A DNA stretch of 64,000 nt, from the NCBI RefSeq assembly GCF_000024965.1, contig NC_013530.1:1798001-1862000 (forward strand). Direction: 5' to 3'. This document shows, one piece after another, positions 1 to 64,000 of the stretch. The first letter of the stretch is position 1; the number at the start of each line of letters is the position of its first letter. The notes beneath the pieces were generated by a model that saw only the letters and a list, made by a program, of their open reading frames with translations, did not search any database and was not told the origin of the DNA. A program made the translations under genes and the position numbers. This DNA is from Xylanimonas cellulosilytica DSM 15894. GTDB taxonomy: Bacteria; Actinomycetota; Actinomycetes; Actinomycetales; Cellulomonadaceae.

Positions 1-375
1 TCCGACGGCGCCGTGTTCACCGGCATCGCCCTGTGGTTCCTGCTGCACACCGACGGGGCCGTCCAGACGTGGGGAGTGATCGCCACGCTCGCCTGCCTGG
101 TGCTCGGCGGCGTCGTGCCCTACGCCCGGGCGCGGGCCGAGTCGGTGGGGGCGGACGCGCACGTCGGCATCGCCGAACGCTCGGACCGGCTCGTGATCGC
201 CCTGGTCCCCACCGGGTTCGTGCAGTTCGGGCTGCCCGTCGTCGTCCTGGTCGTCGTGCTGGCGCTGCTCGCGGCCGCGAGCCTGGTCACGGTGGTGCAG
301 CGCATCGGCGCCGTGCACCGCCAGCTCGGACCCGGCGCTGGGTCCGCCGGCGAGCCGGAGGTGGCCCGTGGTTGA
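1..375 (+). CDS. pgsA: CDP-alcohol phosphatidyltransferase, probable phosphatidylinositol phosphate synthase PgsA (3' end only)
   Basis: Only the last 124 codons are present; the reading frame is open from base 1, so the gene begins upstream of the window. The family joins CDP-diacylglycerol to an alcohol such as inositol phosphate in the membrane. What is visible is hydrophobic: a segment near residues 5-17, another at about 23-38, the family-like stretch PYARARAESVG, and a strong terminal helix around residues 75-95. The catalytic Asp-rich motif lies upstream and cannot be seen. The assignment rests on this partial similarity plus the next two genes (patA and pimA), which act on phosphatidylinositol in Actinobacteria. 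The stop codon overlaps the patA start by 8 bp, indicating one operon. Confidence 0.75.
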   Translation, partial: SDGAVFTGIALWFLLHTDGAVQTWGVIATLACLVLGGVVPYARARAESVGADAHVGIAERSDRLVIALVPTGFVQFGLPVVVLVVVLALLAAASLVTVVQRIGAVHRQLGPGAGSAGEPEVARG

Positions 376-1348
376 CGTCGCACGCGCCTACACCTTCGCG
401 TGGCGGCACGCCGCGAAGGTTCCCGAGCCGGTCCTGCGGGCCGCCTTCACGCTCGCCGCCGACATCGTGTGGTGGCGCCGCGGCCACGGCGTGCGCCGGC
501 TCGAGGCCAACTACGCGCGCGTGCGCCCCGAGCTCGACGCCGCCGCGATCCGCCGCCTGAGCCGCGCCGGGATGCGCTCCTACCTGCGCTACTTCCGCGA
601 GGCGTTCACGATCCGGTCCATCACGCCCGAACAGGTGCGTGCGCGCGTCCGCATCGAGGGCATGGAGCACGTGCGCCAGGTTCCCGACGACGGCGCCGCC
701 GTGACGCTCGCGCTCGGCCACCTGGGCAACTGGGACCTGGCCGGCGCCTGGGCGACCCCGCACCTCGCCCCCGTGCTCACCGTCGCCGAGAAGCTCAAGC
801 CGGAGGCGCTCTACGACGAGTTCGTCGCGTTCCGCCGCTCGATCGGCATCGAGGTGCTCGGCCTCGGCGACCCCGGCGTGTTCCGCGAGCTCGTGCGCGG
901 CGCGAAGGCCGGCCGGCGGGTCGTCCCGCTGCTCGCCGACCGGGACCTGACCGCCTCGGGCGTCGAGGTGGACCTGTGCGGGCACCGCGCCCGCGTCGCC
1001 GCAGGCCCGGCCGCGCTCGCCCTGGCCGCGGGCATCGACCTCCTGCCCACGATGATCCGGTACGAACGCCTGGACGGTGCCCGCCGCAAGGCCGCCGGCA
1101 CGCCGTGGGGCATCGTCCTGCGGTTCTACCCCCCGGTCCCCGTCCCCGCGGCGACCGACGACGGCACCCTCACCGCGTCCGACCGCCGTCGGGCGCAGGT
1201 CGCCGCCATGACGCAGGGCTGGGTCGACGCGATGGCGCACGCCCTGGGCGAGTTCACCGAGGACTGGCACATGCTCCAGACCGTCTTCGTCGAGGACCTC
1301 GACCCCGAGCGGTACGCCAAGACGCAGGCGGAGGCGGGCGAGCTGTGA
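368..1348 (+). CDS. patA: phosphatidylinositol mannoside acyltransferase (PatA / HtrB-LpxL family)
   Basis: A 326-residue protein of the LpxL/HtrB acyltransferase fold. In Actinobacteria this family acylates the mannose of phosphatidylinositol mannosides on the cytoplasmic face of the membrane. The HX4D catalytic motif is visible as HLGNWD around residue 118, and a basic N-terminal helix is typical of the family. The GTG start at 368 lies inside the end of pgsA (8-bp overlap), and the stop overlaps the pimA start (GTGA), so the genes are translationally coupled. The order pgsA-patA-pimA is the usual actinobacterial PIM cluster, which supports the specific name over a generic lauroyl-acyltransferase call. 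Confidence 0.88.
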   Translation: MVDVARAYTFAWRHAAKVPEPVLRAAFTLAADIVWWRRGHGVRRLEANYARVRPELDAAAIRRLSRAGMRSYLRYFREAFTIRSITPEQVRARVRIEGMEHVRQVPDDGAAVTLALGHLGNWDLAGAWATPHLAPVLTVAEKLKPEALYDEFVAFRRSIGIEVLGLGDPGVFRELVRGAKAGRRVVPLLADRDLTASGVEVDLCGHRARVAAGPAALALAAGIDLLPTMIRYERLDGARRKAAGTPWGIVLRFYPPVPVPAATDDGTLTASDRRRAQVAAMTQGWVDAMAHALGEFTEDWHMLQTVFVEDLDPERYAKTQAEAGEL

Positions 1349-2652
1349 CCGCCATCCCCGAAGCGACCCCCGACACGACCCACCGCGGCGGGACACGCCC
1401 GCTGCGTGTCGGCATCGTCTGCCCGTACTCCTTCGACGCCCCCGGCGGCGTCCAGTTCCACGTCCGCGACCTCGCCGAGGCGCTCATCGGCCGCGGCAAC
1501 CACGTCTCCGTGCTCGCCCCCGCCGACGAGGACTCCGACGTCCCCGACGTCGTCGTCCCCGCGGGCAGCGCCGTCGCCGTGCGCTACAACGGGTCGGTCG
1601 CCCGGCTGGCCTTCGGGCCGCGCGCCGCCGCCCGCGTGCGGCGCTGGATCGACGCCGGCGAGTTCGACGTCCTGCACCTGCACGAACCCATGACGCCGTC
1701 GCTGTCCATGCTCGCGCTGTGGATCGCCGAAGGACCCGTCGTCGCCACCTTCCACTCCGCGCAGGTGCGCTCGCGGGCGCTCCAGGTCGCCTACCCCCTG
1801 CTGCGCCAGTCGCTGGAGAAGATCGCCGCGCGCGTCGCCGTCTCCGAGGACGCCCGCCGCACCCTCGTCGACCACGTCGGCGGCGACGCCGTCGTCATCC
1901 CCAACGGCGTCTACGTCGACACCTTCGCCGCCGCCGAGCCCAGCCCGCGCTGGCGCGGGCGCCCCGACGCCCCCACCATCGCGTTCCTCGGCCGGCTCGA
2001 CGAGCCACGCAAAGGCCTCCAGGTGCTCGTCGCCGCCGTTCCCGACGTGCTCTCCCAGCACCCCGGCGCGAGGTTCCTCGTCGCCGGGCGCGGCGACGAC
2101 GGCCGCGACCTCGCCGTCGCCGCCCTCGGCCCTCACGCGCACGCCGTCGAGTTCCTCGGCGGCATCACCGACGAGGAGAAGGCCTCCCTGCTCGCCTCCG
2201 TCGACCTGTACGTCGCACCGCAGACCGGCGGCGAGAGCTTCGGCATCGTGCTCGTCGAGGCGATGAGCGCCGGAGCCGGCGTCGTCGCCAGCGACCTGGG
2301 CGCCTTCCGCCGCGTGCTCGACGACGGCGCGGCCGGTGCCCTGTTCCGCAACGGGGACCCCGCCGACCTGGCGCGCGCGATCAACGCGGCGCTCGCGGAC
2401 CCGGCCGGGACCGCGGCCCGACGCCGGCACGCCTCGGGCTGGGTACGCCGCTACGACTGGTCCACCGTGACCGACCAGGTCGAGGCCGTCTACGAGATGG
2501 CCGTCGAGGCCGCCGAGGCGATCCCGCCGGGGGAGGACGTCGCCCTGCGGTCGGCGCGCGCCCTGTGGCCGCTCGGCGGGCCGCACGTCACGCGTCCTGC
2601 CGTCCCTACGCGTCCACGGGTGCGGCCGCGGAGCCGGGGAGGTGACCTGTGA
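1345..2652 (+). CDS. pimA: GDP-mannose-dependent phosphatidylinositol mannosyltransferase PimA (GT4)
   Basis: A 435-residue GT4 glycosyltransferase predicted to transfer the first mannose from GDP-mannose to phosphatidylinositol. The N-terminal Rossmann half starts with RVGIVCPYSFDAPGGVQ, whose glycine loop is typical of PimA. The C-terminal half carries the EX7E retaining-GT motif as ESFGIVLVE near residue 298. I chose the GTG at 1345, overlapping the patA stop by 4 bp; the frame stays open much further upstream, but that part is antisense-like and overlaps patA. The last 40 or so residues are Pro/Arg-rich and look like a disordered tail. The stop overlaps the next gene start by 4 bp. Confidence 0.9.
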   Translation: MTAIPEATPDTTHRGGTRPLRVGIVCPYSFDAPGGVQFHVRDLAEALIGRGNHVSVLAPADEDSDVPDVVVPAGSAVAVRYNGSVARLAFGPRAAARVRRWIDAGEFDVLHLHEPMTPSLSMLALWIAEGPVVATFHSAQVRSRALQVAYPLLRQSLEKIAARVAVSEDARRTLVDHVGGDAVVIPNGVYVDTFAAAEPSPRWRGRPDAPTIAFLGRLDEPRKGLQVLVAAVPDVLSQHPGARFLVAGRGDDGRDLAVAALGPHAHAVEFLGGITDEEKASLLASVDLYVAPQTGGESFGIVLVEAMSAGAGVVASDLGAFRRVLDDGAAGALFRNGDPADLARAINAALADPAGTAARRRHASGWVRRYDWSTVTDQVEAVYEMAVEAAEAIPPGEDVALRSARALWPLGGPHVTRPAVPTRPRVRPRSRGGDL

Positions 2653-3245
2653 GCTGGTCGGAGATCACGCTCCTCGTCCTGGTGGTGGTCGGGGTCCTCG
2701 GGTGGCTGGCGTGGGTGTCGGCCTCGCGCCTGGACCGCCTGCACCGCAAGGTGTCGGCCTCGCGGATCGCGCTGGACTCCCAGCTCGTGCGCCGCGCCAG
2801 CGCCGCGGCCGACCTGGCGACGTCGGGCCTGCTCGACCCGGCCTCCAGCGTGCTGGTCGCCGACGCCGCCTACGCCGTCGTCGACGAGGACGGGCCGGTC
2901 ACCGAGCCGGAGCAGGCGCTGGCCATGGCGACGTTGTCCAAGGACCGCGAGCGGCTGGAGAGCGCCCTGTCCGCGACGCTGCGCGAGGCTTTCGACGACG
3001 ACTCCGAGGTCGCCGGGCTGCGCTCCGCCGAACCGGGGACCACGCTCGTGGCGAACCTGGCCGCCTCCTGGTACCGCGCGCAGCTCGCGCGGCGGTTCCA
3101 CAACGAGGCCGTGGCGCAGGCACAACGTGCCCGCAGGCACTGGTACGCGCGGTGGCTGCACCTCGCCGGACGCGCGCCGTGGCCGCAGACCGTGGAGCTG
3201 GACGACCAGATGCCGGCGGGCCTCGACGCGGCCGCCCAGCCGTAG
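2649..3245 (+). CDS. LemA-like membrane-anchored hypothetical protein
   Basis: A 198-residue protein with one N-terminal membrane helix (about residues 6-24) followed by a long Ala/Arg/Leu-rich helical region. The part after the helix, RLDRLHRKVSASRIALDSQL, resembles the start of LemA proteins, where conserved Asn/Leu and Arg residues lead into a four-helix bundle. No enzyme motif is visible. It is the fourth gene of the pgsA-patA-pimA operon, joined to pimA by a GTGA overlap, so a role near the membrane or envelope is possible but unproven. Its TAG stop forms the first three bases of the -10 box of pdxS. Confidence 0.6.
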   Translation: MSWSEITLLVLVVVGVLGWLAWVSASRLDRLHRKVSASRIALDSQLVRRASAAADLATSGLLDPASSVLVADAAYAVVDEDGPVTEPEQALAMATLSKDRERLESALSATLREAFDDDSEVAGLRSAEPGTTLVANLAASWYRAQLARRFHNEAVAQAQRARRHWYARWLHLAGRAPWPQTVELDDQMPAGLDAAAQP

Positions 3246-3248
3246 GAT
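3243..3248 (+). promoter_or_regulatory. leaderless -10 box of pdxS (TAGGAT)
   Basis: TAGGAT ends 6 nt before the GTG of pdxS, the spacing expected when transcription starts at the first base of the start codon. The TAG is also the stop codon of the LemA-like gene. No convincing -35 was seen. Confidence 0.6.
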
Positions 3249-3254
3249 GACCGG

Positions 3255-4171
<917 letters not shown>

Positions 4172-4175
<4 letters not shown>

Positions 4176-4726
4176 CCTCCGACCCCGTCACGACGTCCTC
4201 GCTCGGCCCCGACTGGGTGCTGGGCGAGGACGGTCTGCGCCACCGGCGCGCGGCCCGCGTCGTCGTCCTGGACGAGGTGGGCCGCGCACTGCTGGTGCGC
4301 GGACACGACGCCGACCAGCCGGAGCGCTCCTGGTGGTTCACCGTCGGCGGCGGCATCGACCCGGGGGAGTCCGACGTCGAGGCGGCGCTGCGGGAGCTGC
4401 GCGAGGAGACGGGGTTCGTGCTGTCGGCGGACGACCTGACCGGCCCGGTGATGACCCGGGCCGGCTACTTCCACTTCTTCGCCGAGACGTGCCGCCAGGA
4501 CGAGGTCTTCTTCCTCGCCCGCGTGCCGGCCGGCGTCGAGCCGTCGGCCGCCGGGTGGACGGACGTCGAACGCTCCGTGCTCGACGGCATGGCGTGGCTC
4601 AGCCCTGCCGAGCTGCGCGCGCAGCCCTTCGAGGTGTTCCCGGTGGCGCTGCCCGACGTCGTCGAACGGCTGGCGGACGGCTGGGACGGCACCGTGCTGC
4701 ACCTCGGTGAGGAGCACGACGACTGA
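4172..4726 (+). CDS. NUDIX hydrolase
   Basis: A 184-residue NUDIX protein. The full box GX5EX7REUXEEXGU is present, beginning at GGIDPGES and ending REETGF, so Mg-dependent hydrolysis of a nucleoside diphosphate linked to another group is expected; the substrate cannot be read from sequence. The N-terminus [20 protein letters not shown] is typical of standalone actinobacterial NUDIX enzymes. The GTG start overlaps the pdxS stop by 4 bp, so it is co-translated with pdxS. It lies between pdxS and pdxT and could be a housecleaning enzyme or simply part of the transcript. Confidence 0.9.
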
Positions 4727-4740
4727 CCTGGCCGGACGCC

Positions 4741-4746
4741 TACAAT
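4741..4746 (+). promoter_or_regulatory. leaderless -10 box of pdxT (TACAAT)
   Basis: TACAAT, a near-consensus -10, lies 6 nt before the GTG of pdxT with no ribosome binding site between them. pdxT may thus be transcribed as a leaderless mRNA in addition to read-through from pdxS. Confidence 0.6.
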
Positions 4747-4752
4747 CGCGCG

Positions 4753-5394
4753 GTGACATCCACTCCCACCATCGGTGTCCTCGCGCTGCAGGGCGACGTG
4801 CGCGAGCACGTCCACGCCCTCGAGCGTGCGGGCGCACGCCCCGTGCCCGTCCGCCGGCGCAGCGAGCTCGACGCCGTCGACGGCCTGGTCCTGCCCGGCG
4901 GCGAGTCCACGACGATCGACAAGCTGCTGCGCATCTTCGACCTGGCCGAGCCGCTGCGCACGGCCGTGGGGCAGGGCCTGCCGGTGTACGGGTCGTGCGC
5001 CGGGATGATCCTGCTCGCCGACCGCATCGAGTCCGGTATCGACGGACAGCAGACCATCGGCGGCATGGATGTGCTGGTGCGGCGCAACGCGTTCGGTCGG
5101 CAGGTCGACTCGTTCGAGGCGGACCTCGACGTCGCCGGCATCTCCGACCAGCCCGGCGGGAGCCCGGTGCGCACGGTGTTCATCCGGGCACCGTGGATCG
5201 AGGAGGCGGGCCCGGGCGTCGAGGTCCTGGCGCGCATCCCCTCCCGTTCCACGGACGGAAACCCGGTGCAGGTCGGCGCCGGTAAGATCGTCGCAGCACG
5301 TCAAGGGCGGCTGCTGGCGACCTCGTTCCACCCCGAGATCACGGGTGACGCGCGTGTTCACGCGCTGTTCGTCAGCACGGTCCGCGCCAGCTAA
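4753..5394 (+). CDS. pdxT: pyridoxal 5'-phosphate synthase glutaminase subunit PdxT
   Basis: A 213-residue class-I type glutamine amidotransferase that feeds ammonia to PdxS. The PGGESTT loop, the nucleophilic cysteine in [11 protein letters not shown] and the His/Glu pair in TSFHPEIT complete the triad. Length matches the family (about 190-210). The start was chosen at GTG 4753 because the protein then opens with the family-like [13 protein letters not shown] and a -10 box is correctly spaced upstream. It is the second half of the PLP synthase, separated from pdxS by the NUDIX gene. Confidence 0.96.
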
Positions 5395-5415
5395 GCGACG
5401 AAGGAGACAACCCGT

Positions 5416-6186
5416 ATGTCCGGTCACTCCAAGTGGGCCACGACCAAGCACAAGAAGGCTGCGATCGACGCGAAGCGCAGCAAGCTGTGGGCGAAGCTCA
5501 TCAAGAACATCGAGGTCGCGGCCCGGGTGGGCGGCGGTGACCCGGCCGGCAACCCCACTCTCTTCGACGCCATCCAGAAGGCCAAGAAGACGTCGGTCCC
5601 CAAGGAGAACATCGACCGTGCGGTGAAGCGCGGCTCGGGCGTCGGCTCCGAGGCGGTCAACTACACCGAGCGCCTGTACGGCGGCATCGGCGTGGGCGGC
5701 ATCGGCGTTCTCGTCGAGTGCCTCACCGACAACGTGAACCGCGCCGTCGCCGAGGTGCGCCAGGCGTTCACCCGCAACGGTGGCAAGGTGGCCGACGACA
5801 TCGGCTCCGTCTCGCGGCTCTTCGCCCGCAAGGGCCTCATCGTCGTCCCCAAGTCCGACGGTGTCGGTGAGGACGAGGTCATGATGGCCGCGCTCGAGGC
5901 AGGGGCCGAGGAGGTCACCGACGAGGGCGACGCCATCGAGGTGCTGTGCGAGGCCACCGACCTCGTCGCCGTCCGCACGGCCATCCAGGACGCCGGCATC
6001 GACTACGACTCGGCCGACGTCATCTTCCACCCGGACCAGAACCTCATCATCCCGGTCGACGTCGAGGGGGCGCGCAAGATCCTGCGCCTCATCGACGCGC
6101 TCGAGGACCTCGACGACGTCCAGAACGTCTACGCGAACTTCGACGCCTCGGACGAGGTCATGGCGGAGCTCGAGGAAGAGGACTGA
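5416..6186 (+). CDS. yebC: YebC/PmpR family transcriptional/translation regulatory protein
   Basis: A 256-residue YebC-family protein, which opens with the nearly invariant [20 protein letters not shown]. Family members have been described as DNA-binding regulators and, more recently, as helpers for translating proline-rich stretches; which applies here cannot be told. A clear AAGGAG at 5401-5406 sits 9 nt before the ATG. Placement just upstream of ruvCAB is conserved in Actinobacteria. A strong hairpin follows the stop codon, so the transcript probably ends or is stabilised there before ruvC. Confidence 0.97.
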
Positions 6187-6194
6187 CCGGTCCT

Positions 6195-6250
6195 CGACGG
6201 CCGAGCCTTCTCGGGCCACGTTCGCGTGGTCGCGCCGGGCTCGGCCGTCG
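6195..6250 (+). terminator. two-part hairpin between yebC and ruvC
   Basis: Thirteen-base arms (6195-6207 and 6238-6250, cgacggccgagcc and its complement) match perfectly. They enclose a second hairpin CCACG-TTCG-CGTGG at 6216-6229 with a UUCG tetraloop. There is no T-tract. This is probably the yebC terminator or an mRNA-stabilising 3' end; the ruvC promoter starts 8 nt later. Confidence 0.55.
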
Positions 6251-6257
6251 TCGTACG

Positions 6258-6263
6258 TAGGCT
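6258..6263 (+). promoter_or_regulatory. leaderless -10 box of ruvC (TAGGCT)
   Basis: TAGGCT lies 6 nt before the GTG of ruvC, directly after the hairpin that follows yebC. There is no ribosome binding site. Confidence 0.6.
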
Positions 6264-6269
6264 GACCTC

Positions 6270-6869
6270 GTGCGCGTCCTCGGAGTCGACCCAGGCCTGA
6301 CCCGGTGCGGTGTCGGCGTCGTCGACTCCCTGCCGGGGCGTCGCGCGCAGCTCGTCTCCGTCGGCGTGATCCGTTCGGACCCTGCCGCGAGCGTCGACCT
6401 GCGCCTGCTGACGGTGGCGCGAGAGCTCGACGAGTGGCTCGACGCGCACGTCCCGGACGTGGTCGCCGTCGAGCGCGTGTTCGCGCAGCACAACGTCGGC
6501 ACCGTCATGGGCACCGCGCAGGTCGCGGGCCTGGCGATGGTCGCGGCGGCGCGCCGTGGCGTGCCGGTCGCGCTGCACACGCCGTCGGAGGTCAAGGCCG
6601 CCGTGACCGGCTCGGGCCGTGCGGGCAAGGAACAGGTGCAGCGCATGGTGCAGAGCCTGCTCGGCCTGGCCGAGCCACCCAGGCCCGCCGACGCGGCCGA
6701 CGCGCTCGCGCTGGCGATCACGCACCTGTGGCGGCCCGCGGGCGCCCTCCAGGGCGGGGAGCGCAACGAGCTCACCCCGGCGCAGCGTGCGTGGGCGGCC
6801 GCGGAGCAGGCGGCCCGCCGCGCGCCGGCCCGTGCGCCCGCCCGCGCGCCCCGCCGGGCGTCGCGATAG
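6270..6869 (+). CDS. ruvC: crossover junction endodeoxyribonuclease RuvC
   Basis: A 199-residue Holliday junction resolvase. It opens with the catalytic Asp in [12 protein letters not shown]; a second acidic residue lies in [11 protein letters not shown], and the C-terminal acidic pair in [13 protein letters not shown]. The core is about 170 residues; the last 30 are a basic Arg/Ala/Pro-rich tail that may be extra DNA-binding or disordered. GTG start with a leaderless promoter. RuvC works with RuvAB, encoded next, to cut four-way junctions; a separate promoter with a possible SOS box lies between ruvC and ruvA. Confidence 0.96.
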
Positions 6870-6933
6870 CCGCCGCGGCGACGCCGGGCACGCGGACGCC
6901 GTGTCAGTGCCGGGTTCTGTCGGCGGCGGTTGG

Positions 6934-6962
6934 TAGGTTGTGCGCGTAGTACGGGTGTTCGA
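6934..6962 (+). promoter_or_regulatory. ruvA promoter with candidate LexA (SOS) box
   Basis: A -10-like TAGGTT is at 6934-6939. At 6947-6962, just where transcription would start, tagtacgggtgttcga matches 10 of the 12 fixed bases of the actinobacterial SOS box TCGAAC-N4-GTTCGA. ruvAB genes are known LexA targets in this phylum, so the site is plausible; the match is imperfect in the left half. Confidence 0.5.
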
Positions 6963-7007
6963 TCTGCCGTTGTCGGAACTGCCGTTGTTCGATCTGAAGG
7001 AGTCTGG

Positions 7008-7631
7008 GTGATCGCGTCGCTGACCGGGGTCGTGGAGCACGTCTCGCTCGACCGGGCCGTGATCGACGTCGGCGGCGTCGGCTACCTCGTGCACGCGACC
7101 CCCGGCACGCTGGCCGGGCTGCGCACGGGCGAGAGGGCGCGCCTGTTCACCACGATGGTGGTGCGCGAGGAGTCCATGACCCTGTACGCGTTCACCGACG
7201 ACGACGAGCGCGCGCTCTTCGAGACCGCGCAGTCCGTCTCCGGGGTCGGCCCGCGCATTGCGCTCGCCGTCCTCGCGGTGCACACGCCCGACGCCGTCCG
7301 CCGCGCCGTGCACACGCAGGACGTCAAGGCGCTGACGCGGGTCCCGGGCATCGGCCCGAAGGTCGCCCAGCGCATCCTCCTGGAGCTCGGCGGCAAGCTC
7401 GGGGCACCGACGGGCGACGGCGCCGCCGGCTCCGGTGCGACCGCCGGGACGGGGGGCGACCAGCGCGGGAAGGTGGTCGAGGCGCTGGTCGGGCTCGGCT
7501 ACCCCGCGAAGACCGCCGACGACGCCGTCGCGCGCGTGCTGGCGGACGGGGGCACGGAGACGGTCGCCGACGCCGACGTCGCCGCCACCCTGCGTGCGAC
7601 CCTGCGGATGATGGGCGGACGCCGTGGCTGA
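7008..7631 (+). CDS. ruvA: Holliday junction branch migration protein RuvA
   Basis: A 207-residue RuvA, the tetrameric protein that binds the four-way junction and loads RuvB. The N-terminal OB fold begins [15 protein letters not shown]; two helix-hairpin-helix motifs are visible ([14 protein letters not shown] and [17 protein letters not shown]). A Gly/Ala-rich linker at about residues 140-160 leads to the C-terminal RuvB-contact domain. I chose GTG 7008 because GAAGGAG at 6996-7002 is perfectly spaced and the protein then starts as in homologues; a longer open frame begins at 6930. The stop overlaps the ruvB start by 8 bp. Confidence 0.96.
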
Positions 7632-8727
7632 GGGGCGCTACGAGGAGCCGCAGTTCACCAGCGAACGCCTGGTCGCGGGCGGCGCCGACGACGTCGAACG
7701 TGCCGCCGAGGCGGCGCTGCGACCCAAGCGGCTCGACGAGTTCGTGGGCCAGCGGGTGGTGCGCGACCAGCTCTCCCTGGTTCTGCAGGCGGCGCTCGCG
7801 CGGGGCGCGGCACCCGATCACGTGCTGCTGTCCGGGCCGCCCGGGCTGGGCAAGACCACGCTGGCGATGATCATCGCCAGCGAGCTGAACACGTCGCTGC
7901 GCGTGACCTCCGGGCCCGCGATCCAGCACGCGGGCGACCTCGCGGCCGTGCTGTCGTCGTTGGAGGAGGGTGAGGTGCTGTTCATCGACGAGATCCACCG
8001 GCTCGCGCGCCCGGCCGAGGAGCTGCTGTACGTGGCGATGGAGGACTTCCGCGTCGACGTCATCGTGGGCAAGGGCGCGGGCGCCTCGGCGATCCCGCTG
8101 GCCCTGCCGCCGTTCACCGTCGTCGGCGCCACCACGCGCTCCGGGCTGCTGCCTGCACCGCTGCGCGACCGCTTCGGGTTCACCGGCCACCTGGACTTCT
8201 ACGACGCCGCCGACCTCGAACGGGTGATCGTGCGCTCGGCCGGGCTGCTGGGCGTCGAGCTGCACCACGCGGCGGCGCACGAGATCGCCGGCCGCTCACG
8301 CGGTACCCCGCGCATCGCCAACCGCCTGCTGCGGCGCGTGCGCGACTGGGCGCAGGTGCGTGGCGACGGCCGCCTCGACCTGGCCGCCGCGCACGCCGCC
8401 CTGGACGTCTACGAGGTCGACCCGATCGGCCTGGACCGCCTCGACCGCTCGGTGCTCGACGCGCTGTGCCGCCGGTTCGGTGGCGGGCCCGTCGGCCTGT
8501 CGACGCTCGCGATGACGGTAGGGGAGGAGCCCGACACCGTCGAGACCGTCGCCGAGCCCTATCTGGTTCGCGAGGGGTTCGTCGCGCGCACCCCGCGGGG
8601 ACGTGTCGCTACCCCGCTCGCGTGGGAGCACCTGGGCCTGGTGGCGCCCGCGGGGGCGCTCGGCGCGACGGCGGGCACGTTGTTCGACGCCACGGACGGC
8701 GATGCGGGAACTGGACACCCGCTTTAG
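7624..8727 (+). CDS. ruvB: Holliday junction branch migration ATPase RuvB
   Basis: A 367-residue AAA+ helicase that pumps DNA through the RuvA-bound junction. The Walker [12 protein letters not shown], Walker B LFIDEIHR, sensor region GATTRSGLL and arginine finger region PLRDRFG are all intact; the C-terminal winged-helix domain carries the [11 protein letters not shown] motif. Length is a little above the usual 340 because of a short tail after APAGALG. It starts at GTG 7624 inside the end of ruvA, so the two subunits are translationally coupled. Confidence 0.97.
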
Positions 8728-8744
8728 GCGTTGGGGGCTGCGAA

Positions 8745-8750
8745 TAGACT
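8745..8750 (+). promoter_or_regulatory. -10 box upstream of yajC (TAGACT)
   Basis: TAGACT preceded by an A-rich base pair run (gaatagact) is a good actinobacterial -10. Predicted transcription starts near 8757, giving a leader of about 57 nt before yajC. Confidence 0.5.
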
Positions 8751-8813
8751 GGTCGGGCCTCGCATGCCTGCGGGCCGACCAGCGATGCACCCTCGACCTA
8801 GGACGTTGTCACC

Positions 8814-9212
8814 GTGGAATTCATCATTCTCATCGTCGCCATGCTCGGCCTCATGTTCTTCATGTCGTCGCGCCAGCGCAAGCAGCAGAAGGCCCAGCAG
8901 GAGTTCCGCAACGAGCTCGCCGCCGGCCAGGAGGTCATGACGGCGTCGGGCCTGTTCGGCACGATCGTCGAGATCGACGACGCCAACGACCGCATCACGC
9001 TCGACTCCGCCGGCTCCCGTTCGGTGTGGCTGCGCGCCGCCATCGCCAAGCGCGTCGACAGTCCTGTCAGTGACCTCGTCACCGAGGAGTCGGTCGAGGC
9101 GGGTACGATCGCGCCCGCAGAAGCCGTCGACGTCCCTGACGACATCTCCGGTCTCGACACCGCACAGCGCGAGTACCGCGAGAAGCGGAACAAGGACGAC
9201 GAGGGCAAGTGA
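8814..9212 (+). CDS. yajC: preprotein translocase subunit YajC
   Basis: A 132-residue YajC. One membrane helix (residues about 2-19, FIILIVAMLGLMFFMSSRQ) is followed by the family stretch KKQQKAQQEF-like basic segment and the conserved SGLFGTIVEID. It accompanies SecDF in the holo-translocon. The GTG start follows a roughly 57-nt leader; there is no strong ribosome binding site (the nearest purine run is weak). The C-terminal 40 residues are acidic and probably disordered. secD and secF follow directly, after a hairpin. Confidence 0.92.
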   Translation: MEFIILIVAMLGLMFFMSSRQRKQQKAQQEFRNELAAGQEVMTASGLFGTIVEIDDANDRITLDSAGSRSVWLRAAIAKRVDSPVSDLVTEESVEAGTIAPAEAVDVPDDISGLDTAQREYREKRNKDDEGK

Positions 9213-9217
9213 CAGGA

Positions 9218-9245
9218 GTGCCGGCCGGGATCCCCTGGCCGGCAC
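9218..9245 (+). promoter_or_regulatory. hairpin between yajC and secD
   Basis: Perfect 9-bp arms GTGCCGGCC / GGCCGGCAC surround a 10-nt loop containing GGGATCCC, so the stem can extend inward. It starts 6 nt after the yajC stop and ends 43 nt before secD. It may be an attenuator or processing site that sets the yajC:secDF ratio; there is no T-run. Confidence 0.5.
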
Positions 9246-9287
9246 CATCCTCGCCGCCACCCGGCGGTGCGCCTACGAGAGAAGACA

Positions 9288-11195
9288 ATGAAGTTGGCCA
9301 ACCCCAGCACGCGACGATCGCGGCCGGTCCGCACGCTCGTCGTCTTTGCGGTCCTGACGATGCTGCTGCCGCTCGCGGGCCTCGTCGCCGGTACGTTCAT
9401 CGACGGACGTAGTGCCGAGAACCCTGACGGTGCGGGCTTCGCCCCGGGTCTCGCGCTCGACCTCGAGGGCGGCACCCAGATCATCCTGACGCCGACGGCG
9501 ACGGACGGCTCCCAGATCACGGACGCCACGGTCTCCGAGGCGATCAACGTCATCCGCCAGCGCATCGACGCGAATGGCGTGACCGAGGCCGAGATCACCA
9601 GCCAGGGCGGCCAGAACATCGTGGTCGGCATCCCCGGCAAGCCGGACGAGGCCACGATCGCCCTGGTCAGCCAGTCGGCGCAGATGCGTTTCAGGCCCGT
9701 GCTGACGATCGACTACGGCTTCCCGCTGCCGGAGGACGAGAGCGAGGCGGCCGACGACGAGACGGCCGACGACGCCACCGCCGACGACGCCGCGGAGGAG
9801 TCCGAGGCGCCGGTCATCGAGAACCCGAGCGACCTGGCCCAGATCACCGACGAGATCCAGCAGCAGTTCGACGACCTCGACTGCACCGCCGAGGGCGCCC
9901 TGGTGGGCCGCGGCGGGGACGACCCGGACGCCCCGCTCGTCACGTGCTCCACCGACGGCCTGTTCAAATACATCCTGGGGCCCGTCGAGGTCGAGGGCAC
10001 GCACATCAAGCAGGCGACGTCGGGCCTGATGCCGGGGCCGAACAACACGGTCACCAACGAGTGGGGCGTCTCGCTGACCCTCGACTCGGTGGGCGCCGAG
10101 CAGTTCGCGGTGACCTCGCAGCGCCTGTACGACTTCGGTGACGGCAACCCGCAGAACCAGTTCGCGATCGTGCTGGACGGCAACGTGGTCTCGGCCCCGG
10201 GCATCAACACGCCCATCCGGGACGGCCGCGCGCAGATCTCCGGCTCGTTCACGCGCGAGTCCGCGGCCACGCTGGCCAACCAGCTCAGCTTCGGTGCGCT
10301 GCCCATCCAGTTCGAGGTGCAGAGCCAGCAGGAGATCTCGGCGACCCTCGGTTCCGAGCAGCTCCAGAAGGGCATCATCGCCGGCCTCATCGGCCTGGTG
10401 CTCGTGGTGGTCTACTCGCTGTTCCAGTACCGCACGCTCGGCCTGCTGACCGTGGCCTCGCTGGTCGTGGCGGGCGTGATCACGTACGTCACGATCGCGT
10501 TGCTGAGCTGGGGGATGGGCTACCGCCTCTCGCTGCCCGGCGTGGCGGGTCTGATCGTGGCCATCGGCTTCACGGCGGACTCGTTCATCGTGTACTTCGA
10601 ACGAATCCGTGACGAGCTGCGCAACGGTCGCACCCTGCACTTCGCCGTGCAGCACGGCTGGCAGCGTGCCCGCCGCACCATCTACGCGGCCAAGGCCGTC
10701 AACCTCATCTCCGCGGTCATCCTGTACTTCCTCGCCGTCGGCGGCGTGCAGGGCTTCGCGTTCACGCTCGGCCTGACGACGGTGATCGACGTCATGGTGG
10801 TCGTGTGGTTCACCCACCCCGTCATGGAGCTGCTCGCCAAGGTGCGGTTCTTCCGCGACGGCCACATCGCCTCGGGCCTCAACCGCGGGCGCCTGGCGCT
10901 GACCGCGGCGAAGCCCCGCTACGCCGGTGCCGGCCGTGTGGCCATGCCGGCGAGCGTCTCCGAGGAGGCGGCCGCCGAGGTCGCGTCCCAGGTCGACGCC
11001 GGGGTGGATGCCGGGACGGGCCCGGTCGCCGGCGAGCCCGCGCTCGTCGGCGCGGTGGGGCGCTCGTCGCTGCCCGCTCCCGCGACGGACGAGACCGGCC
11101 GCCGCCTGACCATCGCCGAACGTCGTGCCGCGGAGCGAAGAGCTGCCGCAGGGACGACCGGGTCGGGCACCGCCGAGAACGAGGAGGGCCGCTGA
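9288..11195 (+). CDS. secD: protein translocase subunit SecD
   Basis: A 635-residue SecD, the proton-driven auxiliary of the Sec translocon. An N-terminal membrane helix (residues about 17-37), a large exported domain with the substrate-binding repeat (ALDLEGGTQI and the family motif LRQRIDANGV-like VIRQRIDANG), then five membrane helices from about residue 365 to 520. An acidic low-complexity insert (about residues 150-175, many Asp/Ala/Glu) interrupts the exported domain. ATG 9288 was preferred over an in-frame ATG at 9267 because it follows AGAGAAG and begins MKLANPSTRR. A 100-residue cytoplasmic Ala/Arg/Glu-rich tail follows. It is one base from secF. Confidence 0.96.
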   Translation: MKLANPSTRRSRPVRTLVVFAVLTMLLPLAGLVAGTFIDGRSAENPDGAGFAPGLALDLEGGTQIILTPTATDGSQITDATVSEAINVIRQRIDANGVTEAEITSQGGQNIVVGIPGKPDEATIALVSQSAQMRFRPVLTIDYGFPLPEDESEAADDETADDATADDAAEESEAPVIENPSDLAQITDEIQQQFDDLDCTAEGALVGRGGDDPDAPLVTCSTDGLFKYILGPVEVEGTHIKQATSGLMPGPNNTVTNEWGVSLTLDSVGAEQFAVTSQRLYDFGDGNPQNQFAIVLDGNVVSAPGINTPIRDGRAQISGSFTRESAATLANQLSFGALPIQFEVQSQQEISATLGSEQLQKGIIAGLIGLVLVVVYSLFQYRTLGLLTVASLVVAGVITYVTIALLSWGMGYRLSLPGVAGLIVAIGFTADSFIVYFERIRDELRNGRTLHFAVQHGWQRARRTIYAAKAVNLISAVILYFLAVGGVQGFAFTLGLTTVIDVMVVVWFTHPVMELLAKVRFFRDGHIASGLNRGRLALTAAKPRYAGAGRVAMPASVSEEAAAEVASQVDAGVDAGTGPVAGEPALVGAVGRSSLPAPATDETGRRLTIAERRAAERRAAAGTTGSGTAENEEGR

Positions 11196-11196
11196 C

Positions 11197-12288
11197 ATGG
11201 CCGGGTTCAGCTTCGCCGCATGGGGCAACGACCTGTACACGGGTCGTCGCTCGTACCCGATCGTCGCGCAGCGCAAGCGGTGGTTCACCGTCGCCGTCGC
11301 GCTGGCGGTCGCCTCGATCGCCATCCTCGGTATCAAGGGCCTGTCCCTGGGCATCGACTTCCGTGGTGGCACCGAGATCTCCGTCGAGAACGTCTCGACC
11401 ACCACGCAGGGGCCGGCCATCGACGCCGTCCGCGCCGTCGTGCCGGGTGACGAGCCCCGCGTCGCGTCCCTGGGCGCGAACGCGCTGCGCATCCAGACCA
11501 CCACGCTGACCCCGGAAGAGGTCGCCGACGTGACCGCCCTGCTGGTCGAGGCGTACGGCATCGACGCGGCCACGGACATCAGCGTGTCGACGGTCGGCCC
11601 GACGTGGGGCCAGGGCGTCTCGCTGCGGGCCCTGTGGGGCGTCGTGGTGTTCGTCCTGGCGGCGGCCGCGTTCATGGCCGTGTACTTCCGCGCCTGGCGG
11701 ATGTCGGTCGCCGCGATCGTCTCGATGCTGTTCGACCTGCTCCTGTCCGCCGGCGTGTACGCGCTGATCGGGTGGGAGGTCACGCCGTCGACCATCATCG
11801 GCTTCCTGACCATCCTGGGCTTCTCGCTCTACGACAAGATGGTCGTGTTCGACAAGGTCCGTGAGAACGCCGAGGGAGTCCTGGACCAGCGCCGCACCAC
11901 CTACGGCGAGCGCGCGAACCTGGCCGTCAACCAGACGCTGGTCCGCTCCATCAACACCTCGGTGGTGGCGCTGCTGCCCGTCGCCGGCATCCTCTTCGTG
12001 GGGGCGCTGCTGCTGGGTGCGGGCACGCTGCGCGACCTGTCCCTGTCCCTGTTCGTCGGTATCGCGGTCGGTGCCGCGTCATCGCTGTTCCTCGCGACGC
12101 CGCTCGACGTGGCGCTGCGTGAGCGGGAGCCGAAGATCAAGGCGCACACGGCCGCGGTCCTCGCGGCGCGCGCCGGGACGGCTGCCGACGCGGGCGTCGA
12201 CGAGGAGCTCGCCGTCGCGGGCGTCGTCACCCAGCTGCGCCCCGGACAGCACCTGGGCCAGGGCGCCCAGCCCCGCAAGAAGCGCTGA
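11197..12288 (+). CDS. secF: protein translocase subunit SecF
   Basis: A 363-residue SecF, partner of SecD. It begins MAGFSFAAWGNDLYTG, followed by the first membrane helix at about 30-48, the conserved GIDFRGGTEI at about 52, an exported domain, and five further helices between about 145 and 310. The C-terminal 60 residues are a cytoplasmic Ala/Arg tail. ATG 11197 follows GAGGAGGG by 8 nt, so I rejected the upstream in-frame start at 11125 that overlaps secD. Its stop overlaps the apt start (TGATG). Confidence 0.96.
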   Translation: MAGFSFAAWGNDLYTGRRSYPIVAQRKRWFTVAVALAVASIAILGIKGLSLGIDFRGGTEISVENVSTTTQGPAIDAVRAVVPGDEPRVASLGANALRIQTTTLTPEEVADVTALLVEAYGIDAATDISVSTVGPTWGQGVSLRALWGVVVFVLAAAAFMAVYFRAWRMSVAAIVSMLFDLLLSAGVYALIGWEVTPSTIIGFLTILGFSLYDKMVVFDKVRENAEGVLDQRRTTYGERANLAVNQTLVRSINTSVVALLPVAGILFVGALLLGAGTLRDLSLSLFVGIAVGAASSLFLATPLDVALREREPKIKAHTAAVLAARAGTAADAGVDEELAVAGVVTQLRPGQHLGQGAQPRKKR

Positions 12289-12893
12289 TGTCGGACGACA
12301 TCTCCGTCGTCGCCCTGTCCGGCCTCGGGTCGGACAGGGCGGCGGAGGTCCGCGCGCTGATCCGCGACGTGCCCGGCTACCCGCACGACCCGATCGTCTT
12401 CCGCGACATCACACCGCTGCTCGCCGACGGCGAGGCGCTGCGTGACGTCGTGGAGGCCTTCGCCCGCCTCTGCGAGGGCTCCTCGGACGGCGCCACCGGG
12501 CATCCCGTGGACGTCGTGGCGGGCATGGAGGCGCGCGGGTTCCTGCTCGGTGCGCCCCTGGCGACCCGGCTCGGGGTCGGGTTCGTGCCGCTGCGCAAGG
12601 CGGGCAAGCTGCCGCCGCCCGTCGAGCGGGTCTCCTACGACCTCGAGTACGGGTCGGCGGCCATCGAGCTGCGCACCGGGACTCTTCCGGCGGGTGCCCG
12701 CGTTCTTCTGGTCGACGACGTGCTGGCCACGGGTGGCACCGCAGCGGCGGCGGCCGAGCTCGTGGAGCGGTGCGGTGGCCAGGTGGTGGCCGCGGCGTTC
12801 CTGCTGGAGCTCGGCGGCCTGGGCGGCCGGGAGCGTCTGACCGGCAGGGTCGTGGAGACGCTGCTGCGCGTCGACGACCCTGCGTCGTCGTAG
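12288..12893 (+). CDS. apt: adenine phosphoribosyltransferase
   Basis: A 201-residue type I phosphoribosyltransferase that turns adenine and PRPP into AMP. The PRPP-binding loop VLLVDDVLATGGTAAAA is intact; the family region VAGMEARGFLLGAPLA and the FRDITPLL start motif identify adenine as the base. It overlaps the secF stop by 1 bp and precedes rel, an order (secDF-apt-rel) common in bacteria. Its TAG stop also starts the -10 box of rel. Confidence 0.95.
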   Translation: MSDDISVVALSGLGSDRAAEVRALIRDVPGYPHDPIVFRDITPLLADGEALRDVVEAFARLCEGSSDGATGHPVDVVAGMEARGFLLGAPLATRLGVGFVPLRKAGKLPPPVERVSYDLEYGSAAIELRTGTLPAGARVLLVDDVLATGGTAAAAAELVERCGGQVVAAAFLLELGGLGGRERLTGRVVETLLRVDDPASS

Positions 12894-12896
12894 ACT
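12891..12896 (+). promoter_or_regulatory. -10 box of rel (TAGACT) built on the apt stop codon
   Basis: TAGACT begins with the apt stop codon. Transcription would start near 12903, leaving a short leader with GGAAGGAGG before the rel ATG at 12928. Confidence 0.55.
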
Positions 12897-12927
12897 GTCG
12901 GCCTCGTAGCGGCGGAAGGAGGCGCGC

Positions 12928-15273
12928 ATGAGTGACGAGGTCAAGGCCGCGCGCGCCGAGGGCGCGGTCGGTACGAGCGCTTCGACGCCGAGCACCGGCA
13001 TCCGCAGCCGCCTGGTCCGCCTCGGGGTACGCGGTGGCGGAGGCGTCAGCCCTGCTCTCGAACCGCTGCTCCAGGCGGTGCGCGCCGCTCACCCCAAGTC
13101 CGATCTCGCGGTCATCGAGCGGGCGTACACGGTGGCCGAGAAGGCGCACCGGGGCCAGCTCCGCAAGAGCGGCGACCCGTACATCACGCACCCGGTGTCG
13201 GTGGCGACGATCCTGGCCGAGCTCGGCTTCGAGGGCACCACGATCGCCGCGGCCCTGCTGCACGACACGGTCGAGGACACCGACTACTCGCTCGACCAGC
13301 TCCGCACCGACTTCGGCGACGATGCCGCCCTGCTGGTCGACGGCGTCACCAAGCTCGACAAGGTGAAGTACGGCGACGCCGCCCAGGCCGAGACCGTGCG
13401 CAAGATGGTCGTGGCGATGGCCAAGGACATCCGCGTGCTGGTCATCAAGCTCGCCGACCGTCTGCACAACGCGCGCACCTGGAAGTACGTGCCGTCGTCG
13501 TCGGCGGAGCGCAAGGCGCGCGAGACGCTCGAGATCTACGCCCCGCTGGCGCACCGCCTGGGCATGAACACCATCAAGTGGGAGCTGGAGGACCTGTCCT
13601 TCCAGGCCCTCTACCCCAAGGTGTACGACGAGATCGTGCACCTGGTGGCCGAGCGCGCCCCGGCGCGCGAGGAGTACCTGTCGGTGGTGCGCGAGCAGAT
13701 CCAGGCCGACCTGCGCGGCGCGAAGATCAAGGCCACCGTCACCGGGCGGCCCAAGCACTACTACTCGATCTACCAGAAGATGATCGTCCGGGGGCACGAC
13801 TTCCAGGACATCTACGACCTGGTGGGCACGCGCGTCCTGGTGGACTCGGTGCGCGACTGCTATGCGGCGCTCGGCGCCCTGCACGCGCGCTGGAACCCGG
13901 TCCCGGGCCGGTTCAAGGACTACATCGCGATGCCCAAGTTCAACATGTACCAGTCGTTGCACACGACGGTCGTGGGGCCGGGCGGCAAGCCCGTCGAGAT
14001 CCAGATCCGCACGCACGACATGCACCGCCGGGCGGAGTACGGCGTCGCGGCGCACTGGAAGTACAAGGAACCGGCGAAGCAGGGCAAGCCCGGCGCCACC
14101 CCCGAGGAGCAGCGCACCAACGACATGGCATGGCTGCGCCAGCTCGTCGACTGGCAGCGGGAGACGGCCGACCCCAGCGAGTTCCTGGACTCGCTGCGCT
14201 ACGAGATCGGCGGCGCCGAGGTCTACGTGTTCACGCCGAAGGGCCAGGTCATGGCCCTTCCGGCAGGGTCGACGCCGGTGGACTTCGCCTACTCGGTGCA
14301 CACCGAGGTGGGCCACCGCACCATGGGCGCGCGCGTCAACGGGCGCCTGGTGCCGCTCGACTCGCAGCTCCAGAACGGCGACGTCGTCGACATCCTCACC
14401 TCGAAGGCGGAGAGCGCCGGGCCGAGCCGCGACTGGCTGTCCTTCGTGAAGTCCGCGCGGGCGCGCAACAAGATCCGTGCCTGGTTCACCAAGGAGCGCC
14501 GCGAGGAGGCCATCGAGCACGGCCGCGACGCCATCACCAAGGCGATGCGCAAGCAGAACCTGCCGATCCAGCGCCTGCTCTCGCACGAGACGCTGGTGGG
14601 CCTGGCCACGGAGCTGCGGTTCGCGGACGTCTCCGCGCTGTACGCGGCCGTGGGCGAGGGACACGTGTCCGCGCCGCACGTCGTCGAGCTGCTGGTCAAG
14701 TCCCTCGGCGGAGCGGACGGCACCGAGGAGGACACGGCCGAGGCAGCCGTCCCGGGCGTGCCGACGACGCCGCGGCGGACCCGCACCGGTGACCCGGGCA
14801 TCGTCGTGCGCGGGGTCGAGGACATCTGGGTCAAGCTCGCCAAGTGCTGTACCCCGGTGCCGGGCGACGAGATCATCGGGTTCGTCACGCGCGGCGCCGG
14901 CGTCTCGGTGCACCGGGCGGACTGCGCGAACGTCGACGGGCTGCGGGCGCAGCCGGAGCGCATCGTCGACGTGGCCTGGTCCACCGGGTCGAGCGCCACG
15001 TTCCTGGTGCAGATCCAGGTCGAGGCGCTCGACCGCTCCCGTCTGCTGTCGGACATCACCCGGGTGCTGTCCGACAACCACGTCAACATCCTCTCGGCGA
15101 GCGTCTCGACCACCCAGGACCGCATCGCGATGTCCCGGTACGTGTTCGAGATGGCCGAGCCGGCGCACCTGGCGCAGGTGCTCTCCGCGGTGCGCAAGGT
15201 CGACGGAGTCTTCGACGTCTACCGCATCACCGGCGCCAAGGCCGCCGCCGCCCCGCACCTCCCGCCCCTGTAG
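12928..15273 (+). CDS. rel: bifunctional (p)ppGpp synthetase/hydrolase Rel
   Basis: A 781-residue long-form RSH protein that makes and degrades the stringent-response alarmone. Domain order: HD hydrolase with the HDTVED motif (about residue 112), synthetase with [10 protein letters not shown] (about 328; the RXKD form seen in bifunctional enzymes), TGS (about 430-490, starting VYVFTPKGQ), a zinc-finger/helical region with [16 protein letters not shown], and a C-terminal ACT domain (about 690-765). A roughly 40-residue N-terminal extension is specific to Actinobacteria. GGAAGGAGG precedes the ATG. It has its own -10 box. After the stop comes a repeat cluster rather than the usual DUF349/cyclophilin genes. 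Confidence 0.97.
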
Positions 15274-15287
15274 TCCCGCGCCCCGCT

Positions 15288-15388
15288 GGTCGAGCCTGTC
15301 GGGTCTCCGGCGGTTGAGCCTGTCGAAACCCCTCCGCTGGTTGAGCCCGTCGAAACCGCTCTTCCCGGTGGTTGAGCCTGTCGAAACC
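15288..15388 (+). repeat. cluster of the 19-mer GGTTGAGCCTGTCGAAACC
   Basis: Exact copies at 15312-15330 and 15370-15388, a one-base variant at 15339-15357 and a degenerate copy at 15288-15305, spaced 27-31 bp apart. Each copy is an imperfect palindrome (GGTT...AACC). The same 19-mer recurs in both orientations at 26882-26943. The cluster lies between rel and ligC; read in frame it adds a false N-terminus to the ligase. Confidence 0.9.
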
Positions 15389-15404
15389 CGGCAGCATCGT
15401 CGGC

Positions 15405-16577
15405 ATGCCCCTGCCGCTGACCCCGCCGATCCTGCCGATGCTGGCCCGGTCGGCCCCGTCCGTCCCGGACCAGCCCGACGACCCCTCGACACCAGGGACC
15501 GCCACCCGGGCGTGGGTCTACGAGCCCAAGTGGGACGGGTTCCGCGCGATCGTCTACCGCGACGGTGACGACGTGCGCATCGACTCGCGCAACGCGCGGC
15601 CCATGCAGCGCTACTTCCCGGAGGTGGTCGAGGCGGTCCTCGCGGCCCTCCCGGAGCGTTGCGTCGTCGACGGCGAGATCGTCGTCGCGCAACCTGGCGA
15701 CGGAGCGGGCGACCTGCGCCGCGCGCATCTCGACTTCGAGGTGCTGTCGCAGCGCATCCACCCGGCCGCCTCCCGGGTGCGGATGCTGGCCGAGTCCGTG
15801 CCCGCGAGCCTGGTCGTCTTCGACGTGCTCGCGCTCGACGACGCCGACCTCACCGCGCGCCCGCTGCGCGATCGGCTGGCCGCGCTCGACAGGCTCGCGC
15901 TCACCGGCCCGCAGGTCTTCGCGACGCCGCGCACCACCGACGCCGCCGTCGCGCGCGAGTGGTTCGAGCGGTTCGAGGGGGCGGGCCTGGACGGCGTCGT
16001 CGCCAAGCCCTTGGACGGCGCGTACCAGCCGGACAAGCGCGCCATGCTGAAGGTCAAGCACGCCCGCACCGCCGACGTCGTCCTGGCGGGCTACCGGCTG
16101 CACAAGACGTCGACGGCGGACCGGCCACTGATCGGCTCGCTGCTGCTGGGGCTGCACGACGACGCCGGGCAGCTCCAGTTCGTGGGCGTCGCGGCGTCGT
16201 TCCCGGCGTCGCGGCGGGCGGCGCTCGTCGAGGAGCTCGCCTCCCTGGTCGTGCAGCCCGGAACCCCGGACCATGCCGCGCACCCGTGGGGCGCCTGGCA
16301 GGATCCGGCCGCCGGTGACGGGACCGCGGGGGAGCGCCGCCCGGGAGCCCAGTCCCGCTGGAGCGCGGGCAAGGACCTGTCGTTCACACCGCTGCGGGCC
16401 GAGCGGGTGCTGGAGGTGGGGTACGACCACATGGAGGGCACCCGGTTCCGGCACACGGCCCAGTTCAAGCGCTGGCGGCCCGACCGGGAGCCGGCGTCGT
16501 GCACCTTCTCCCAACTCGAGGAGCCGGTCGGCTACGACCTCGCGTCGCTGCTGCCGGGTGCACCCGGGACGGCCTGA
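15405..16577 (+). CDS. ligC: ATP-dependent DNA ligase (LigC-like)
   Basis: A 390-residue ATP-dependent DNA ligase with an adenylation domain and an OB-fold domain but no extra nuclease or polymerase domains, as in mycobacterial LigC. The adenylated lysine is K42 in YEPKWDGFR (motif I); other motifs are VDGEIVV (III region), DGVVAKP (IV) and LKVKHARTADVV (V). I began at ATG 15405; an in-frame GTG at 15372 would only add residues encoded by the 19-mer repeat. No ribosome binding site is evident. It faces the LigD-type polymerase gene across a 42-bp gap, which suggests a shared end-joining function, although no ku gene is present. Confidence 0.9.
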   Translation: MPLPLTPPILPMLARSAPSVPDQPDDPSTPGTATRAWVYEPKWDGFRAIVYRDGDDVRIDSRNARPMQRYFPEVVEAVLAALPERCVVDGEIVVAQPGDGAGDLRRAHLDFEVLSQRIHPAASRVRMLAESVPASLVVFDVLALDDADLTARPLRDRLAALDRLALTGPQVFATPRTTDAAVAREWFERFEGAGLDGVVAKPLDGAYQPDKRAMLKVKHARTADVVLAGYRLHKTSTADRPLIGSLLLGLHDDAGQLQFVGVAASFPASRRAALVEELASLVVQPGTPDHAAHPWGAWQDPAAGDGTAGERRPGAQSRWSAGKDLSFTPLRAERVLEVGYDHMEGTRFRHTAQFKRWRPDREPASCTFSQLEEPVGYDLASLLPGAPGTA

Positions 16578-16619
16578 CGCCGACGAGCTCTCCAACGGGG
16601 CGGGGGCAGCCTGCGGGCG

Positions 16620-17735
16620 CTACCGCGGCGCCTGACCTGGGCCGCCGTCTTCGGCGTCGTCGCGCGGCCGGTCGCGGTCGCGGGAAGGCTGGACGCGCTT
16701 CGGCTCGCCGGGCATCTTCGGATACTCCGGCGGGTAGGGCAGGTCGCCGAGCCCGTGCTCCTCCTCGTCGCGCCGAGCCAGCTCCAGGGCCGCGTCGAGC
16801 GAGCAGTCCAGCGCCGGGTCGCGGTCGGCGCGCAGCGGGGCGAACAGGTCGCCCACCTCGGCGAACCGGGCCGGCATCGTCGTGAGGTCGAAGTCCGCAG
16901 GCCGCACGGTCCCCACCTCGTCCCACGTCAGCGGCGCGGACACGGTCGCCTGCGCGCGGGCGCGCACCGAGTACGCCGAGGCGATGGTGCGGTCCCGGGC
17001 CATCTGGTTGTAGTCGACGAAGATGCGCTCCCCGCGCTCCTCCTTCCACCACCTCGTGGTGACCTGATCGGGCAGCCGCCGCTCCAGCTCACGCCCGATG
17101 GCGATGGTCGCCCGCCGGGCCTGCGCGAACGACCAGCGCGGGGCGATCGGCACGAACACGTGCAGCCCGCGCCCGCCCGACGTCTTGGGGTAGCCCGTCA
17201 GCCCCAGCTCGCCCAGCACCTCGCGCAGCACCGGCGCGACCCGCGCGGCATCGTCGAACGTGGTGCCCGGCTGCGGGTCGAGGTCGATGCGGAGCTGGTC
17301 GACGGCCTCGACGTCGTCACGTCGCACCGGCCACGGGTGGAACGTCAGCGTGCCCAGGTTCGCGGCCCAGGCGACGACGGCGAGCTCGGTGGGCGCGACC
17401 TCCGCGGCGGTGCGGCCGGACGGGAACGCGATCGTGGCGGTCTCGACGTACTCCGGGGCACCCTGCGGTACCCGCTTCTGGTAGAACGCGTCGCCGCGGG
17501 AGTCGGCGCGGGTGGCCATGACCGCCCCGTCGAAGAAGCCCTTCGGCCACCGCTCCAGCGTCGTCGGACGGTGCAGCAGGGCTCCGAGGATGCCGTCTCC
17601 CACCGCGAGGAAGTACTCGACCACCTGGAGCTTGGTGATCCCGAGTGCCGGGAAGACGACCCGGTCGGGGGAGGAGACGCGCACGGGACGGCCGGCCGCG
17701 TCGACCTCGACGGCGGGAGCTGCGGACGGTGGCAT
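16620..17735 (-). CDS. LigD-type DNA polymerase/primase (PolDom, NHEJ)
   Basis: A 371-residue archaeo-eukaryotic-primase-like polymerase, the stand-alone form of the LigD polymerase domain, used to fill gaps during non-homologous end joining. Seen: DRVVFPALGITKLQVVEYF near the start, the metal-binding DLDP motif in LRIDLDPQPG (about residue 147), the SGGRGLHVFVP strand, and the template-binding VDYNQMARDRTIASAYS. The last 50 residues are a charged Pro/Arg/Asp tail. I chose the ATG at 17735 (leaderless -10 correctly spaced) over one 9 bp upstream. Convergent with ligC; downstream of the 199-residue gene. Confidence 0.9.
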   Translation of the reverse strand: MPPSAAPAVEVDAAGRPVRVSSPDRVVFPALGITKLQVVEYFLAVGDGILGALLHRPTTLERWPKGFFDGAVMATRADSRGDAFYQKRVPQGAPEYVETATIAFPSGRTAAEVAPTELAVVAWAANLGTLTFHPWPVRRDDVEAVDQLRIDLDPQPGTTFDDAARVAPVLREVLGELGLTGYPKTSGGRGLHVFVPIAPRWSFAQARRATIAIGRELERRLPDQVTTRWWKEERGERIFVDYNQMARDRTIASAYSVRARAQATVSAPLTWDEVGTVRPADFDLTTMPARFAEVGDLFAPLRADRDPALDCSLDAALELARRDEEEHGLGDLPYPPEYPKMPGEPKRVQPSRDRDRPRDDAEDGGPGQAPR

Positions 17736-17742
17736 GGCCCCC

Positions 17743-17748
17743 ACGCTA
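17743..17748 (-). promoter_or_regulatory. leaderless -10 box of the LigD-type polymerase gene (TAGCGT, minus strand)
   Basis: On the minus strand TAGCGT is followed by 7 nt and the ATG. The TAG is also the stop codon of the upstream 199-residue gene. Confidence 0.55.
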
Positions 17749-18345
17749 GGGTTTGGCGCCCACGGAGGCGACCCGGTCGCGGGCCGCCGCCAGCACCTCG
17801 CGCGCCTGAGGCCGCCCCGGCGCCCGCGTGCGGCGCTCCAGGGCGCGCGACGCGGCGGCCAGGTCGGCGCCCGCCGACTGCAGGTCCAGGACCAGCCTCA
17901 GCGAGCGTGCCGGCGGCAGCCGCAGGGCCACCTCGACGGCGGTGCGCTCCGGCGTCGTGACCCGCACCCCGGCGAGCCGCACCGAGTCCGACACCAGGCC
18001 CGGGCCCGACCACACCGTCGCGAACGTCCACACCTCCGGGCGGTGCGTGCCGGTACGGTGCGCCAGCACCAGGCGGTCCGGGGGAGGGCCGCCGCAGTGC
18101 ACCCAGGCGGCGCTCGGGCCCGTCACGACCGTGCGGGCGGGCACGCGCGGCCGGAGCGCCGCGGCACGCGTCTCCGGGGTCACCGGGGCGTGCACCGGCA
18201 CCGCCGCGTCGCCGTCCAGGACGCGCAGGGCGCCGTCGCGGACCAGCAGGTCCCACGCGACACGACCGCCGACGTCGGCGGGGCGCACGACGAGCGACGG
18301 CGCGCGGGGCGGTGCCAGCAGGGCAGAGACGACGGCGGGCTCCAT
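17746..18345 (-). CDS. hypothetical protein, weakly AbiEi-antitoxin-like
   Basis: A 199-residue protein I cannot name firmly. The middle and C-terminal parts (GPSAAWVHCG near residue 79, then LAGVRVTTPERTAVEVAL near 124) resemble a widespread actinobacterial group related to AbiEi-type antitoxins/DUF559-linked proteins, which share a TTPxRTAxxxA pattern. No winged-helix N-terminus or nuclease motif is obvious and no toxin partner lies nearby, so an abortive-infection role is only a guess. It has a leaderless-type promoter and ends exactly where the polymerase promoter begins. It lies in the inserted segment between rel and the DUF349 gene. Confidence 0.6.
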   Translation of the reverse strand: MEPAVVSALLAPPRAPSLVVRPADVGGRVAWDLLVRDGALRVLDGDAAVPVHAPVTPETRAAALRPRVPARTVVTGPSAAWVHCGGPPPDRLVLAHRTGTHRPEVWTFATVWSGPGLVSDSVRLAGVRVTTPERTAVEVALRLPPARSLRLVLDLQSAGADLAAASRALERRTRAPGRPQAREVLAAARDRVASVGAKP

Positions 18346-18353
18346 GCCCCGGC

Positions 18354-18359
18354 ACGCTA
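18354..18359 (-). promoter_or_regulatory. leaderless -10 box (TAGCGT, minus strand) of the 199-residue gene
   Basis: TAGCGT on the minus strand lies 8 nt before the ATG at 18345. It is the same hexamer as used by the next gene downstream. Confidence 0.5.
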
Positions 18360-18410
18360 GTCGCGTGCGCGGTGGCAGGGAGCCCGCCTGTGGACAACCG
18401 GCGGACGCCT

Positions 18411-18610
18411 GCGCTCCGGCGTCAGCCTCGGTGACATGCGGCGGACGCCTACGCTCCGCGGCAGGCGAGTGCCTCGTACCTCGGCCCGCACCTGCCGCCG
18501 CGCTCCGGCGTCAGCCTCGGTGACATGCGGCGGACGCCTACGCTCCGCGGCAGGCGAGTGCCTCGTACCTCGGCCCGCACCTGCCGCTGCGCTCGGGCGT
18601 CAGCCTCGGG
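18411..18610 (+). repeat. 89-bp direct tandem repeat, two full copies and a partial third
   Basis: Copies begin at 18411, 18500 and 18589 (exact 89-bp period). The first two are almost identical; the third is cut after about 22 bp and contains the last codons and stop of the DUF349 gene. Each full unit can form a hairpin from GCGGCAGG and CCTGCCGC. A further degenerate start (GGCGGACGCCT) precedes the first copy. The pattern suggests tandem duplication of the 3' end of the DUF349 gene and its downstream flank. Confidence 0.92.
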
Positions 18611-20393
18611 AGTCCTCCGCGGCGCGGACCACCTGCTCGAGCCACGACTTGCGGGCCGCGAGCGCCGTCTCCAGCTCGCCCGCCTTGCGCTTGTCGCCCT
18701 TGGCCTGCGCCGCGGCCAGATCGGCCTCCAGGCCCTCGATGGCGGCCTCGAGCTGCGCCGCAGCGCCCTCGGCGCGCGCCCGCGTCTCGGGGTTCGAGCG
18801 CGTCCACTGCGCCTGCTCCGCGTCACGCACGGCCTGCTCGACGGCGCGCAGGCGGCCCTCGACGCGCTGGACGTCGCCGCGCGGCACCTTGCCCGCCGCC
18901 TCCCAGCGCTCCTGGATGCCACGCAGCGCCGTCTTGGCGGCCGCAAGGTCCTTGACCGGCACGAGCGCCTCGGCCTCCGTCAGGATCGCCTCCTTGACCG
19001 TGAGGTTCCCGGCGTACTCGGCGTCCACCGCGGCGTTCAGCTCGTCGCGGGCGTTGAAGAACGCGTCCTGCGCGGCACGGAACCGCGCCCACAGGGCGTC
19101 GTCGTCACGGCGCGCCGCCCGCCCGGCTTCCTTCCAGCGCGTCATGAGGTCCCGGAACGCACCCGCCGTGGCACCCCAGTCGGTGCTGGTCGACAGGGCC
19201 TCAGCCTCGGCCACCAGCGCCTCCTTGGCCGCCTTCGCGGCCGAGTTCCGCTGCTCCAGGTCGGCGAAGTAGTGCCGGCGCTCGCGGTCGAACGCGGTGC
19301 GGGCGTGGCTGAACCGCTTCCAGAGGGACTCCTCCGTGGCGCGGTCGATGCGCGGGCCGGAGCGCTGCGCTTCCTTCCACTGGTCCAGCAGGGTGCGCAG
19401 CTCCTCGCCTGCCGGCCGCCACTGCATGCGCTGCGGGTCCGTGCCGGCGATCTTCTCGGCGGCCTCGACGATGGCGGTGCGGGCGGCGATCGCCTCGGCC
19501 TTCGCGGCCACGCGGGCTGCCTCGAGCGCGGCGCGGCGCTCCTTGGCGACCGCGCCCAGCGCGGCGACCCGCTCGCGCAGGGCGTCCAGGTCGCCGACCG
19601 CGGCGGGCTCGGCCGTCTCCTCGCCCAGCTTGGCGAGGGTCTGGTCGATCTCCTTGATGGACAGGTCGGCGGAGCCCAGGCGGGTCTCGAACAGGCTGAC
19701 CTTCGCGGCCAGGTCGAGGTAGCGGCGCACGTAGAGGCTCATCGCCTCCGACGCCGGGACGTCCGGGAACTGGCCCACGGTGCGCTCGCCCGCGGCCTCG
19801 CGGACGTAGACGTTGCCCGCCTCGTCGACGCGGCCGAAGGCCTCCGCGGCGGCGACGGCCGCGGCATCGAGAGCCGGGGGCGCGGCGACCGGTGCGGCGT
19901 CGGCGGCAGGGGCCGCCGCCGGGCGGCGCAGCGAGGACGGCTTGGGCAGTCGCGACGGCTTGGGGGCGTGCGGGCGCGGGGCGGGAGCCGGGGCCGGGGC
20001 CGCCGGAGCGGCGTCGGCTGGCGTCGCGGCGGGGGCGGGCTGGGCCTCGACCTCGATGTCGGGTTCGGTGGCGGGAGCGGCCTCAGCCTCAACCACGGCC
20101 TCAGCCTCGACCACGACCTCAGCCTCAGCGGCGGGGGCGGCCTCAACCTCGACCTCAGCCTCAACCTTGGCCTCGGTGGCGGGCTCAGCCTCGACCTCGA
20201 CCTCAGGCTCAGCGTCGGGTGCCACGGCAGCGTCGGCCGCCGGGGTCTCGTCGGCAGGAGCCTCGGCCGCTGCGGGCGTCTCCTCGGCGGCAGCCTCGGG
20301 CGCGTCAGGAGTCTCGGCCGTCACGCTCTCGGCGACCTTCTCGACGACGTCCTCGGCGGGCGTGTCGTTCGTTCCGGTGACGTGATCGCTCAC
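18600..20393 (-). CDS. DUF349 domain-containing protein
   Basis: A 597-residue protein of unknown function. The first 200 residues are low-complexity, rich in Ala, Glu, Pro and Val. The C-terminal half has three DUF349-like helical repeats, recognisable by QWKEAQRSG, RWKEAGRAAR and RWEAAGKVPRG. Related proteins sit next to rel and hisS in many Actinobacteria; a nucleic-acid or chromosome-related role has been suggested for DUF349 proteins but is not established here. The ATG overlaps the cyclophilin stop (ATGA), so it is the second gene of that operon. Its 3' end was copied into the 89-bp tandem repeat. Confidence 0.88.
   Translation of the reverse strand: MSDHVTGTNDTPAEDVVEKVAESVTAETPDAPEAAAEETPAAAEAPADETPAADAAVAPDAEPEVEVEAEPATEAKVEAEVEVEAAPAAEAEVVVEAEAVVEAEAAPATEPDIEVEAQPAPAATPADAAPAAPAPAPAPRPHAPKPSRLPKPSSLRRPAAAPAADAAPVAAPPALDAAAVAAAEAFGRVDEAGNVYVREAAGERTVGQFPDVPASEAMSLYVRRYLDLAAKVSLFETRLGSADLSIKEIDQTLAKLGEETAEPAAVGDLDALRERVAALGAVAKERRAALEAARVAAKAEAIAARTAIVEAAEKIAGTDPQRMQWRPAGEELRTLLDQWKEAQRSGPRIDRATEESLWKRFSHARTAFDRERRHYFADLEQRNSAAKAAKEALVAEAEALSTSTDWGATAGAFRDLMTRWKEAGRAARRDDDALWARFRAAQDAFFNARDELNAAVDAEYAGNLTVKEAILTEAEALVPVKDLAAAKTALRGIQERWEAAGKVPRGDVQRVEGRLRAVEQAVRDAEQAQWTRSNPETRARAEGAAAQLEAAIEGLEADLAAAQAKGDKRKAGELETALAARKSWLEQVVRAAEDSRG
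20045..20215 (-). repeat. low-complexity coding minisatellite in the DUF349 gene
   Basis: Variants of CCTCAACCTCGACCTCAG repeat many times on the plus strand; on the coding strand they encode alternating Glu/Ala/Val runs. Such tracts change length by slippage, so this part of the protein probably varies between strains. Confidence 0.7.
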
Positions 20394-21106
20394 TGGGTCT
20401 CAACTCCTTCGATGGTGACCGGCATGGCGGGGGCGATACCGCCCTCGACCACGCCTGCGTCAGCGACTGCCTGGACGACGTCCAGACCGGATGTGATCCG
20501 CCCGAACACGGTGTACCCACCGGCGGCGTCGGACGGGATGGTGGAATCCTGGTGCACCAGGAAGAACTGCGAGCCCATCGACGCGCCGTCGTTCGGACGG
20601 CGGGCCATGGCGAGCGTGCCGACCGGGTAGACGTCGTCGGCGGGAGCGTTCTCGATCGGCCCGAACTCCCAGGCGGGGCCACCGGTCCCGGTGCCCGTCG
20701 GGTCGCCGCACTGCAGCACGTAGATGCCCGACGTCACGAGCCGGTGGCAGGAGGTGTCGTCGAAGAAGCCGTCCTGCGCCAGGGTCACGAAGTTCGCCAC
20801 GGCCTGCGGGGCCTCGGCGCCGAAGAGCTCGACGGTGATGTCGCCGACGGAGGTCGCGATGGTCGCCGTCCAGGTGCGGCCCTCGGCGAGCGCCGGGTCC
20901 GGGGCCGATGTGGGGGCATCGGCCGCCCCGCCCGGGGCCCCGCCGGCGAGCGACGCGACGAGTCCCGTCCCGACGAGCCCCACGACGACGGCGATCGCCA
21001 CGAAGCCCGCGAGCCGCTGCTTGCGCGCGCGGGCCGCGGCCCGCCTCGCATCCGCCTTCGCCTGACGCTTGCGCGCAGCCTCGCGTTCGCGCTGGGTCGG
21101 TGCCAC
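20390..21106 (-). CDS. membrane-anchored peptidyl-prolyl cis-trans isomerase (cyclophilin type)
   Basis: A 238-residue cyclophilin-type isomerase. A very basic N-terminus (about 30 residues, many Arg/Ala) leads to one membrane helix (about 32-53); the catalytic domain is then outside the cell. Visible family landmarks are VANFVTLAQDGFFDD, the CHRL and QCGDP strand motifs, and the core GTLAMARRPNDGASMGSQFF. GTG 21106 follows AGGAGGA with good spacing. A TAGACT -10 lies about 50 bp upstream. It is the first gene of a two-gene operon with the DUF349 gene. Confidence 0.93.
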   Translation of the reverse strand: MAPTQREREAARKRQAKADARRAAARARKQRLAGFVAIAVVVGLVGTGLVASLAGGAPGGAADAPTSAPDPALAEGRTWTATIATSVGDITVELFGAEAPQAVANFVTLAQDGFFDDTSCHRLVTSGIYVLQCGDPTGTGTGGPAWEFGPIENAPADDVYPVGTLAMARRPNDGASMGSQFFLVHQDSTIPSDAAGGYTVFGRITSGLDVVQAVADAGVVEGGIAPAMPVTIEGVETQ

Positions 21107-21154
21107 CGACGTTCCTCCTGGATCGACTCATGCACGTACGCACGTGCGCGGAAC

Positions 21155-21160
21155 AGTCTA
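21155..21160 (-). promoter_or_regulatory. -10 box of the cyclophilin-DUF349 operon (TAGACT, minus strand)
   Basis: TAGACT on the minus strand gives a start near 21148 and a leader of about 42 nt. The 10-bp palindrome CGCACGTGCG (21139-21148) lies right at the predicted start and might be an operator; this is weak. Confidence 0.5.
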
Positions 21161-21235
21161 GGCATCGGCGTGCGGGTCACACCCCATCACGACCTGGGGT
21201 CCGGCCGCATCTGCACCCCGTCGCGTCCCGCGGGC

Positions 21236-21241
21236 TACGGT
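21236..21241 (+). promoter_or_regulatory. leaderless -10 box of the metallo-hydrolase gene (TACGGT)
   Basis: TACGGT lies 6 nt before the GTG at 21248, with no ribosome binding site between them. Confidence 0.5.
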
Positions 21242-21247
21242 GACGGC

Positions 21248-21967
21248 GTGCAGGTTCACCTCGTCGTCGCGCCCGTGTTCGCCACCAACTGCGCCGTCGT
21301 GGTCGACGCCGACGCCGACGCCGATGCCAGCCGTGGCGCGGACGCCGTCGTCGTCGACGCCGGGGCGGGGGTCGCCGCGACGGTGACGCGGCTGGTCGCC
21401 GAGCACGGCTGGAACGTGCGCGCCGTGCTCGCGACGCACGGGCACGTCGACCACACCTGGGACGCGGCCGCCCTGTGCGAGACGTTCGGCGTGCCGTTGC
21501 GCGTCCACGCGGCCGACGCCTACCGCCTCGCCGACCCGTTCGGCACGCTCGGCCTGACCGGCGGCGGCGTCAGCGACGCCCTGCGCCAGGCGCTCGCGGG
21601 CCTGGGGCTGCGCGCCGAGGACTACCGGGCGCCTGCCGACGTCGTCCCGTTCGACGCCGACGGCGACGACGGTGCGGGCACGATCGAGGCGGGCACGGTG
21701 CGGTTGCGCGTGATCCACGCCCCCGGGCACACCGAGGGCTCGACGTTGTACGGGCTCGACGGCGTCCTGCTGGCCGGAGACGTGCTGTTCGCGGGCGGGA
21801 TCGGGCGCACGGACCTGCCGGGCGGCGACGACGCGGTCATGCGCGTGACGCTGCGCGACGTCGTCGGGCGGCTCGACGCGGGGCTGGAGGTGGTCCCCGG
21901 CCACGGCCCGACCACGACCGTCGCGCGCGAGCTCGCCACCAACCCGTACCTGCCGCCCGCGGGGTGA
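21248..21967 (+). CDS. MBL-fold metallo-hydrolase (glyoxalase II-like)
   Basis: A 239-residue metallo-beta-lactamase-fold hydrolase. The metal-binding HxHxDH motif is present as THGHVDH (about residue 64), a second His in HAPGHTEGS, an Asp in LLAGDVLFAG, and the last His in VVPGHGPTTT. This layout matches glyoxalase II-like/hydroxyacylglutathione hydrolase relatives; the true substrate is unknown. Residues 21-29 hold an odd Asp-Ala repeat (DADADADAS) encoded by GCCGAC units. GTG 21248 is chosen for its leaderless promoter. Position next to hisS is common in Actinobacteria. Confidence 0.9.
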   Translation: MQVHLVVAPVFATNCAVVVDADADADASRGADAVVVDAGAGVAATVTRLVAEHGWNVRAVLATHGHVDHTWDAAALCETFGVPLRVHAADAYRLADPFGTLGLTGGGVSDALRQALAGLGLRAEDYRAPADVVPFDADGDDGAGTIEAGTVRLRVIHAPGHTEGSTLYGLDGVLLAGDVLFAGGIGRTDLPGGDDAVMRVTLRDVVGRLDAGLEVVPGHGPTTTVARELATNPYLPPAG

Positions 21968-21996
21968 GCACTGGCGAGGGCACCGTGAGCATCTGG

Positions 21997-22002
21997 GAGA
22001 AT
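21997..22002 (+). promoter_or_regulatory. leaderless -10 box of hisS (GAGAAT)
   Basis: GAGAAT lies 7 nt before the hisS ATG. It keeps the key A at position 2 and T at position 6 but lacks the first T, so it is a weaker candidate. Confidence 0.4.
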
Positions 22003-22009
22003 CGCGGCC

Positions 22010-23371
22010 ATGGCCCGTATCGCCCCCCTCTCCGGTTTCCCCGAATGGCTCCCTGACGGTCGCGTCGTGGAGCAGCACGTCCTGGACACGCTGCGGCGCA
22101 CGTTCGAGCTGCACGGGTTCGCGGGGATCGAGACGCGGGCCGTCGAGCCGCTCGACCAGCTCCTGCGCAAGGGGGAGACCTCCAAGGAGGTCTACGTGCT
22201 GCGCCGCCTCCAGGCCGATCCCGACGCGGTGGACTCCGACAAGCAGCTCGGCCTGCACTTCGACCTCACGGTGCCGTTCGCGCGCTACGTGCTGGAGAAC
22301 GCCGGCCGTCTCAGCTTCCCGTTCAAGCGCTACCAGATCCAGAAGGTGTGGCGCGGCGAGCGCCCCCAGGACGGCCGCTTCCGCGAGTTCGCGCAGGCGG
22401 ACATCGACGTCGTCGGCGCGGGCGAGCTGCCCTACCACTACGAGGTCGAGCTGCCGCTGGTCATGGCCGAGGCCCTCGGCCGCCTCGCCGACGTCGGCCT
22501 GCCGCCCGTGCGCATCCTGGTCAACAACCGCAAGGTCGCCGAGGGCTTCTACCGCGGCTTGGGGCTCGACGACGTCGAGGGCGTGCTGCGCAACCTCGAC
22601 AAGCTCGACAAGGTCGGGCCCGACGCCGTCGCCGAGCTCCTGGGCACCGAGTGCGGGGCCACGCCCGAGCAGGCGAAGGCGTGCCTGGAGCTCGCGGGCA
22701 TCACCGGCTCGGACGTGTCCGTGATCGACGCGGTGCGGGCGCTGGCCGCGGCGTACGGGGCCGGCACCGAGCTGCTGGAGGCGGGACTCGCCGAGCTCGG
22801 CGCGCTCATCGAGGCCGCCGCCGTGCGCGCCCCCGGCGTCGTCGTCGCCGACCTGAAGATCGCCCGCGGGCTCGACTACTACACCGGTTCCGTCTACGAG
22901 ACGGTGCTCGTGGGCCACGAAGGGCTGGGCTCGATCTGCTCGGGCGGGCGCTACGACACCCTCGCCTCGGACGGCAAGAACACCTACCCGGGCGTCGGCC
23001 TGTCGATCGGCGTCTCGCGTCTCGTCTCCCGCCTGCTGTCCGCGGGTCTGGTCCGCGCCACCCGCGGCGTCCCGACGGCGGTGCTCGTCGCGGTCACCAG
23101 CGAGGAGCAGCGCGCCGCCTCCGACGCCGTCGCCGCCGCGCTGCGGGCCCGGGGGATCCCGGTCGACGTCGCCCCCAAGGCCGCCAAGTTCGGCAAGCAG
23201 ATCCAGTTCGCCGACCGCCGCGGCATCCCGTACGTGTGGTTCCCCGGCGAGGAAGACCGGGCCGCGGGATCGGTCAAGGACATCCGTTCCGGCGAGCAGG
23301 TCGAGGCCGACGCCGGCACCTGGGCGCCGCCCGCGCAGGACTGGTGGCCGCGGGTGGTTCCGGGCGTCTGA
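22010..23371 (+). CDS. hisS: histidyl-tRNA synthetase
   Basis: A 453-residue class II synthetase that charges tRNA-His. Motif 2 region VWRGERPQDGRFREFAQAD, the histidine-binding GLDYYTGSVYE and motif 3 region VGLSIGVSRL are all clear; the C-terminal anticodon-binding domain starts around residue 360. Compared with shorter HisRS it has the typical 450-residue actinobacterial length. ATG 22010 fits a leaderless transcript. hisS near rel and cyclophilin is the normal gene order in the phylum. Confidence 0.96.
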   Translation: MARIAPLSGFPEWLPDGRVVEQHVLDTLRRTFELHGFAGIETRAVEPLDQLLRKGETSKEVYVLRRLQADPDAVDSDKQLGLHFDLTVPFARYVLENAGRLSFPFKRYQIQKVWRGERPQDGRFREFAQADIDVVGAGELPYHYEVELPLVMAEALGRLADVGLPPVRILVNNRKVAEGFYRGLGLDDVEGVLRNLDKLDKVGPDAVAELLGTECGATPEQAKACLELAGITGSDVSVIDAVRALAAAYGAGTELLEAGLAELGALIEAAAVRAPGVVVADLKIARGLDYYTGSVYETVLVGHEGLGSICSGGRYDTLASDGKNTYPGVGLSIGVSRLVSRLLSAGLVRATRGVPTAVLVAVTSEEQRAASDAVAAALRARGIPVDVAPKAAKFGKQIQFADRRGIPYVWFPGEEDRAAGSVKDIRSGEQVEADAGTWAPPAQDWWPRVVPGV

Positions 23372-23460
23372 CGGAGCCTGGCGGGAAACGACCCCCCACG
23401 GCGCGGACCGGGGACGCGACACCACGCGCCGACCCCGAGAACGGCCCCGGACCTGCTCTC

Positions 23461-23466
23461 TACTGT
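23461..23466 (+). promoter_or_regulatory. -10 box upstream of the DUF1576 gene (TACTGT)
   Basis: TACTGT would start transcription near 23473, about 32 nt before the chosen start, and leaves GGGGGAGGAG in the leader. Confidence 0.45.
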
Positions 23467-23504
23467 GGTGCGTGGAGACACGACACGCCTGGGGGAGGAG
23501 ACTC

Positions 23505-24911
23505 ATGATGGAGTCCACGACCCGTGCCGTGATGGACGACGACGCCGTCCTCGACGCGGTGCTCGGCGACAGCGCCGGCACCCCCGAGCCCGTCAGCGTG
23601 TACGTGCGACGCCGCGAGCCGGTGATCCCCGAGACCGTCGACCTGCAGAAGGTCAAGTTCCGCCTGCTGGTCCTGCTGTGCCTCAGCGCGATGGCGGTCG
23701 GGTTCGTCGTCGACGAGCCGGGCCGCCTCCTCGAGGGCACGCTCGCGATCATCTCCTCACCGTCCAACCTCCTGACGGACTACTTCGCGATCGCCTCCGC
23801 CGGGGCCGTGTTCCTCAACGCCGGCGCGCTGACGCTGGCCTCGGTGATCCTGGTGCGCCTGGAGAAGACCGAGTTCTCCGGGCCGATCATCGCGGGCATC
23901 TTCACCGTCTTCGGGTTCGCGCTGTTCGGCAAGAACCTGTTCAACTCGATCCCGATCACCCTCGGCGTCTTCCTCTACGCCCGCCTCGAGCGCAAACGGT
24001 TCGGCGACTACCAGGTCGAGTCCCTGTTCGCCACCGCCCTCGGACCCGCGGTCAGCTACCTCGCCTTCGGGACAGGGATGCCCGTCTGGGCCGGCATCCT
24101 GCTCGGCTGGTCCGTCGGCATCGTCCTCGGCATGGTCGTGCCGCCCCTGTCGGTGCACTTCAAGAAGTTCCACCACGGGCTGAGCCTGTACAACATCGGG
24201 TTCACCGCCGGCATCGTCGGCATGGTCGTCGTCGCCATCAAGAACATGGCCGGCGCCGACATCGCCACCGCCTCCCACATCTCGACGGGCCTCACCCCCT
24301 GGCTCGCGACCCTCGTCGCCGTGTTCAGCGTCGCGCTGCTCGTCTGCGGGTTCGTCCTCAACGGGCGCTCGCTGCACGGCATGGCGCACCTCATGCGACG
24401 CTCCGGCCAGGCCCCCTCCGACTTCGTCGCCCTCGAGGGCGTAGGCCGCACCATCATGAACATGGGCCTGCTCGGCCTCATGTCGCTCGCCTTCGTGCTC
24501 GCCGTCGGCGGCGAGCTCAACGGGCCGGTGCTCGGCGGCATCTTCACCGTCGTCGGCTTCGGCGCCTACGGCAAGCACCCCCGCAACTGCTGGCCCATCC
24601 TCGCCGGCGTCACCCTCGGCGCCCTGCTCACCGGTGCCGATCTCAGCTCCACCCAGGTCATCATGACCGCGCTCTTCGCCACCACCCTCGCGCCCATCGC
24701 GGGCGTCTACGGCAGCATCTACGGCGTCGTCGCAGGCCTGCTGCACATGGGCCTCGTCGCCAACCTCGGGTTCCTGCACGGCGGGCTCAACCTCTACAAC
24801 CACGGCTTCGCGGCCGGGTTCGCCGCATTCGTGCTCTACCCGGTGTTCAACGCCAAGCTGCGCATCCGCGGCAAGCACGACCGGATCGCGCAGCACGCAC
24901 CCCAGCACTGA
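23505..24911 (+). CDS. DUF1576 family polytopic membrane protein
   Basis: A 468-residue membrane protein with 10 or more predicted helices after a roughly 50-residue soluble N-terminus. Two halves look alike: [20 protein letters not shown] (about residue 125) and the later [19 protein letters not shown] (about 346), suggesting internal duplication as in channels or transporters. DUF1576 proteins have no assigned substrate, and none can be read here. ATG 23505 (or 23508) follows GGGGGAGGAG; an in-frame ATG at 23472 is less likely. It is flanked by tRNA synthetase genes but is not functionally tied to them by sequence. Confidence 0.85.
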
Positions 24912-24924
24912 GCCGGCTGCCCTG

Positions 24925-24944
24925 CCGCGGGTAGACTCCCGCGG
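24925..24944 (+). promoter_or_regulatory. aspS promoter: -10 TAGACT inside a perfect 7-bp inverted repeat
   Basis: TAGACT at 24932-24937 is enclosed by CCGCGGG (24925-24931) and CCCGCGG (24938-24944), so the -10 is the six-base loop of a perfect palindrome. Transcription would start near 24944. This may be an operator or just GC-rich coincidence. Confidence 0.55.
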
Positions 24945-24993
24945 TGGCGGAAACCACCTCCCGCCGCCATCCAGCCACCAGGAAGGACCCTCC

Positions 24994-26796
24994 GTGCTGC
25001 GCACCCACACGGCCGGCTCACTACGGGCCGAGCACATCGGCCAGACCGTCACCCTCACGGGCTGGGTCGACCGCCGCCGCGATCACGGAGGAGTGGCCTT
25101 CATCGACCTGCGCGACGCCTCGGGCATCGCCCAGGTCGTCATCCGTGACGAGAGCGTCGCCCACCCGCTGCGCGCCGAGTTCGTCCTCCAGGTCGTCGGC
25201 GAGGTCGCCGCCCGCCCCGAGGGCAACGCCAACCCGAACCTCGCCACCGGCGAGATCGAGGTCATCGCCACGTCCGTGACCACCCTCAACGAGTCGGCAC
25301 CCCTGCCGTTCCAGGTGTCGACGGCGCTCGCGGACACCGAGGTGATCGGCGAGGAGGCGCGCCTGGCGCACCGCTACCTCGACCTGCGCCGGCCGGTGTC
25401 GCAGCACGCGATGCGCCTGCGCGCCAAGGCGAACCAGGCCGCGCGCCGCGTGCTCGACGCCGAGGACTTCGTCGAGGTCGAGACGCCGACCCTGACCCGC
25501 TCGACGCCCGAGGGCGCCCGCGACTTCCTGGTCCCGGCCCGCCTCGCGCCCGGGTCGTGGTACGCCCTGCCGCAGTCGCCGCAGCTCTTCAAGCAGCTCC
25601 TCATGGTCGGCGGCATGGAGCGCTACTACCAGATCGCGCGCTGCTACCGCGACGAGGACTTCCGCGCCGACCGGCAGCCCGAGTTCACGCAGCTCGACGT
25701 CGAGATGAGCTTCGTGGAGCAGGACGACGTCATCGCGCTGGCCGAGCGGATCCTGGTCGCGCTGTGGGAGCTGATCGGGGTCACGATCCCGACGCCGATC
25801 CCGCGCATGACGTTCGCGGACGCGATGCGCCTGTACGGCTCCGACAAGCCTGACCTGCGCTTCGGCAACCCGCTGGTCGAGCTCACCGAGTACTTCACGG
25901 ACACGCCGTTCCGCGTGTTCCAGGCGGAGTACGTCGGCGCCGTCGTCATGGCCGGCGGGGCGTCGCAGCCGCGCCGCCAGTTCGACGCGTGGCAGGAGTG
26001 GGCCAAGCAGCGCGGCGCCAAGGGCCTCGCGTACGTGACGTTCGCCGAGGACGGCACCCTGGGCGGCCCCGTCGCCAAGAACCTGTCCGACGCCGAGCGC
26101 GCCGGGCTGGCTGCTGCCACGGGTGCCCAGCCGGGCGACGCCGTGTTCTTCGCCGCCGGCAAGACGGACGAGGCCCGCGCCCTGCTGGGCGCAGCACGCA
26201 TCGAGATCGCCAAGAAGACCGGCGCCATCGACGAGGACGCCTGGGCGTTCGTGTGGGTCGTGGACGCACCCCTGTTCAAGCCCACGGGGGAGGCGGTCAG
26301 CGAAGGTGATGTCGCGCTCGGTCACTCCGCCTGGACCGCCGTGCACCACGCGTTCACCTCACCCCACCCGGAGTGGATCGACCGCTTCGAGCAGCACCCG
26401 GGCGAGGCGCTGGCCTACGCCTACGACATCGTGTGCAACGGCAACGAGATCGGCGGCGGCTCGATCCGTATCCACCGCCGTGACGTGCAGGAGCGCGTCT
26501 TCGACGTCATGGGCATCGGCGCGGCCGAGGCGCAGGAGAAGTTCGGCTTCCTGCTCGACGCGTTCGCGTTCGGTGCCCCGCCCCACGGCGGCATCGCGTT
26601 CGGCTGGGACCGCATCGTGGCCCTGCTGACCAAGGCGCCGTCGATCCGCGACGTCATCGCGTTCCCGAAGTCGGGCGGCGGCTTCGACCCGCTCACCCAG
26701 GCGCCCGCCCCGATCACCCCGGAGCAGCGCAAGGAGGCCGGCGTCGACGCGAAGCCGGCTGACAAGAACGCCCCGAAGGCCGACGACGCGGCGTGA
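24994..26796 (+). CDS. aspS: aspartyl-tRNA synthetase (probably non-discriminating)
   Basis: A 600-residue bacterial-type AspRS. It has an N-terminal anticodon-binding OB domain, a class II core ([22 protein letters not shown] region, [20 protein letters not shown] for motif 2), a GAD insertion, and motif 3 in GGIAFGWDR. His31 in RRRDHGG and Gly77 in RPEGN match the residues associated with enzymes that also charge tRNA-Asn; E. coli-like discriminating enzymes have Leu and Lys there. GTG 24994 follows AGGAAGGA. A 30-residue Lys/Ala-rich tail is extra. The strong repeat element follows the stop. Confidence 0.96.
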
Positions 26797-26810
26797 GCCG
26801 CCCCCCGGTG

Positions 26811-26947
26811 GTCGAGCCGTCCCCGGTGGCCTCGCCGCCCCCGGTGGTTGAGCCGCCCCCGGTGGTTGAGCCGCCACCGGTGGTTGAGCCTGTCGAAACC
26901 ACCCCCTCCCGCGTGCTGTGGGGTGGTTTCGACAGGCTCAACCACCG
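26811..26947 (+). repeat. 19-mer repeat element with a 28-bp perfect inverted repeat
   Basis: At 26811-26880 degenerate GGTGGTTGAG units recur at about 18-bp spacing. Then 26878-26905 and 26920-26947 are perfect 28-bp inverted arms with a 14-nt loop. Each arm contains the 19-mer GGTTGAGCCTGTCGAAACC found downstream of rel. It sits between aspS and the GNAT gene and could end aspS transcription. The frame is open through it, which creates a false Pro/Val-rich N-terminus on the next gene. Confidence 0.92.
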
Positions 26948-26957
26948 TGCCGCTGGC

Positions 26958-27716
26958 GTGCCCACGGAGTGGGCCACCCACCCGCTCGTGGTCACCGAGG
27001 CGGCGCACCACGGCTGGGACGTCATCGCCGCCTGGTCCGCCGACGACGCCCTGCTGCTGCGGCTGCGTCGTCGGGCGGTCGAGGAGCCGGGCACATCACC
27101 GGACCCGGGGCTGTACGCCGTCGGCACCCCCGACGGCACGGCCCGGCTGATCCTGACGGCCGCCACGACGGACGGCTGGCCCCCCGTCGGCCGCACGACG
27201 ACGCCCCGTGGCACCCGCGCGGCCCTCGCCGCCCTGGCCACCGCCACCGGCGTCCCGGTCCCGGCCCCGTTCGGCGCCCCGGCCACCAGCCACTGGGACT
27301 GGCTGGGCATCGCCCACGAGCCGCCCCGGTCCACCGGCGAGGAACACGTCGAGGAGCTTCAGGACGCGGCGGAGATCCGCGCGATCCTGGCCGTGGCGCA
27401 CCCGGCCGGCGAGCTCGTGCCCGAGGAGCCGCGCTCGCGCTGGTGGGGCTGGCGGGATCCCGACGGCGTGCTGCGCGGCGTCGTCGGCGCCGACCGGCGC
27501 GTGCCCGGTGCACCCTGGGTGCTCGGCTCGATCGGCACCCACCCGGCCTGGCGGGAGCGCGGCATCGCGGCCGCGACGACGACCGTCGCCGTCCGCGCGG
27601 GCCTGGCCGAGAGCCCGCTCGTCGCGCTCGGCATGTACGCCGACAACGACGCGGCCCGGCGCACCTACCTGCGGGTCGGGTTCACCACGGTCCAGGAGCT
27701 CGAGAGCACGCGGTAG
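26958..27716 (+). CDS. GNAT-family N-acetyltransferase
   Basis: A 252-residue protein with a C-terminal GNAT fold: the acetyl-CoA loop is visible in GSIGTHPAWRERGIAAATTT (about residue 190), followed by ALGMYADNDAARRTYLRVGF, the usual closing strand. The N-terminal half has no recognised motif and may bind the acceptor. I start at GTG 26958, after the inverted repeat; an in-frame ATG at 26793 would only prefix repeat-encoded PVVEP units. No clear ribosome binding site or promoter was found, so the start is uncertain. Substrate unknown. Confidence 0.8.
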   Translation: MPTEWATHPLVVTEAAHHGWDVIAAWSADDALLLRLRRRAVEEPGTSPDPGLYAVGTPDGTARLILTAATTDGWPPVGRTTTPRGTRAALAALATATGVPVPAPFGAPATSHWDWLGIAHEPPRSTGEEHVEELQDAAEIRAILAVAHPAGELVPEEPRSRWWGWRDPDGVLRGVVGADRRVPGAPWVLGSIGTHPAWRERGIAAATTTVAVRAGLAESPLVALGMYADNDAARRTYLRVGFTTVQELESTR

Positions 27717-27748
27717 GGCGGTCGGGTGCGCGGGCGCACGGACGGGCG

Positions 27749-27754
27749 TATACC
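27749..27754 (+). promoter_or_regulatory. candidate leaderless -10 of the VOC gene (TATACC)
   Basis: TATACC is one of the few A/T-rich hexamers here and lies 6 nt before the ATG at 27761. It lacks the final T. Confidence 0.4.
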
Positions 27755-27760
27755 GGTCCC

Positions 27761-28126
27761 ATGCCGGAGCACAACCACATCGACCTCGTCGAGCTGCCCG
27801 CCGCCGACCCCAGCGCGCTGCGCGCGGCACGCGACTTCTACGCGTCCGCGTTCGGCTGGAGCTTCACCGAGTACGGCGACGGGTACACCGACACCCCAGG
27901 CAGCGGGGTCACGCTCGGGGTCAACGCGATCCCCGACGAGCACCAGCAGCGCAGCCCGCTGACCGTGCTGTACGTCGCCGATCTCGAGGCGGCCCGCCAG
28001 GCGGTGGCCGACGCCGGCGGGACGATCCTGCACGACGTCTACGCCTTCCCTGGCGGCCGCCGTTTCCACTTCGTGGACCCGGCGGGCAACGAGCTGGCGG
28101 CGTGGTCGGAGGACCCGGGCGCATAG
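27761..28126 (+). CDS. VOC family protein (glyoxalase/bleomycin-resistance fold)
   Basis: A 121-residue protein with the paired beta-alpha-beta-beta-beta modules of the vicinal oxygen chelate family. It opens with NHIDLVELPAADPSALRAA and ends with RFHFVDPAGNELAAWSE, a phrase shared by many family members. Metal-binding residues could be the early His/Glu and the late Glu in GNELAAW, but the substrate is unknown. The neighbours give no clue. The frame is open upstream into the GNAT gene, but ATG 27761 has a plausible promoter and begins at the family's normal N-terminus. Confidence 0.85.
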   Translation: MPEHNHIDLVELPAADPSALRAARDFYASAFGWSFTEYGDGYTDTPGSGVTLGVNAIPDEHQQRSPLTVLYVADLEAARQAVADAGGTILHDVYAFPGGRRFHFVDPAGNELAAWSEDPGA

Positions 28127-28158
28127 CGCACGTCAGCCCGGGCGTCGGTGCCCCTGCC

Positions 28159-28164
28159 TAGGGT
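28159..28164 (+). promoter_or_regulatory. leaderless -10 box of rarA (TAGGGT)
   Basis: TAGGGT lies 6 nt before the rarA ATG, with no ribosome binding site. Confidence 0.6.
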
Positions 28165-28170
28165 GGCCCC

Positions 28171-29607
28171 ATGGACCTGTTCGACGCGCTCAGCACCGGT
28201 GAGCACGGCACCCCCGTCGTCGAACGGGCGGGCGCCGGTGCGCCCCTGGCCGTCCGGATGCGCCCCGCATCGCTCGAGGAGGTCGCCGGGCAGGACCACC
28301 TGCTGGCCGCCGGGTCGCCGCTGCGCCGCCTGGTCGAGCCTGCGGACGGCACCGCCCGCCGCGCCGCCCCCGGGTCCGTGATCCTGTGGGGGCCACCCGG
28401 CACCGGCAAGACGACGCTCGCCTACCTCGTCGCCACCGTCTCCGGGCGCCGGTTCGTCGAGCTCTCCGCCGTCACGGCCGGGGTCAAGGACGTGCGCGCC
28501 GTCGTCGAGGACGCCCGCCGCCGCCTCGCCGGGTCGGGGGAGGAGACCGTCCTCTTCATCGACGAGGTCCACCGCTTCTCCAAGTCCCAGCAGGACGCCC
28601 TGCTGCCCTCGGTCGAGAACCGCTGGGTCACCCTCGTGGCAGCCACCACCGAGAACCCGTCGTTCTCCGTCATCTCCCCGCTGCTGTCCCGCTCGCTGCT
28701 GCTCACCCTGCGCTCGCTCACCGACGACGACGTCCGCGGCCTCGTGCGCCGCGCCGTCGTCGACGAACGCGGTCTCGGCGGCGCCGTCCACCTCGACGCC
28801 GACGCCGAGGACCAGCTCGTCCGCATGGCCGGGGGAGACGCGCGCAAGGCGCTGACCATCCTGGAAGCTGCCGCAGGCACCGCGCTCACCGACGCGGACA
28901 CCGCCCGTGCGCATCCTGAGGAGCACACCGGGGAACCCGCGCAGGAGGCGGGCACGGACCCGGTCGAGATCGGGCTGGCCACCGTGGAGCGCGCCGTCGA
29001 CGTCGCCGCCGTCCGCTACGACCGCGACGGCGACCAGCACTACGACGTCATCAGCGCCTTCATCAAGTCCCTGCGCGGCTCCGACGTCGACGCCGCCCTG
29101 CACTACCTGGCCCGCATGGTCGCCGCCGGCGAGGACCCGCGCTACATCGCCCGGCGCCTCATGGTCCACGCCGCCGAGGACGTCGGCATGGCCGACCCCT
29201 CCGCCCTGCAGACCGCCGTCGCCGCCGCCCAGGCCGTCCAGCTCGTCGGCATGCCCGAGGGGCAGATCATCCTCGCCGAGGCCGTCATCCACATCGCCAC
29301 CGCACCCAAGTCGAACGCCGTCGTCGTCGGCATCGGCGAGGCGCTCGCGGACGTGCGCGCCGGGCGCATCGGCGTGGTGCCCCTGCACCTGCGCGACGCG
29401 CACTACGCGGGCGCCAAGGCCCTGGGACACGGCAAGGGCTACGTCTACCCGCACGACGTCGAGACGGGCGTCGCCCCGCAGCAGTACCTCCCGGACGCCC
29501 TCCAAGGCCGCCGCTACTACGAACCGACCGACCGCGGCTTCGAGCGGCAGATCACCGACCGCCTCCGGCGCGTGCGTGAGATCCTCGCGCGCCGGCAGCG
29601 GCCCTGA
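28171..29607 (+). CDS. rarA: replication-associated recombination protein A (RarA/MgsA)
   Basis: A 478-residue AAA+ ATPase related to RuvB and clamp loaders, acting at stalled replication forks. Walker A is [12 protein letters not shown] (about residue 73), Walker [20 protein letters not shown], sensor [13 protein letters not shown], and the C-terminal tetramerisation part includes [15 protein letters not shown] and [12 protein letters not shown]-like [13 protein letters not shown]. Residues 245-270 contain an acidic, variable insert. It has a leaderless promoter. Location before alaS is conserved in many bacteria. Confidence 0.95.
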
Positions 29608-29643
29608 GCCGCGCGCTCGGGCAGGGCTGCCCGGCCGGTGGGT

Positions 29644-29817
29644 TAGGATGGTGAGGTTGTCCAGCCACGTCCGCGCGAGCGAGCGGGGCCGACACTCCTG
29701 GGACCTCGGCCCCCGGCGCGCGTCACCGTGCGTCACTCGGCTGGTCCCGCACCCGGCACGGATTCCCTCCGCGACCCGGGTGTGACCTTTTCGATCCTCT
29801 ACAGGACAGGAAGCACA
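29644..29817 (+). promoter_or_regulatory. rpsD promoter (TAGGAT) and long 5' leader
   Basis: TTAGGAT at 29643-29649 is a good -10; a start near 29656 gives a leader of about 160 nt before the S4 GTG. S4 represses its own mRNA in several phyla, so the leader could hold such a site; I see GC-rich stems but cannot match a known S4-leader fold. This region contains no gene. Confidence 0.5.
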
Positions 29818-30444
29818 GTGACCTCTGTGACCCGTTCGCGCCGCCAGGTTCGCCTGAGCCGCGCCCTGGGCATCGCCCTCACCCCGAAGGCCGTCAAGCA
29901 CTTCGAGAAGCGCCCGTACCCGCCCGGTGAGCACGGCCGCGCCCGCCGCCGCACCGAGTCGGACTACGCCGTGCGTCTGCGCGAGAAGCAGCGTCTGCGC
30001 GCCCAGTACGCGCTGCGCGAGAAGCAGCTCGTCAAGGTCTACGAGAACGCCCGCAAGACCGCCGGCCTGACCGGTGAGGTCATGGTCGAGGACCTCGAGA
30101 CCCGCCTCGACGCGCTCGTGCTGCGCGCCGGCTTCGCCCGCACCATCCTGCAGGCGCGCCAGACCGTGACGCACCGCCACATCCTCATCGACGGCAAGAT
30201 CGTGGACCGCCCGTCGTTCCGCGTGAAGCCCGGCCAGACCCTCCAGGTCAAGCCGAAGTCGCAGACCACCACGCCGTTCCAGGTCGCCGCCGCCGGCGCC
30301 CACCGCGACGTGCTGCCCGCCGTCCCGGGCTACCTCGAGGTCCAGCTCGAGAAGCTCCAGGCCACGCTGACCCGTCGCCCCAAGCGCGCCGAGGTCCCCG
30401 TGACCTGCGAGGTCCAGCTGGTCGTCGAGTTCTACGCACGATAA
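29818..30444 (+). CDS. rpsD: 30S ribosomal protein S4
   Basis: A 208-residue S4, the 16S rRNA-binding protein that starts 30S assembly. It begins [18 protein letters not shown], contains the family's [19 protein letters not shown] and the S4 RNA-binding domain (about residues 95-155, [14 protein letters not shown]). It has no zinc-binding cysteines in the N-terminal region (the C-minus form). GTG 29818 follows GGACAGGAAG; a longer in-frame start at 29728 lies inside the leader. As in other Micrococcales it stands apart from the alpha-operon, near alaS. Two hairpins follow. Confidence 0.97.
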
Positions 30445-30453
30445 GAGCCGAGC

Positions 30454-30478
30454 GTCGAGCGAGCTTGCTCGTCTCGAC
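30454..30478 (+). terminator. first hairpin after rpsD
   Basis: GTCGAG/CTCGAC outer arms with CGAG/CTCG inside form a compact hairpin starting 10 nt after the rpsD stop. No T-tract. Confidence 0.5.
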
Positions 30479-30515
30479 CGAGGCCGTTCGTGCGTCGAAG
30501 GCGCGTAGCGCCAAG

Positions 30516-30541
30516 CACGCTCGCTGATCACGCTCGCTGAT
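30516..30541 (+). repeat. 13-bp tandem duplication (CACGCTCGCTGAT)
   Basis: Two perfect adjacent copies lie between the two hairpins after rpsD. Probably a small slippage duplication; no function seen. Confidence 0.8.
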
Positions 30542-30545
30542 CCTC

Positions 30546-30592
30546 CGACGACGCCCCGCCGCCCTGCCCCGCAGGACGGCGGGGCGTCGTCG
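30546..30592 (+). terminator. strong hairpin terminator between rpsD and the DUF948 gene
   Basis: A perfect 16-bp inverted repeat (30546-30561 and 30577-30592), whose loop folds again as CCTGC-CCC-GCAGG. It lacks a T-tract, as is usual in very GC-rich genomes. Confidence 0.75.
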
Positions 30593-30619
30593 TACCCGGG
30601 CACACCGGCGTTCCTCCGA

Positions 30620-30625
30620 TAGGGT
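30620..30625 (+). promoter_or_regulatory. -10 box of the DUF948 gene pair (TAGGGT)
   Basis: TAGGGT is 28 nt after the rpsD terminator. Transcription would start near 30632, giving a leader of about 28 nt with GAGGGG before the ATG at 30661. Confidence 0.5.
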
Positions 30626-30660
30626 GACCCGGGCATGTACGACGACGAGGGGTGTGGGAC

Positions 30661-31023
30661 ATGAGCGTGGGAGACGTGGCAGGTCTGATCGCCGCCATCG
30701 CCTTCGTGCTGCTGGTCGGCTTCGTGGCTGTGCCGCTGGTCAAGCTCGGCCGGGTCTTCGACGAGGCCACCCGCTCGCTGCGCGAGGTCACCGACCACTC
30801 GGTGCCGATCCTCGACGAGGCCAAGGACACGGTCGCGGGCGCGAACACGCAGCTCGGCAAGGTGGACACGATCACGACGTCGGCCGCGCAGGTCTCCGAG
30901 AACGTCTCCGCGCTGGCCGGGCTCTACGCCGCGACCCTGGGCCGCCCGCTGGTCAAGGTCGCCGCGTTCTCCTACGGCGTGCGCCAGGCCTTCGAGAAGG
31001 CCACCCGCAAGGCGCAGCGCTGA
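30661..31023 (+). CDS. DUF948 domain-containing small membrane protein
   Basis: A 120-residue protein with one N-terminal membrane helix (about 4-24) and a long amphipathic helix of about 65 residues carrying Asp/Val/Leu heptads, as in DUF948. These proteins resemble the tail of bacterial chemotaxis receptors and may form coiled-coil rods, but the role is unknown. ATG 30661 was preferred to one 9 bp upstream because of its ribosome-binding-site spacing. The next small membrane gene overlaps the stop (TGATG), and both precede alaS, a conserved actinobacterial arrangement. Confidence 0.85.
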   Translation: MSVGDVAGLIAAIAFVLLVGFVAVPLVKLGRVFDEATRSLREVTDHSVPILDEAKDTVAGANTQLGKVDTITTSAAQVSENVSALAGLYAATLGRPLVKVAAFSYGVRQAFEKATRKAQR

Positions 31024-31403
31024 TGCGCAGGCTCTTCTGGGTCGGCGTCGGCGTGGCCGTCACCGTCGTCGTCTACCGCCGGGGCCGCAAAGTGGTGCAG
31101 CAGTACCTGCCGGCCTCGGTCGCCGAGCGTGCCGGCCAGGCCGCGCAGGACGCCGGCGAGCGTGCGTCCGGGTTCGTCGCCGACTTCCGTGAGACGTTCG
31201 GCGAGGCGCGTGCGCGCCGCGAGGCCGAGCTGACGGCTGCGCTCCTCGCGGAGGGCCAGCCGGACCCTGAGACGACGCGCGCCCAGCGTGCGGCCGGGGG
31301 ACACCGAGCTACCGGCGCCCGCAGGGCGTTCCCTGCGGGCGGCCCCGCCGCCGGAGTCGACGACATCGACGACGACGAGGCGGAGCTCGGCTACTCCTTC
31401 TGA
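31023..31403 (+). CDS. small membrane-anchored hypothetical protein (DUF6167-like)
   Basis: A 126-residue protein: a membrane helix at residues 4-18 (LFWVGVGVAVTVVVY), a basic patch, then a helical Ala/Glu-rich stretch and a variable acidic end. It looks like the DUF6167 companion often found between the DUF948 gene and alaS. The function is unknown. It is co-translated with the DUF948 gene (1-bp overlap), so the pair may form one membrane complex. Confidence 0.7.
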   Translation: MRRLFWVGVGVAVTVVVYRRGRKVVQQYLPASVAERAGQAAQDAGERASGFVADFRETFGEARARREAELTAALLAEGQPDPETTRAQRAAGGHRATGARRAFPAGGPAAGVDDIDDDEAELGYSF

Positions 31404-31471
31404 GCCGCTCCGCGCCCCTCTCTCGACAGCCCTCTTCCTCGACCGCGTCCCGGCCGGCCCGCGCCGCGCGC

Positions 31472-31477
31472 GACAAT
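31472..31477 (+). promoter_or_regulatory. candidate -10 box of alaS (GACAAT)
   Basis: GACAAT would give a start near 31484 and a leader of about 28 nt holding GAAGGA. It lacks the first T of the consensus. Confidence 0.4.
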
Positions 31478-31511
31478 GGTCGAGCCCTCACAGCATTCGC
31501 GAAGGATCCCC

Positions 31512-34199
31512 ATGCGCACCGCCGACATCCGCCAGCGTTGGCTCGACTACTTCGAGTCCAAGGACCACGCGATCGTGCCCAGCACGTCGCTGGTCTCGCC
31601 CGACCCCTCGATCCTGTTCACCATCGCCGGCATGGTGCCGTTCATCCCCTACATCCTGGGCACGGAGCCGGCTCCGTGGCCGCGCGCCGCGAGCGTCCAG
31701 AAGTGCATCCGCACGGGGGACATCGAGAACGTCGGGCGCACCACCCGGCACGGCACGTTCTTCCAGATGAACGGCAACTTCTCCTTCGGTGACTACTTCA
31801 AGACGGGCGCCATCGACATGGCGTGGGAGCTGCTGACCACCGACCAGGGCCAGGGCGGCTACGGCTTCGACGGCGACCGCCTCTGGGTGACCCTGTGGGA
31901 CGAGGACACCGAGTCGTACGACGCGCTGACCCAGGGCATCGGGCTGGACCCGAAGCACATCGTGCGCCTCCCGCGGCAGGAGAACTTCTGGGACACCGGC
32001 CAGCCCGGCCCTGCCGGTCCGTGCGCGGAGTGGCACTACGACCGCGGCCCGGCCTACGGCCCTGACGCCGTCGGCGGCAACGTCGACCCGGGCGGCGACC
32101 GCTACCTGGAGATCTGGAACCTGGTGTTCGACCAGTTCGTGCGCGGCGAGGGCACGGGCAAGGACTACCCGCTGCTCGGCGAGCTCGAGCGCAAGGCGAT
32201 CGACACGGGCGCCGGCCTGGAGCGCATCGCCTTCCTGCTCCAGGGCAAGGAGAACATGTTCGAGATCGACGAGACCTACCCGGTCATCGAGCGGGTCGAG
32301 CAGCTCACGGGCAAGAAGTACGGCGCGGAGGCGGAGGACGACGTGCGCATGCGCGTCATCGCCGACCACGTGCGCTCCGGCCTCATGGTCATCGGCGACG
32401 GCGTGCGCCCCTCCAACGAGGGGCGCGGGTACGTGCTGCGCCGCATCCTGCGCCGCGCCGTCCGGTCGATGCGCCTGCTCGGGTACGACGCCGAGGCGTT
32501 GCCCGAGCTGCTGCCGGTGTCCAAGGACGCGATGAAGGCGAGCTACCCGGAGCTGGAGACCGGCTTCGCGAAGATCGCCGAGGTCGCGTACGGCGAGGAG
32601 GAGGCGTTCCGCCGCACCCTGTCGGCCGGGACGACGATCCTCGACGTCGCGGTCGCCAAGGCGAAGAAGAGCGGCGTGCAGACGCTCGGGGGCGCCGAGG
32701 CATTCGCGCTGCACGACACCTACGGCTTCCCGATCGACCTGACCCTCGAGATGGCGGCCGAGCAGGGCGTCGCGGTCGACGAGCAGGCCTTCCGGTCGCT
32801 CATGGCCGAGCAGAAGCAGCGCGCCCGCGCGGACGCGCTCGCCAAGAAGACCGGGCACGCCGACCTGCGCGCGTACGAGTCGATCGTCTCCGCGCTGTCC
32901 GCGCCGGTCGAGTTCCTCGGCTACACCGACCTGGACTCCGCGGTCACGGTCGTCGGCCTGCTGGTCGACGGCGTGCCCGCGCCGGTGGCGACCGCGCCCG
33001 CGGACGTCGAGGTCGTGCTCGACCGCACGCCGTTCTACGCGGAGGCCGGCGGCCAGCTCGCCGACCAGGGCACGATCGTGCTCGACGGCGGCGCGACGGT
33101 CGAGGTCGACGACGTGCAGCGCCCCATCAAGGGCCTGAACGTCCACCGCGGCCGCCTGGTCGAGGGCACCATCACGCTCGGCGACCCCGGCACGGCGACG
33201 ATCGACGTCGAGCGCCGCGTGGCGATCAGCCGCGCCCACTCCGCGACGCACATGATCCACAAGGCGCTGCACGAGCTGGTCGGCGACGACCGCACGCAGG
33301 CCGGGTCGGAGAACGCGCCGAGCCGCGTCCGCTTCGACTTCCGCTCGCCGTCGGCCGTCCCGGCGTCGGCGCTCGGGGAGATCGAGGAGCGCGTCAACCT
33401 GCGCCTGCAGGAGAACCTCGAGGTCACCGACGAGCTGATGCCGATCGCGACGGCCCGCGACCTGGGTGCGATGGCGCTGTTCGGCGAGAAGTACGGCGAC
33501 ATCGTGCGTGTCGTGTCGATCGGCGGGGACTGGTCGCGCGAGCTGTGCGGCGGTACCCACGTGCGGCTCTCGGGCGAGATCGGCCGCGTCGCGCTGCTGG
33601 GCGAGGCGTCGATCGGCTCGGGCGTGCGCCGCGTCGATGCGCTGGTCGGCGAGGGCGCGTACGGGTTCCAGGCCAAGGAGCACGCCCTGGTGGGCCAGCT
33701 CACCGGCCTGCTCGGCGCGCGCCCCGAGGAGCTCACGGACCGCGTCGGCTCGCTGCTGAGCAAGCTCAAGGAGACCGAGAAGGAGCTCGCCGCGCTCCGC
33801 AAGGGTCAGCTTCTCGCCGCGGCGGGCCGGCTCGCGTCCGAGGCGTCCGACGTCGACGGCGTGCGCGTGGTGACGTACGACGCCGGTGACGTCGCCTCGG
33901 CGGACGACCTGCGCGCGCTGGTGCTCGACGTGCGCGGCCGCCTGGGTGACGCTGCGCCGGTGCTCGTCGCGGTCGGCGGCACGGCCGGCGGCAGCCCGCT
34001 GGTCGTCGTCGCCACCAACGCGGGCGCCCGCGAGGCGGGCCTGCGGGCCGGCGACTTCGTCAAGGCCGCAGCCGGCGTGCTCGGCGGCGGTGGCGGCGGC
34101 AAGCCGGACCTGGCGCAGGGCGGCGGCCGGGACGCCGCGGCGCTGCCGGCGGCGCTCGACGGCGTGACGGCCGGTGTCCGGGCCGCGGTCGGCGCGTGA
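31512..34199 (+). CDS. alaS: alanyl-tRNA synthetase
   Basis: A 895-residue AlaRS. The class II core begins MRTADIRQRWLDYFESKDH and contains GNFSFGDYFK; the editing domain has the HXXXH zinc/tRNA-binding site in AHSATHMIHKALHE and its distal cysteine-histidine in CGGTHVRLSGEIG; a C-terminal coiled-coil and C-Ala domain end the protein. ATG 31512 follows GAAGGA; an in-frame ATG at 31476 is further upstream and lacks a site. The sequence is full length with no frameshift. alaS is followed closely by ruvX and mltG. Confidence 0.97.
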   Translation: MRTADIRQRWLDYFESKDHAIVPSTSLVSPDPSILFTIAGMVPFIPYILGTEPAPWPRAASVQKCIRTGDIENVGRTTRHGTFFQMNGNFSFGDYFKTGAIDMAWELLTTDQGQGGYGFDGDRLWVTLWDEDTESYDALTQGIGLDPKHIVRLPRQENFWDTGQPGPAGPCAEWHYDRGPAYGPDAVGGNVDPGGDRYLEIWNLVFDQFVRGEGTGKDYPLLGELERKAIDTGAGLERIAFLLQGKENMFEIDETYPVIERVEQLTGKKYGAEAEDDVRMRVIADHVRSGLMVIGDGVRPSNEGRGYVLRRILRRAVRSMRLLGYDAEALPELLPVSKDAMKASYPELETGFAKIAEVAYGEEEAFRRTLSAGTTILDVAVAKAKKSGVQTLGGAEAFALHDTYGFPIDLTLEMAAEQGVAVDEQAFRSLMAEQKQRARADALAKKTGHADLRAYESIVSALSAPVEFLGYTDLDSAVTVVGLLVDGVPAPVATAPADVEVVLDRTPFYAEAGGQLADQGTIVLDGGATVEVDDVQRPIKGLNVHRGRLVEGTITLGDPGTATIDVERRVAISRAHSATHMIHKALHELVGDDRTQAGSENAPSRVRFDFRSPSAVPASALGEIEERVNLRLQENLEVTDELMPIATARDLGAMALFGEKYGDIVRVVSIGGDWSRELCGGTHVRLSGEIGRVALLGEASIGSGVRRVDALVGEGAYGFQAKEHALVGQLTGLLGARPEELTDRVGSLLSKLKETEKELAALRKGQLLAAAGRLASEASDVDGVRVVTYDAGDVASADDLRALVLDVRGRLGDAAPVLVAVGGTAGGSPLVVVATNAGAREAGLRAGDFVKAAAGVLGGGGGGKPDLAQGGGRDAAALPAALDGVTAGVRAAVGA

Positions 34200-34203
34200 C
34201 CTC

Positions 34204-34758
34204 GTGACCGCTCACACCGGCACCGGGGCGGGCGCCGCGCGCGGTGCCGGCGAGGGCGCTGCGCTCGGGGGAGCGACGCTTCCCCGCGGTGCCCGCCTCG
34301 GCGTCGACGTCGGCAAGGCCCGGATCGGCCTGGCCGCCTCGGACCCGGACGGGCTGATCGCCACGCCGGTCGAGACCGTCGCGCGGGTCCTGGACGCCAC
34401 CGGCACCGACTCCGCGGACGTCCGGGCGATCGCCGAGGCGGTGGGCGAGCGGTTCGCCGCCGTCGTGTACGTGGGCCTGCCCCGGCACCTGTCCGGCAAG
34501 GAGGGTGCGGCGACGGCGGACGCGCGGGCGTTCGCGACGCGCCTCGCCCTGGCGGTGGCCCCGGTACCGGTTCGTATGGTGGACGAACGCATGTCGACCG
34601 TGACCGCGACGAGCCAGCTCCGCGCCGCAGGGAAGAAGTCGAAGAGCCACCGGCCGGTCATCGACCAGGCCGCCGCGGTGATCATCCTGCAGTCCGCGCT
34701 CGACGCCGAACGAGCCGCGGGGACGCGCGCCGGGGAGGCGGTCGAGACCGCGCCGTAG
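34204..34758 (+). CDS. ruvX: RuvX/YqgF family putative Holliday junction resolvase / pre-16S rRNA nuclease
   Basis: A 184-residue YqgF-family protein with an RNase H-like fold. Conserved parts are LGVDVGKARIGLAASD (first catalytic Asp) and VRMVDERMSTVTATSQL; a later Asp is in VIDQAAAVIILQSALD. In E. coli the homologue trims the 16S rRNA 5' end; a resolvase role is also claimed. A Gly/Ala/Arg-rich 30-residue N-terminal extension is unusual. GTG 34204 starts 5 bp after the alaS stop. The order alaS-ruvX-mltG is conserved. Confidence 0.93.
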   Translation: MTAHTGTGAGAARGAGEGAALGGATLPRGARLGVDVGKARIGLAASDPDGLIATPVETVARVLDATGTDSADVRAIAEAVGERFAAVVYVGLPRHLSGKEGAATADARAFATRLALAVAPVPVRMVDERMSTVTATSQLRAAGKKSKSHRPVIDQAAAVIILQSALDAERAAGTRAGEAVETAP

Positions 34759-34805
34759 CGCGGCCCGGGCGGCATGCACCATGACCGCCGAACGATGAGG
34801 ACCGA

Positions 34806-35936
34806 GTGACCGACGTCTTCGAGCACTTCGCTCCCACGCCACCGGGCCGCTCCCGGCGACGGACGGCCGCCCAGCGCCGCCGTCGCCGCCGTCGCGGGCG
34901 CGCGGTGGCCACGCTGTGCGTGGTCCTGGCCTTCGTCGCGGGCGTCGCCACCGCTGCGCGCGACGAGCTCGGCAGCCTCGTGCAGCTCCCCGCCCTGGCC
35001 ACCCCGTTCGGCGCAGCGGACTACTCGGGCCCCGGTGGCGAGCCGGTGCACGTCGAGATCCCCGCGGGCGCCACTGGAACCGCCATGGCACACCTGCTCT
35101 ACGAAGCGGGCGTCGTCGCGTCCGCGCGCGCGTTCACCACCGCGTTCGCGCAGCACCCGGGCGCCGCGGCAATCCAGCCCGGCCTGTATGAGCTGCTCGT
35201 CGGCATGCGGGCCGCCGACGCCGTCGACCACCTCGCCGCGAACGAGCGGGTCGAAGCGCGCGTGACGATCCCGGAGGGCTTCACGGCCGAGCAGGTGCTC
35301 GACCGTCTCGATGCCCAGACCCACCTCACGCGCGCGGAGCTCGACGCCGCGGTCGCCGACCCGGAGTCGATCGGGCTGCCCGCGAAGGCGGACGGCGTCG
35401 TCGAGGGCTGGCTGTTCCCCGCGACGTACCCGGTCAAGCCGACCCAGAGCGCCACAGACGTGCTGAGCGCCATGATCGCCCGGACCACCGTCGAGCTGGA
35501 CCGGCTCGGCATCCCGGCCGAACGCCGGCAGTCGATCATCACCGAGGCCTCTATCATCGAGCGGGAGGCGCCCGCCGAGTACCGCGGCAAGGTGGCCCGC
35601 GTCATCAAGAACCGGCTCGAGATCGACAAGCCGCTGGGCATGGACGCCATCGACGCCTACGGGCTCGGGCGACCCGCGCACCTGATCACCCGGGCCGAGT
35701 TCCGCGACCCGAACCTGCCCTTCGCCTCGCGCGTGCACCGCGGCCTGCCGCCGACGCCGATCGGCAACCCGGGCGTCGCGGCGATCCAGGCGGCCGCCGA
35801 CCCGACCCCGGGCGACTGGCTGTGGTTCGTCACCGTCGACCTGCACACGGGCGAGACGAGGTTCACGGACGACCACGACGAGTTCCTGCAGTTCCGTCGC
35901 CAGTACCAGCGGTGGGCCGCGGAGAACGGGTTCTGA
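34806..35936 (+). CDS. mltG: endolytic transglycosylase MltG (copy 1)
   Basis: A 376-residue MltG/YceG-family protein that cuts nascent glycan strands outside the cell membrane. A very Arg-rich cytoplasmic start (about 32 residues) is followed by one membrane helix (about 34-52), a LysM-like region, and the catalytic domain with GWLFPATY and the catalytic glutamate in ASIIEREAP (about residue 253), then IGNPGVAAIQAA. GTG 34806 follows AGGA. A second complete mltG lies 61 bp downstream, about half identical by eye; this copy keeps the usual high-GC codon pattern. Confidence 0.93.
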   Translation: MTDVFEHFAPTPPGRSRRRTAAQRRRRRRRGRAVATLCVVLAFVAGVATAARDELGSLVQLPALATPFGAADYSGPGGEPVHVEIPAGATGTAMAHLLYEAGVVASARAFTTAFAQHPGAAAIQPGLYELLVGMRAADAVDHLAANERVEARVTIPEGFTAEQVLDRLDAQTHLTRAELDAAVADPESIGLPAKADGVVEGWLFPATYPVKPTQSATDVLSAMIARTTVELDRLGIPAERRQSIITEASIIEREAPAEYRGKVARVIKNRLEIDKPLGMDAIDAYGLGRPAHLITRAEFRDPNLPFASRVHRGLPPTPIGNPGVAAIQAAADPTPGDWLWFVTVDLHTGETRFTDDHDEFLQFRRQYQRWAAENGF

Positions 35937-35984
35937 CGGAGAAGTCGTCAGGCGCCGGGGGACAGGACCCCCAGGAGCGTTGGC

Positions 35985-35990
35985 TAGGCT
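35985..35990 (+). promoter_or_regulatory. leaderless -10 box of the second mltG (TAGGCT)
   Basis: TAGGCT lies 7 nt before the GTG at 35998, so the second mltG copy seems to be expressed from its own promoter rather than only with copy 1. Confidence 0.6.
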
Positions 35991-35997
35991 CTCCCAC

Positions 35998-37146
35998 GTG
36001 ACCGATCTTTTCGACCACCCTGCCTTCGCATCGCCGCCGGCCCAGGGTGCACGGTCGGCCGCGCGCAGACGCGCGGCCGCCAAGCGGCGGCGCCGGCGCC
36101 GCCTGAGGACCACGCTCGTCGTCGCCGTCGTGCTCGCCGTCGTCGGCGGTGTCGCCGTGGCGACCTGGGACAGCGTCTCCGGGCTCCTGGTCAACCCGTT
36201 CTCCCGCGCGGCTGAGGACTATCCCGGCCCGGGTGGGGCGTCGGTCGAGGTCGAGATCCCGCAGGGCGCCACGGGCACGGTGATGGGCGAGGTGCTCGTC
36301 GACGCCGGAGTCGTCGCCTCGCTCGGGGCATTCAGGGACGCGTTCGCACAGAACCCCGCAGCGAAGGGCATCCAGCCCGGCACGTACGCGCTGCTCACCG
36401 AGATGAAGGCGTCCGACGCCGTCGCCGCACTCGTGAAGAACGAGAAGATCGAGACCAAGGTGACGATCCCCGAGGGCTTCACAGCCGCCCAGGCGCTCGA
36501 ACGGATCACCTCCGTCGCCGGGATCTCGAAGGAAGACCTCGACGCGGCCATCGCCGACCCGGAGTCGATCGGCCTGCCTGCCGAAGCCGACGGCGTGGTC
36601 GAAGGCTGGCTGTTCCCCGCGACGTACGTCGTCACGCCGAAGGACACCGCAGTGACGGTGCTGTCGCAGATGATCGCCAAGACTCTGGCGGAGCTGGACG
36701 CACAGGGAATCGCACCCGAAAACCGGCTGGACATCCTGAAGAAGGCGTCGATCGTTGAGCGCGAGGCGCCACCCGGGTTCCTCGGTGAGGTCTCTCGCGT
36801 GATCGCCAACCGCCTCGACCGCGGCGAGCCGCTGGGCATGGACGCCGTCGACGCATATGGGCTCGGAAAGCCTGCGGCTCAGATCACGTCCGATGAGTTT
36901 CGCGACGCAAGCCTTCCGTACGCATCCCGCCAGCACAAGGGCCTTCCGCCGACGCCGATCGGCAACCCCGGTGCGGCGGCGATCGAGGCGGCCGCCAACC
37001 CGCCCGAAGGACCATGGCTGTGGTACGTCACGGTGAACCTCGACTCGGGCGAGACGAAGTTCACCGACAAATACGACGAGTTCCAGACCTACAAGAAGGA
37101 GTTCAAGGCGTGGGAGGCCGCCCAGGCCGAGGACGGGGACGACTGA
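35998..37146 (+). CDS. mltG: endolytic transglycosylase MltG (copy 2)
   Basis: A 382-residue paralogue of the preceding gene with the same layout: Arg-rich N-terminus, membrane helix (about 37-57), GWLFPATY and the catalytic glutamate in [12 protein letters not shown], plus [12 protein letters not shown]. Both copies therefore keep the active site. The last third (about 36300-37100) uses more A/T-ending codons than its neighbours and more lysine, hinting at separate origin or relaxed selection. GTG 35998 was chosen on the leaderless promoter; a longer ATG at 35980 is possible. aroE follows 3 bp after the stop. Confidence 0.92.
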
Positions 37147-37149
37147 GCC

Positions 37150-38007
37150 GTGCCCGTCACTCCCCGCCGTGCCGCCGTGCTCGGCCACCCCGTCGCGCAC
37201 TCGCTCTCACCCGTGCTGCACACCGCCGCCTACGAGGCCCTGGGCCTCGACGGCTGGCAGTACTCCGCGATCGACACGACGTCGGAGTCCCTCCAGGACC
37301 GCGTCGACGACCTCGACCTGACCTGGGCGGGCTTGAGCCTGACGATGCCGCTCAAGCAGACGGTCATCCCGATGCTCGCCGAGATCGACCCGGTCGCGAT
37401 CGGGACGGGGGCGGTCAACACCGTCGTCGTCAGGCCGTCCTCGTGCGGCGTCACGCTCGCCGGGTACAACACCGACGTCTACGGCCTGGTCACCGCGCTG
37501 GGCGAAGGGCTGCGCGGGCGCGACGTCGGCAGCGCCGTCGTGCTGGGCGCCGGGGCGACGGCGGCGTCCGCCGTCGCTGCCCTGGCCGAGCTCGGCTGCG
37601 CCACCCCGCGCGTGCTGGCCCGGTCGCTCGGCCGCACCGTCGAGCTGCGGGAGGCTGCCACGCGCCTCGGGGTGGCGCCGACGTTCGAGGTGCTCGACAC
37701 CGTCACCGCCGTCGAGCCCTTGGAGCATGCCGACGTCGTCGTCTCGACCCTGCCCGCGCACGCCGCGGACGGGATCGCGGCCGCGGCCCGCGACGCCGGC
37801 CGGTCCCTGCCGGGCGTGCTGCTCGATGTCGTCTACGACCCACGCCCCACCGCCCTGGCCCGTGCCTGGGAGGACCTGGGCGGCGTCGTCGTCGGCGGGG
37901 AGCGCATGCTCCTGCACCAGGCCGCGCGGCAGGTGAACCTCATGACGGGGCGCCTCGCCCCGGTCGCGGCGATGGACGCCGCGCTCGCGGCCGCCCTGGA
38001 TCGCTGA
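37150..38007 (+). CDS. aroE: shikimate dehydrogenase
   Basis: A 285-residue NADPH-linked enzyme reducing 3-dehydroshikimate to shikimate. The substrate-binding SLSP motif (AHSLSPVLH), the catalytic lysine in [10 protein letters not shown] and the Asn/Asp pair in NTDVYG are present; the cofactor loop [15 protein letters not shown] follows. GTG 37150 starts 3 bp after the mltG stop, so it is in the same transcript. Next come aroC and the aroK-aroB fusion, completing most of the shikimate pathway. Confidence 0.94.
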
Positions 38008-38078
38008 CCGCACGCCAGCGGACGGGGCACCCGGCCCCACACGTTGAGACAGCGCGTCCGAGCGGCGGACGCCCGTGG

Positions 38079-38084
38079 AAGAAT
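38079..38084 (+). promoter_or_regulatory. candidate leaderless -10 of aroC (AAGAAT)
   Basis: AAGAAT lies 6 nt before the aroC ATG. It resembles the hisS candidate GAGAAT in lacking the first T. Confidence 0.4.
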
Positions 38085-38090
38085 CGCCCC

Positions 38091-41038
<2,948 letters not shown>

Positions 41039-41055
41039 CTCGGAGGTGCTGAGGC

Positions 41056-42933
41056 TCAGCGCCGGCTCCGTGCGCCCCGCCCGGAGCGGCTCGCCTCGGC
41101 CTCGAGCGCCGCGATGAGCGTCGCCGCGTCCCACGGGCCCTCGTGGCGGCGCTCCCCGACGAAGAACGTGGGCGTGCTGCGGGCACCGCTCTCGCCCGCC
41201 GACTCCTTGTCCTGCGCCACGTGGTCGGCCAGGTCGTCCTCCTGGAGGTCGCGCAGGAACTGCTCGACGTCGAGGCCGAGGGTCGCCGCGTAGCCGGCGA
41301 GGTCTTCGAGCTCGAGCTCGTCGTGGTGGGCGAAGAGCGTGTCGTGCATCTCCCAGTAGCGGTCCTGCCGCCCGGCCGCTTCGGCGGCCAGGGCGGCGAG
41401 CTCGGCGTGCGGGTGGACGTCGAGCGGCAGGTTGCGCACCACGTAGCGGAGCCGGTCGCCGAAGTGCTCGCGCACCTGCCGGGCGGCGCCGGTCGCCCGC
41501 GCGCAGAAGGGGCACTCGAAGTCGAGGTACTCCACCAGCGTGACCTCGGCGTCGGCGGGTCCGCGGAGGTGGTCGCGCTCGGGGTCGACGGGCCGGCTGA
41601 GCGTGGTCGGGAGGGCCGCGTCGCGCTGCCCGAGGTAGCGAGCGGCCAGGGCGAAGGCGACGCGCCCCAGCACGCTGGCGATGACGACGGACAGCAGCAC
41701 GCCGACGACGGCGTCGCGCCGCAGCGCCTCGTCGTCGAACGCGAGGTGGACGATCAGGAGCGCGACCGTGAAGCCGATGCCTGACAACGCCGCCCCGCCG
41801 ACCACGTGCCCGCTGCCGACGCCCTGGGGCAGCCGGCCGAGGCCCAGCCGGGTGGCCGCGTACGCCCCGGCGCTGATTCCGAGAGTCTTGCCGACGACGA
41901 GGCCGAGCACAACACCCCAGGTGACGGGGGAGCCCATCGCCTCGGCGAGGACGCCGCCGCGCAGGTCCACCCCGGCGTTGGCGAACGCGAAGAGCGGCAC
42001 GACGACGTAGCTGGTGACGCCGTGCAGCGACGCCTGGAACCTCTCGTTGACGCTGATGGTGCGGGTCAGGTGTGCCCGCGTGCGGCGCTGGAGCCCGGGC
42101 AGGGGTGACTGGCGGAAGACGTGGAACTGCTGGGCGGCCGCCTCGACCTGGCTGCGCTGGGGCTCGGTGGCGGGGATCAGGAGCCCGGCGAGCATGCCGG
42201 CGATCGACGCGTGCAGCCCGGAGTACACGGTGGCTAGCCACGCGACCACGACGAGCGCGATGTAGGGCCCTGACCGCCATGCGCTCCGGCGGTCGAGGAC
42301 GACGATGCCGGCCAGGGCGGCCGCGACGGCGACCAGCGCCCCGGCGTGCAGGGAGTCGGTGTAGGCGACGCCGATGACGGTGACGGCGACGACGTCGTCG
42401 ATGACGGTGAGCGTCAGCAGGAACACGCGGAGCTGGGTCGACACGGCGGGTCCGACGAGCGCGAGCATGCCCAGGAGGAACGCGGTGTCGGTACCGATCA
42501 CGACGCCCCAGCCGCGCGCCGCCTCGCCCTCGTGGTTGAGGGCCAGGTAGAGCAGCGCCGGGACGACCATCCCGCCCACGCCGGCGAGGAGCGGAACCCG
42601 GATGCGGCGGCGGTCCGTGAGCTCCCCGACGGCGAGCTCGCGGCGTACCTCCAGGCCGATGAGGAAGAAGAACACGACCATGAGCCCGTCGCTGACCCAC
42701 CCGTGCAGGTCCATGCTGAGGCCGTGCCCGTCGAGCTGGACGACGAGCGGCAGCTCCCAGAGCCGGGTGTAGCCGGCCGACCAGGGTGAGCTGGCCCAGG
42801 CGAGGGCGAGGACGGCGGCGGCCACCAGGAGCCCGGCGCTGCCGGCCTCGGTGCGCATGAACCGGCGCAGTGCGGCGCCTGCCTGTCCGGTGAAGTCCTC
42901 GTCGCGACGGCTGCGTGTTCGGTCGACGGCCAC
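41056..42933 (-). CDS. nhaA: Na+/H+ antiporter NhaA fused to a DsbA-like thioredoxin domain
   Basis: A 625-residue fusion. Residues about 25-430 form NhaA with roughly 11-12 membrane helices; the ion-binding aspartate pair is in [13 protein letters not shown], and the family's [17 protein letters not shown] and [11 protein letters not shown] are present. Residues about 445-615 are a DsbA-type thioredoxin domain with a CPFC active site in [15 protein letters not shown] and the cis-proline in [12 protein letters not shown]. Such fusions are known in Actinobacteria but the link between the two activities is unexplained. GTG 42933 fits a leaderless promoter. It follows the GDPD gene on the same strand. 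Confidence 0.94.
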
Positions 42934-42939
42934 GTTCCG

Positions 42940-42945
42940 AGGGTA
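42940..42945 (-). promoter_or_regulatory. leaderless -10 box of nhaA (TACCCT, minus strand)
   Basis: On the minus strand TACCCT is 6 nt before the GTG at 42933. Confidence 0.55.
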
Positions 42946-42970
42946 GGGGGACCGAGGGCCGGCGGCCCGG

Positions 42971-43801
42971 TCAGCCCGCCCAGAGCCCGCGCTCGACCAG
43001 GACCTCCTTGAGGAGGTCCGCGCGGTCGGTGACGATGCCGTCGACGCCCAGGTCGACCAGGCGTTCCATCTCGGTTCGCGCGTTGGGGGTCCACACGTGC
43101 ACCTGGCGGCCCGCGGCGTGCGCCGCGGCGACGGTGGTGGCGTCGACGACCGTCAGGTGCAGCGGGCCCGCCTTCTGGGCCTCCGGGACCTGCAGGGCGT
43201 CGACGCGGCGCAGCGCGCGGGCGGCGAGAGCGGGCACCCGCAGGCGCGCCCCGGCCAGGAACCCGACCACCTCCGACGTCCCGGCGCTCGTGGCGACGGG
43301 GCGGGACAGCCGGGCGAGCGTCGCCCGGCGGCGCGCCGTGGAGAACGACGTCACGCACACGCGGTCGTGCGCGGCGGTGCGCTCGATCGCCTGCGCGATG
43401 GGGTCGATGCCCGAGGCCGCCTTGACGTCGATGTTGACGAACACCGCCGGCCAGGTGGCCAGCACGTCCTCGAGCGACGGCACGGGCTCGACCCCGCCGA
43501 TGCGGGCCGTACGCACCACCGACCACGGCAGCTCGGAAACCTTCCCGCGGGCGTCGGTGGTGCGGTCCAGCGACTCGTCGTGCAGCGCGACCGCGACGCC
43601 GTCGGACGTGCCGTGCGCGTCCGTCTCCACGTACCGGTAGCCGAGCTCGACGGCGGCAGCGAACGCGGCCATCGAGTTCTCCAGGCCCGAGTCCACCCCG
43701 CCGGGGCGAGCGAAGCCCCGGTGGGCCAGGGCGGCGACGCCGCGGCGCCCGTCGGGCAGGGTGGTGTCGAAGTAGGGGTGCGTCACGCCGTCGTCGGTCA
43801 C
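42971..43801 (-). CDS. glycerophosphodiester phosphodiesterase
   Basis: A 276-residue GDPD-family TIM barrel that splits glycerophosphodiesters into glycerol 3-phosphate and an alcohol. The catalytic HRG ([13 protein letters not shown]), the metal-binding pair in [12 protein letters not shown] and the second catalytic histidine in [12 protein letters not shown] are present. No signal peptide or membrane helix is seen, so it is probably cytoplasmic. GTG 43801 overlaps the stop of the hydrolase gene (GTGA), so it is translated after it, and nhaA follows 37 bp downstream. Confidence 0.92.
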
Positions 43802-44769
43802 GACAGCACCGTAGCCAGCCACGCCAGGACCGACTCGACGTAGGCCTTGCGCGGCCCCTCGTCGGACAGCGACAGGTCGTGCACGCCACCCTCGAAACGC
43901 TCGACCGTCACGCGGCCGCCCAACCGTGCGGCGCGGGCCGCGATGAGCTCGACGTCCAGCACCGTGTCCGTCGAGGAGACCAGCGGGTTGTCCGGGCCGT
44001 CCGGGCTGGACGCCGCCGAGACCGCCACCAGCACCGGGCACGCGATCGCCAGCCCGCGCGCCACCCGCGCCTGGGCACGCCGCACGGCCCGCAGCCACCC
44101 CGCCCGGGCCGGCAGTCCCTCCGGCCGCTTGAGCGTCGTGTCGAACTCCCAGCGGCGGGTCAGCGCCGTCGCGTACCAGGACGGGTGGTGCGACAGCCTC
44201 GCCAAGGGCCGCAACGGCCCCACCCGGTCCAGCAGGGGCGTGCCGATCGCCTTCGCGAACGCCGACCCGGGCAGCTCCAGGAACGGCGAGTTCAGCACCA
44301 GCGCGTCGGGCCCCGCGCCCGCCCCGGTCGCGTGCCGCACGGAGTGCGCCCACAGCGACGCCGTCAGCCCGCCCGTGGAGTGCGCGTGCACCACGAGCGG
44401 CAGCCCCGGGTGAGCGGCCCGCACGGCGTGCGCCGCCCGCGCGATGTCCGCCGCCTGCTCCCTCAGGTCCGCGACGTAGTGCGGGATCTGGTCCGGGCGC
44501 AGCGAGCGCCCCGCCGCCCGCAGGTCGACGGCGTAGAACAGGTACCCCGCCTCGGCGAACGCCTCCGCGAGGTGCGTCTGGAAGAAGTAGTCGTTGTACC
44601 CGTGCACGTGCAGCACCACACCCCGCGCCGCCGCGGCTGCCTCCGCACCCGCACGCCCACGGTGGCGAACCACCGTGGCGTCACCTAGAGCAGCCTGTTC
44701 GAACGGGGAGCCCAGCAGCGTGTCCGGGCGCCACTGCACGGCAGGCGGCTGAGACGGGTCTGCGGTCAC
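43798..44769 (-). CDS. alpha/beta hydrolase (monoglyceride lipase-like)
   Basis: A 323-residue alpha/beta hydrolase. The oxyanion region HVHGYNDYFFQTHLAEAF, the nucleophile elbow HAHSTGG (Ser), an Asp in the SSTDTVLD region and the final histidine in FEGGVHDLSLSD complete a plausible triad. It resembles monoacylglycerol lipase-type enzymes, which would fit the following GDPD gene (glycerol ester turnover), but the substrate is not determined. GTG 44769 is picked because a leaderless TACGAT is 6 nt upstream; the frame continues far upstream antisense to the oxidase gene. Confidence 0.88.
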   Translation of the reverse strand: MTADPSQPPAVQWRPDTLLGSPFEQAALGDATVVRHRGRAGAEAAAAARGVVLHVHGYNDYFFQTHLAEAFAEAGYLFYAVDLRAAGRSLRPDQIPHYVADLREQAADIARAAHAVRAAHPGLPLVVHAHSTGGLTASLWAHSVRHATGAGAGPDALVLNSPFLELPGSAFAKAIGTPLLDRVGPLRPLARLSHHPSWYATALTRRWEFDTTLKRPEGLPARAGWLRAVRRAQARVARGLAIACPVLVAVSAASSPDGPDNPLVSSTDTVLDVELIAARAARLGGRVTVERFEGGVHDLSLSDEGPRKAYVESVLAWLATVLS

Positions 44770-44775
44770 GTCCGG

Positions 44776-44781
44776 ATCGTA
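44776..44781 (-). promoter_or_regulatory. leaderless -10 box of the hydrolase-GDPD-nhaA genes (TACGAT, minus strand)
   Basis: TACGAT on the minus strand lies 6 nt before GTG 44769. It is 13 bp from a weaker divergent -10 for the gene on the other strand. Confidence 0.55.
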
Positions 44782-44793
44782 TGCCGCATGTGG

Positions 44794-44799
44794 GAGCAT
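44794..44799 (+). promoter_or_regulatory. weak leaderless -10 of the alpha-hydroxyacid oxidase gene (GAGCAT)
   Basis: GAGCAT is 6 nt before GTG 44806. It matches only two positions of the consensus and is offered because the spacing fits and no ribosome binding site is present. Confidence 0.3.
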
Positions 44800-44805
44800 C
44801 ACGCC

Positions 44806-46092
44806 GTGACACAGCCACGCGACGTCGGCCGGACCGTGCAGAGCGCCGTCTACCGCTCCGGTGTCTACGGGCACCGCCCCGTCGTCCCCGTCCACCCGGA
44901 CGCGCTGGAGGACGCCGCCCGACGTCGCATGACCGCGCGCGGCTGGGCCTACATCGGCGGGGGAGCGGGCCTCGAACGCACCCTCGCCGCCAACCGCGAG
45001 GCGTTCACCCGCCACCGCGTCGTCCCACGCCTCATGGTCGACGTCGCCGAACGGTCCCTGACCACCACCCTGTTCGGCCGCGAGCTGCCCGCACCCCTCC
45101 TGCTCGCCCCCGTCGGCGCGCTCGAGCTCGCCGTCCGCGGCGGACCCGCCGCCGCCGAACCCGCCGTCGCCCGCGCCGCCCGAGAGCTCGGCGTCCCCGT
45201 CGTCATCTCCTCCCAGTCCTCCACCGCCCTGGAAACCACCGCCACCACCCTCGGCGACAGCCCGCGCTGGTTCCAGCTCTACTGGTCCAAGGACGACGAC
45301 GTCGCAGCCTCCTTCGTCCAGCGCGCCGAGGCCGCCGGCGCCGACGCCCTCGTCGTCACCCTCGACACCCACGTGCTCGGCTGGCGCCCCCGCGACCTCG
45401 ATCTCGCCTACCTGCCGTTCGCCCGCGGCGAGGGCATCGCCCAGTACACCTCCGACCCCGCCTTCCGCCGCCTCGCCGCGGCCCGCGCCGGCGGCCCCGC
45501 CAGCACCGTCGATGACGTCGCACCCCAACGACCCACCCTCGCCGCCGTGCGCGCCCTCCTCACCATGCGCCGCCACGGCGCCACCCGCACCGACGTCGAG
45601 ACCTTCCTCGACGTCTTCTCTCGCACCACCCTCACCTGGGCCGACCTGCGCCACCTGCGCGAGACCACCACGCTGCCCATCGTCGTCAAGGGCGTCCAGC
45701 ACCCCGACGACGCCCGCCGCGCCCTCGACCACGGCGCCGACGGCATCGTCGTCTCCAACCACGGCGGCCGCCAGATCGACAACGCCGTCGCCTCCCTCGA
45801 CGCCCTGCCCGCCGTCGCCGCCGCCGTCGACGGCAGAGCACCCGTCCTCTTCGACTCCGGCATCCGCACCGGCGCCGACGTCTTCGTCGCCCTCGCCCTC
45901 GGCGCCGACGCCGTCCTCCTCGGCCGCCCCTGGGTCTACGGCCTCACCCTCGCCGGCCAGGCCGGCGTCCGCGCCGTCGTCGAGAACGTGCTCGCCGAGC
46001 TCGACCTCACCATGGCGCTCGCGGGCGTGCGGTCGGTGGCCGAGATCGGTCCGGCGAACCTCCACGGGCACGACCGGCCCGTGGACCGCTGA
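44806..46092 (+). CDS. FMN-dependent alpha-hydroxyacid oxidase (lactate 2-monooxygenase-like)
   Basis: A 428-residue member of the glycolate/lactate oxidase family with an (alpha/beta)8 barrel. The FMN active-site signature SNHGGRQID is intact (catalytic His), with GARG-like flavin contacts in VFDSGIRTGADVF-type LFDSGIRTGADVF and GRPWVYGL. The N-terminal region RRRMTARGWAYIGGGAG and an internal segment at about 200-260 match lactate 2-monooxygenase more than glycolate oxidase, but the substrate is inferred. GTG 44806 preferred over ATG 44788. It is transcribed divergently from the hydrolase operon across 36 bp. Confidence 0.85.
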   Translation: MTQPRDVGRTVQSAVYRSGVYGHRPVVPVHPDALEDAARRRMTARGWAYIGGGAGLERTLAANREAFTRHRVVPRLMVDVAERSLTTTLFGRELPAPLLLAPVGALELAVRGGPAAAEPAVARAARELGVPVVISSQSSTALETTATTLGDSPRWFQLYWSKDDDVAASFVQRAEAAGADALVVTLDTHVLGWRPRDLDLAYLPFARGEGIAQYTSDPAFRRLAAARAGGPASTVDDVAPQRPTLAAVRALLTMRRHGATRTDVETFLDVFSRTTLTWADLRHLRETTTLPIVVKGVQHPDDARRALDHGADGIVVSNHGGRQIDNAVASLDALPAVAAAVDGRAPVLFDSGIRTGADVFVALALGADAVLLGRPWVYGLTLAGQAGVRAVVENVLAELDLTMALAGVRSVAEIGPANLHGHDRPVDR

Positions 46093-46126
46093 CCGCGTCA
46101 TCCTTCTCACGCCGCCCCTGGTCGTG

Positions 46127-46132
46127 CAGACT
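46127..46132 (+). promoter_or_regulatory. weak leaderless -10 of the MFS gene (CAGACT)
   Basis: CAGACT lies 6 nt before the ATG at 46139. It lacks the first T of the consensus. Confidence 0.3.
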
Positions 46133-46138
46133 GCGCGC

Positions 46139-47557
46139 ATGAGCGACCTCACGCCGACGACGCCGACGCCGTCCGGCATTCCTGTCCCGAACCTGAGCGA
46201 CCCGCCGGTGAGCGGCCTCGAGCTGCACGTCGGGGAGGCGATCCCGTCGAAGCGCGTGCGGGCGTGGGCGATGTGGGACTGGGCCACGCAGCCCTTCAAC
46301 TCCGTGATCATCACGTTCGTCTACACGGCGCTGTACCTGACGTCGTCGTCGTTCCTCGAGCCGGCGGTCGCCGCGCTGGACGGCGACGACCCGGTCAAGG
46401 TGCGGGCGCTGGCCGGCCTGACCAGCGGCCTGGGCATGTGGATGACGGTCGCGGGCATCCTCATCGCGGTCCTCGCCCCGGTGCTGGGGCAGCGGGCCGA
46501 CGTCGCCGGGAGCCGCAAGAAGTGGCTCGGCGGCGCGACCATCGGCCTGATCGTCTGCATGTTCGCGCTCTTCTTCGTGGAGGCGGACCCGTCGTTCTTC
46601 GTGCTCGGTGCGATCCTCATCGCCCTCGGTGCCGTGCTCAACGAGATCGCGGGCGTGAACTACAACGCCATGATCGTGCAGGTCTCCACGCCGTCGACCG
46701 TCGGGCGGGTCTCCGGCCTGGGGTGGGGGCTCGGCTACGTCGGCGGCATCGTCGCGCTCGTCATCGTCGTCGTGCTGGACACCTTCGACTGGTTCGGCAT
46801 GGACACGTCCAACGGGATGGCCTACCGGCTGATCGCCGTCGGCTGCGCGGTGTGGGCCATCGTGTTCGGCTGGCCGATCTTCCGGTACGTCCCGGAGGCG
46901 GTCCCCGCCCGCGAGCGGCCCCGGGTGGGGTTCTTCCGGTCCTACGCCGTGCTGTGGCACGACATCGTCGAGCTGTTCCGGAACTCGCGCACCACGTTCT
47001 GGTTCCTGATCTCCTCGGCCGTGTACCGCGACGGGCTGGCCGGCGTCTTCGCGTTCGGCGCGATCATCGGTTCGGTGGCCTTCGGGTTCAGCTCGCAGGA
47101 GGTCATCGTCTTCGGCATCGCGGCGAACCTGGTCGCAGGCGTCAGCACCATCCTGGTGGGACGCCTGGACGACCGGCTCGGTGCGCGACGGGTCATCATC
47201 GGGTCGCTGGCGATCCTGGTCGCGGCGGGGCTCTCCGTGGTGTTCCTGCACGGGCAGGGCAAGCTCGTGTTCTGGATCGGCGGTCTGGCGCTGTGCTGCG
47301 TCGTCGGGCCCGCGCAGTCGGCGTCCCGCTCGTTCCTCGCCCGGGTGACGCCGAGGGGCCTGGAGTCCGAGATCTTCGGCCTGTACGCCTTCACGGGCCG
47401 GGCGGCGTCGTTCCTCTCGCCCGCGCTGTGGAGCATCTTCATCGCGGTCACGGGGGCCACGATCTGGGGCACGCTCGGCATCATCCTCGTGGTCCTCGCG
47501 GGCCTGATCCTGCTGATCGTGAGCACCCCGTCCGATCGGGTGGTCACGACCGCGTGA
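46139..47557 (+). CDS. MFS transporter, UMF1/Atg22-like family
   Basis: A 472-residue major facilitator with about 12 predicted helices. It fits the UMF1 (Atg22-like) branch: an early AWAMWDWATQPFNSVIITF and the later FGLYAFTGRAASFLSPALWS are typical. Substrates of the family are uncertain, with amino acids proposed for some eukaryotic relatives. The 50-residue N-terminus is Pro/Thr-rich. It lies 46 bp after the oxidase gene on the same strand, so both may share a transcript. The frame is open upstream into that gene but the ATG 46139 start gives a normal N-terminus. Confidence 0.9.
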   Translation: MSDLTPTTPTPSGIPVPNLSDPPVSGLELHVGEAIPSKRVRAWAMWDWATQPFNSVIITFVYTALYLTSSSFLEPAVAALDGDDPVKVRALAGLTSGLGMWMTVAGILIAVLAPVLGQRADVAGSRKKWLGGATIGLIVCMFALFFVEADPSFFVLGAILIALGAVLNEIAGVNYNAMIVQVSTPSTVGRVSGLGWGLGYVGGIVALVIVVVLDTFDWFGMDTSNGMAYRLIAVGCAVWAIVFGWPIFRYVPEAVPARERPRVGFFRSYAVLWHDIVELFRNSRTTFWFLISSAVYRDGLAGVFAFGAIIGSVAFGFSSQEVIVFGIAANLVAGVSTILVGRLDDRLGARRVIIGSLAILVAAGLSVVFLHGQGKLVFWIGGLALCCVVGPAQSASRSFLARVTPRGLESEIFGLYAFTGRAASFLSPALWSIFIAVTGATIWGTLGIILVVLAGLILLIVSTPSDRVVTTA

Positions 47558-47636
47558 TCTCAGGCCCGCGACGGCGTGACACCGTCCCGGGCCGCTCGTC
47601 GGGCGGCTGAGCGCCGTGGCGGGGACCATGACGCCC

Positions 47637-47990
47637 ATGGGAGACGTCACGGACTACCTCGCCACGCTCGACGGACCGGAGCACGACGCCGTCGCGCACG
47701 TCCTCGACCGCGCCCGGGCCCTCGTGCCCGACGTCGAGGAAGGTCGCAGCTACGGCATGCCCGCGCTCCGGTACCGGGGGAGCCCGTTGCTCTCGGTCAT
47801 GGTGACCAAGCAGCACCTTGGGCTGTACCCGTTCAGCCCGGCCGTGCTGGAGGACCTCGCCGACCACCTCGCAGGCTTCCGAACGACGAAGGGCTCGGTG
47901 TCCTTCCAGCCGGGGGCGCCGCTGCCCGACGACGTCGTCGACGCCATCGTGCGGGCGCGCGTCGCGGAGATCGATGCCCGACAGAAATAG
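47637..47990 (+). CDS. DUF1801-like (YdhG/iron chaperone-type) protein
   Basis: A 117-residue protein resembling YdhG/DUF1801 proteins, called iron chaperones by analogy with frataxin-like folds. Supporting parts are MGDVTDYLATLDGPEHDAV and EGRSYGMPALRYRGSPLLSVM, where the Tyr-Gly-Met-Pro pattern is family-typical; a late VSFQPGAPLPDDVV is also conserved. Starts at 47616, 47628 or 47637 are all possible; I chose the last because homologues begin there. No ribosome binding site is clear. Function unverified. Confidence 0.75.
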   Translation: MGDVTDYLATLDGPEHDAVAHVLDRARALVPDVEEGRSYGMPALRYRGSPLLSVMVTKQHLGLYPFSPAVLEDLADHLAGFRTTKGSVSFQPGAPLPDDVVDAIVRARVAEIDARQK

Positions 47991-48056
47991 TGTGCCAAGC
48001 GCTCCGTCACCCGAGAGCCGGCCGGGCGCCGTTCCTGGCGGAAGCCCATGACGGGC

Positions 48057-48062
48057 TAGCCT
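48057..48062 (+). promoter_or_regulatory. leaderless -10 box of aroQ (TAGCCT)
   Basis: TAGCCT lies 6 nt before the GTG at 48069, with no ribosome binding site. Confidence 0.6.
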
Positions 48063-48068
48063 GGCGCC

Positions 48069-48524
48069 GTGCCTGCAGCGAACCGCGTGCTGATCCTCAA
48101 CGGACCCAACCTCGGCCGCCTCGGCGTGCGTGAGCCCGAGATCTACGGGGCGGACACGCACGCCGACCTCGTGGCCGCCGTCGGCGAATGGGGGAGCGGG
48201 CTCGGGCTCGAGGTCGACGCCCGGCAGACGGATGACGAGGCGCAGATCGTGCGGTGGCTGCACGAGGCCGTCGACACCCGCTCCCACGTGGTGCTCAACC
48301 CGGCCGCGTTCACGCACTACAGCTATGCGCTGCGTGACGCCGCGGCCCAGGTCACCACCTCCGGCCTGCTGCTGGTCGAGGTGCACCTGTCCAACCCGCA
48401 CACGCGTGAGTCGTTCCGGCACTACTCCGTGGTGTCGGGGGTGGCGACCGGCACGATCGCCGGCTTCGGGTTCGTCTCCTACCGCCTGGCCCTGGCCGCG
48501 ATCGCCGACAGGCTCCAGGGTTGA
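48069..48524 (+). CDS. aroQ: type II 3-dehydroquinate dehydratase
   Basis: A 151-residue dodecameric-type dehydratase converting 3-dehydroquinate to 3-dehydroshikimate. It opens with VLILNGPNLGRLGVREPEIYG; catalytic Tyr/Arg lie in that region, and the C-terminal EVHLSNPHTRESFRHYSVV holds the conserved His-Arg segment. Length matches the family. It lies about 7 kb from the aroE-aroC-aroKB cluster rather than inside it, and has its own leaderless promoter. Confidence 0.95.
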   Translation: MPAANRVLILNGPNLGRLGVREPEIYGADTHADLVAAVGEWGSGLGLEVDARQTDDEAQIVRWLHEAVDTRSHVVLNPAAFTHYSYALRDAAAQVTTSGLLLVEVHLSNPHTRESFRHYSVVSGVATGTIAGFGFVSYRLALAAIADRLQG

Positions 48525-48526
48525 AC

Positions 48527-48581
48527 CTGGACTGCCTCCGGTCAGGCATGAAGGCTTGATCTTCCACGGTCAAGGGTCCAG
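48527..48581 (+). other. possible three-way RNA junction between aroQ and the SatD-like gene
   Basis: Outer arms CTGGAC (48527-48532) and GTCCAG (48576-48581) enclose two small hairpins: TGCCT/AGGCA (48533-48548) and CTTGA/TCAAG (48555-48574). The fold would end 9 nt before the next start codon. Stems are short, so this may be chance. Confidence 0.3.
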
Positions 48582-48590
48582 CCTGGAGCG

Positions 48591-49223
48591 GTGATCGTTC
48601 TCACCGTCGACCAGCGCGGCTCCACCCAGGGCTCCGACCGGGTCCCGCACGCCCTGGCCCTGGTCGGGCGCGCCGTCGTCGACCGGACCGGGCAGGTGCT
48701 CGCCTTCGACCGGACCGTCGGCGACGAGCTCCAGGGCGTCCTGGCACCGACGCCCGACGGCGCCGGCCTGGCCGTGTCCCTGACGCTCGCCCTGCTGCGT
48801 GACGGCGGGTGGAGCGTCGGGATCGGCGTCGGCGCCGTCGTCGAGCCGCTGCCACCGACCTCACGCGAGGCGTCCGGGGAGGCGTTCGTGCACGCGCGCA
48901 GCGCGGTAGCGCGTGCCAAGGCGCAGCCGGGCACGTGGGGCGTCGCGGTCGAGGCCGACGACGAGGCCGCGGCCCAGGAGGTCCAGGCGCTGCTGCGGCT
49001 CCTCGGCGTCGTGGCGGCCCGGCGCACGGAGCCGGGCTGGGAGGCCGTCGACGCCGTGACCCGCGCCGGGTCGCAGAAGGGTGCGGCCGCACGGCTCGGG
49101 GTGAGCGTGCAGGCCGTCAGCCAGCGGCTGCGCTCCGCGGCCTGGGCGGAGGAGTCGGCCGTGCACCCCGTGATCACCCGGCTCCTGGCGAGCCTCGCCG
49201 CCGGTGTCGGGGGCGCCCGCTAG
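48591..49223 (+). CDS. SatD-like protein with C-terminal helix-turn-helix
   Basis: A 210-residue protein. The N-terminal 130 residues look like the SatD family (opening VLTVDQRGS, then SLTLALLRDGGWSVGIGVG). The C-terminus (about 155-195, GSQKGAAARLGVSVQAVSQRL) is a likely helix-turn-helix, suggesting DNA binding or regulation. The function is unknown; SatD was named from a Streptococcus acid-stress locus. It is directly followed by a small membrane protein gene, and its TAG stop starts that gene's -10 box. The GTG start lacks a clear ribosome binding site. Confidence 0.7.
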   Translation: MIVLTVDQRGSTQGSDRVPHALALVGRAVVDRTGQVLAFDRTVGDELQGVLAPTPDGAGLAVSLTLALLRDGGWSVGIGVGAVVEPLPPTSREASGEAFVHARSAVARAKAQPGTWGVAVEADDEAAAQEVQALLRLLGVVAARRTEPGWEAVDAVTRAGSQKGAAARLGVSVQAVSQRLRSAAWAEESAVHPVITRLLASLAAGVGGAR

Positions 49224-49226
49224 CGT
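49221..49226 (+). promoter_or_regulatory. leaderless -10 box (TAGCGT) built on the SatD-like gene's stop
   Basis: TAGCGT starts with the stop codon of the SatD-like gene and lies 7 nt before the ATG at 49234. Confidence 0.55.
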
Positions 49227-49233
49227 CCCGTCC

Positions 49234-49626
49234 ATGAGCTGGGGGGAGCTGTTCGCGAGCGCCGGGGTCTGGGTCGGCGCGGTCGCGCTGTCGGTGGGTC
49301 TGGGCGCGGTGCTGGTGCCCTGGGTGCTGCGCCGGACCGAGGGGGAGATGGATGCTGAGGCGGCCGCGCTGCGCGTGCTGGCCGGGAGCACCTGGATCGG
49401 GCTGCTGGAGCGCGGCGCCATCACGTTGAGCGTCCTGGCCGGGTACCCGGAGGGGCTCGCCGTCGTGGTCGCGATCAAGGGCCTCGGCCGGTTCCACGAG
49501 CTGCGGGACCACCCCTTCGCTCGGGAGCGGTTCGTGGTCGGGACGCTGGCCTCCGTCGCGTGGGCTGGCGTGTGCGGTCTCGTCGGGCGTGGTCTGACGT
49601 CGCTGATCGTCGCGGGGATCGGCTGA
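49234..49626 (+). CDS. small polytopic membrane protein of unknown function
   Basis: A 130-residue protein with three or so hydrophobic segments (about 10-30, 53-77 and 100-125). The phrase AIKGLGRFHELRDHPFARERFVVGTLAS is partly polar and might line a cytoplasmic loop. It is paired with the SatD-like gene; such SatD-membrane protein pairs recur in Actinobacteria by my recollection, so the two may work together. I cannot assign a function. Confidence 0.7.
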   Translation: MSWGELFASAGVWVGAVALSVGLGAVLVPWVLRRTEGEMDAEAAALRVLAGSTWIGLLERGAITLSVLAGYPEGLAVVVAIKGLGRFHELRDHPFARERFVVGTLASVAWAGVCGLVGRGLTSLIVAGIG

Positions 49627-49631
49627 GCGGC

Positions 49632-49637
49632 TACACT
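49632..49637 (+). promoter_or_regulatory. -10 box of efp (TACACT)
   Basis: TACACT gives a start near 49644 and a leader of about 70 nt before efp. A second, leaderless candidate (GATACT at 49702-49707) lies 6 nt before the efp GTG. Confidence 0.5.
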
Positions 49638-49713
49638 TGTCCGGGCTCTGACGCCCCTGCAGCTTCACGCGCACGCCCTATATCTGCCCCGACACGACAG
49701 GGATACTTCGACC

Positions 49714-50277
49714 GTGGCTACCTCTAACGACATCAAGAACGGCACCGTCCTGCGGATCGACGGCCAGCTGTGGACGATCATCGAGTTCCAGCACGTCAAG
49801 CCGGGCAAGGGCGGTGCGTTCGTCCGCACGAAGATGAAGAACGTCGTGTCGGGCAAGACCGTCGACAAGACGTTCAACGCGGGCATCAAGGTCGAGACGG
49901 CCAACGTCGACCGCCGCGACTACCAGTTCTCGTACATGGACGGCGACGACTTCGTCTTCATGGACACCGACACGTGGGAGCAGTTCCACATCCCGGCCAC
50001 CGTCGTCGGCGACGCGAAGGACTACATGCTCGAGGGCATGTCGGTCATGATCGCCATGAACGAGGGCACGCCGCTGTACGTCGAGCTGCCCACCTCGGTG
50101 GTCCTGGAGATCACGCACGCCGAGCCGGGCCTGCAGGGCGACCGCTCCACGGGCGGCACCAAGCCCGCCACGCTGGAGACGGGCAAGGAGATCCAGGTGC
50201 CGCTGTTCCTCGAGGCCGGCGTCAAGGTGAAGGTCGACACGCGTGACGGGTCATACCTGGGCCGCGTGAACGAGTGA
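49714..50277 (+). CDS. efp: translation elongation factor P
   Basis: A 187-residue EF-P, which relieves ribosome stalling at proline runs. The modification loop carries Lys32 in [10 protein letters not shown]; this reads PGKGGA rather than the PGKGP found in many actinobacterial EF-Ps that work unmodified. Three beta-barrel domains are complete, ending [12 protein letters not shown]. The GTG start has only a weak ribosome binding site. Overlaps nusB by 4 bp. The efp-nusB pair before the pyr operon is typical for the phylum. Confidence 0.96.
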
Positions 50278-50699
50278 GCGGGATGGGTGCACGGACCAAG
50301 GCGCGCAAGCGCGCCGCGGATCTGCTCTTCGAGGCCGAGCAGCGCCGCTGGGATGCCGTGCGTCTCCTGCGCGACCGCATCGAGACGCCGGTGAGCGAGT
50401 CGCCGGTGCCGCAGTACGCGGCCGACATCGTCGAGGGCGTGGTGGCGCACCGTGAGCGCATCGACGAGCTGCTGGAGACGTACTCCAACGGCTGGACGAT
50501 CGAGCGCATGCCTGCCGTCGACCGGGCGCTGCTGCGCATCGGTGCCTGGGAGATCCTGTTCAACGACGACGTGCCCGACGCCGTCGCGATCGACGAGGCC
50601 GTGGACCTGGCCGCCCAGCTCTCGACGGACGACTCGCCGTCGTTCGTCAACGGGCTGCTCGGCCGCATCGTCGAGCTGAAGCCGACGCTCTTGATCTGA
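50274..50699 (+). CDS. nusB: transcription antitermination factor NusB
   Basis: A 141-residue all-helical NusB, part of the rRNA antitermination complex. Opening [20 protein letters not shown] is typical and the core [20 protein letters not shown] and [21 protein letters not shown] are strongly conserved. GTG 50274 overlaps the efp stop (GTGA). A clear hairpin terminator follows 14 bp after its stop. Confidence 0.95.
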
Positions 50700-50712
50700 C
50701 GCGCAAGACCAC

Positions 50713-50748
50713 CGAACGCCGCCCCGGACCTGCCCGGGGCGGCGTTCG
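50713..50748 (+). terminator. hairpin terminator after efp-nusB
   Basis: Perfect 15-bp arms (CGAACGCCGCCCCGG and its complement) with a 6-nt loop, starting 14 nt after the nusB stop. No T-tract. Confidence 0.75.
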
Positions 50749-50827
50749 TGCGTCCCGCGGCGACGCGCTGTGACCGACACCGCAGCCACCAGGCGGACGC
50801 GCGTCCGCGGGGACCCGCCGGCTCGGT

Positions 50828-50833
50828 TAGCCT
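50828..50833 (+). promoter_or_regulatory. -10 box of the pyr operon (TAGCCT)
   Basis: TTAGCCT precedes a predicted start near 50840 and a leader of about 60 nt carrying the PyrR-binding hairpin. Confidence 0.55.
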
Positions 50834-50861
50834 GGGCGCGCACGATCCCCCCGTACGACAC

Positions 50862-50895
50862 CCTTTAACACCGTCCCGTGAGGCGGAGAAGGAGG
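50862..50895 (+). promoter_or_regulatory. PyrR-binding RNA hairpin overlapping the pyrR ribosome binding site
   Basis: TCCCGTGAGGC at 50874-50884 fits the PyrR-binding loop consensus UCCNGNGAGGY. It sits on a stem CCGTC/GGCGG (50871-50875 and 50882-50886). An outer pairing of CCTT (50862-50865) with AAGG (50889-50892) would bury the Shine-Dalgarno AAGGAGG (50889-50895). When UMP is high, PyrR binding should fold this structure and block translation, as reported for mycobacterial pyr genes. Confidence 0.75.
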
Positions 50896-50899
50896 TCCG

Positions 50900-51487
50900 G
50901 TGAGCTTCGGCCTGCCAGCCGTGCCCGCGGTCACGACCGTCCTCGGTCCTGACGACATGCAGCGGGCGCTGACCCGTATCGCCCACGAGGTCGTCGAGCG
51001 CTCCAAGGGCGCCTCCGACGTCGTCCTGCTGGGCATCCCCACCCGTGGTGTCCCGCTCGCGCACCGGCTCGCCGAGCGCCTCGCGGCCATCGACCCCGCG
51101 TTCGACCCCGCCACCGCGCTGGGCGAGCTGGACGTGACGATGTACCGCGACGACCTGCACCGCAACCCCACCCGTGCCGTCGGCGTGACCCGGCTCCCGG
51201 CCGGCGGGATCGACGGCAAGATCGTCGTCCTGGTCGACGACGTCCTGTTCTCGGGCCGCACCATCCGCGCCGCGCTCGACGCGATCAGCGACCTCGGCCG
51301 CCCGCGCGCGGTGCGCCTGGCCGCCCTGGTGGACCGCGGTCACCGCGAGCTGCCGATCCGCCCGGACTTCGTCGGCAAGAACCTGCCGACGTCGACGACC
51401 GAGCGGGTGCAGGTGCGTCTCGCGGAGATCGACGGCGTCGACGCCGTCGTGATCAGCGGCCGCGAGGGTGCGGAGGGCGCGAAGTGA
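50900..51487 (+). CDS. pyrR: pyrimidine operon regulator PyrR / uracil phosphoribosyltransferase
   Basis: A 195-residue PyrR, an RNA-binding regulator with a phosphoribosyltransferase fold. The PRPP loop [18 protein letters not shown] and the [18 protein letters not shown] basic RNA-contact segment are intact, as is the terminal [26 protein letters not shown] is 4 nt before GTG 50900. It is first in a tightly coupled pyrimidine operon (pyrB starts inside its stop) and probably controls its own leader. Confidence 0.96.
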
Positions 51488-52491
51488 AGCACCTGCTCTC
51501 CGCCGCCGAGCTGAGCCTCGACGAGGCGATCCTGCTGCTCGACACAGCCGCACAGATGTCCGCCACGCAGTCGCGCGAGATCAAGAAGCTCCCGACGCTG
51601 CGCGGCCGCACCGTGGTCAACCTCTTCTTCGAGGACTCCACCCGCACCCGCATCTCCTTCGAGACCGCCGCCAAGCGGCTGAGCGCCGACGTCATCAACT
51701 TCTCGGCCAAGGGGTCGAGCGTGTCCAAGGGCGAGTCCCTCAAGGACACCGCGCTGACGCTGCACGCGATGGGCGCCGACGCCGTCGTCGTGCGGCACTG
51801 GGCCAGCGGCGCCCCGCACCAGCTGGCTCATTCGGGCTGGCTCGGCGGCGTCGACGGTCCGGTCGCCGTGCTCAACGCGGGCGACGGCACCCACCAGCAC
51901 CCCACGCAGGCGCTGCTCGACGCGTTCACCATCCGCCGCCACCTCGTGGGCCGCGCGGGCGGGGCGACCGGGGACGGCGTCGGCCGCGACCTGCGGGGCA
52001 TCAAGGTCGCGATCGTGGGCGACGTGCTGCACTCGCGCGTCGCACGCTCGAACGTCGCCCTGCTGCGCACGCTCGGCGCCGAGGTCACGCTCGTGGCCCC
52101 GCCGACGCTGCTGCCGGTCGGCGTCGAGACATGGCCGTGCGCGACGTCGTACGACCTGGACGAGACGCTCACGCAGTGGCAGCCGGACGCGGTGATGATG
52201 CTGCGTGTGCAGCGTGAGCGCATGTCCGGCGGCGCGGGGGCGTTCTTCCCCAGCCCGCTCGAGTACTCCCGCCGCTACGGGCTGGACCGTCGCCGCCAGG
52301 CGATGCTGGCCGGCCACACCATCGTCATGCACCCCGGGCCGATGAACCGCGGCCTGGAGATCTCCGCAGAGGCCGCCGACTCCGCCCGCTCCGTGATCGT
52401 CGAACAGGTCGCCAACGGGGTCGCGGTGCGGATGGCCGCCCTGTACCTGCTGCTCGCCGGGGACACCTCGGCAGAGGGGACCGCACTGTGA
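51484..52491 (+). CDS. pyrB: aspartate carbamoyltransferase catalytic subunit
   Basis: A 335-residue ATCase that makes carbamoyl aspartate. The carbamoyl-phosphate loop [13 protein letters not shown] and the aspartate-side [12 protein letters not shown] are present, plus [12 protein letters not shown] near the end. A 20-residue Gly-rich insert ([13 protein letters not shown]) is longer than in E. coli. No regulatory pyrI follows. GTGA overlaps join it to pyrR before and pyrC after. Confidence 0.96.
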
Positions 52492-53789
52492 CCGCTTATC
52501 TGCTGAGGAACGTCCGCCCGCTCGGCGGCGACGCCGTTGACGTCCTGCTGTCCGACGGCGTCATCGCCGCGCTCGGCGCCGACGTCGAGGCGCCCGCGGG
52601 CGCGGTCGTCGTCGACGGCGCGGAGCACGTGCTGCTGCCGGGCCTCGTGGACCTGCACACGCACCTGCGCGAGCCGGGCCGCGAGGACGCCGAGACCGTC
52701 GAGTCCGGCACCCGTGCTGCGGCCGCCGGCGGTTTCACCGCCGTGCACGCCATGGCGAACACCACCCCCGTCGCGGACACCGCCGGCGTCGTCGAGCAGG
52801 TGTGGCGCCTGGGGCAGGACGCCGGATGGGTGGACGTGCACCCCGTCGGTGCCGTCACCGTGGGCCTCGGCGGCGAGCACCTCGCCGAGCTCGGCGCCAT
52901 GGCCGGCTCGAAGGCGAACGTGCGCGTGTTCTCCGACGACGGCAAGTGCGTCCACGACCCGGTGCTCATGCGCCGCGCCCTGGAGTACGTCAAGGCGTTC
53001 GACGGCGTCGTCGCGCAGCACGCGCAGGAGCCGCGGCTGACCGACGGGGCGCAGATGCACGAGGGTGTCGTCTCGGCGGAGATCGGCCTGGCCGGCTGGC
53101 CGGCCGTCGCCGAGGAGGCGATCATCGCCCGCGACGTGCTGCTCGCGGAGCACGTGGGCTCGCGCCTGCACGTGTGCCACCTGTCGACCCGCGGCAGCGT
53201 CGAGATCATCCGCTGGGCCAAGTCCCGGGGGATCGACGTGACCGCCGAGGTCACCCCGCACCACCTGAGCCTCACCGACGACAACGCCCGCGGATACGAC
53301 CCGACGTTCAAGGTCAACCCGCCGCTGCGCACGGCCGACGACGTCGAGGCGGTCCGCGAGGGCCTCGCCGACGGCACGATCGACATCGTGGCCACCGACC
53401 ACGCCCCGCACCCCGTCGAGGACAAGGACTGCGAGTGGGCCGCCGCCGCGTTCGGCATGACGGGCCTGGAGACCGCGCTGTCGGTGGTCCAGGAGGCCAT
53501 GGTGGACACCGGCCGCATGACCTGGGTGGACGTCGCCCGGGTCCTGTCCGTCAACCCGGCTCGCATCGGCCGGATCGCCGACGCCCACGGGCGCCCGATC
53601 GCGGTGGGGGAGCCCGCCAACCTGGTGCTGGTGGACCCCGCCGCCACCCGGGTGGTCGACGGCTCGCAGCAGGAGACGGCGTCGGTCAACACCCCGTTCC
53701 GCGGGCGCACGCTGCCGGGCCGTGTCGTGGCCACCTTCCTGCGCGGCCGCGCCACGGTGCTGGACGGCTCCCCGGTGGTCGCCCGATGA
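52488..53789 (+). CDS. pyrC: dihydroorotase
   Basis: A 433-residue type I dihydroorotase, an amidohydrolase-fold metalloenzyme that closes carbamoyl aspartate into dihydroorotate. The metal-binding HxH is in [15 protein letters not shown], a lysine-region [13 protein letters not shown] follows, and the catalytic Asp is in VATDHAPH. Starts at GTG 52488 (4-bp overlap with pyrB) and overlaps the next gene by ATGA. Confidence 0.95.
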
Positions 53790-54415
53790 ACCTCCCCGTC
53801 CCCGTCGCCGTGGGCCTGTGGATCCTCCTGGGCGTCCTGCTGCTGATCGTCGTGCTCGGCGGGCGCCGCAAGCTCGCCCAGCGCACCGGCCAGCTCGTGC
53901 CCGCCCCACCCGCCGTCCCGGCCGACCCCGCCGAGCTCGGCACTGCCCGCCTGGGCCCGGTCCAGGCCACCTATGTCTCGACGACGCTCGCCGGCGACTG
54001 GTTGGCCCGCGTCGGGGCGCACGGCCTGGGCGACACCGCCACGGCACAGGTGTGGGTCCACGACGCCGGCGTGCTCGTCGAGCGCACGGGCGCCCCCGCC
54101 GTGTTCCTGCCCGTGACCACGCTGCGCGGTGCCGGGCTCGCCCCCGGGATGGCCGGCAAGTACGTCGGGGCCGACGGCCTCGTGGTGCTGAGCTGGCTCG
54201 CCCCGTCCGACGGTCGCGTGCGCGCGATGGCGCTCGACACCGGGCTGCGCACCCGCTACGCCGCCGACCGCTCCCGCATCGTCGACGCCGTGCGCCACCT
54301 GCTGGCGACGCGCGCACCCGCCGACGCGCCCACCCCGGCGCCCGCCGATCCCGTGGGCGAACCGCCCACCGACGCCCCCGCCGACCCTGCCGCAACGCCC
54401 AAGGAGAACCTGTGA
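53786..54415 (+). CDS. membrane-anchored hypothetical protein of the pyr operon (PH-like)
   Basis: A 209-residue protein with one N-terminal membrane helix (about 5-25), a mixed beta-rich middle (about 55-165, possibly PH-like) and a Pro/Ala/Asp-rich tail. Similar genes sit between pyrC and carA in mycobacteria and other Actinobacteria. No enzyme motif is seen. Because it is locked in by 4-bp overlaps on both sides, it must be made with the pyrimidine enzymes; a membrane role in this pathway is not known. Confidence 0.7.
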
Positions 54416-55652
54416 CCGACAAGGCTCTGCTCGACAGCGCCGTTCTCGTGCTCGAGGACGGCACGGTCGTCCGCGGCCGCGCCTACGGTGCGCGTGGCAC
54501 CACGCTGGGCGAGATCGTCTTCGCCACCGGCATGACCGGGTACCAGGAGACGCTGACCGACCCCTCGTTCCACCGCCAGATCGTCGTGATGACGGCGCCG
54601 CACATCGGCAACACCGGCGTCAACGACGACGACCCCGAGTCGGACAAGATCTGGGTGTCCGGCTGGGTGGTGCGCGACCGCGCCCGCCGCGTCTCCAACT
54701 GGCGTGCCCGCCGCACCCTCGACGAGGAGCTCGCCGCCCAGGACGTCGTCGGGATCAGCGACGTCGACACCCGGTTCCTCACCCGTCACCTGCGCGAGCG
54801 CGGAGTGATGCGCGCCGGCATCTTCTCCGGCGACGCGCTGCTCGACGACGGCGGCCACGAGCGCACCGTGCGCGACCTCGTCGCCACAGTGCAGGCCGCC
54901 CCCCTCATGGCGGGCGCCGACCTGGCCCGCGAGGTCACCACCCGCGAGGCCTACACGATCGAGCCCGCCGGCGAGTTCGCCGGCCAGGAGCCGGTCGCCA
55001 CCGTCGTCGGCGTGGACCTCGGCATCAAGTCGATGACCCCGCAGCGCCTCGCCGAGCGCGGCGTGCGCATGCACGTCGTCCCGCAGTCGGCCACCGTCGA
55101 GGACATCCGGGCCCTGCTGCCCGACGGCGCCCCGCACGGCGTCTTCTTCTCCAACGGCCCCGGCGACCCGGGCGCCGCCACCCACGAGGTGGAGCTCCTG
55201 CGCCAGGTGCTCGACGCCGGGATCCCGTTCTTCGGGATCTGCTTCGGCAACCAGCTCCTGGGCCGCGCGCTGGGCTACGGCACCTACAAGCTCGCCTACG
55301 GCCACCGCGGCATCAACCAGCCGGTGCAGGACCGCACGACCGGGAAGGTCGAGGTCACCGCGCACAACCACGGCTTCGCCGTCGACGCCCCGCTCGACGC
55401 CGTCTCGCAGGCGCCGCACACGCCCGCCTACGGGCGCGTCATCGTCTCCCACGTCGGCCTCAACGACCAGGTGGTCGAGGGCCTGACCTGCCTCGACATC
55501 CCCGCGTTCTCGGTGCAGTACCACCCCGAGGCCGCCGCGGGCCCGCACGACTCGGCCTACCTCTTCGACCGGTTCATCGAGCTGATGACCACCGCGAAGC
55601 CCGTGACCGTGCCCGCGCAGACCCTTGCCGCCCTTTCTGGAATCGAGGCCTG

Positions 55653-55653
<1 letters not shown>
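54412..55653 (+). CDS. carA: carbamoyl-phosphate synthase small subunit (glutaminase)
   Basis: A 413-residue glutaminase subunit that supplies ammonia to CarB. The N-terminal CarA domain begins with [16 protein letters not shown]; the nucleophilic cysteine is in [10 protein letters not shown], the oxyanion loop in [11 protein letters not shown], and the His/Glu pair in [12 protein letters not shown]. The total is near 400 as usual. GTG 54412 overlaps the orphan's stop (GTGA) and carB starts inside its stop (TGATG). Confidence 0.97.
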
Positions 55654-59025
<3,372 letters not shown>

Positions 59026-59033
<8 letters not shown>

Positions 59034-59886
59034 GGCGGCACGCGCGCCCTTCGGCGCCCGCCTCGCGGCGGCCATGGACGACCTGGGTCCGCTGTGCGTC
59101 GGCATCGACCCGCACTCCGCGCTGCTCGCGGCGTGGGGGCTGGGTGACGACGTCGTGGGCCTGCGGGAGTTCTCGCTGCGGGTGGTCGACGCCGTCGGTG
59201 GCCGGGTCGCCGCCGTCAAGCCGCAGGCCGCGTTCTACGAGCGGCACGGCTCGGCCGGTGTCGCGGTGCTCGAGGAGACCATCGCGGCCGCCCGTGCCGC
59301 CGGGACGCTGTGCATCGTCGACGCCAAGCGCGGCGACATCGGCTCGACGATGGGCGCCTACGCGGAGGCCTTCCTGCGCGACGGCTCGCCCCTGGCGGGC
59401 GACGCGCTGACCGTCTCCCCGTACCTGGGCTTCGGCTCGCTGACGCCCGCGGCGGAGCTCGCGGCCCAGACGGGCCGCGGCCTGTTCGTGCTGTGCCTGA
59501 CGTCCAACAAGGAGGGCTTCGAGGTCCAGCACGCGCGGACCGCCGACGGCGTCACCCTCGCCGCCTCCGTGGCCGCCCAGGCGGCGGTACTGAACGCGGG
59601 CGCGACGCCGCTGGGCTCGGTCGGCCTCGTCGTCGGTGCCACGATCGGCGACGCCGTCGCCGCGACGGGTACCGACCTGGAGGCCGTCAACGGCCCGCTC
59701 CTGGCCCCCGGCGTGGGCGCCCAGGGGGCGGGCGCGACGGAGCTCGCCACCGTGTTCGGCAACGCGCGCCGCCAGGTGCTCGCGTCGTCGTCGCGCGGCG
59801 TCCTGAGCGCCGGTCCCGACACCGCGGCGCTGCGTGCCGCTGCCGAGGCCGCAGTGGGCGAGGCGCGAGCGGCCCTGCGGGGCTGA
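59026..59886 (+). CDS. pyrF: orotidine 5'-phosphate decarboxylase (type 2)
   Basis: A 286-residue type 2 OMP decarboxylase, last step to UMP. The catalytic Asp-Lys-Asp set is in [15 protein letters not shown], and [13 protein letters not shown] opens the barrel; the phosphate loop is in [14 protein letters not shown] 59026 overlaps the end of carB by 8 bp, giving the family's normal N-terminus; an upstream in-frame start at 58990 is inside carB. pyrD and pyrE are not in the window. Confidence 0.95.
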
Positions 59887-59940
59887 CCGGGAGTGGCGGG
59901 GCCCACATCGGCCCGTCCGCGCCACGCCGGAGCGTCCCGA

Positions 59941-59969
59941 TTGCCGCTGACGCAGGTCACGGTTACTTT
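59941..59969 (+). promoter_or_regulatory. mihF promoter (-35 TTGCCG, -10 TACTTT)
   Basis: TTGCCG (59941-59946) and TACTTT (59964-59969) are separated by an ideal 17 bp. A start near 59976 leaves about 40 nt before mihF. This is one of the few promoters here with a recognisable -35. Confidence 0.6.
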
Positions 59970-60015
59970 CGACGGAGCAGTACCCCCCATCGGCTCGACT
60001 GAGTAGGTGACTTGC

Positions 60016-60327
60016 GTGGCCCTTCCTCCTCTTACCCCGGAGCAGCGAGCGGCGGCCCTTGAGAAGGCTGCCGAGGCGCGTCGCGTGCGCGCGGAGATCA
60101 AGAACCGTCTGAAGTACTCCCAGGGCTCCCTCAAGGAGGTCATCGAGCAGGGTCAGACGGACGACGTCGTCGGCAAGCTCAAGGTGGTCGCCCTGCTCGA
60201 GTCCCTCCCGGGCGTCGGTAAGGTGAAGGCCAAGGCGATCATGGAAGAGGTCGGGATCGCCGAGACCCGTCGCGTCCGTGGCCTCGGTCCCCACCAGGCA
60301 GCGGCGCTCATCGAGAGGTTTGGCTGA
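60016..60327 (+). CDS. mihF: integration host factor mIHF
   Basis: A 103-residue actinobacterial nucleoid-associated protein. Opening [18 protein letters not shown] matches mycobacterial mIHF closely, and [20 protein letters not shown] is its helix-turn-helix-like DNA-binding core. It helps compact DNA and supports phage integration and transcription. I chose GTG 60016 over a start 9 bp upstream because homologues begin here. The gene has its own -35/-10 and its stop overlaps the gmk start, an arrangement typical of Actinobacteria. Confidence 0.95.
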
Positions 60328-60976
60328 GATTTCCGTTCTTTCTGCCGGCACCGCGTCCGGACCCGCCCGTCTGACCGTTCTCGCCGGGCCCACCGCCGTC
60401 GGCAAGGGCACCGTCTCCGCCGACGTGCGGGACCGGTACCCCCAGGTATGGCTCTCCGTGTCGGCCACCACCCGTGCGCCTCGCCCTGGCGAGGTGCACG
60501 GCGTGCACTACCTGTTCGTGTCCTCCGAGGAGTTCGACCGCATGGTCGCCGAGGGGCAGATGCTCGAGTGGGCCGTCGTGCACGGCCGCAACCGTTATGG
60601 CACACCCCGCGGTCCGGTGGAGGAGCATCTGGCCGCGGGCGTGCCGACCCTGCTGGAGATCGACCTGCAGGGCGCCCGGCAGGTGCGCGAGTCCATGCCG
60701 GAGGCGCACTTCGTGTTCCTCGCGCCGCCGAGCTTCGCCGAGCTGGAACGGCGGCTGGTGGGGCGTGGCACGGAGGACGCCGAGGAGCGGGAGCGCCGGC
60801 TGGCCACCGCGCACGTCGAGCTGGCCGCCGAGCGCGAGTTCGACGTGACGATCGTCAACGACGACGTGCACCGGGCCAGCGACGAGCTCGTCTCGTTCAT
60901 GGGCTTGGCCGCCGATGTCGCCCCGGGTGCGCGCGCAGGTGGGCCCGCGGGAGGGAACGCGCAGGTCGGCGGGTAG
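60320..60976 (+). CDS. gmk: guanylate kinase
   Basis: A 218-residue kinase phosphorylating GMP to GDP. The P-loop is [15 protein letters not shown], the GMP-binding loop [15 protein letters not shown], and the lid region [13 protein letters not shown]. The start is unclear: TTG 60320 overlaps the mihF stop by 8 bp and gives a 10-residue lead-in, while ATG 60278 lies inside mihF; I favour TTG, at modest certainty. Its TAG stop starts the -10 of rpoZ. gmk next to mihF and rpoZ is standard in this phylum. Confidence 0.9.
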
Positions 60977-60979
60977 ACT
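60974..60979 (+). promoter_or_regulatory. -10 box of rpoZ (TAGACT) built on the gmk stop codon
   Basis: TAGACT starts with the gmk stop codon. A start near 60986 leaves a leader of about 35 nt before rpoZ. Confidence 0.5.
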
Positions 60980-61020
60980 GTCCGGCAGTCTCTGTCCCTC
61001 CTCCCTCTGGAGCGTGAACC

Positions 61021-61314
61021 ATGGCCGGAACCGTGGCCCAGCCCATCGGCATCACCGACCCGCCCATCGACGAGCTGCTCGCCAAGACCGACTCGAAGTA
61101 CGGCCTGGTCCTGTACGCGGCCAAGCGTGCCCGCCAGATCAACGCGTACTACTCGCAGCTCAACGAGGGCCTGCTGGAGAACGTCGGCCCGCTGGTCGAC
61201 GTGCGCATCCAGGAGAAGCCGCTGTCCATCGCGATGCGCGAGATCAACCAGGGCCTGCTCTCCTCGACCCCGGTCGAGGGTGCTGACGCGGAGAACGTGC
61301 CCGAGGGCTTCTGA
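61021..61314 (+). CDS. rpoZ: RNA polymerase omega subunit
   Basis: A 97-residue omega subunit, which helps assemble RNA polymerase. Opening [20 protein letters not shown] is typical for Actinobacteria, and the conserved [10 protein letters not shown] and [14 protein letters not shown] helices follow. The ATG follows a weak GGAG. Its -10 overlaps the gmk stop. It is followed by coaBC 19 bp downstream. Confidence 0.96.
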
Positions 61315-61333
61315 TCCTGCTGAGGAGTCTCGG

Positions 61334-62542
61334 ATGAGGATCCTGCTCGGCGTCAGCGGGGGCATCGCCGCGTACAAGGCGGTGCTCCTGCTGCGCCTGT
61401 TGCGCGAGGCCGGTCATGCGGTCCGCGTGATTCCCACCCAGGCGGCGCTGCGGTTCGTCGGCGCCCCGACGTGGGAGGCGCTGTCGGGCGAGCCCGTCAG
61501 CACCGACGTGTTCGACGACGTCGAGCACGTGCAGCACGTCGCGCTCGGACAGGGCGCCGACCTCGTCGTCGTCGCCCCCGCCACCGCCGACCTGCTGGCG
61601 CGGGCCGCGACCGGCCGCGCCGACGACCTGCTCACGGCCACGCTGCTCACCGCACGGTGCCCCGTGGTGCTGGCCCCGGCGATGCACACCGAGATGTGGG
61701 AGCACGCCGCCACCCGCGCGAACGTCGCGACCCTGCGCGCCCGCGGCGTGCACGTGGTCGAGCCGGCGTCGGGGAGGCTGACCGGTGCGGACTCCGGGGC
61801 CGGGCGACTGCCCGAGCCCGAGGACCTCGCCCGCGAGGCGCTCGCCGTGCTGGCCGCAGCGCAGGCACCGCAGGACCTGGCCGGGCTACGTGTCGTCGTC
61901 TCCGCGGGGGGAACCCGCGAGCCCTTGGACCCGGTGCGCTGGATCGGCAACCGCTCGACCGGACGCCAGGGGGTCGCGCTCGCGCAGGCCGCGCGGGCCC
62001 GCGGCGCCCACGTGACGCTCGTCGCGGCGAACCTGGAGGCGAGCGTCGAGGGGTGCGCCGACCAGGTGGTGCCCGTCGAGTCGACGGCCGAGCTGCGCCA
62101 GGCCGTGCGGGCCGCCGCGACCGACGCCGACGTCGTCGTCATGGCCGCCGCGGTGGCCGACTTCCGCCCCGCCGCGCCGACGGGCGCCAAGATCAAGAAG
62201 GTCGCGGGCCAGGGCCCTGCGCCGATCGAGCTGGTGGAGAACCCTGACATCCTCGCGGAGCTGGTCCGCGAGCGCCTGCGCCCCGGTCAGACCGTGGTGG
62301 GTTTCGCGGCCGAGACGGGGGACGCGACGGGCAGCGTGCTGGACCATGGGCGGGCCAAGGCGGTGCGCAAGGGTGCGGACCTGCTGGCGGTCAACGCGGT
62401 GGGCGCCGGGCGAGGGTTCGGCACGCCCGACAACGAGGTGTGGGTGCTGGACGCCATAGGGGACCAGGTCGCGCACGTGAGCGGCACGAAGCGGCAGGTC
62501 GCGGACGTGCTGTGGGACGCGGTCCTCAAGACCCGCGGCTGA
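61334..62542 (+). CDS. coaBC: bifunctional phosphopantothenoylcysteine synthetase/decarboxylase CoaBC
   Basis: A 402-residue fused enzyme making 4'-phosphopantetheine for coenzyme A. The N-terminal FMN-binding decarboxylase half starts LLGVSGGIAAYKAVLLL, with its catalytic histidine in EHVQHVALG and the PAMHTEMW substrate-recognition loop. The C-terminal synthetase half carries VVSAGGTREPLDPVRWIGN and AVADFRPAAP. ATG 61334 follows TGAGGAG; the open frame goes further upstream inside rpoZ. Adjacent to rpoZ as in other Actinobacteria. Confidence 0.95.
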   Translation: MRILLGVSGGIAAYKAVLLLRLLREAGHAVRVIPTQAALRFVGAPTWEALSGEPVSTDVFDDVEHVQHVALGQGADLVVVAPATADLLARAATGRADDLLTATLLTARCPVVLAPAMHTEMWEHAATRANVATLRARGVHVVEPASGRLTGADSGAGRLPEPEDLAREALAVLAAAQAPQDLAGLRVVVSAGGTREPLDPVRWIGNRSTGRQGVALAQAARARGAHVTLVAANLEASVEGCADQVVPVESTAELRQAVRAAATDADVVVMAAAVADFRPAAPTGAKIKKVAGQGPAPIELVENPDILAELVRERLRPGQTVVGFAAETGDATGSVLDHGRAKAVRKGADLLAVNAVGAGRGFGTPDNEVWVLDAIGDQVAHVSGTKRQVADVLWDAVLKTRG

Positions 62543-62622
62543 TGTCCCGCTGCGTGGGCGCTGCTCGTCCGGGATGTGGGATTCTGGCCTGGGCTGAGTA
62601 GGTCCGGGCCGTGGTCGGACCG

Positions 62623-62628
62623 TAGGGT
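62623..62628 (+). promoter_or_regulatory. leaderless -10 box of metK (TAGGGT)
   Basis: TAGGGT lies 7 nt before the ATG of metK. With transcription starting at the codon there is no leader, so a SAM riboswitch cannot be present in this transcript. Confidence 0.6.
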
Positions 62629-62635
62629 GTCGGGC

Positions 62636-63838
62636 ATGACCGATGCGTTGCGCCTCTTCACGTCCGAGTCCGTGACCGAGGGGCACCCGGACAAGGTCTG
62701 CGACCAGATCTCCGACGCCGTCCTCGACGCCATCCTCGACCAGGACCCGCACGCGCGCGTCGCCGTCGAGACCATGGTGACCACCGGGCTGGTGCATCTC
62801 GCGGGCGAGGTCACCACCAGCGCGTACGTCGAGATCCCGCAGATCGTGCGCGACGTCGTGCGTCGCATCGGGTACACGTCCTCGGCGATCGGGTTCGACG
62901 GCTCCTCGTGCGGCGTGTCCGTCTCGATCGGTCAGCAGTCGCCGGACATCGCGCAGGGCGTCGACAAGTCCGCCGAGCAGCGCGACGACGCCGCCGACCA
63001 CGACCCCCTCGACGCGCAGGGCGCCGGCGACCAGGGCCTGATGTTCGGGTACGCCTGCGACGACACCCCACAGCTCATGCCGCTGCCCGCCTGGCTCGCA
63101 CACCGGCTCGCGGAGCGCCTCGCCGAGGTGCGGCGCACCGGCGAGGTCGCCGGTCTGCGCCCCGACGGCAAGACCCAGGTCACGATCGCCTACGACGGCG
63201 ACCGCCCCGTGCGCCTGGACGCCGTCGTCGTCTCCACCCAGCACCACGAGGACGTCCTGCAGGAGACCCTCGCCAAGGAGATCGCGACCAAGGTCGTGGC
63301 GCCCGTCCTCGACACGGTGCAGCTCGACACCACCGGCTACAAGCTCTATGTGAACCCGACCGGCAAGTTCGTCGTCGGCGGCCCGCAGGGCGACGCCGGC
63401 CTCACCGGCCGCAAGATCATCGTCGACACCTACGGCGGCATGGCCCGCCACGGCGGCGGCGCGTTCTCCGGCAAGGACCCGTCGAAGGTGGACCGCTCGG
63501 CGGCGTACGCCATGCGCTGGGTCGCGAAGAACGTCGTGGCGGCCGGGCTGGCCCGCCGCTGCGAGGTGCAGGTCGCGTACGCGATCGGGCGGGCGCACCC
63601 CGTGGGTCTCTACGTGGAGACGTTCGGCACCGAGACCGTGCCGGTCGCGCGGATCACCGCGGCGATCGACGAGGTGTTCGACCTGCGGCCCGCGGCGATC
63701 ATCGCGGACCTGGACCTGCTGCGGCCCGTGTATGCCAAGACGGCCGCGTACGGGCACTTCGGGCGGGAGCTGCCGGAGTTCACGTGGGAGCGGGTGGACC
63801 GGGTCGCGGCGCTGCGGGCTGCTGTCGCTGCTTCCTGA
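62636..63838 (+). CDS. metK: S-adenosylmethionine synthetase
   Basis: A 400-residue MAT making the cell's main methyl donor from methionine and ATP. It opens [20 protein letters not shown]; metal/ATP-binding [14 protein letters not shown] and the catalytic loop [19 protein letters not shown] are complete. A start at 62576 is possible but ATG 62636 has a leaderless promoter and the family's N-terminus. In many Actinobacteria priA follows metK; here the window ends after a large inverted repeat. Confidence 0.97.
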
Positions 63839-63841
63839 GCG

Positions 63842-63872
63842 TCTGGTCTTTCTCTGGTCTTTCTCTTCTGGT
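63842..63872 (+). repeat. pyrimidine-rich 11-bp tandem repeat (TCTGGTCTTTC)
   Basis: Two perfect copies and a truncated third lie directly after metK and just before the large inverted repeat. Unlike its GC-rich surroundings, it is CT-rich. Confidence 0.7.
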
Positions 63873-63873
63873 C

Positions 63874-63973
63874 GGTCCCGGGTCGGAGCGTGCGCGCGCA
63901 GCAGCGTTCACGGTCGCTGCGCGACCTCCACTTCGGGGTTGACTGCTGCGCGCGCACGCTCCGACCCGGGACC
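63874..63973 (+). repeat. 31-bp perfect inverted repeat after metK
   Basis: Arms 63874-63904 and 63943-63973 are exact complements (start GGTCCCGGGTCGGAGC), with a 38-nt loop that holds a further 6-bp hairpin GGTCGC-TGC-GCGACC. It begins 35 bp after metK. It could be the metK terminator, a cruciform-forming element or a small mobile repeat. The window's final 27 bases show nothing recognisable. Confidence 0.95.
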
Positions 63974-64000
63974 TGCTTGCGTTGTCGGCGTTCGTGACGT

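What the first reader, a model, noticed from the sequence alone, without database searches (positions are those of the whole stretch)
63874..63973. 31-bp perfect inverted repeat right after metK
Both arms are exact and the loop contains its own hairpin. Such long perfect arms are unusual for a simple terminator and can extrude cruciforms; it may be a small mobile repeat or a strong bidirectional terminator.
Basis: seen in the sequence. Interest (0 to 1): 0.5.

Follow-up and report, generated by a model that had tools for sequence, protein, structure and literature searches.

The report
Dispersed hairpin element after genes
The hairpin after metK is one of at least five copies, in this soil bacterium's genome, of an apparently undescribed roughly 100-base mobile hairpin seen so far almost only in its bacterial family, which settles just behind the ends of genes and keeps its long arms complementary although their sequence changes freely.

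Summary
In detail: 31-bp perfect arms (63874-63904 / 63943-63973) around a 38-nt loop with its own hairpin, 35 nt after the metK stop. It is not a single-copy terminator. The genome (size matches Xylanimonas cellulosilytica XIL07T) holds at least five copies. A covariance model matches 41 of 221 genomes of the GTDB family (three weakly), and 10 of 396 sampled from the order, nine of these in the family. In 169 copies from 33 genomes the ~30-bp arms differ from copy to copy yet are 97% Watson-Crick paired around an apical core (GCGTTCAC-hairpin-CTCCACTTCGGG). Copies lie just behind stop codons, often between convergent genes (72), rarely divergent ones (3). In four gene groups they sit in frame inside proteins. 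122 of 169 copies share a site with another genome. Yet one site lacks the element in four relatives, near-identical copies occur at unrelated sites, and five sites carry it in opposite orientations in different genomes, so it also spreads. REP/RAYT, Rfam and attC tests fail. Best reading: a new non-autonomous palindromic mobile element, like Rickettsia palindromic elements in behaviour, probably tolerated or used as a 3'-end hairpin. Mobilising enzyme and RNA role are unproven.

The parts
63874..63904 (+). 5' arm (31 bp), variable between copies
63905..63911 (+). conserved apical core, 5' part (CGTTCAC)
   Evidence: shared with the copies that DNA search alone found; invariant in 44 of 44 aligned copies, but that set was chosen by an exact core pattern
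63912..63926 (+). inner hairpin P2 (GGTCGC-TGC-GCGACC), covarying between copies
63927..63937 (+). conserved apical core, 3' part (TCCACTTCGGG)
   Evidence: same caveat
63938..63942 (+). 3' linker (GTTGA; 4-9 nt in other copies)
63943..63973 (+). 3' arm (31 bp), exact reverse complement of the 5' arm
62636..63838 (+). metK (S-adenosylmethionine synthetase, named from the sequence), host gene whose stop codon precedes the element by 35 nt

Best explanation
The inverted repeat is one copy of a roughly 95-105-nt non-autonomous, palindromic mobile element of the GTDB family that holds Xylanimonas, Isoptericola, Promicromonospora, Krasilnikoviella and Puerhibacterium. Shown here: an apical core with a covarying inner hairpin, carried on a ~30-bp stem whose sequence is nearly free but whose two strands stay complementary; near-identical copies at unrelated sites; placement just behind stop codons, with the 5' side towards the nearer gene in convergent regions; persistence at many sites; in-frame copies inside proteins. 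Inferred: a trans-acting enzyme recognises the folded single strand or cruciform by its shape plus the apical core and copies it to new sites. Copies behind genes survive because they do no harm there and can serve as 3'-end or terminator hairpins. The arms are kept complementary by DNA-level correction (template switching on the palindrome) and/or selection for the DNA hairpin, rather than by selection on an RNA that tolerates G-U pairs.
For: Copies: 5 in the own genome; exact pattern in 32 of 221 family genomes, reversed-pattern control 0 in all 221; model in 41 of 221. Structure: 44 copies, 26 pairs, 96.7% of cells paired against 64.8% in shuffles (0 of 500 as high) and 40-48% when slid; changes on both sides in 22 of 26 pairs; 6 G-U cells of 1,141. 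Whole set: 169 copies, 4,676 pairs, 97.1% Watson-Crick, 24 G-T, 63 A-C, 47 other. Placement: convergent 72, tandem sense 31, tandem antisense 27, divergent 3, inside ORFs 30, one-sided 6; sense gene nearer in 57 of 72 convergent cases, p 6.5e-7. Spread: the L060 copy in G142 lies between flanks 90-91% identical in G136, where the element is missing, as it is in G139, G134 and G147; its arms equal over 28 nt those of L312, at another site in G136, with flanks only 23% and 35% identical; L301/L312 (both G136) 96%, flanks 33% and 25%. Five sites carry copies in opposite orientations in different genomes; the arms of those 12 pairs are no more alike (0.518) than those of other pairs (0.511), unlike same-site same-orientation pairs (0.611), as separate insertions predict. 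Copies of one genome share the inner-hairpin variant more often (0.414) than same-site copies of different genomes (0.205) or other pairs (0.098). Persistence: 122 of 169 copies in 35 shared-site groups. Inside proteins: gcvP antisense, three other groups sense.
Against: No mobilising enzyme found; Y1 transposase is in 2 of 221 genomes, neither a carrier; no other transposase family was searched. No target-site duplication was demonstrated. The L060 gain came with a 20-bp tandem array, and in an eight-copy subfamily (G141/G146 type) similarity runs on some 160 nt past the 3' arm, so the unit is not always the hairpin alone. Most copies sit at shared sites, which also fits old, vertically kept functional elements. 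Tandem copies show no strand preference (31 sense, 27 antisense, p 0.69). Adjacent double changes, expected from template switching, are not significantly clustered (56 against 48.4, p 0.075). The T-rich tail is weak.
Confidence: 0.6

Rival explanations
1. A conserved functional 3'-UTR RNA (terminator or mRNA 3'-end stabiliser with a protein-binding apical core), inherited vertically, its arms kept paired by selection on RNA.
For: Position behind stop codons (median 34.5 nt, n=108) and near absence from divergent regions; 35 shared-site groups; T fraction 0.274 in positions 2-10 after the 3' end against 0.152 further on in 136 intergenic copies, with A depleted on the 5' side.
Against: G-U is rarer than A-C in the + strand (24 vs 63, p 3.5e-5), the reverse of what RNA pairing selection predicts; 112 of 193 double changes cannot pass through G-U; gain at an otherwise element-free site; opposite orientations at five sites; copies inside ORFs in both orientations (17 sense, 13 antisense).
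Confidence: 0.25
2. An ordinary single-copy intrinsic (bidirectional) terminator of metK.
For: Position 35 nt after metK, very stable hairpin.
Against: At least five copies in the genome and 169 examined in 33 genomes; the tail after the 3' arm has 3 T in its first 8 bases; 12 of 14 metK loci viewed lack the element.
Confidence: 0.04
3. A REP/REPIN-type element mobilised by a RAYT (Y1 HUH) transposase.
For: Palindromic, 3' of genes, 11 close inverted pairs with facing 3' ends (gaps 47-510 nt).
Against: Y1_Tnp in 2 of 221 genomes, neither a carrier; no GTAG tag; CGTC near the 3' end in only 40% of copies and at no fixed place; stems ~30 bp, against 8-9 bp in the published CGTC families.
Confidence: 0.05
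4. A recombination site folded from single-stranded DNA, like an integron attC site.
For: Sits behind stop codons; structure conserved, stem sequence free.
Against: The attC boxes (RYYYAAC ... GTTRRRY, recalled) are absent from the stem base, where the ends are mostly G...C flanked by C and T; upstream genes viewed are mostly housekeeping genes, not cassettes. Integron integrase was not searched.
Confidence: 0.06

Closest known systems
Rickettsia palindromic elements (RPE)
   Same: About 100-150 bp, long palindromic hairpin, intergenic and also in frame inside protein genes (passages in PMC2229807 and PMC3733652); no mobilising enzyme known (recalled).
   Different: Unrelated hosts; here the arms vary freely but stay complementary, the apical core is the conserved part, and copies lie mostly just behind stop codons. 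No sequence comparison with RPEs was made.
MITE-like small mobile sequences (NEMIS/Correia, YPAL, ERIC, RUP)
   Same: Small (about 100-200 bp), long stem-loops, mostly intergenic, some fused in frame (passages in PMC2229807).
   Different: Most of those carry terminal inverted repeats with a target duplication (table in PMC2229807); here the terminal arms are not fixed in sequence and no duplication was shown.
REP/REPIN with RAYT
   Same: Palindromic, 3' of genes, some inverted pairs.
   Different: No GTAG/CGTC tag in place, no RAYT, stem 3-4 times longer.
Intrinsic terminators of actinobacteria lacking strong U tracts
   Same: Strong hairpin after a stop codon; U-poor 3' ends with long stems are reported in Streptomyces clavuligerus (passages in PMC8269248).
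   Different: A dispersed, homologous, taxon-restricted repeat with a conserved apical core.

Membership tests
REP / REPIN (RAYT-associated) | RAYT (Y1_Tnp) in carrier genomes | tested here: not met
   PF01797 in 2 of 221 genomes (G074, G127), neither a carrier; control genomes ring in 5 of 14
REP / REPIN (RAYT-associated) | GTAG or CGTC tag at one end | tested here: not met
   GTAG in 3-4% of 14-nt flanks; CGTC within 14 nt of the 3' end in 40% of 157 copies against about 16% background, at scattered positions
Rickettsia palindromic element kind | palindromic ~100-150 bp unit dispersed in one taxon | tested here: met
Rickettsia palindromic element kind | in-frame copies inside unrelated protein genes | tested here: met
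   gcvP; HrpA-like helicase, abhydrolase/AMP-binding protein, nuclease/AAA protein
Rickettsia palindromic element kind | sequence homology to RPEs | not tested
   no RPE sequence was compared
MITE | fixed terminal inverted repeats with target-site duplication | tested here: inconclusive
   arms are inverted repeats but not fixed; flanks show mainly C at -1 (108 of 157) and T at +1 (116 of 157); the one empty site examined by base is not clean
Intrinsic terminator | G+C-rich stem followed by a U tract | tested here: not met
   scan of 63600-64000 found 0, though its 3-8 nt loop limit would miss this loop; the tail itself has 3 T in 8 bases where that scan asks for 5; family-wide T enrichment is modest
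Intrinsic terminator | RNA 3' ends at the site | not testable with these tools
   no RNA data
Rfam families | gathering-score match | tested here: not met
   window copy: best gabT 30.2 bits against gathering 45; 20 loci with copies: no match on the element
attC site | R''/R' boxes at stem base | tested here: not met
   boundary composition; box definition recalled

The most novel reading that the evidence does not exclude
A mobile element whose ends are defined by self-complementarity instead of sequence: a recombinase reads the fold of a single-stranded hairpin plus a ~35-nt apical code, and replication or transposition rewrites one arm from the other, so the terminal repeats drift without limit yet never lose pairing.
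Probability: 0.2. Interest if true: 0.8.

Novelty: new variant of a known kind. Interest (0 to 1): 0.55.

Why it matters
Small palindromic repeats are known, but this family offers about 170 examined copies, many at sites shared between species and genera, in which long arms change freely while pairing is kept almost without G-U pairs. That makes it a natural test bed for how perfect palindromes are maintained (template switching against selection), for a mobile unit recognised by shape, and for how 3'-end hairpins and protein linkers arise from mobile DNA. It also supplies a likely 3'-end element for annotating this actinobacterial family.

Tried and rejected
Single-copy terminator: rejected by the other copies. 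Phage or plasmid origin: the window copy has no match in phages or plasmids; all 11 viral contigs pattern matches lack arms (best score 6). RAYT mobilisation: rejected. Rfam RNA: none. In one search, 104 of 167 distinct pattern matches have arms (score at least 12) and the other 63 score at most 6.5; the far hits (Bacteroidales, archaea and others) that appear's printed list are in the armless part, so I take them as chance. The weak order-level hit G266 (E 3.9e-4) and the weak hits in genus g4 were not inspected.

In-place inversion of the core between the arms: considered for the five sites with opposite orientations, and not supported, since left arms are no more alike than in unrelated pairs (0.518 vs 0.511). 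I chose those 12 pairs from the 87, leaving out sites with two close copies, the site shared by L026 and L027, and tandem-array sites.

A first large copy set was wrongly anchored: searches took the leftmost fuzzy match, which misregistered some arms, and gave apparent block clustering of compensatory changes (p about 0.001). The corrected set gives p 0.075, and I rely on it. From I keep only the distances between close copies and the array finding. Clustering was chained by 20-bp tandem arrays in G136/G142; filter these. The 169 copies are those in loci I happened to hold (first-listed places, model top hits, named contigs), most of them fetched by the exact core pattern, so conservation of the core in them is partly by selection. 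G142 and G136 supply 49 of 169. Assignment of loci to genomes used contig lengths, by hand. Gene context rests on a GC3-based ORF caller of my own, not on annotation.

Full report
What is there. The window ends 27 nt after a 31-bp perfect inverted repeat (63874-63904 / 63943-63973) that starts 35 nt after the stop of metK. It is the longest perfect inverted repeat listed for the window and folds far better than shuffles as RNA and as DNA. The genome has contigs of 3,742,776 and 88,604 bp, 3,831,380 in all. The abstract of PMC3035249 gives 3,831,380 bp with an 88,604-bp plasmid for Xylanimonas cellulosilytica XIL07T (passages seen).

It is a repeat. DNA search of the own genome found two more copies, an exact pattern a fourth, and a covariance model a fifth at C1:465323. 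The copies share an apical core, GCGTTCAC-[5-6 bp hairpin]-CTCCACTTCGGG, and differ in the arms. The pattern occurs in 32 of 221 genomes of the GTDB family, in 6 of 25 genera, including all 18 genomes of genus g9, with up to 28 matches in one genome; the reversed pattern gives none. The model matches 41 of 221 family genomes at E<=0.01, three of them weakly, and 10 of 396 genomes drawn from the order, nine in the same family and one weak outside. Phage and plasmid collections have no match to the window copy. No Rfam family matches at gathering score.

Structure. In 44 copies chosen for differing arms (44 of the 66 listed, all found by the exact core pattern), 26 pairs are 96.7% paired, against 64.8% in shuffles and 40-48% when slid; 22 of 26 pairs have changes on both sides. 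In the larger set of 169 copies from 33 genomes arms have a median of 30 bp, and 126 copies match the 20 core positions exactly, the rest with 1-3 mismatches (up to 4 were allowed, and most copies were fetched by exact pattern). Of 4,676 inner pairs 4,542 are Watson-Crick, 24 G-T, 63 A-C, 29 pyrimidine-pyrimidine and 18 purine-purine. An RNA helix read from the + strand should favour G-U over A-C; the reverse is seen (p 3.5e-5). The minus strand would gain wobble pairs, but the excess over transversions is not significant (Fisher p 0.24). The A-C excess is seen in sense copies (41 vs 12) and, weaker, in antisense copies (19 vs 11). Counts include orthologous copies and are not independent.

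Evolution at fixed sites. 122 of 169 copies fall in 35 groups of homologous flanks, none with two copies of one genome. [quoted passage not shown] 81 of the 193 double changes could pass through G-U and 112 could not. For comparison, in rRNA stems 61.0% of instantaneous compensatory changes were G-U-reachable and 78.5% of two-step ones involved G-U (PMC8794818, abstract and one section read). Clustering of double changes is weak (56 adjacent against 48.4 expected, p 0.075), so template switching is plausible but not shown.

It also moves. Copies within one genome share the inner-hairpin variant (0.414) more often than same-site copies of different genomes (0.205), while the outer arms do not follow this (0.474 vs 0.513); G142 and G136 dominate that count. 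Near-identical arms occur at unrelated sites: L060 in G142 with L312 in G136 (28 of 28 arm bases, flanks 23% and 35% identical) and L301 with L312 in G136 (96%, flanks 33% and 25%). For L060 the flanks are 90-91% identical in G136, where 18 nt replace 284 nt that hold the element and a 20-bp tandem array. G139 and G147 lack both; G134 has a different array and no element. A lineage-specific gain is the simplest reading, but the array blurs the boundary, and in an eight-copy subfamily similarity continues some 160 nt beyond the 3' arm. At the two other G142 sites tested, L061 and L068, G136 does carry a copy, in the opposite orientation.

Opposite orientations. Over all copies, 87 pairs share both flanks in inverted orientation, against 167 in the same orientation. 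Many of the 87 belong to sites that hold two facing copies, or to arrays. After leaving those out, five sites remain (12 pairs), one of them inside the abhydrolase/AMP-binding gene (L269 against L032, L306, L347 and L376). The arms of these pairs are no more alike than those of unrelated pairs (0.518 vs 0.511; same-site same-orientation 0.611), which fits separate insertions at favoured places better than inversion of the core in place.

Where it sits. By a GC3 ORF caller: convergent 72, tandem sense 31, tandem antisense 27, divergent 3, inside ORFs 30, one-sided 6. In convergent regions the element lies nearer the gene that runs into its 5' side in 57 of 72 cases (p 6.5e-7; medians 29 and 86.5 nt). 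Upstream genes include metK, ilvD, glpK-like, rpoC-like, uppS-like, sdhB-like and hpf-like (translations, names recalled). T is enriched in positions 2-10 after the 3' end (0.264 vs 0.155; 166 copies) and A depleted before the 5' end, so any terminator action is more likely one-way. A simple terminator scan found none, but its loop limit would miss this loop. After metK itself, of 14 loci viewed, only G000 and G145 carry the element; G212 has a long hairpin without the core.

Inside proteins. In gcvP the element lies antisense in the linker between the two halves, in the same frame (PRADV-x-LPEVEGALAPVNASARG and variants): of 27 loci resolved, 10 carry it and 1 a degenerate form by pattern (3 of the 30 gcvP loci were not resolved). 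A twelfth, L254 (G166), was negative by pattern but is hit by the model inside gcvP. The 30 loci were the best matches to a query that contains the element, so they over-represent carriers. In three further protein groups the sense strand reads ..AFTGPxGPSTSG.. or nearly so, in an HrpA-like helicase, an abhydrolase/AMP-binding protein and a nuclease/AAA protein; in the third, 2 of 3 members carry that reading.

What it is. REP/RAYT membership fails, attC fails at the stem base (recalled definition), Rfam has nothing. The closest kind is the Rickettsia palindromic element: ~100-bp palindromes, intergenic and in frame in genes (passages of PMC2229807 and PMC3733652). It works like one; homology was not tested. 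I found no description in print in searches of an open-access library; PMC12306157 does not mention Isoptericola, Promicromonospora or Xylanimonas, and PMC3733652 does not mention Xylanimonas or Cellulomonas. This is a limited search. On re-checking I corrected the context total to 169, added the orientation result and the selection caveats, and left the odds as they were.

Noticed in passing
window 26878-26947 and 15314-15386; whole genome: TTTCGACAGGCTCAA occurs 443 times exactly in the own genome (220 forward, 223 reverse; reversed-pattern control 0) and 5 times in the window with up to 2 mismatches; one pair lies in the 28-bp perfect inverted repeat I2. A separate, far more abundant palindromic repeat.
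   Followed up: partly
L070 1859-2068, L085 4180-4372, L381 (G134): Arrays of a 20-bp tandem repeat (CTGACTCGCG... in G136/G142; CTACCTCGCG... in G141/G146/G134) often lie beside or between element copies, lineage-specific in sequence but with the same period.
   Followed up: partly
gcvP linker, L234-L263: The GcvP linker between the two halves is hypervariable in this family: genomes without the element carry unrelated, often low-complexity sequence at the same place.
   Followed up: no
L243 3562-3680 (- strand): Glycine riboswitch near gcvP in G143 (Rfam RF00504, 48.4 bits).
   Followed up: no
169 copies: In the arms, A-C and pyrimidine-pyrimidine mismatches (92) outnumber G-T and purine-purine ones (42) on the + strand, a strand asymmetry I cannot explain.
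   Followed up: partly
G212 downstream of metK (L211): A 178-nt intergenic region with a long hairpin lacking the conserved core; possibly a decayed copy.
   Followed up: no
L026, L027, L072-L076 and relatives: One convergent site (one gene looks like a CRP-type regulator) carries in several genomes two facing copies, one behind each gene, and single copies in others.
   Followed up: partly
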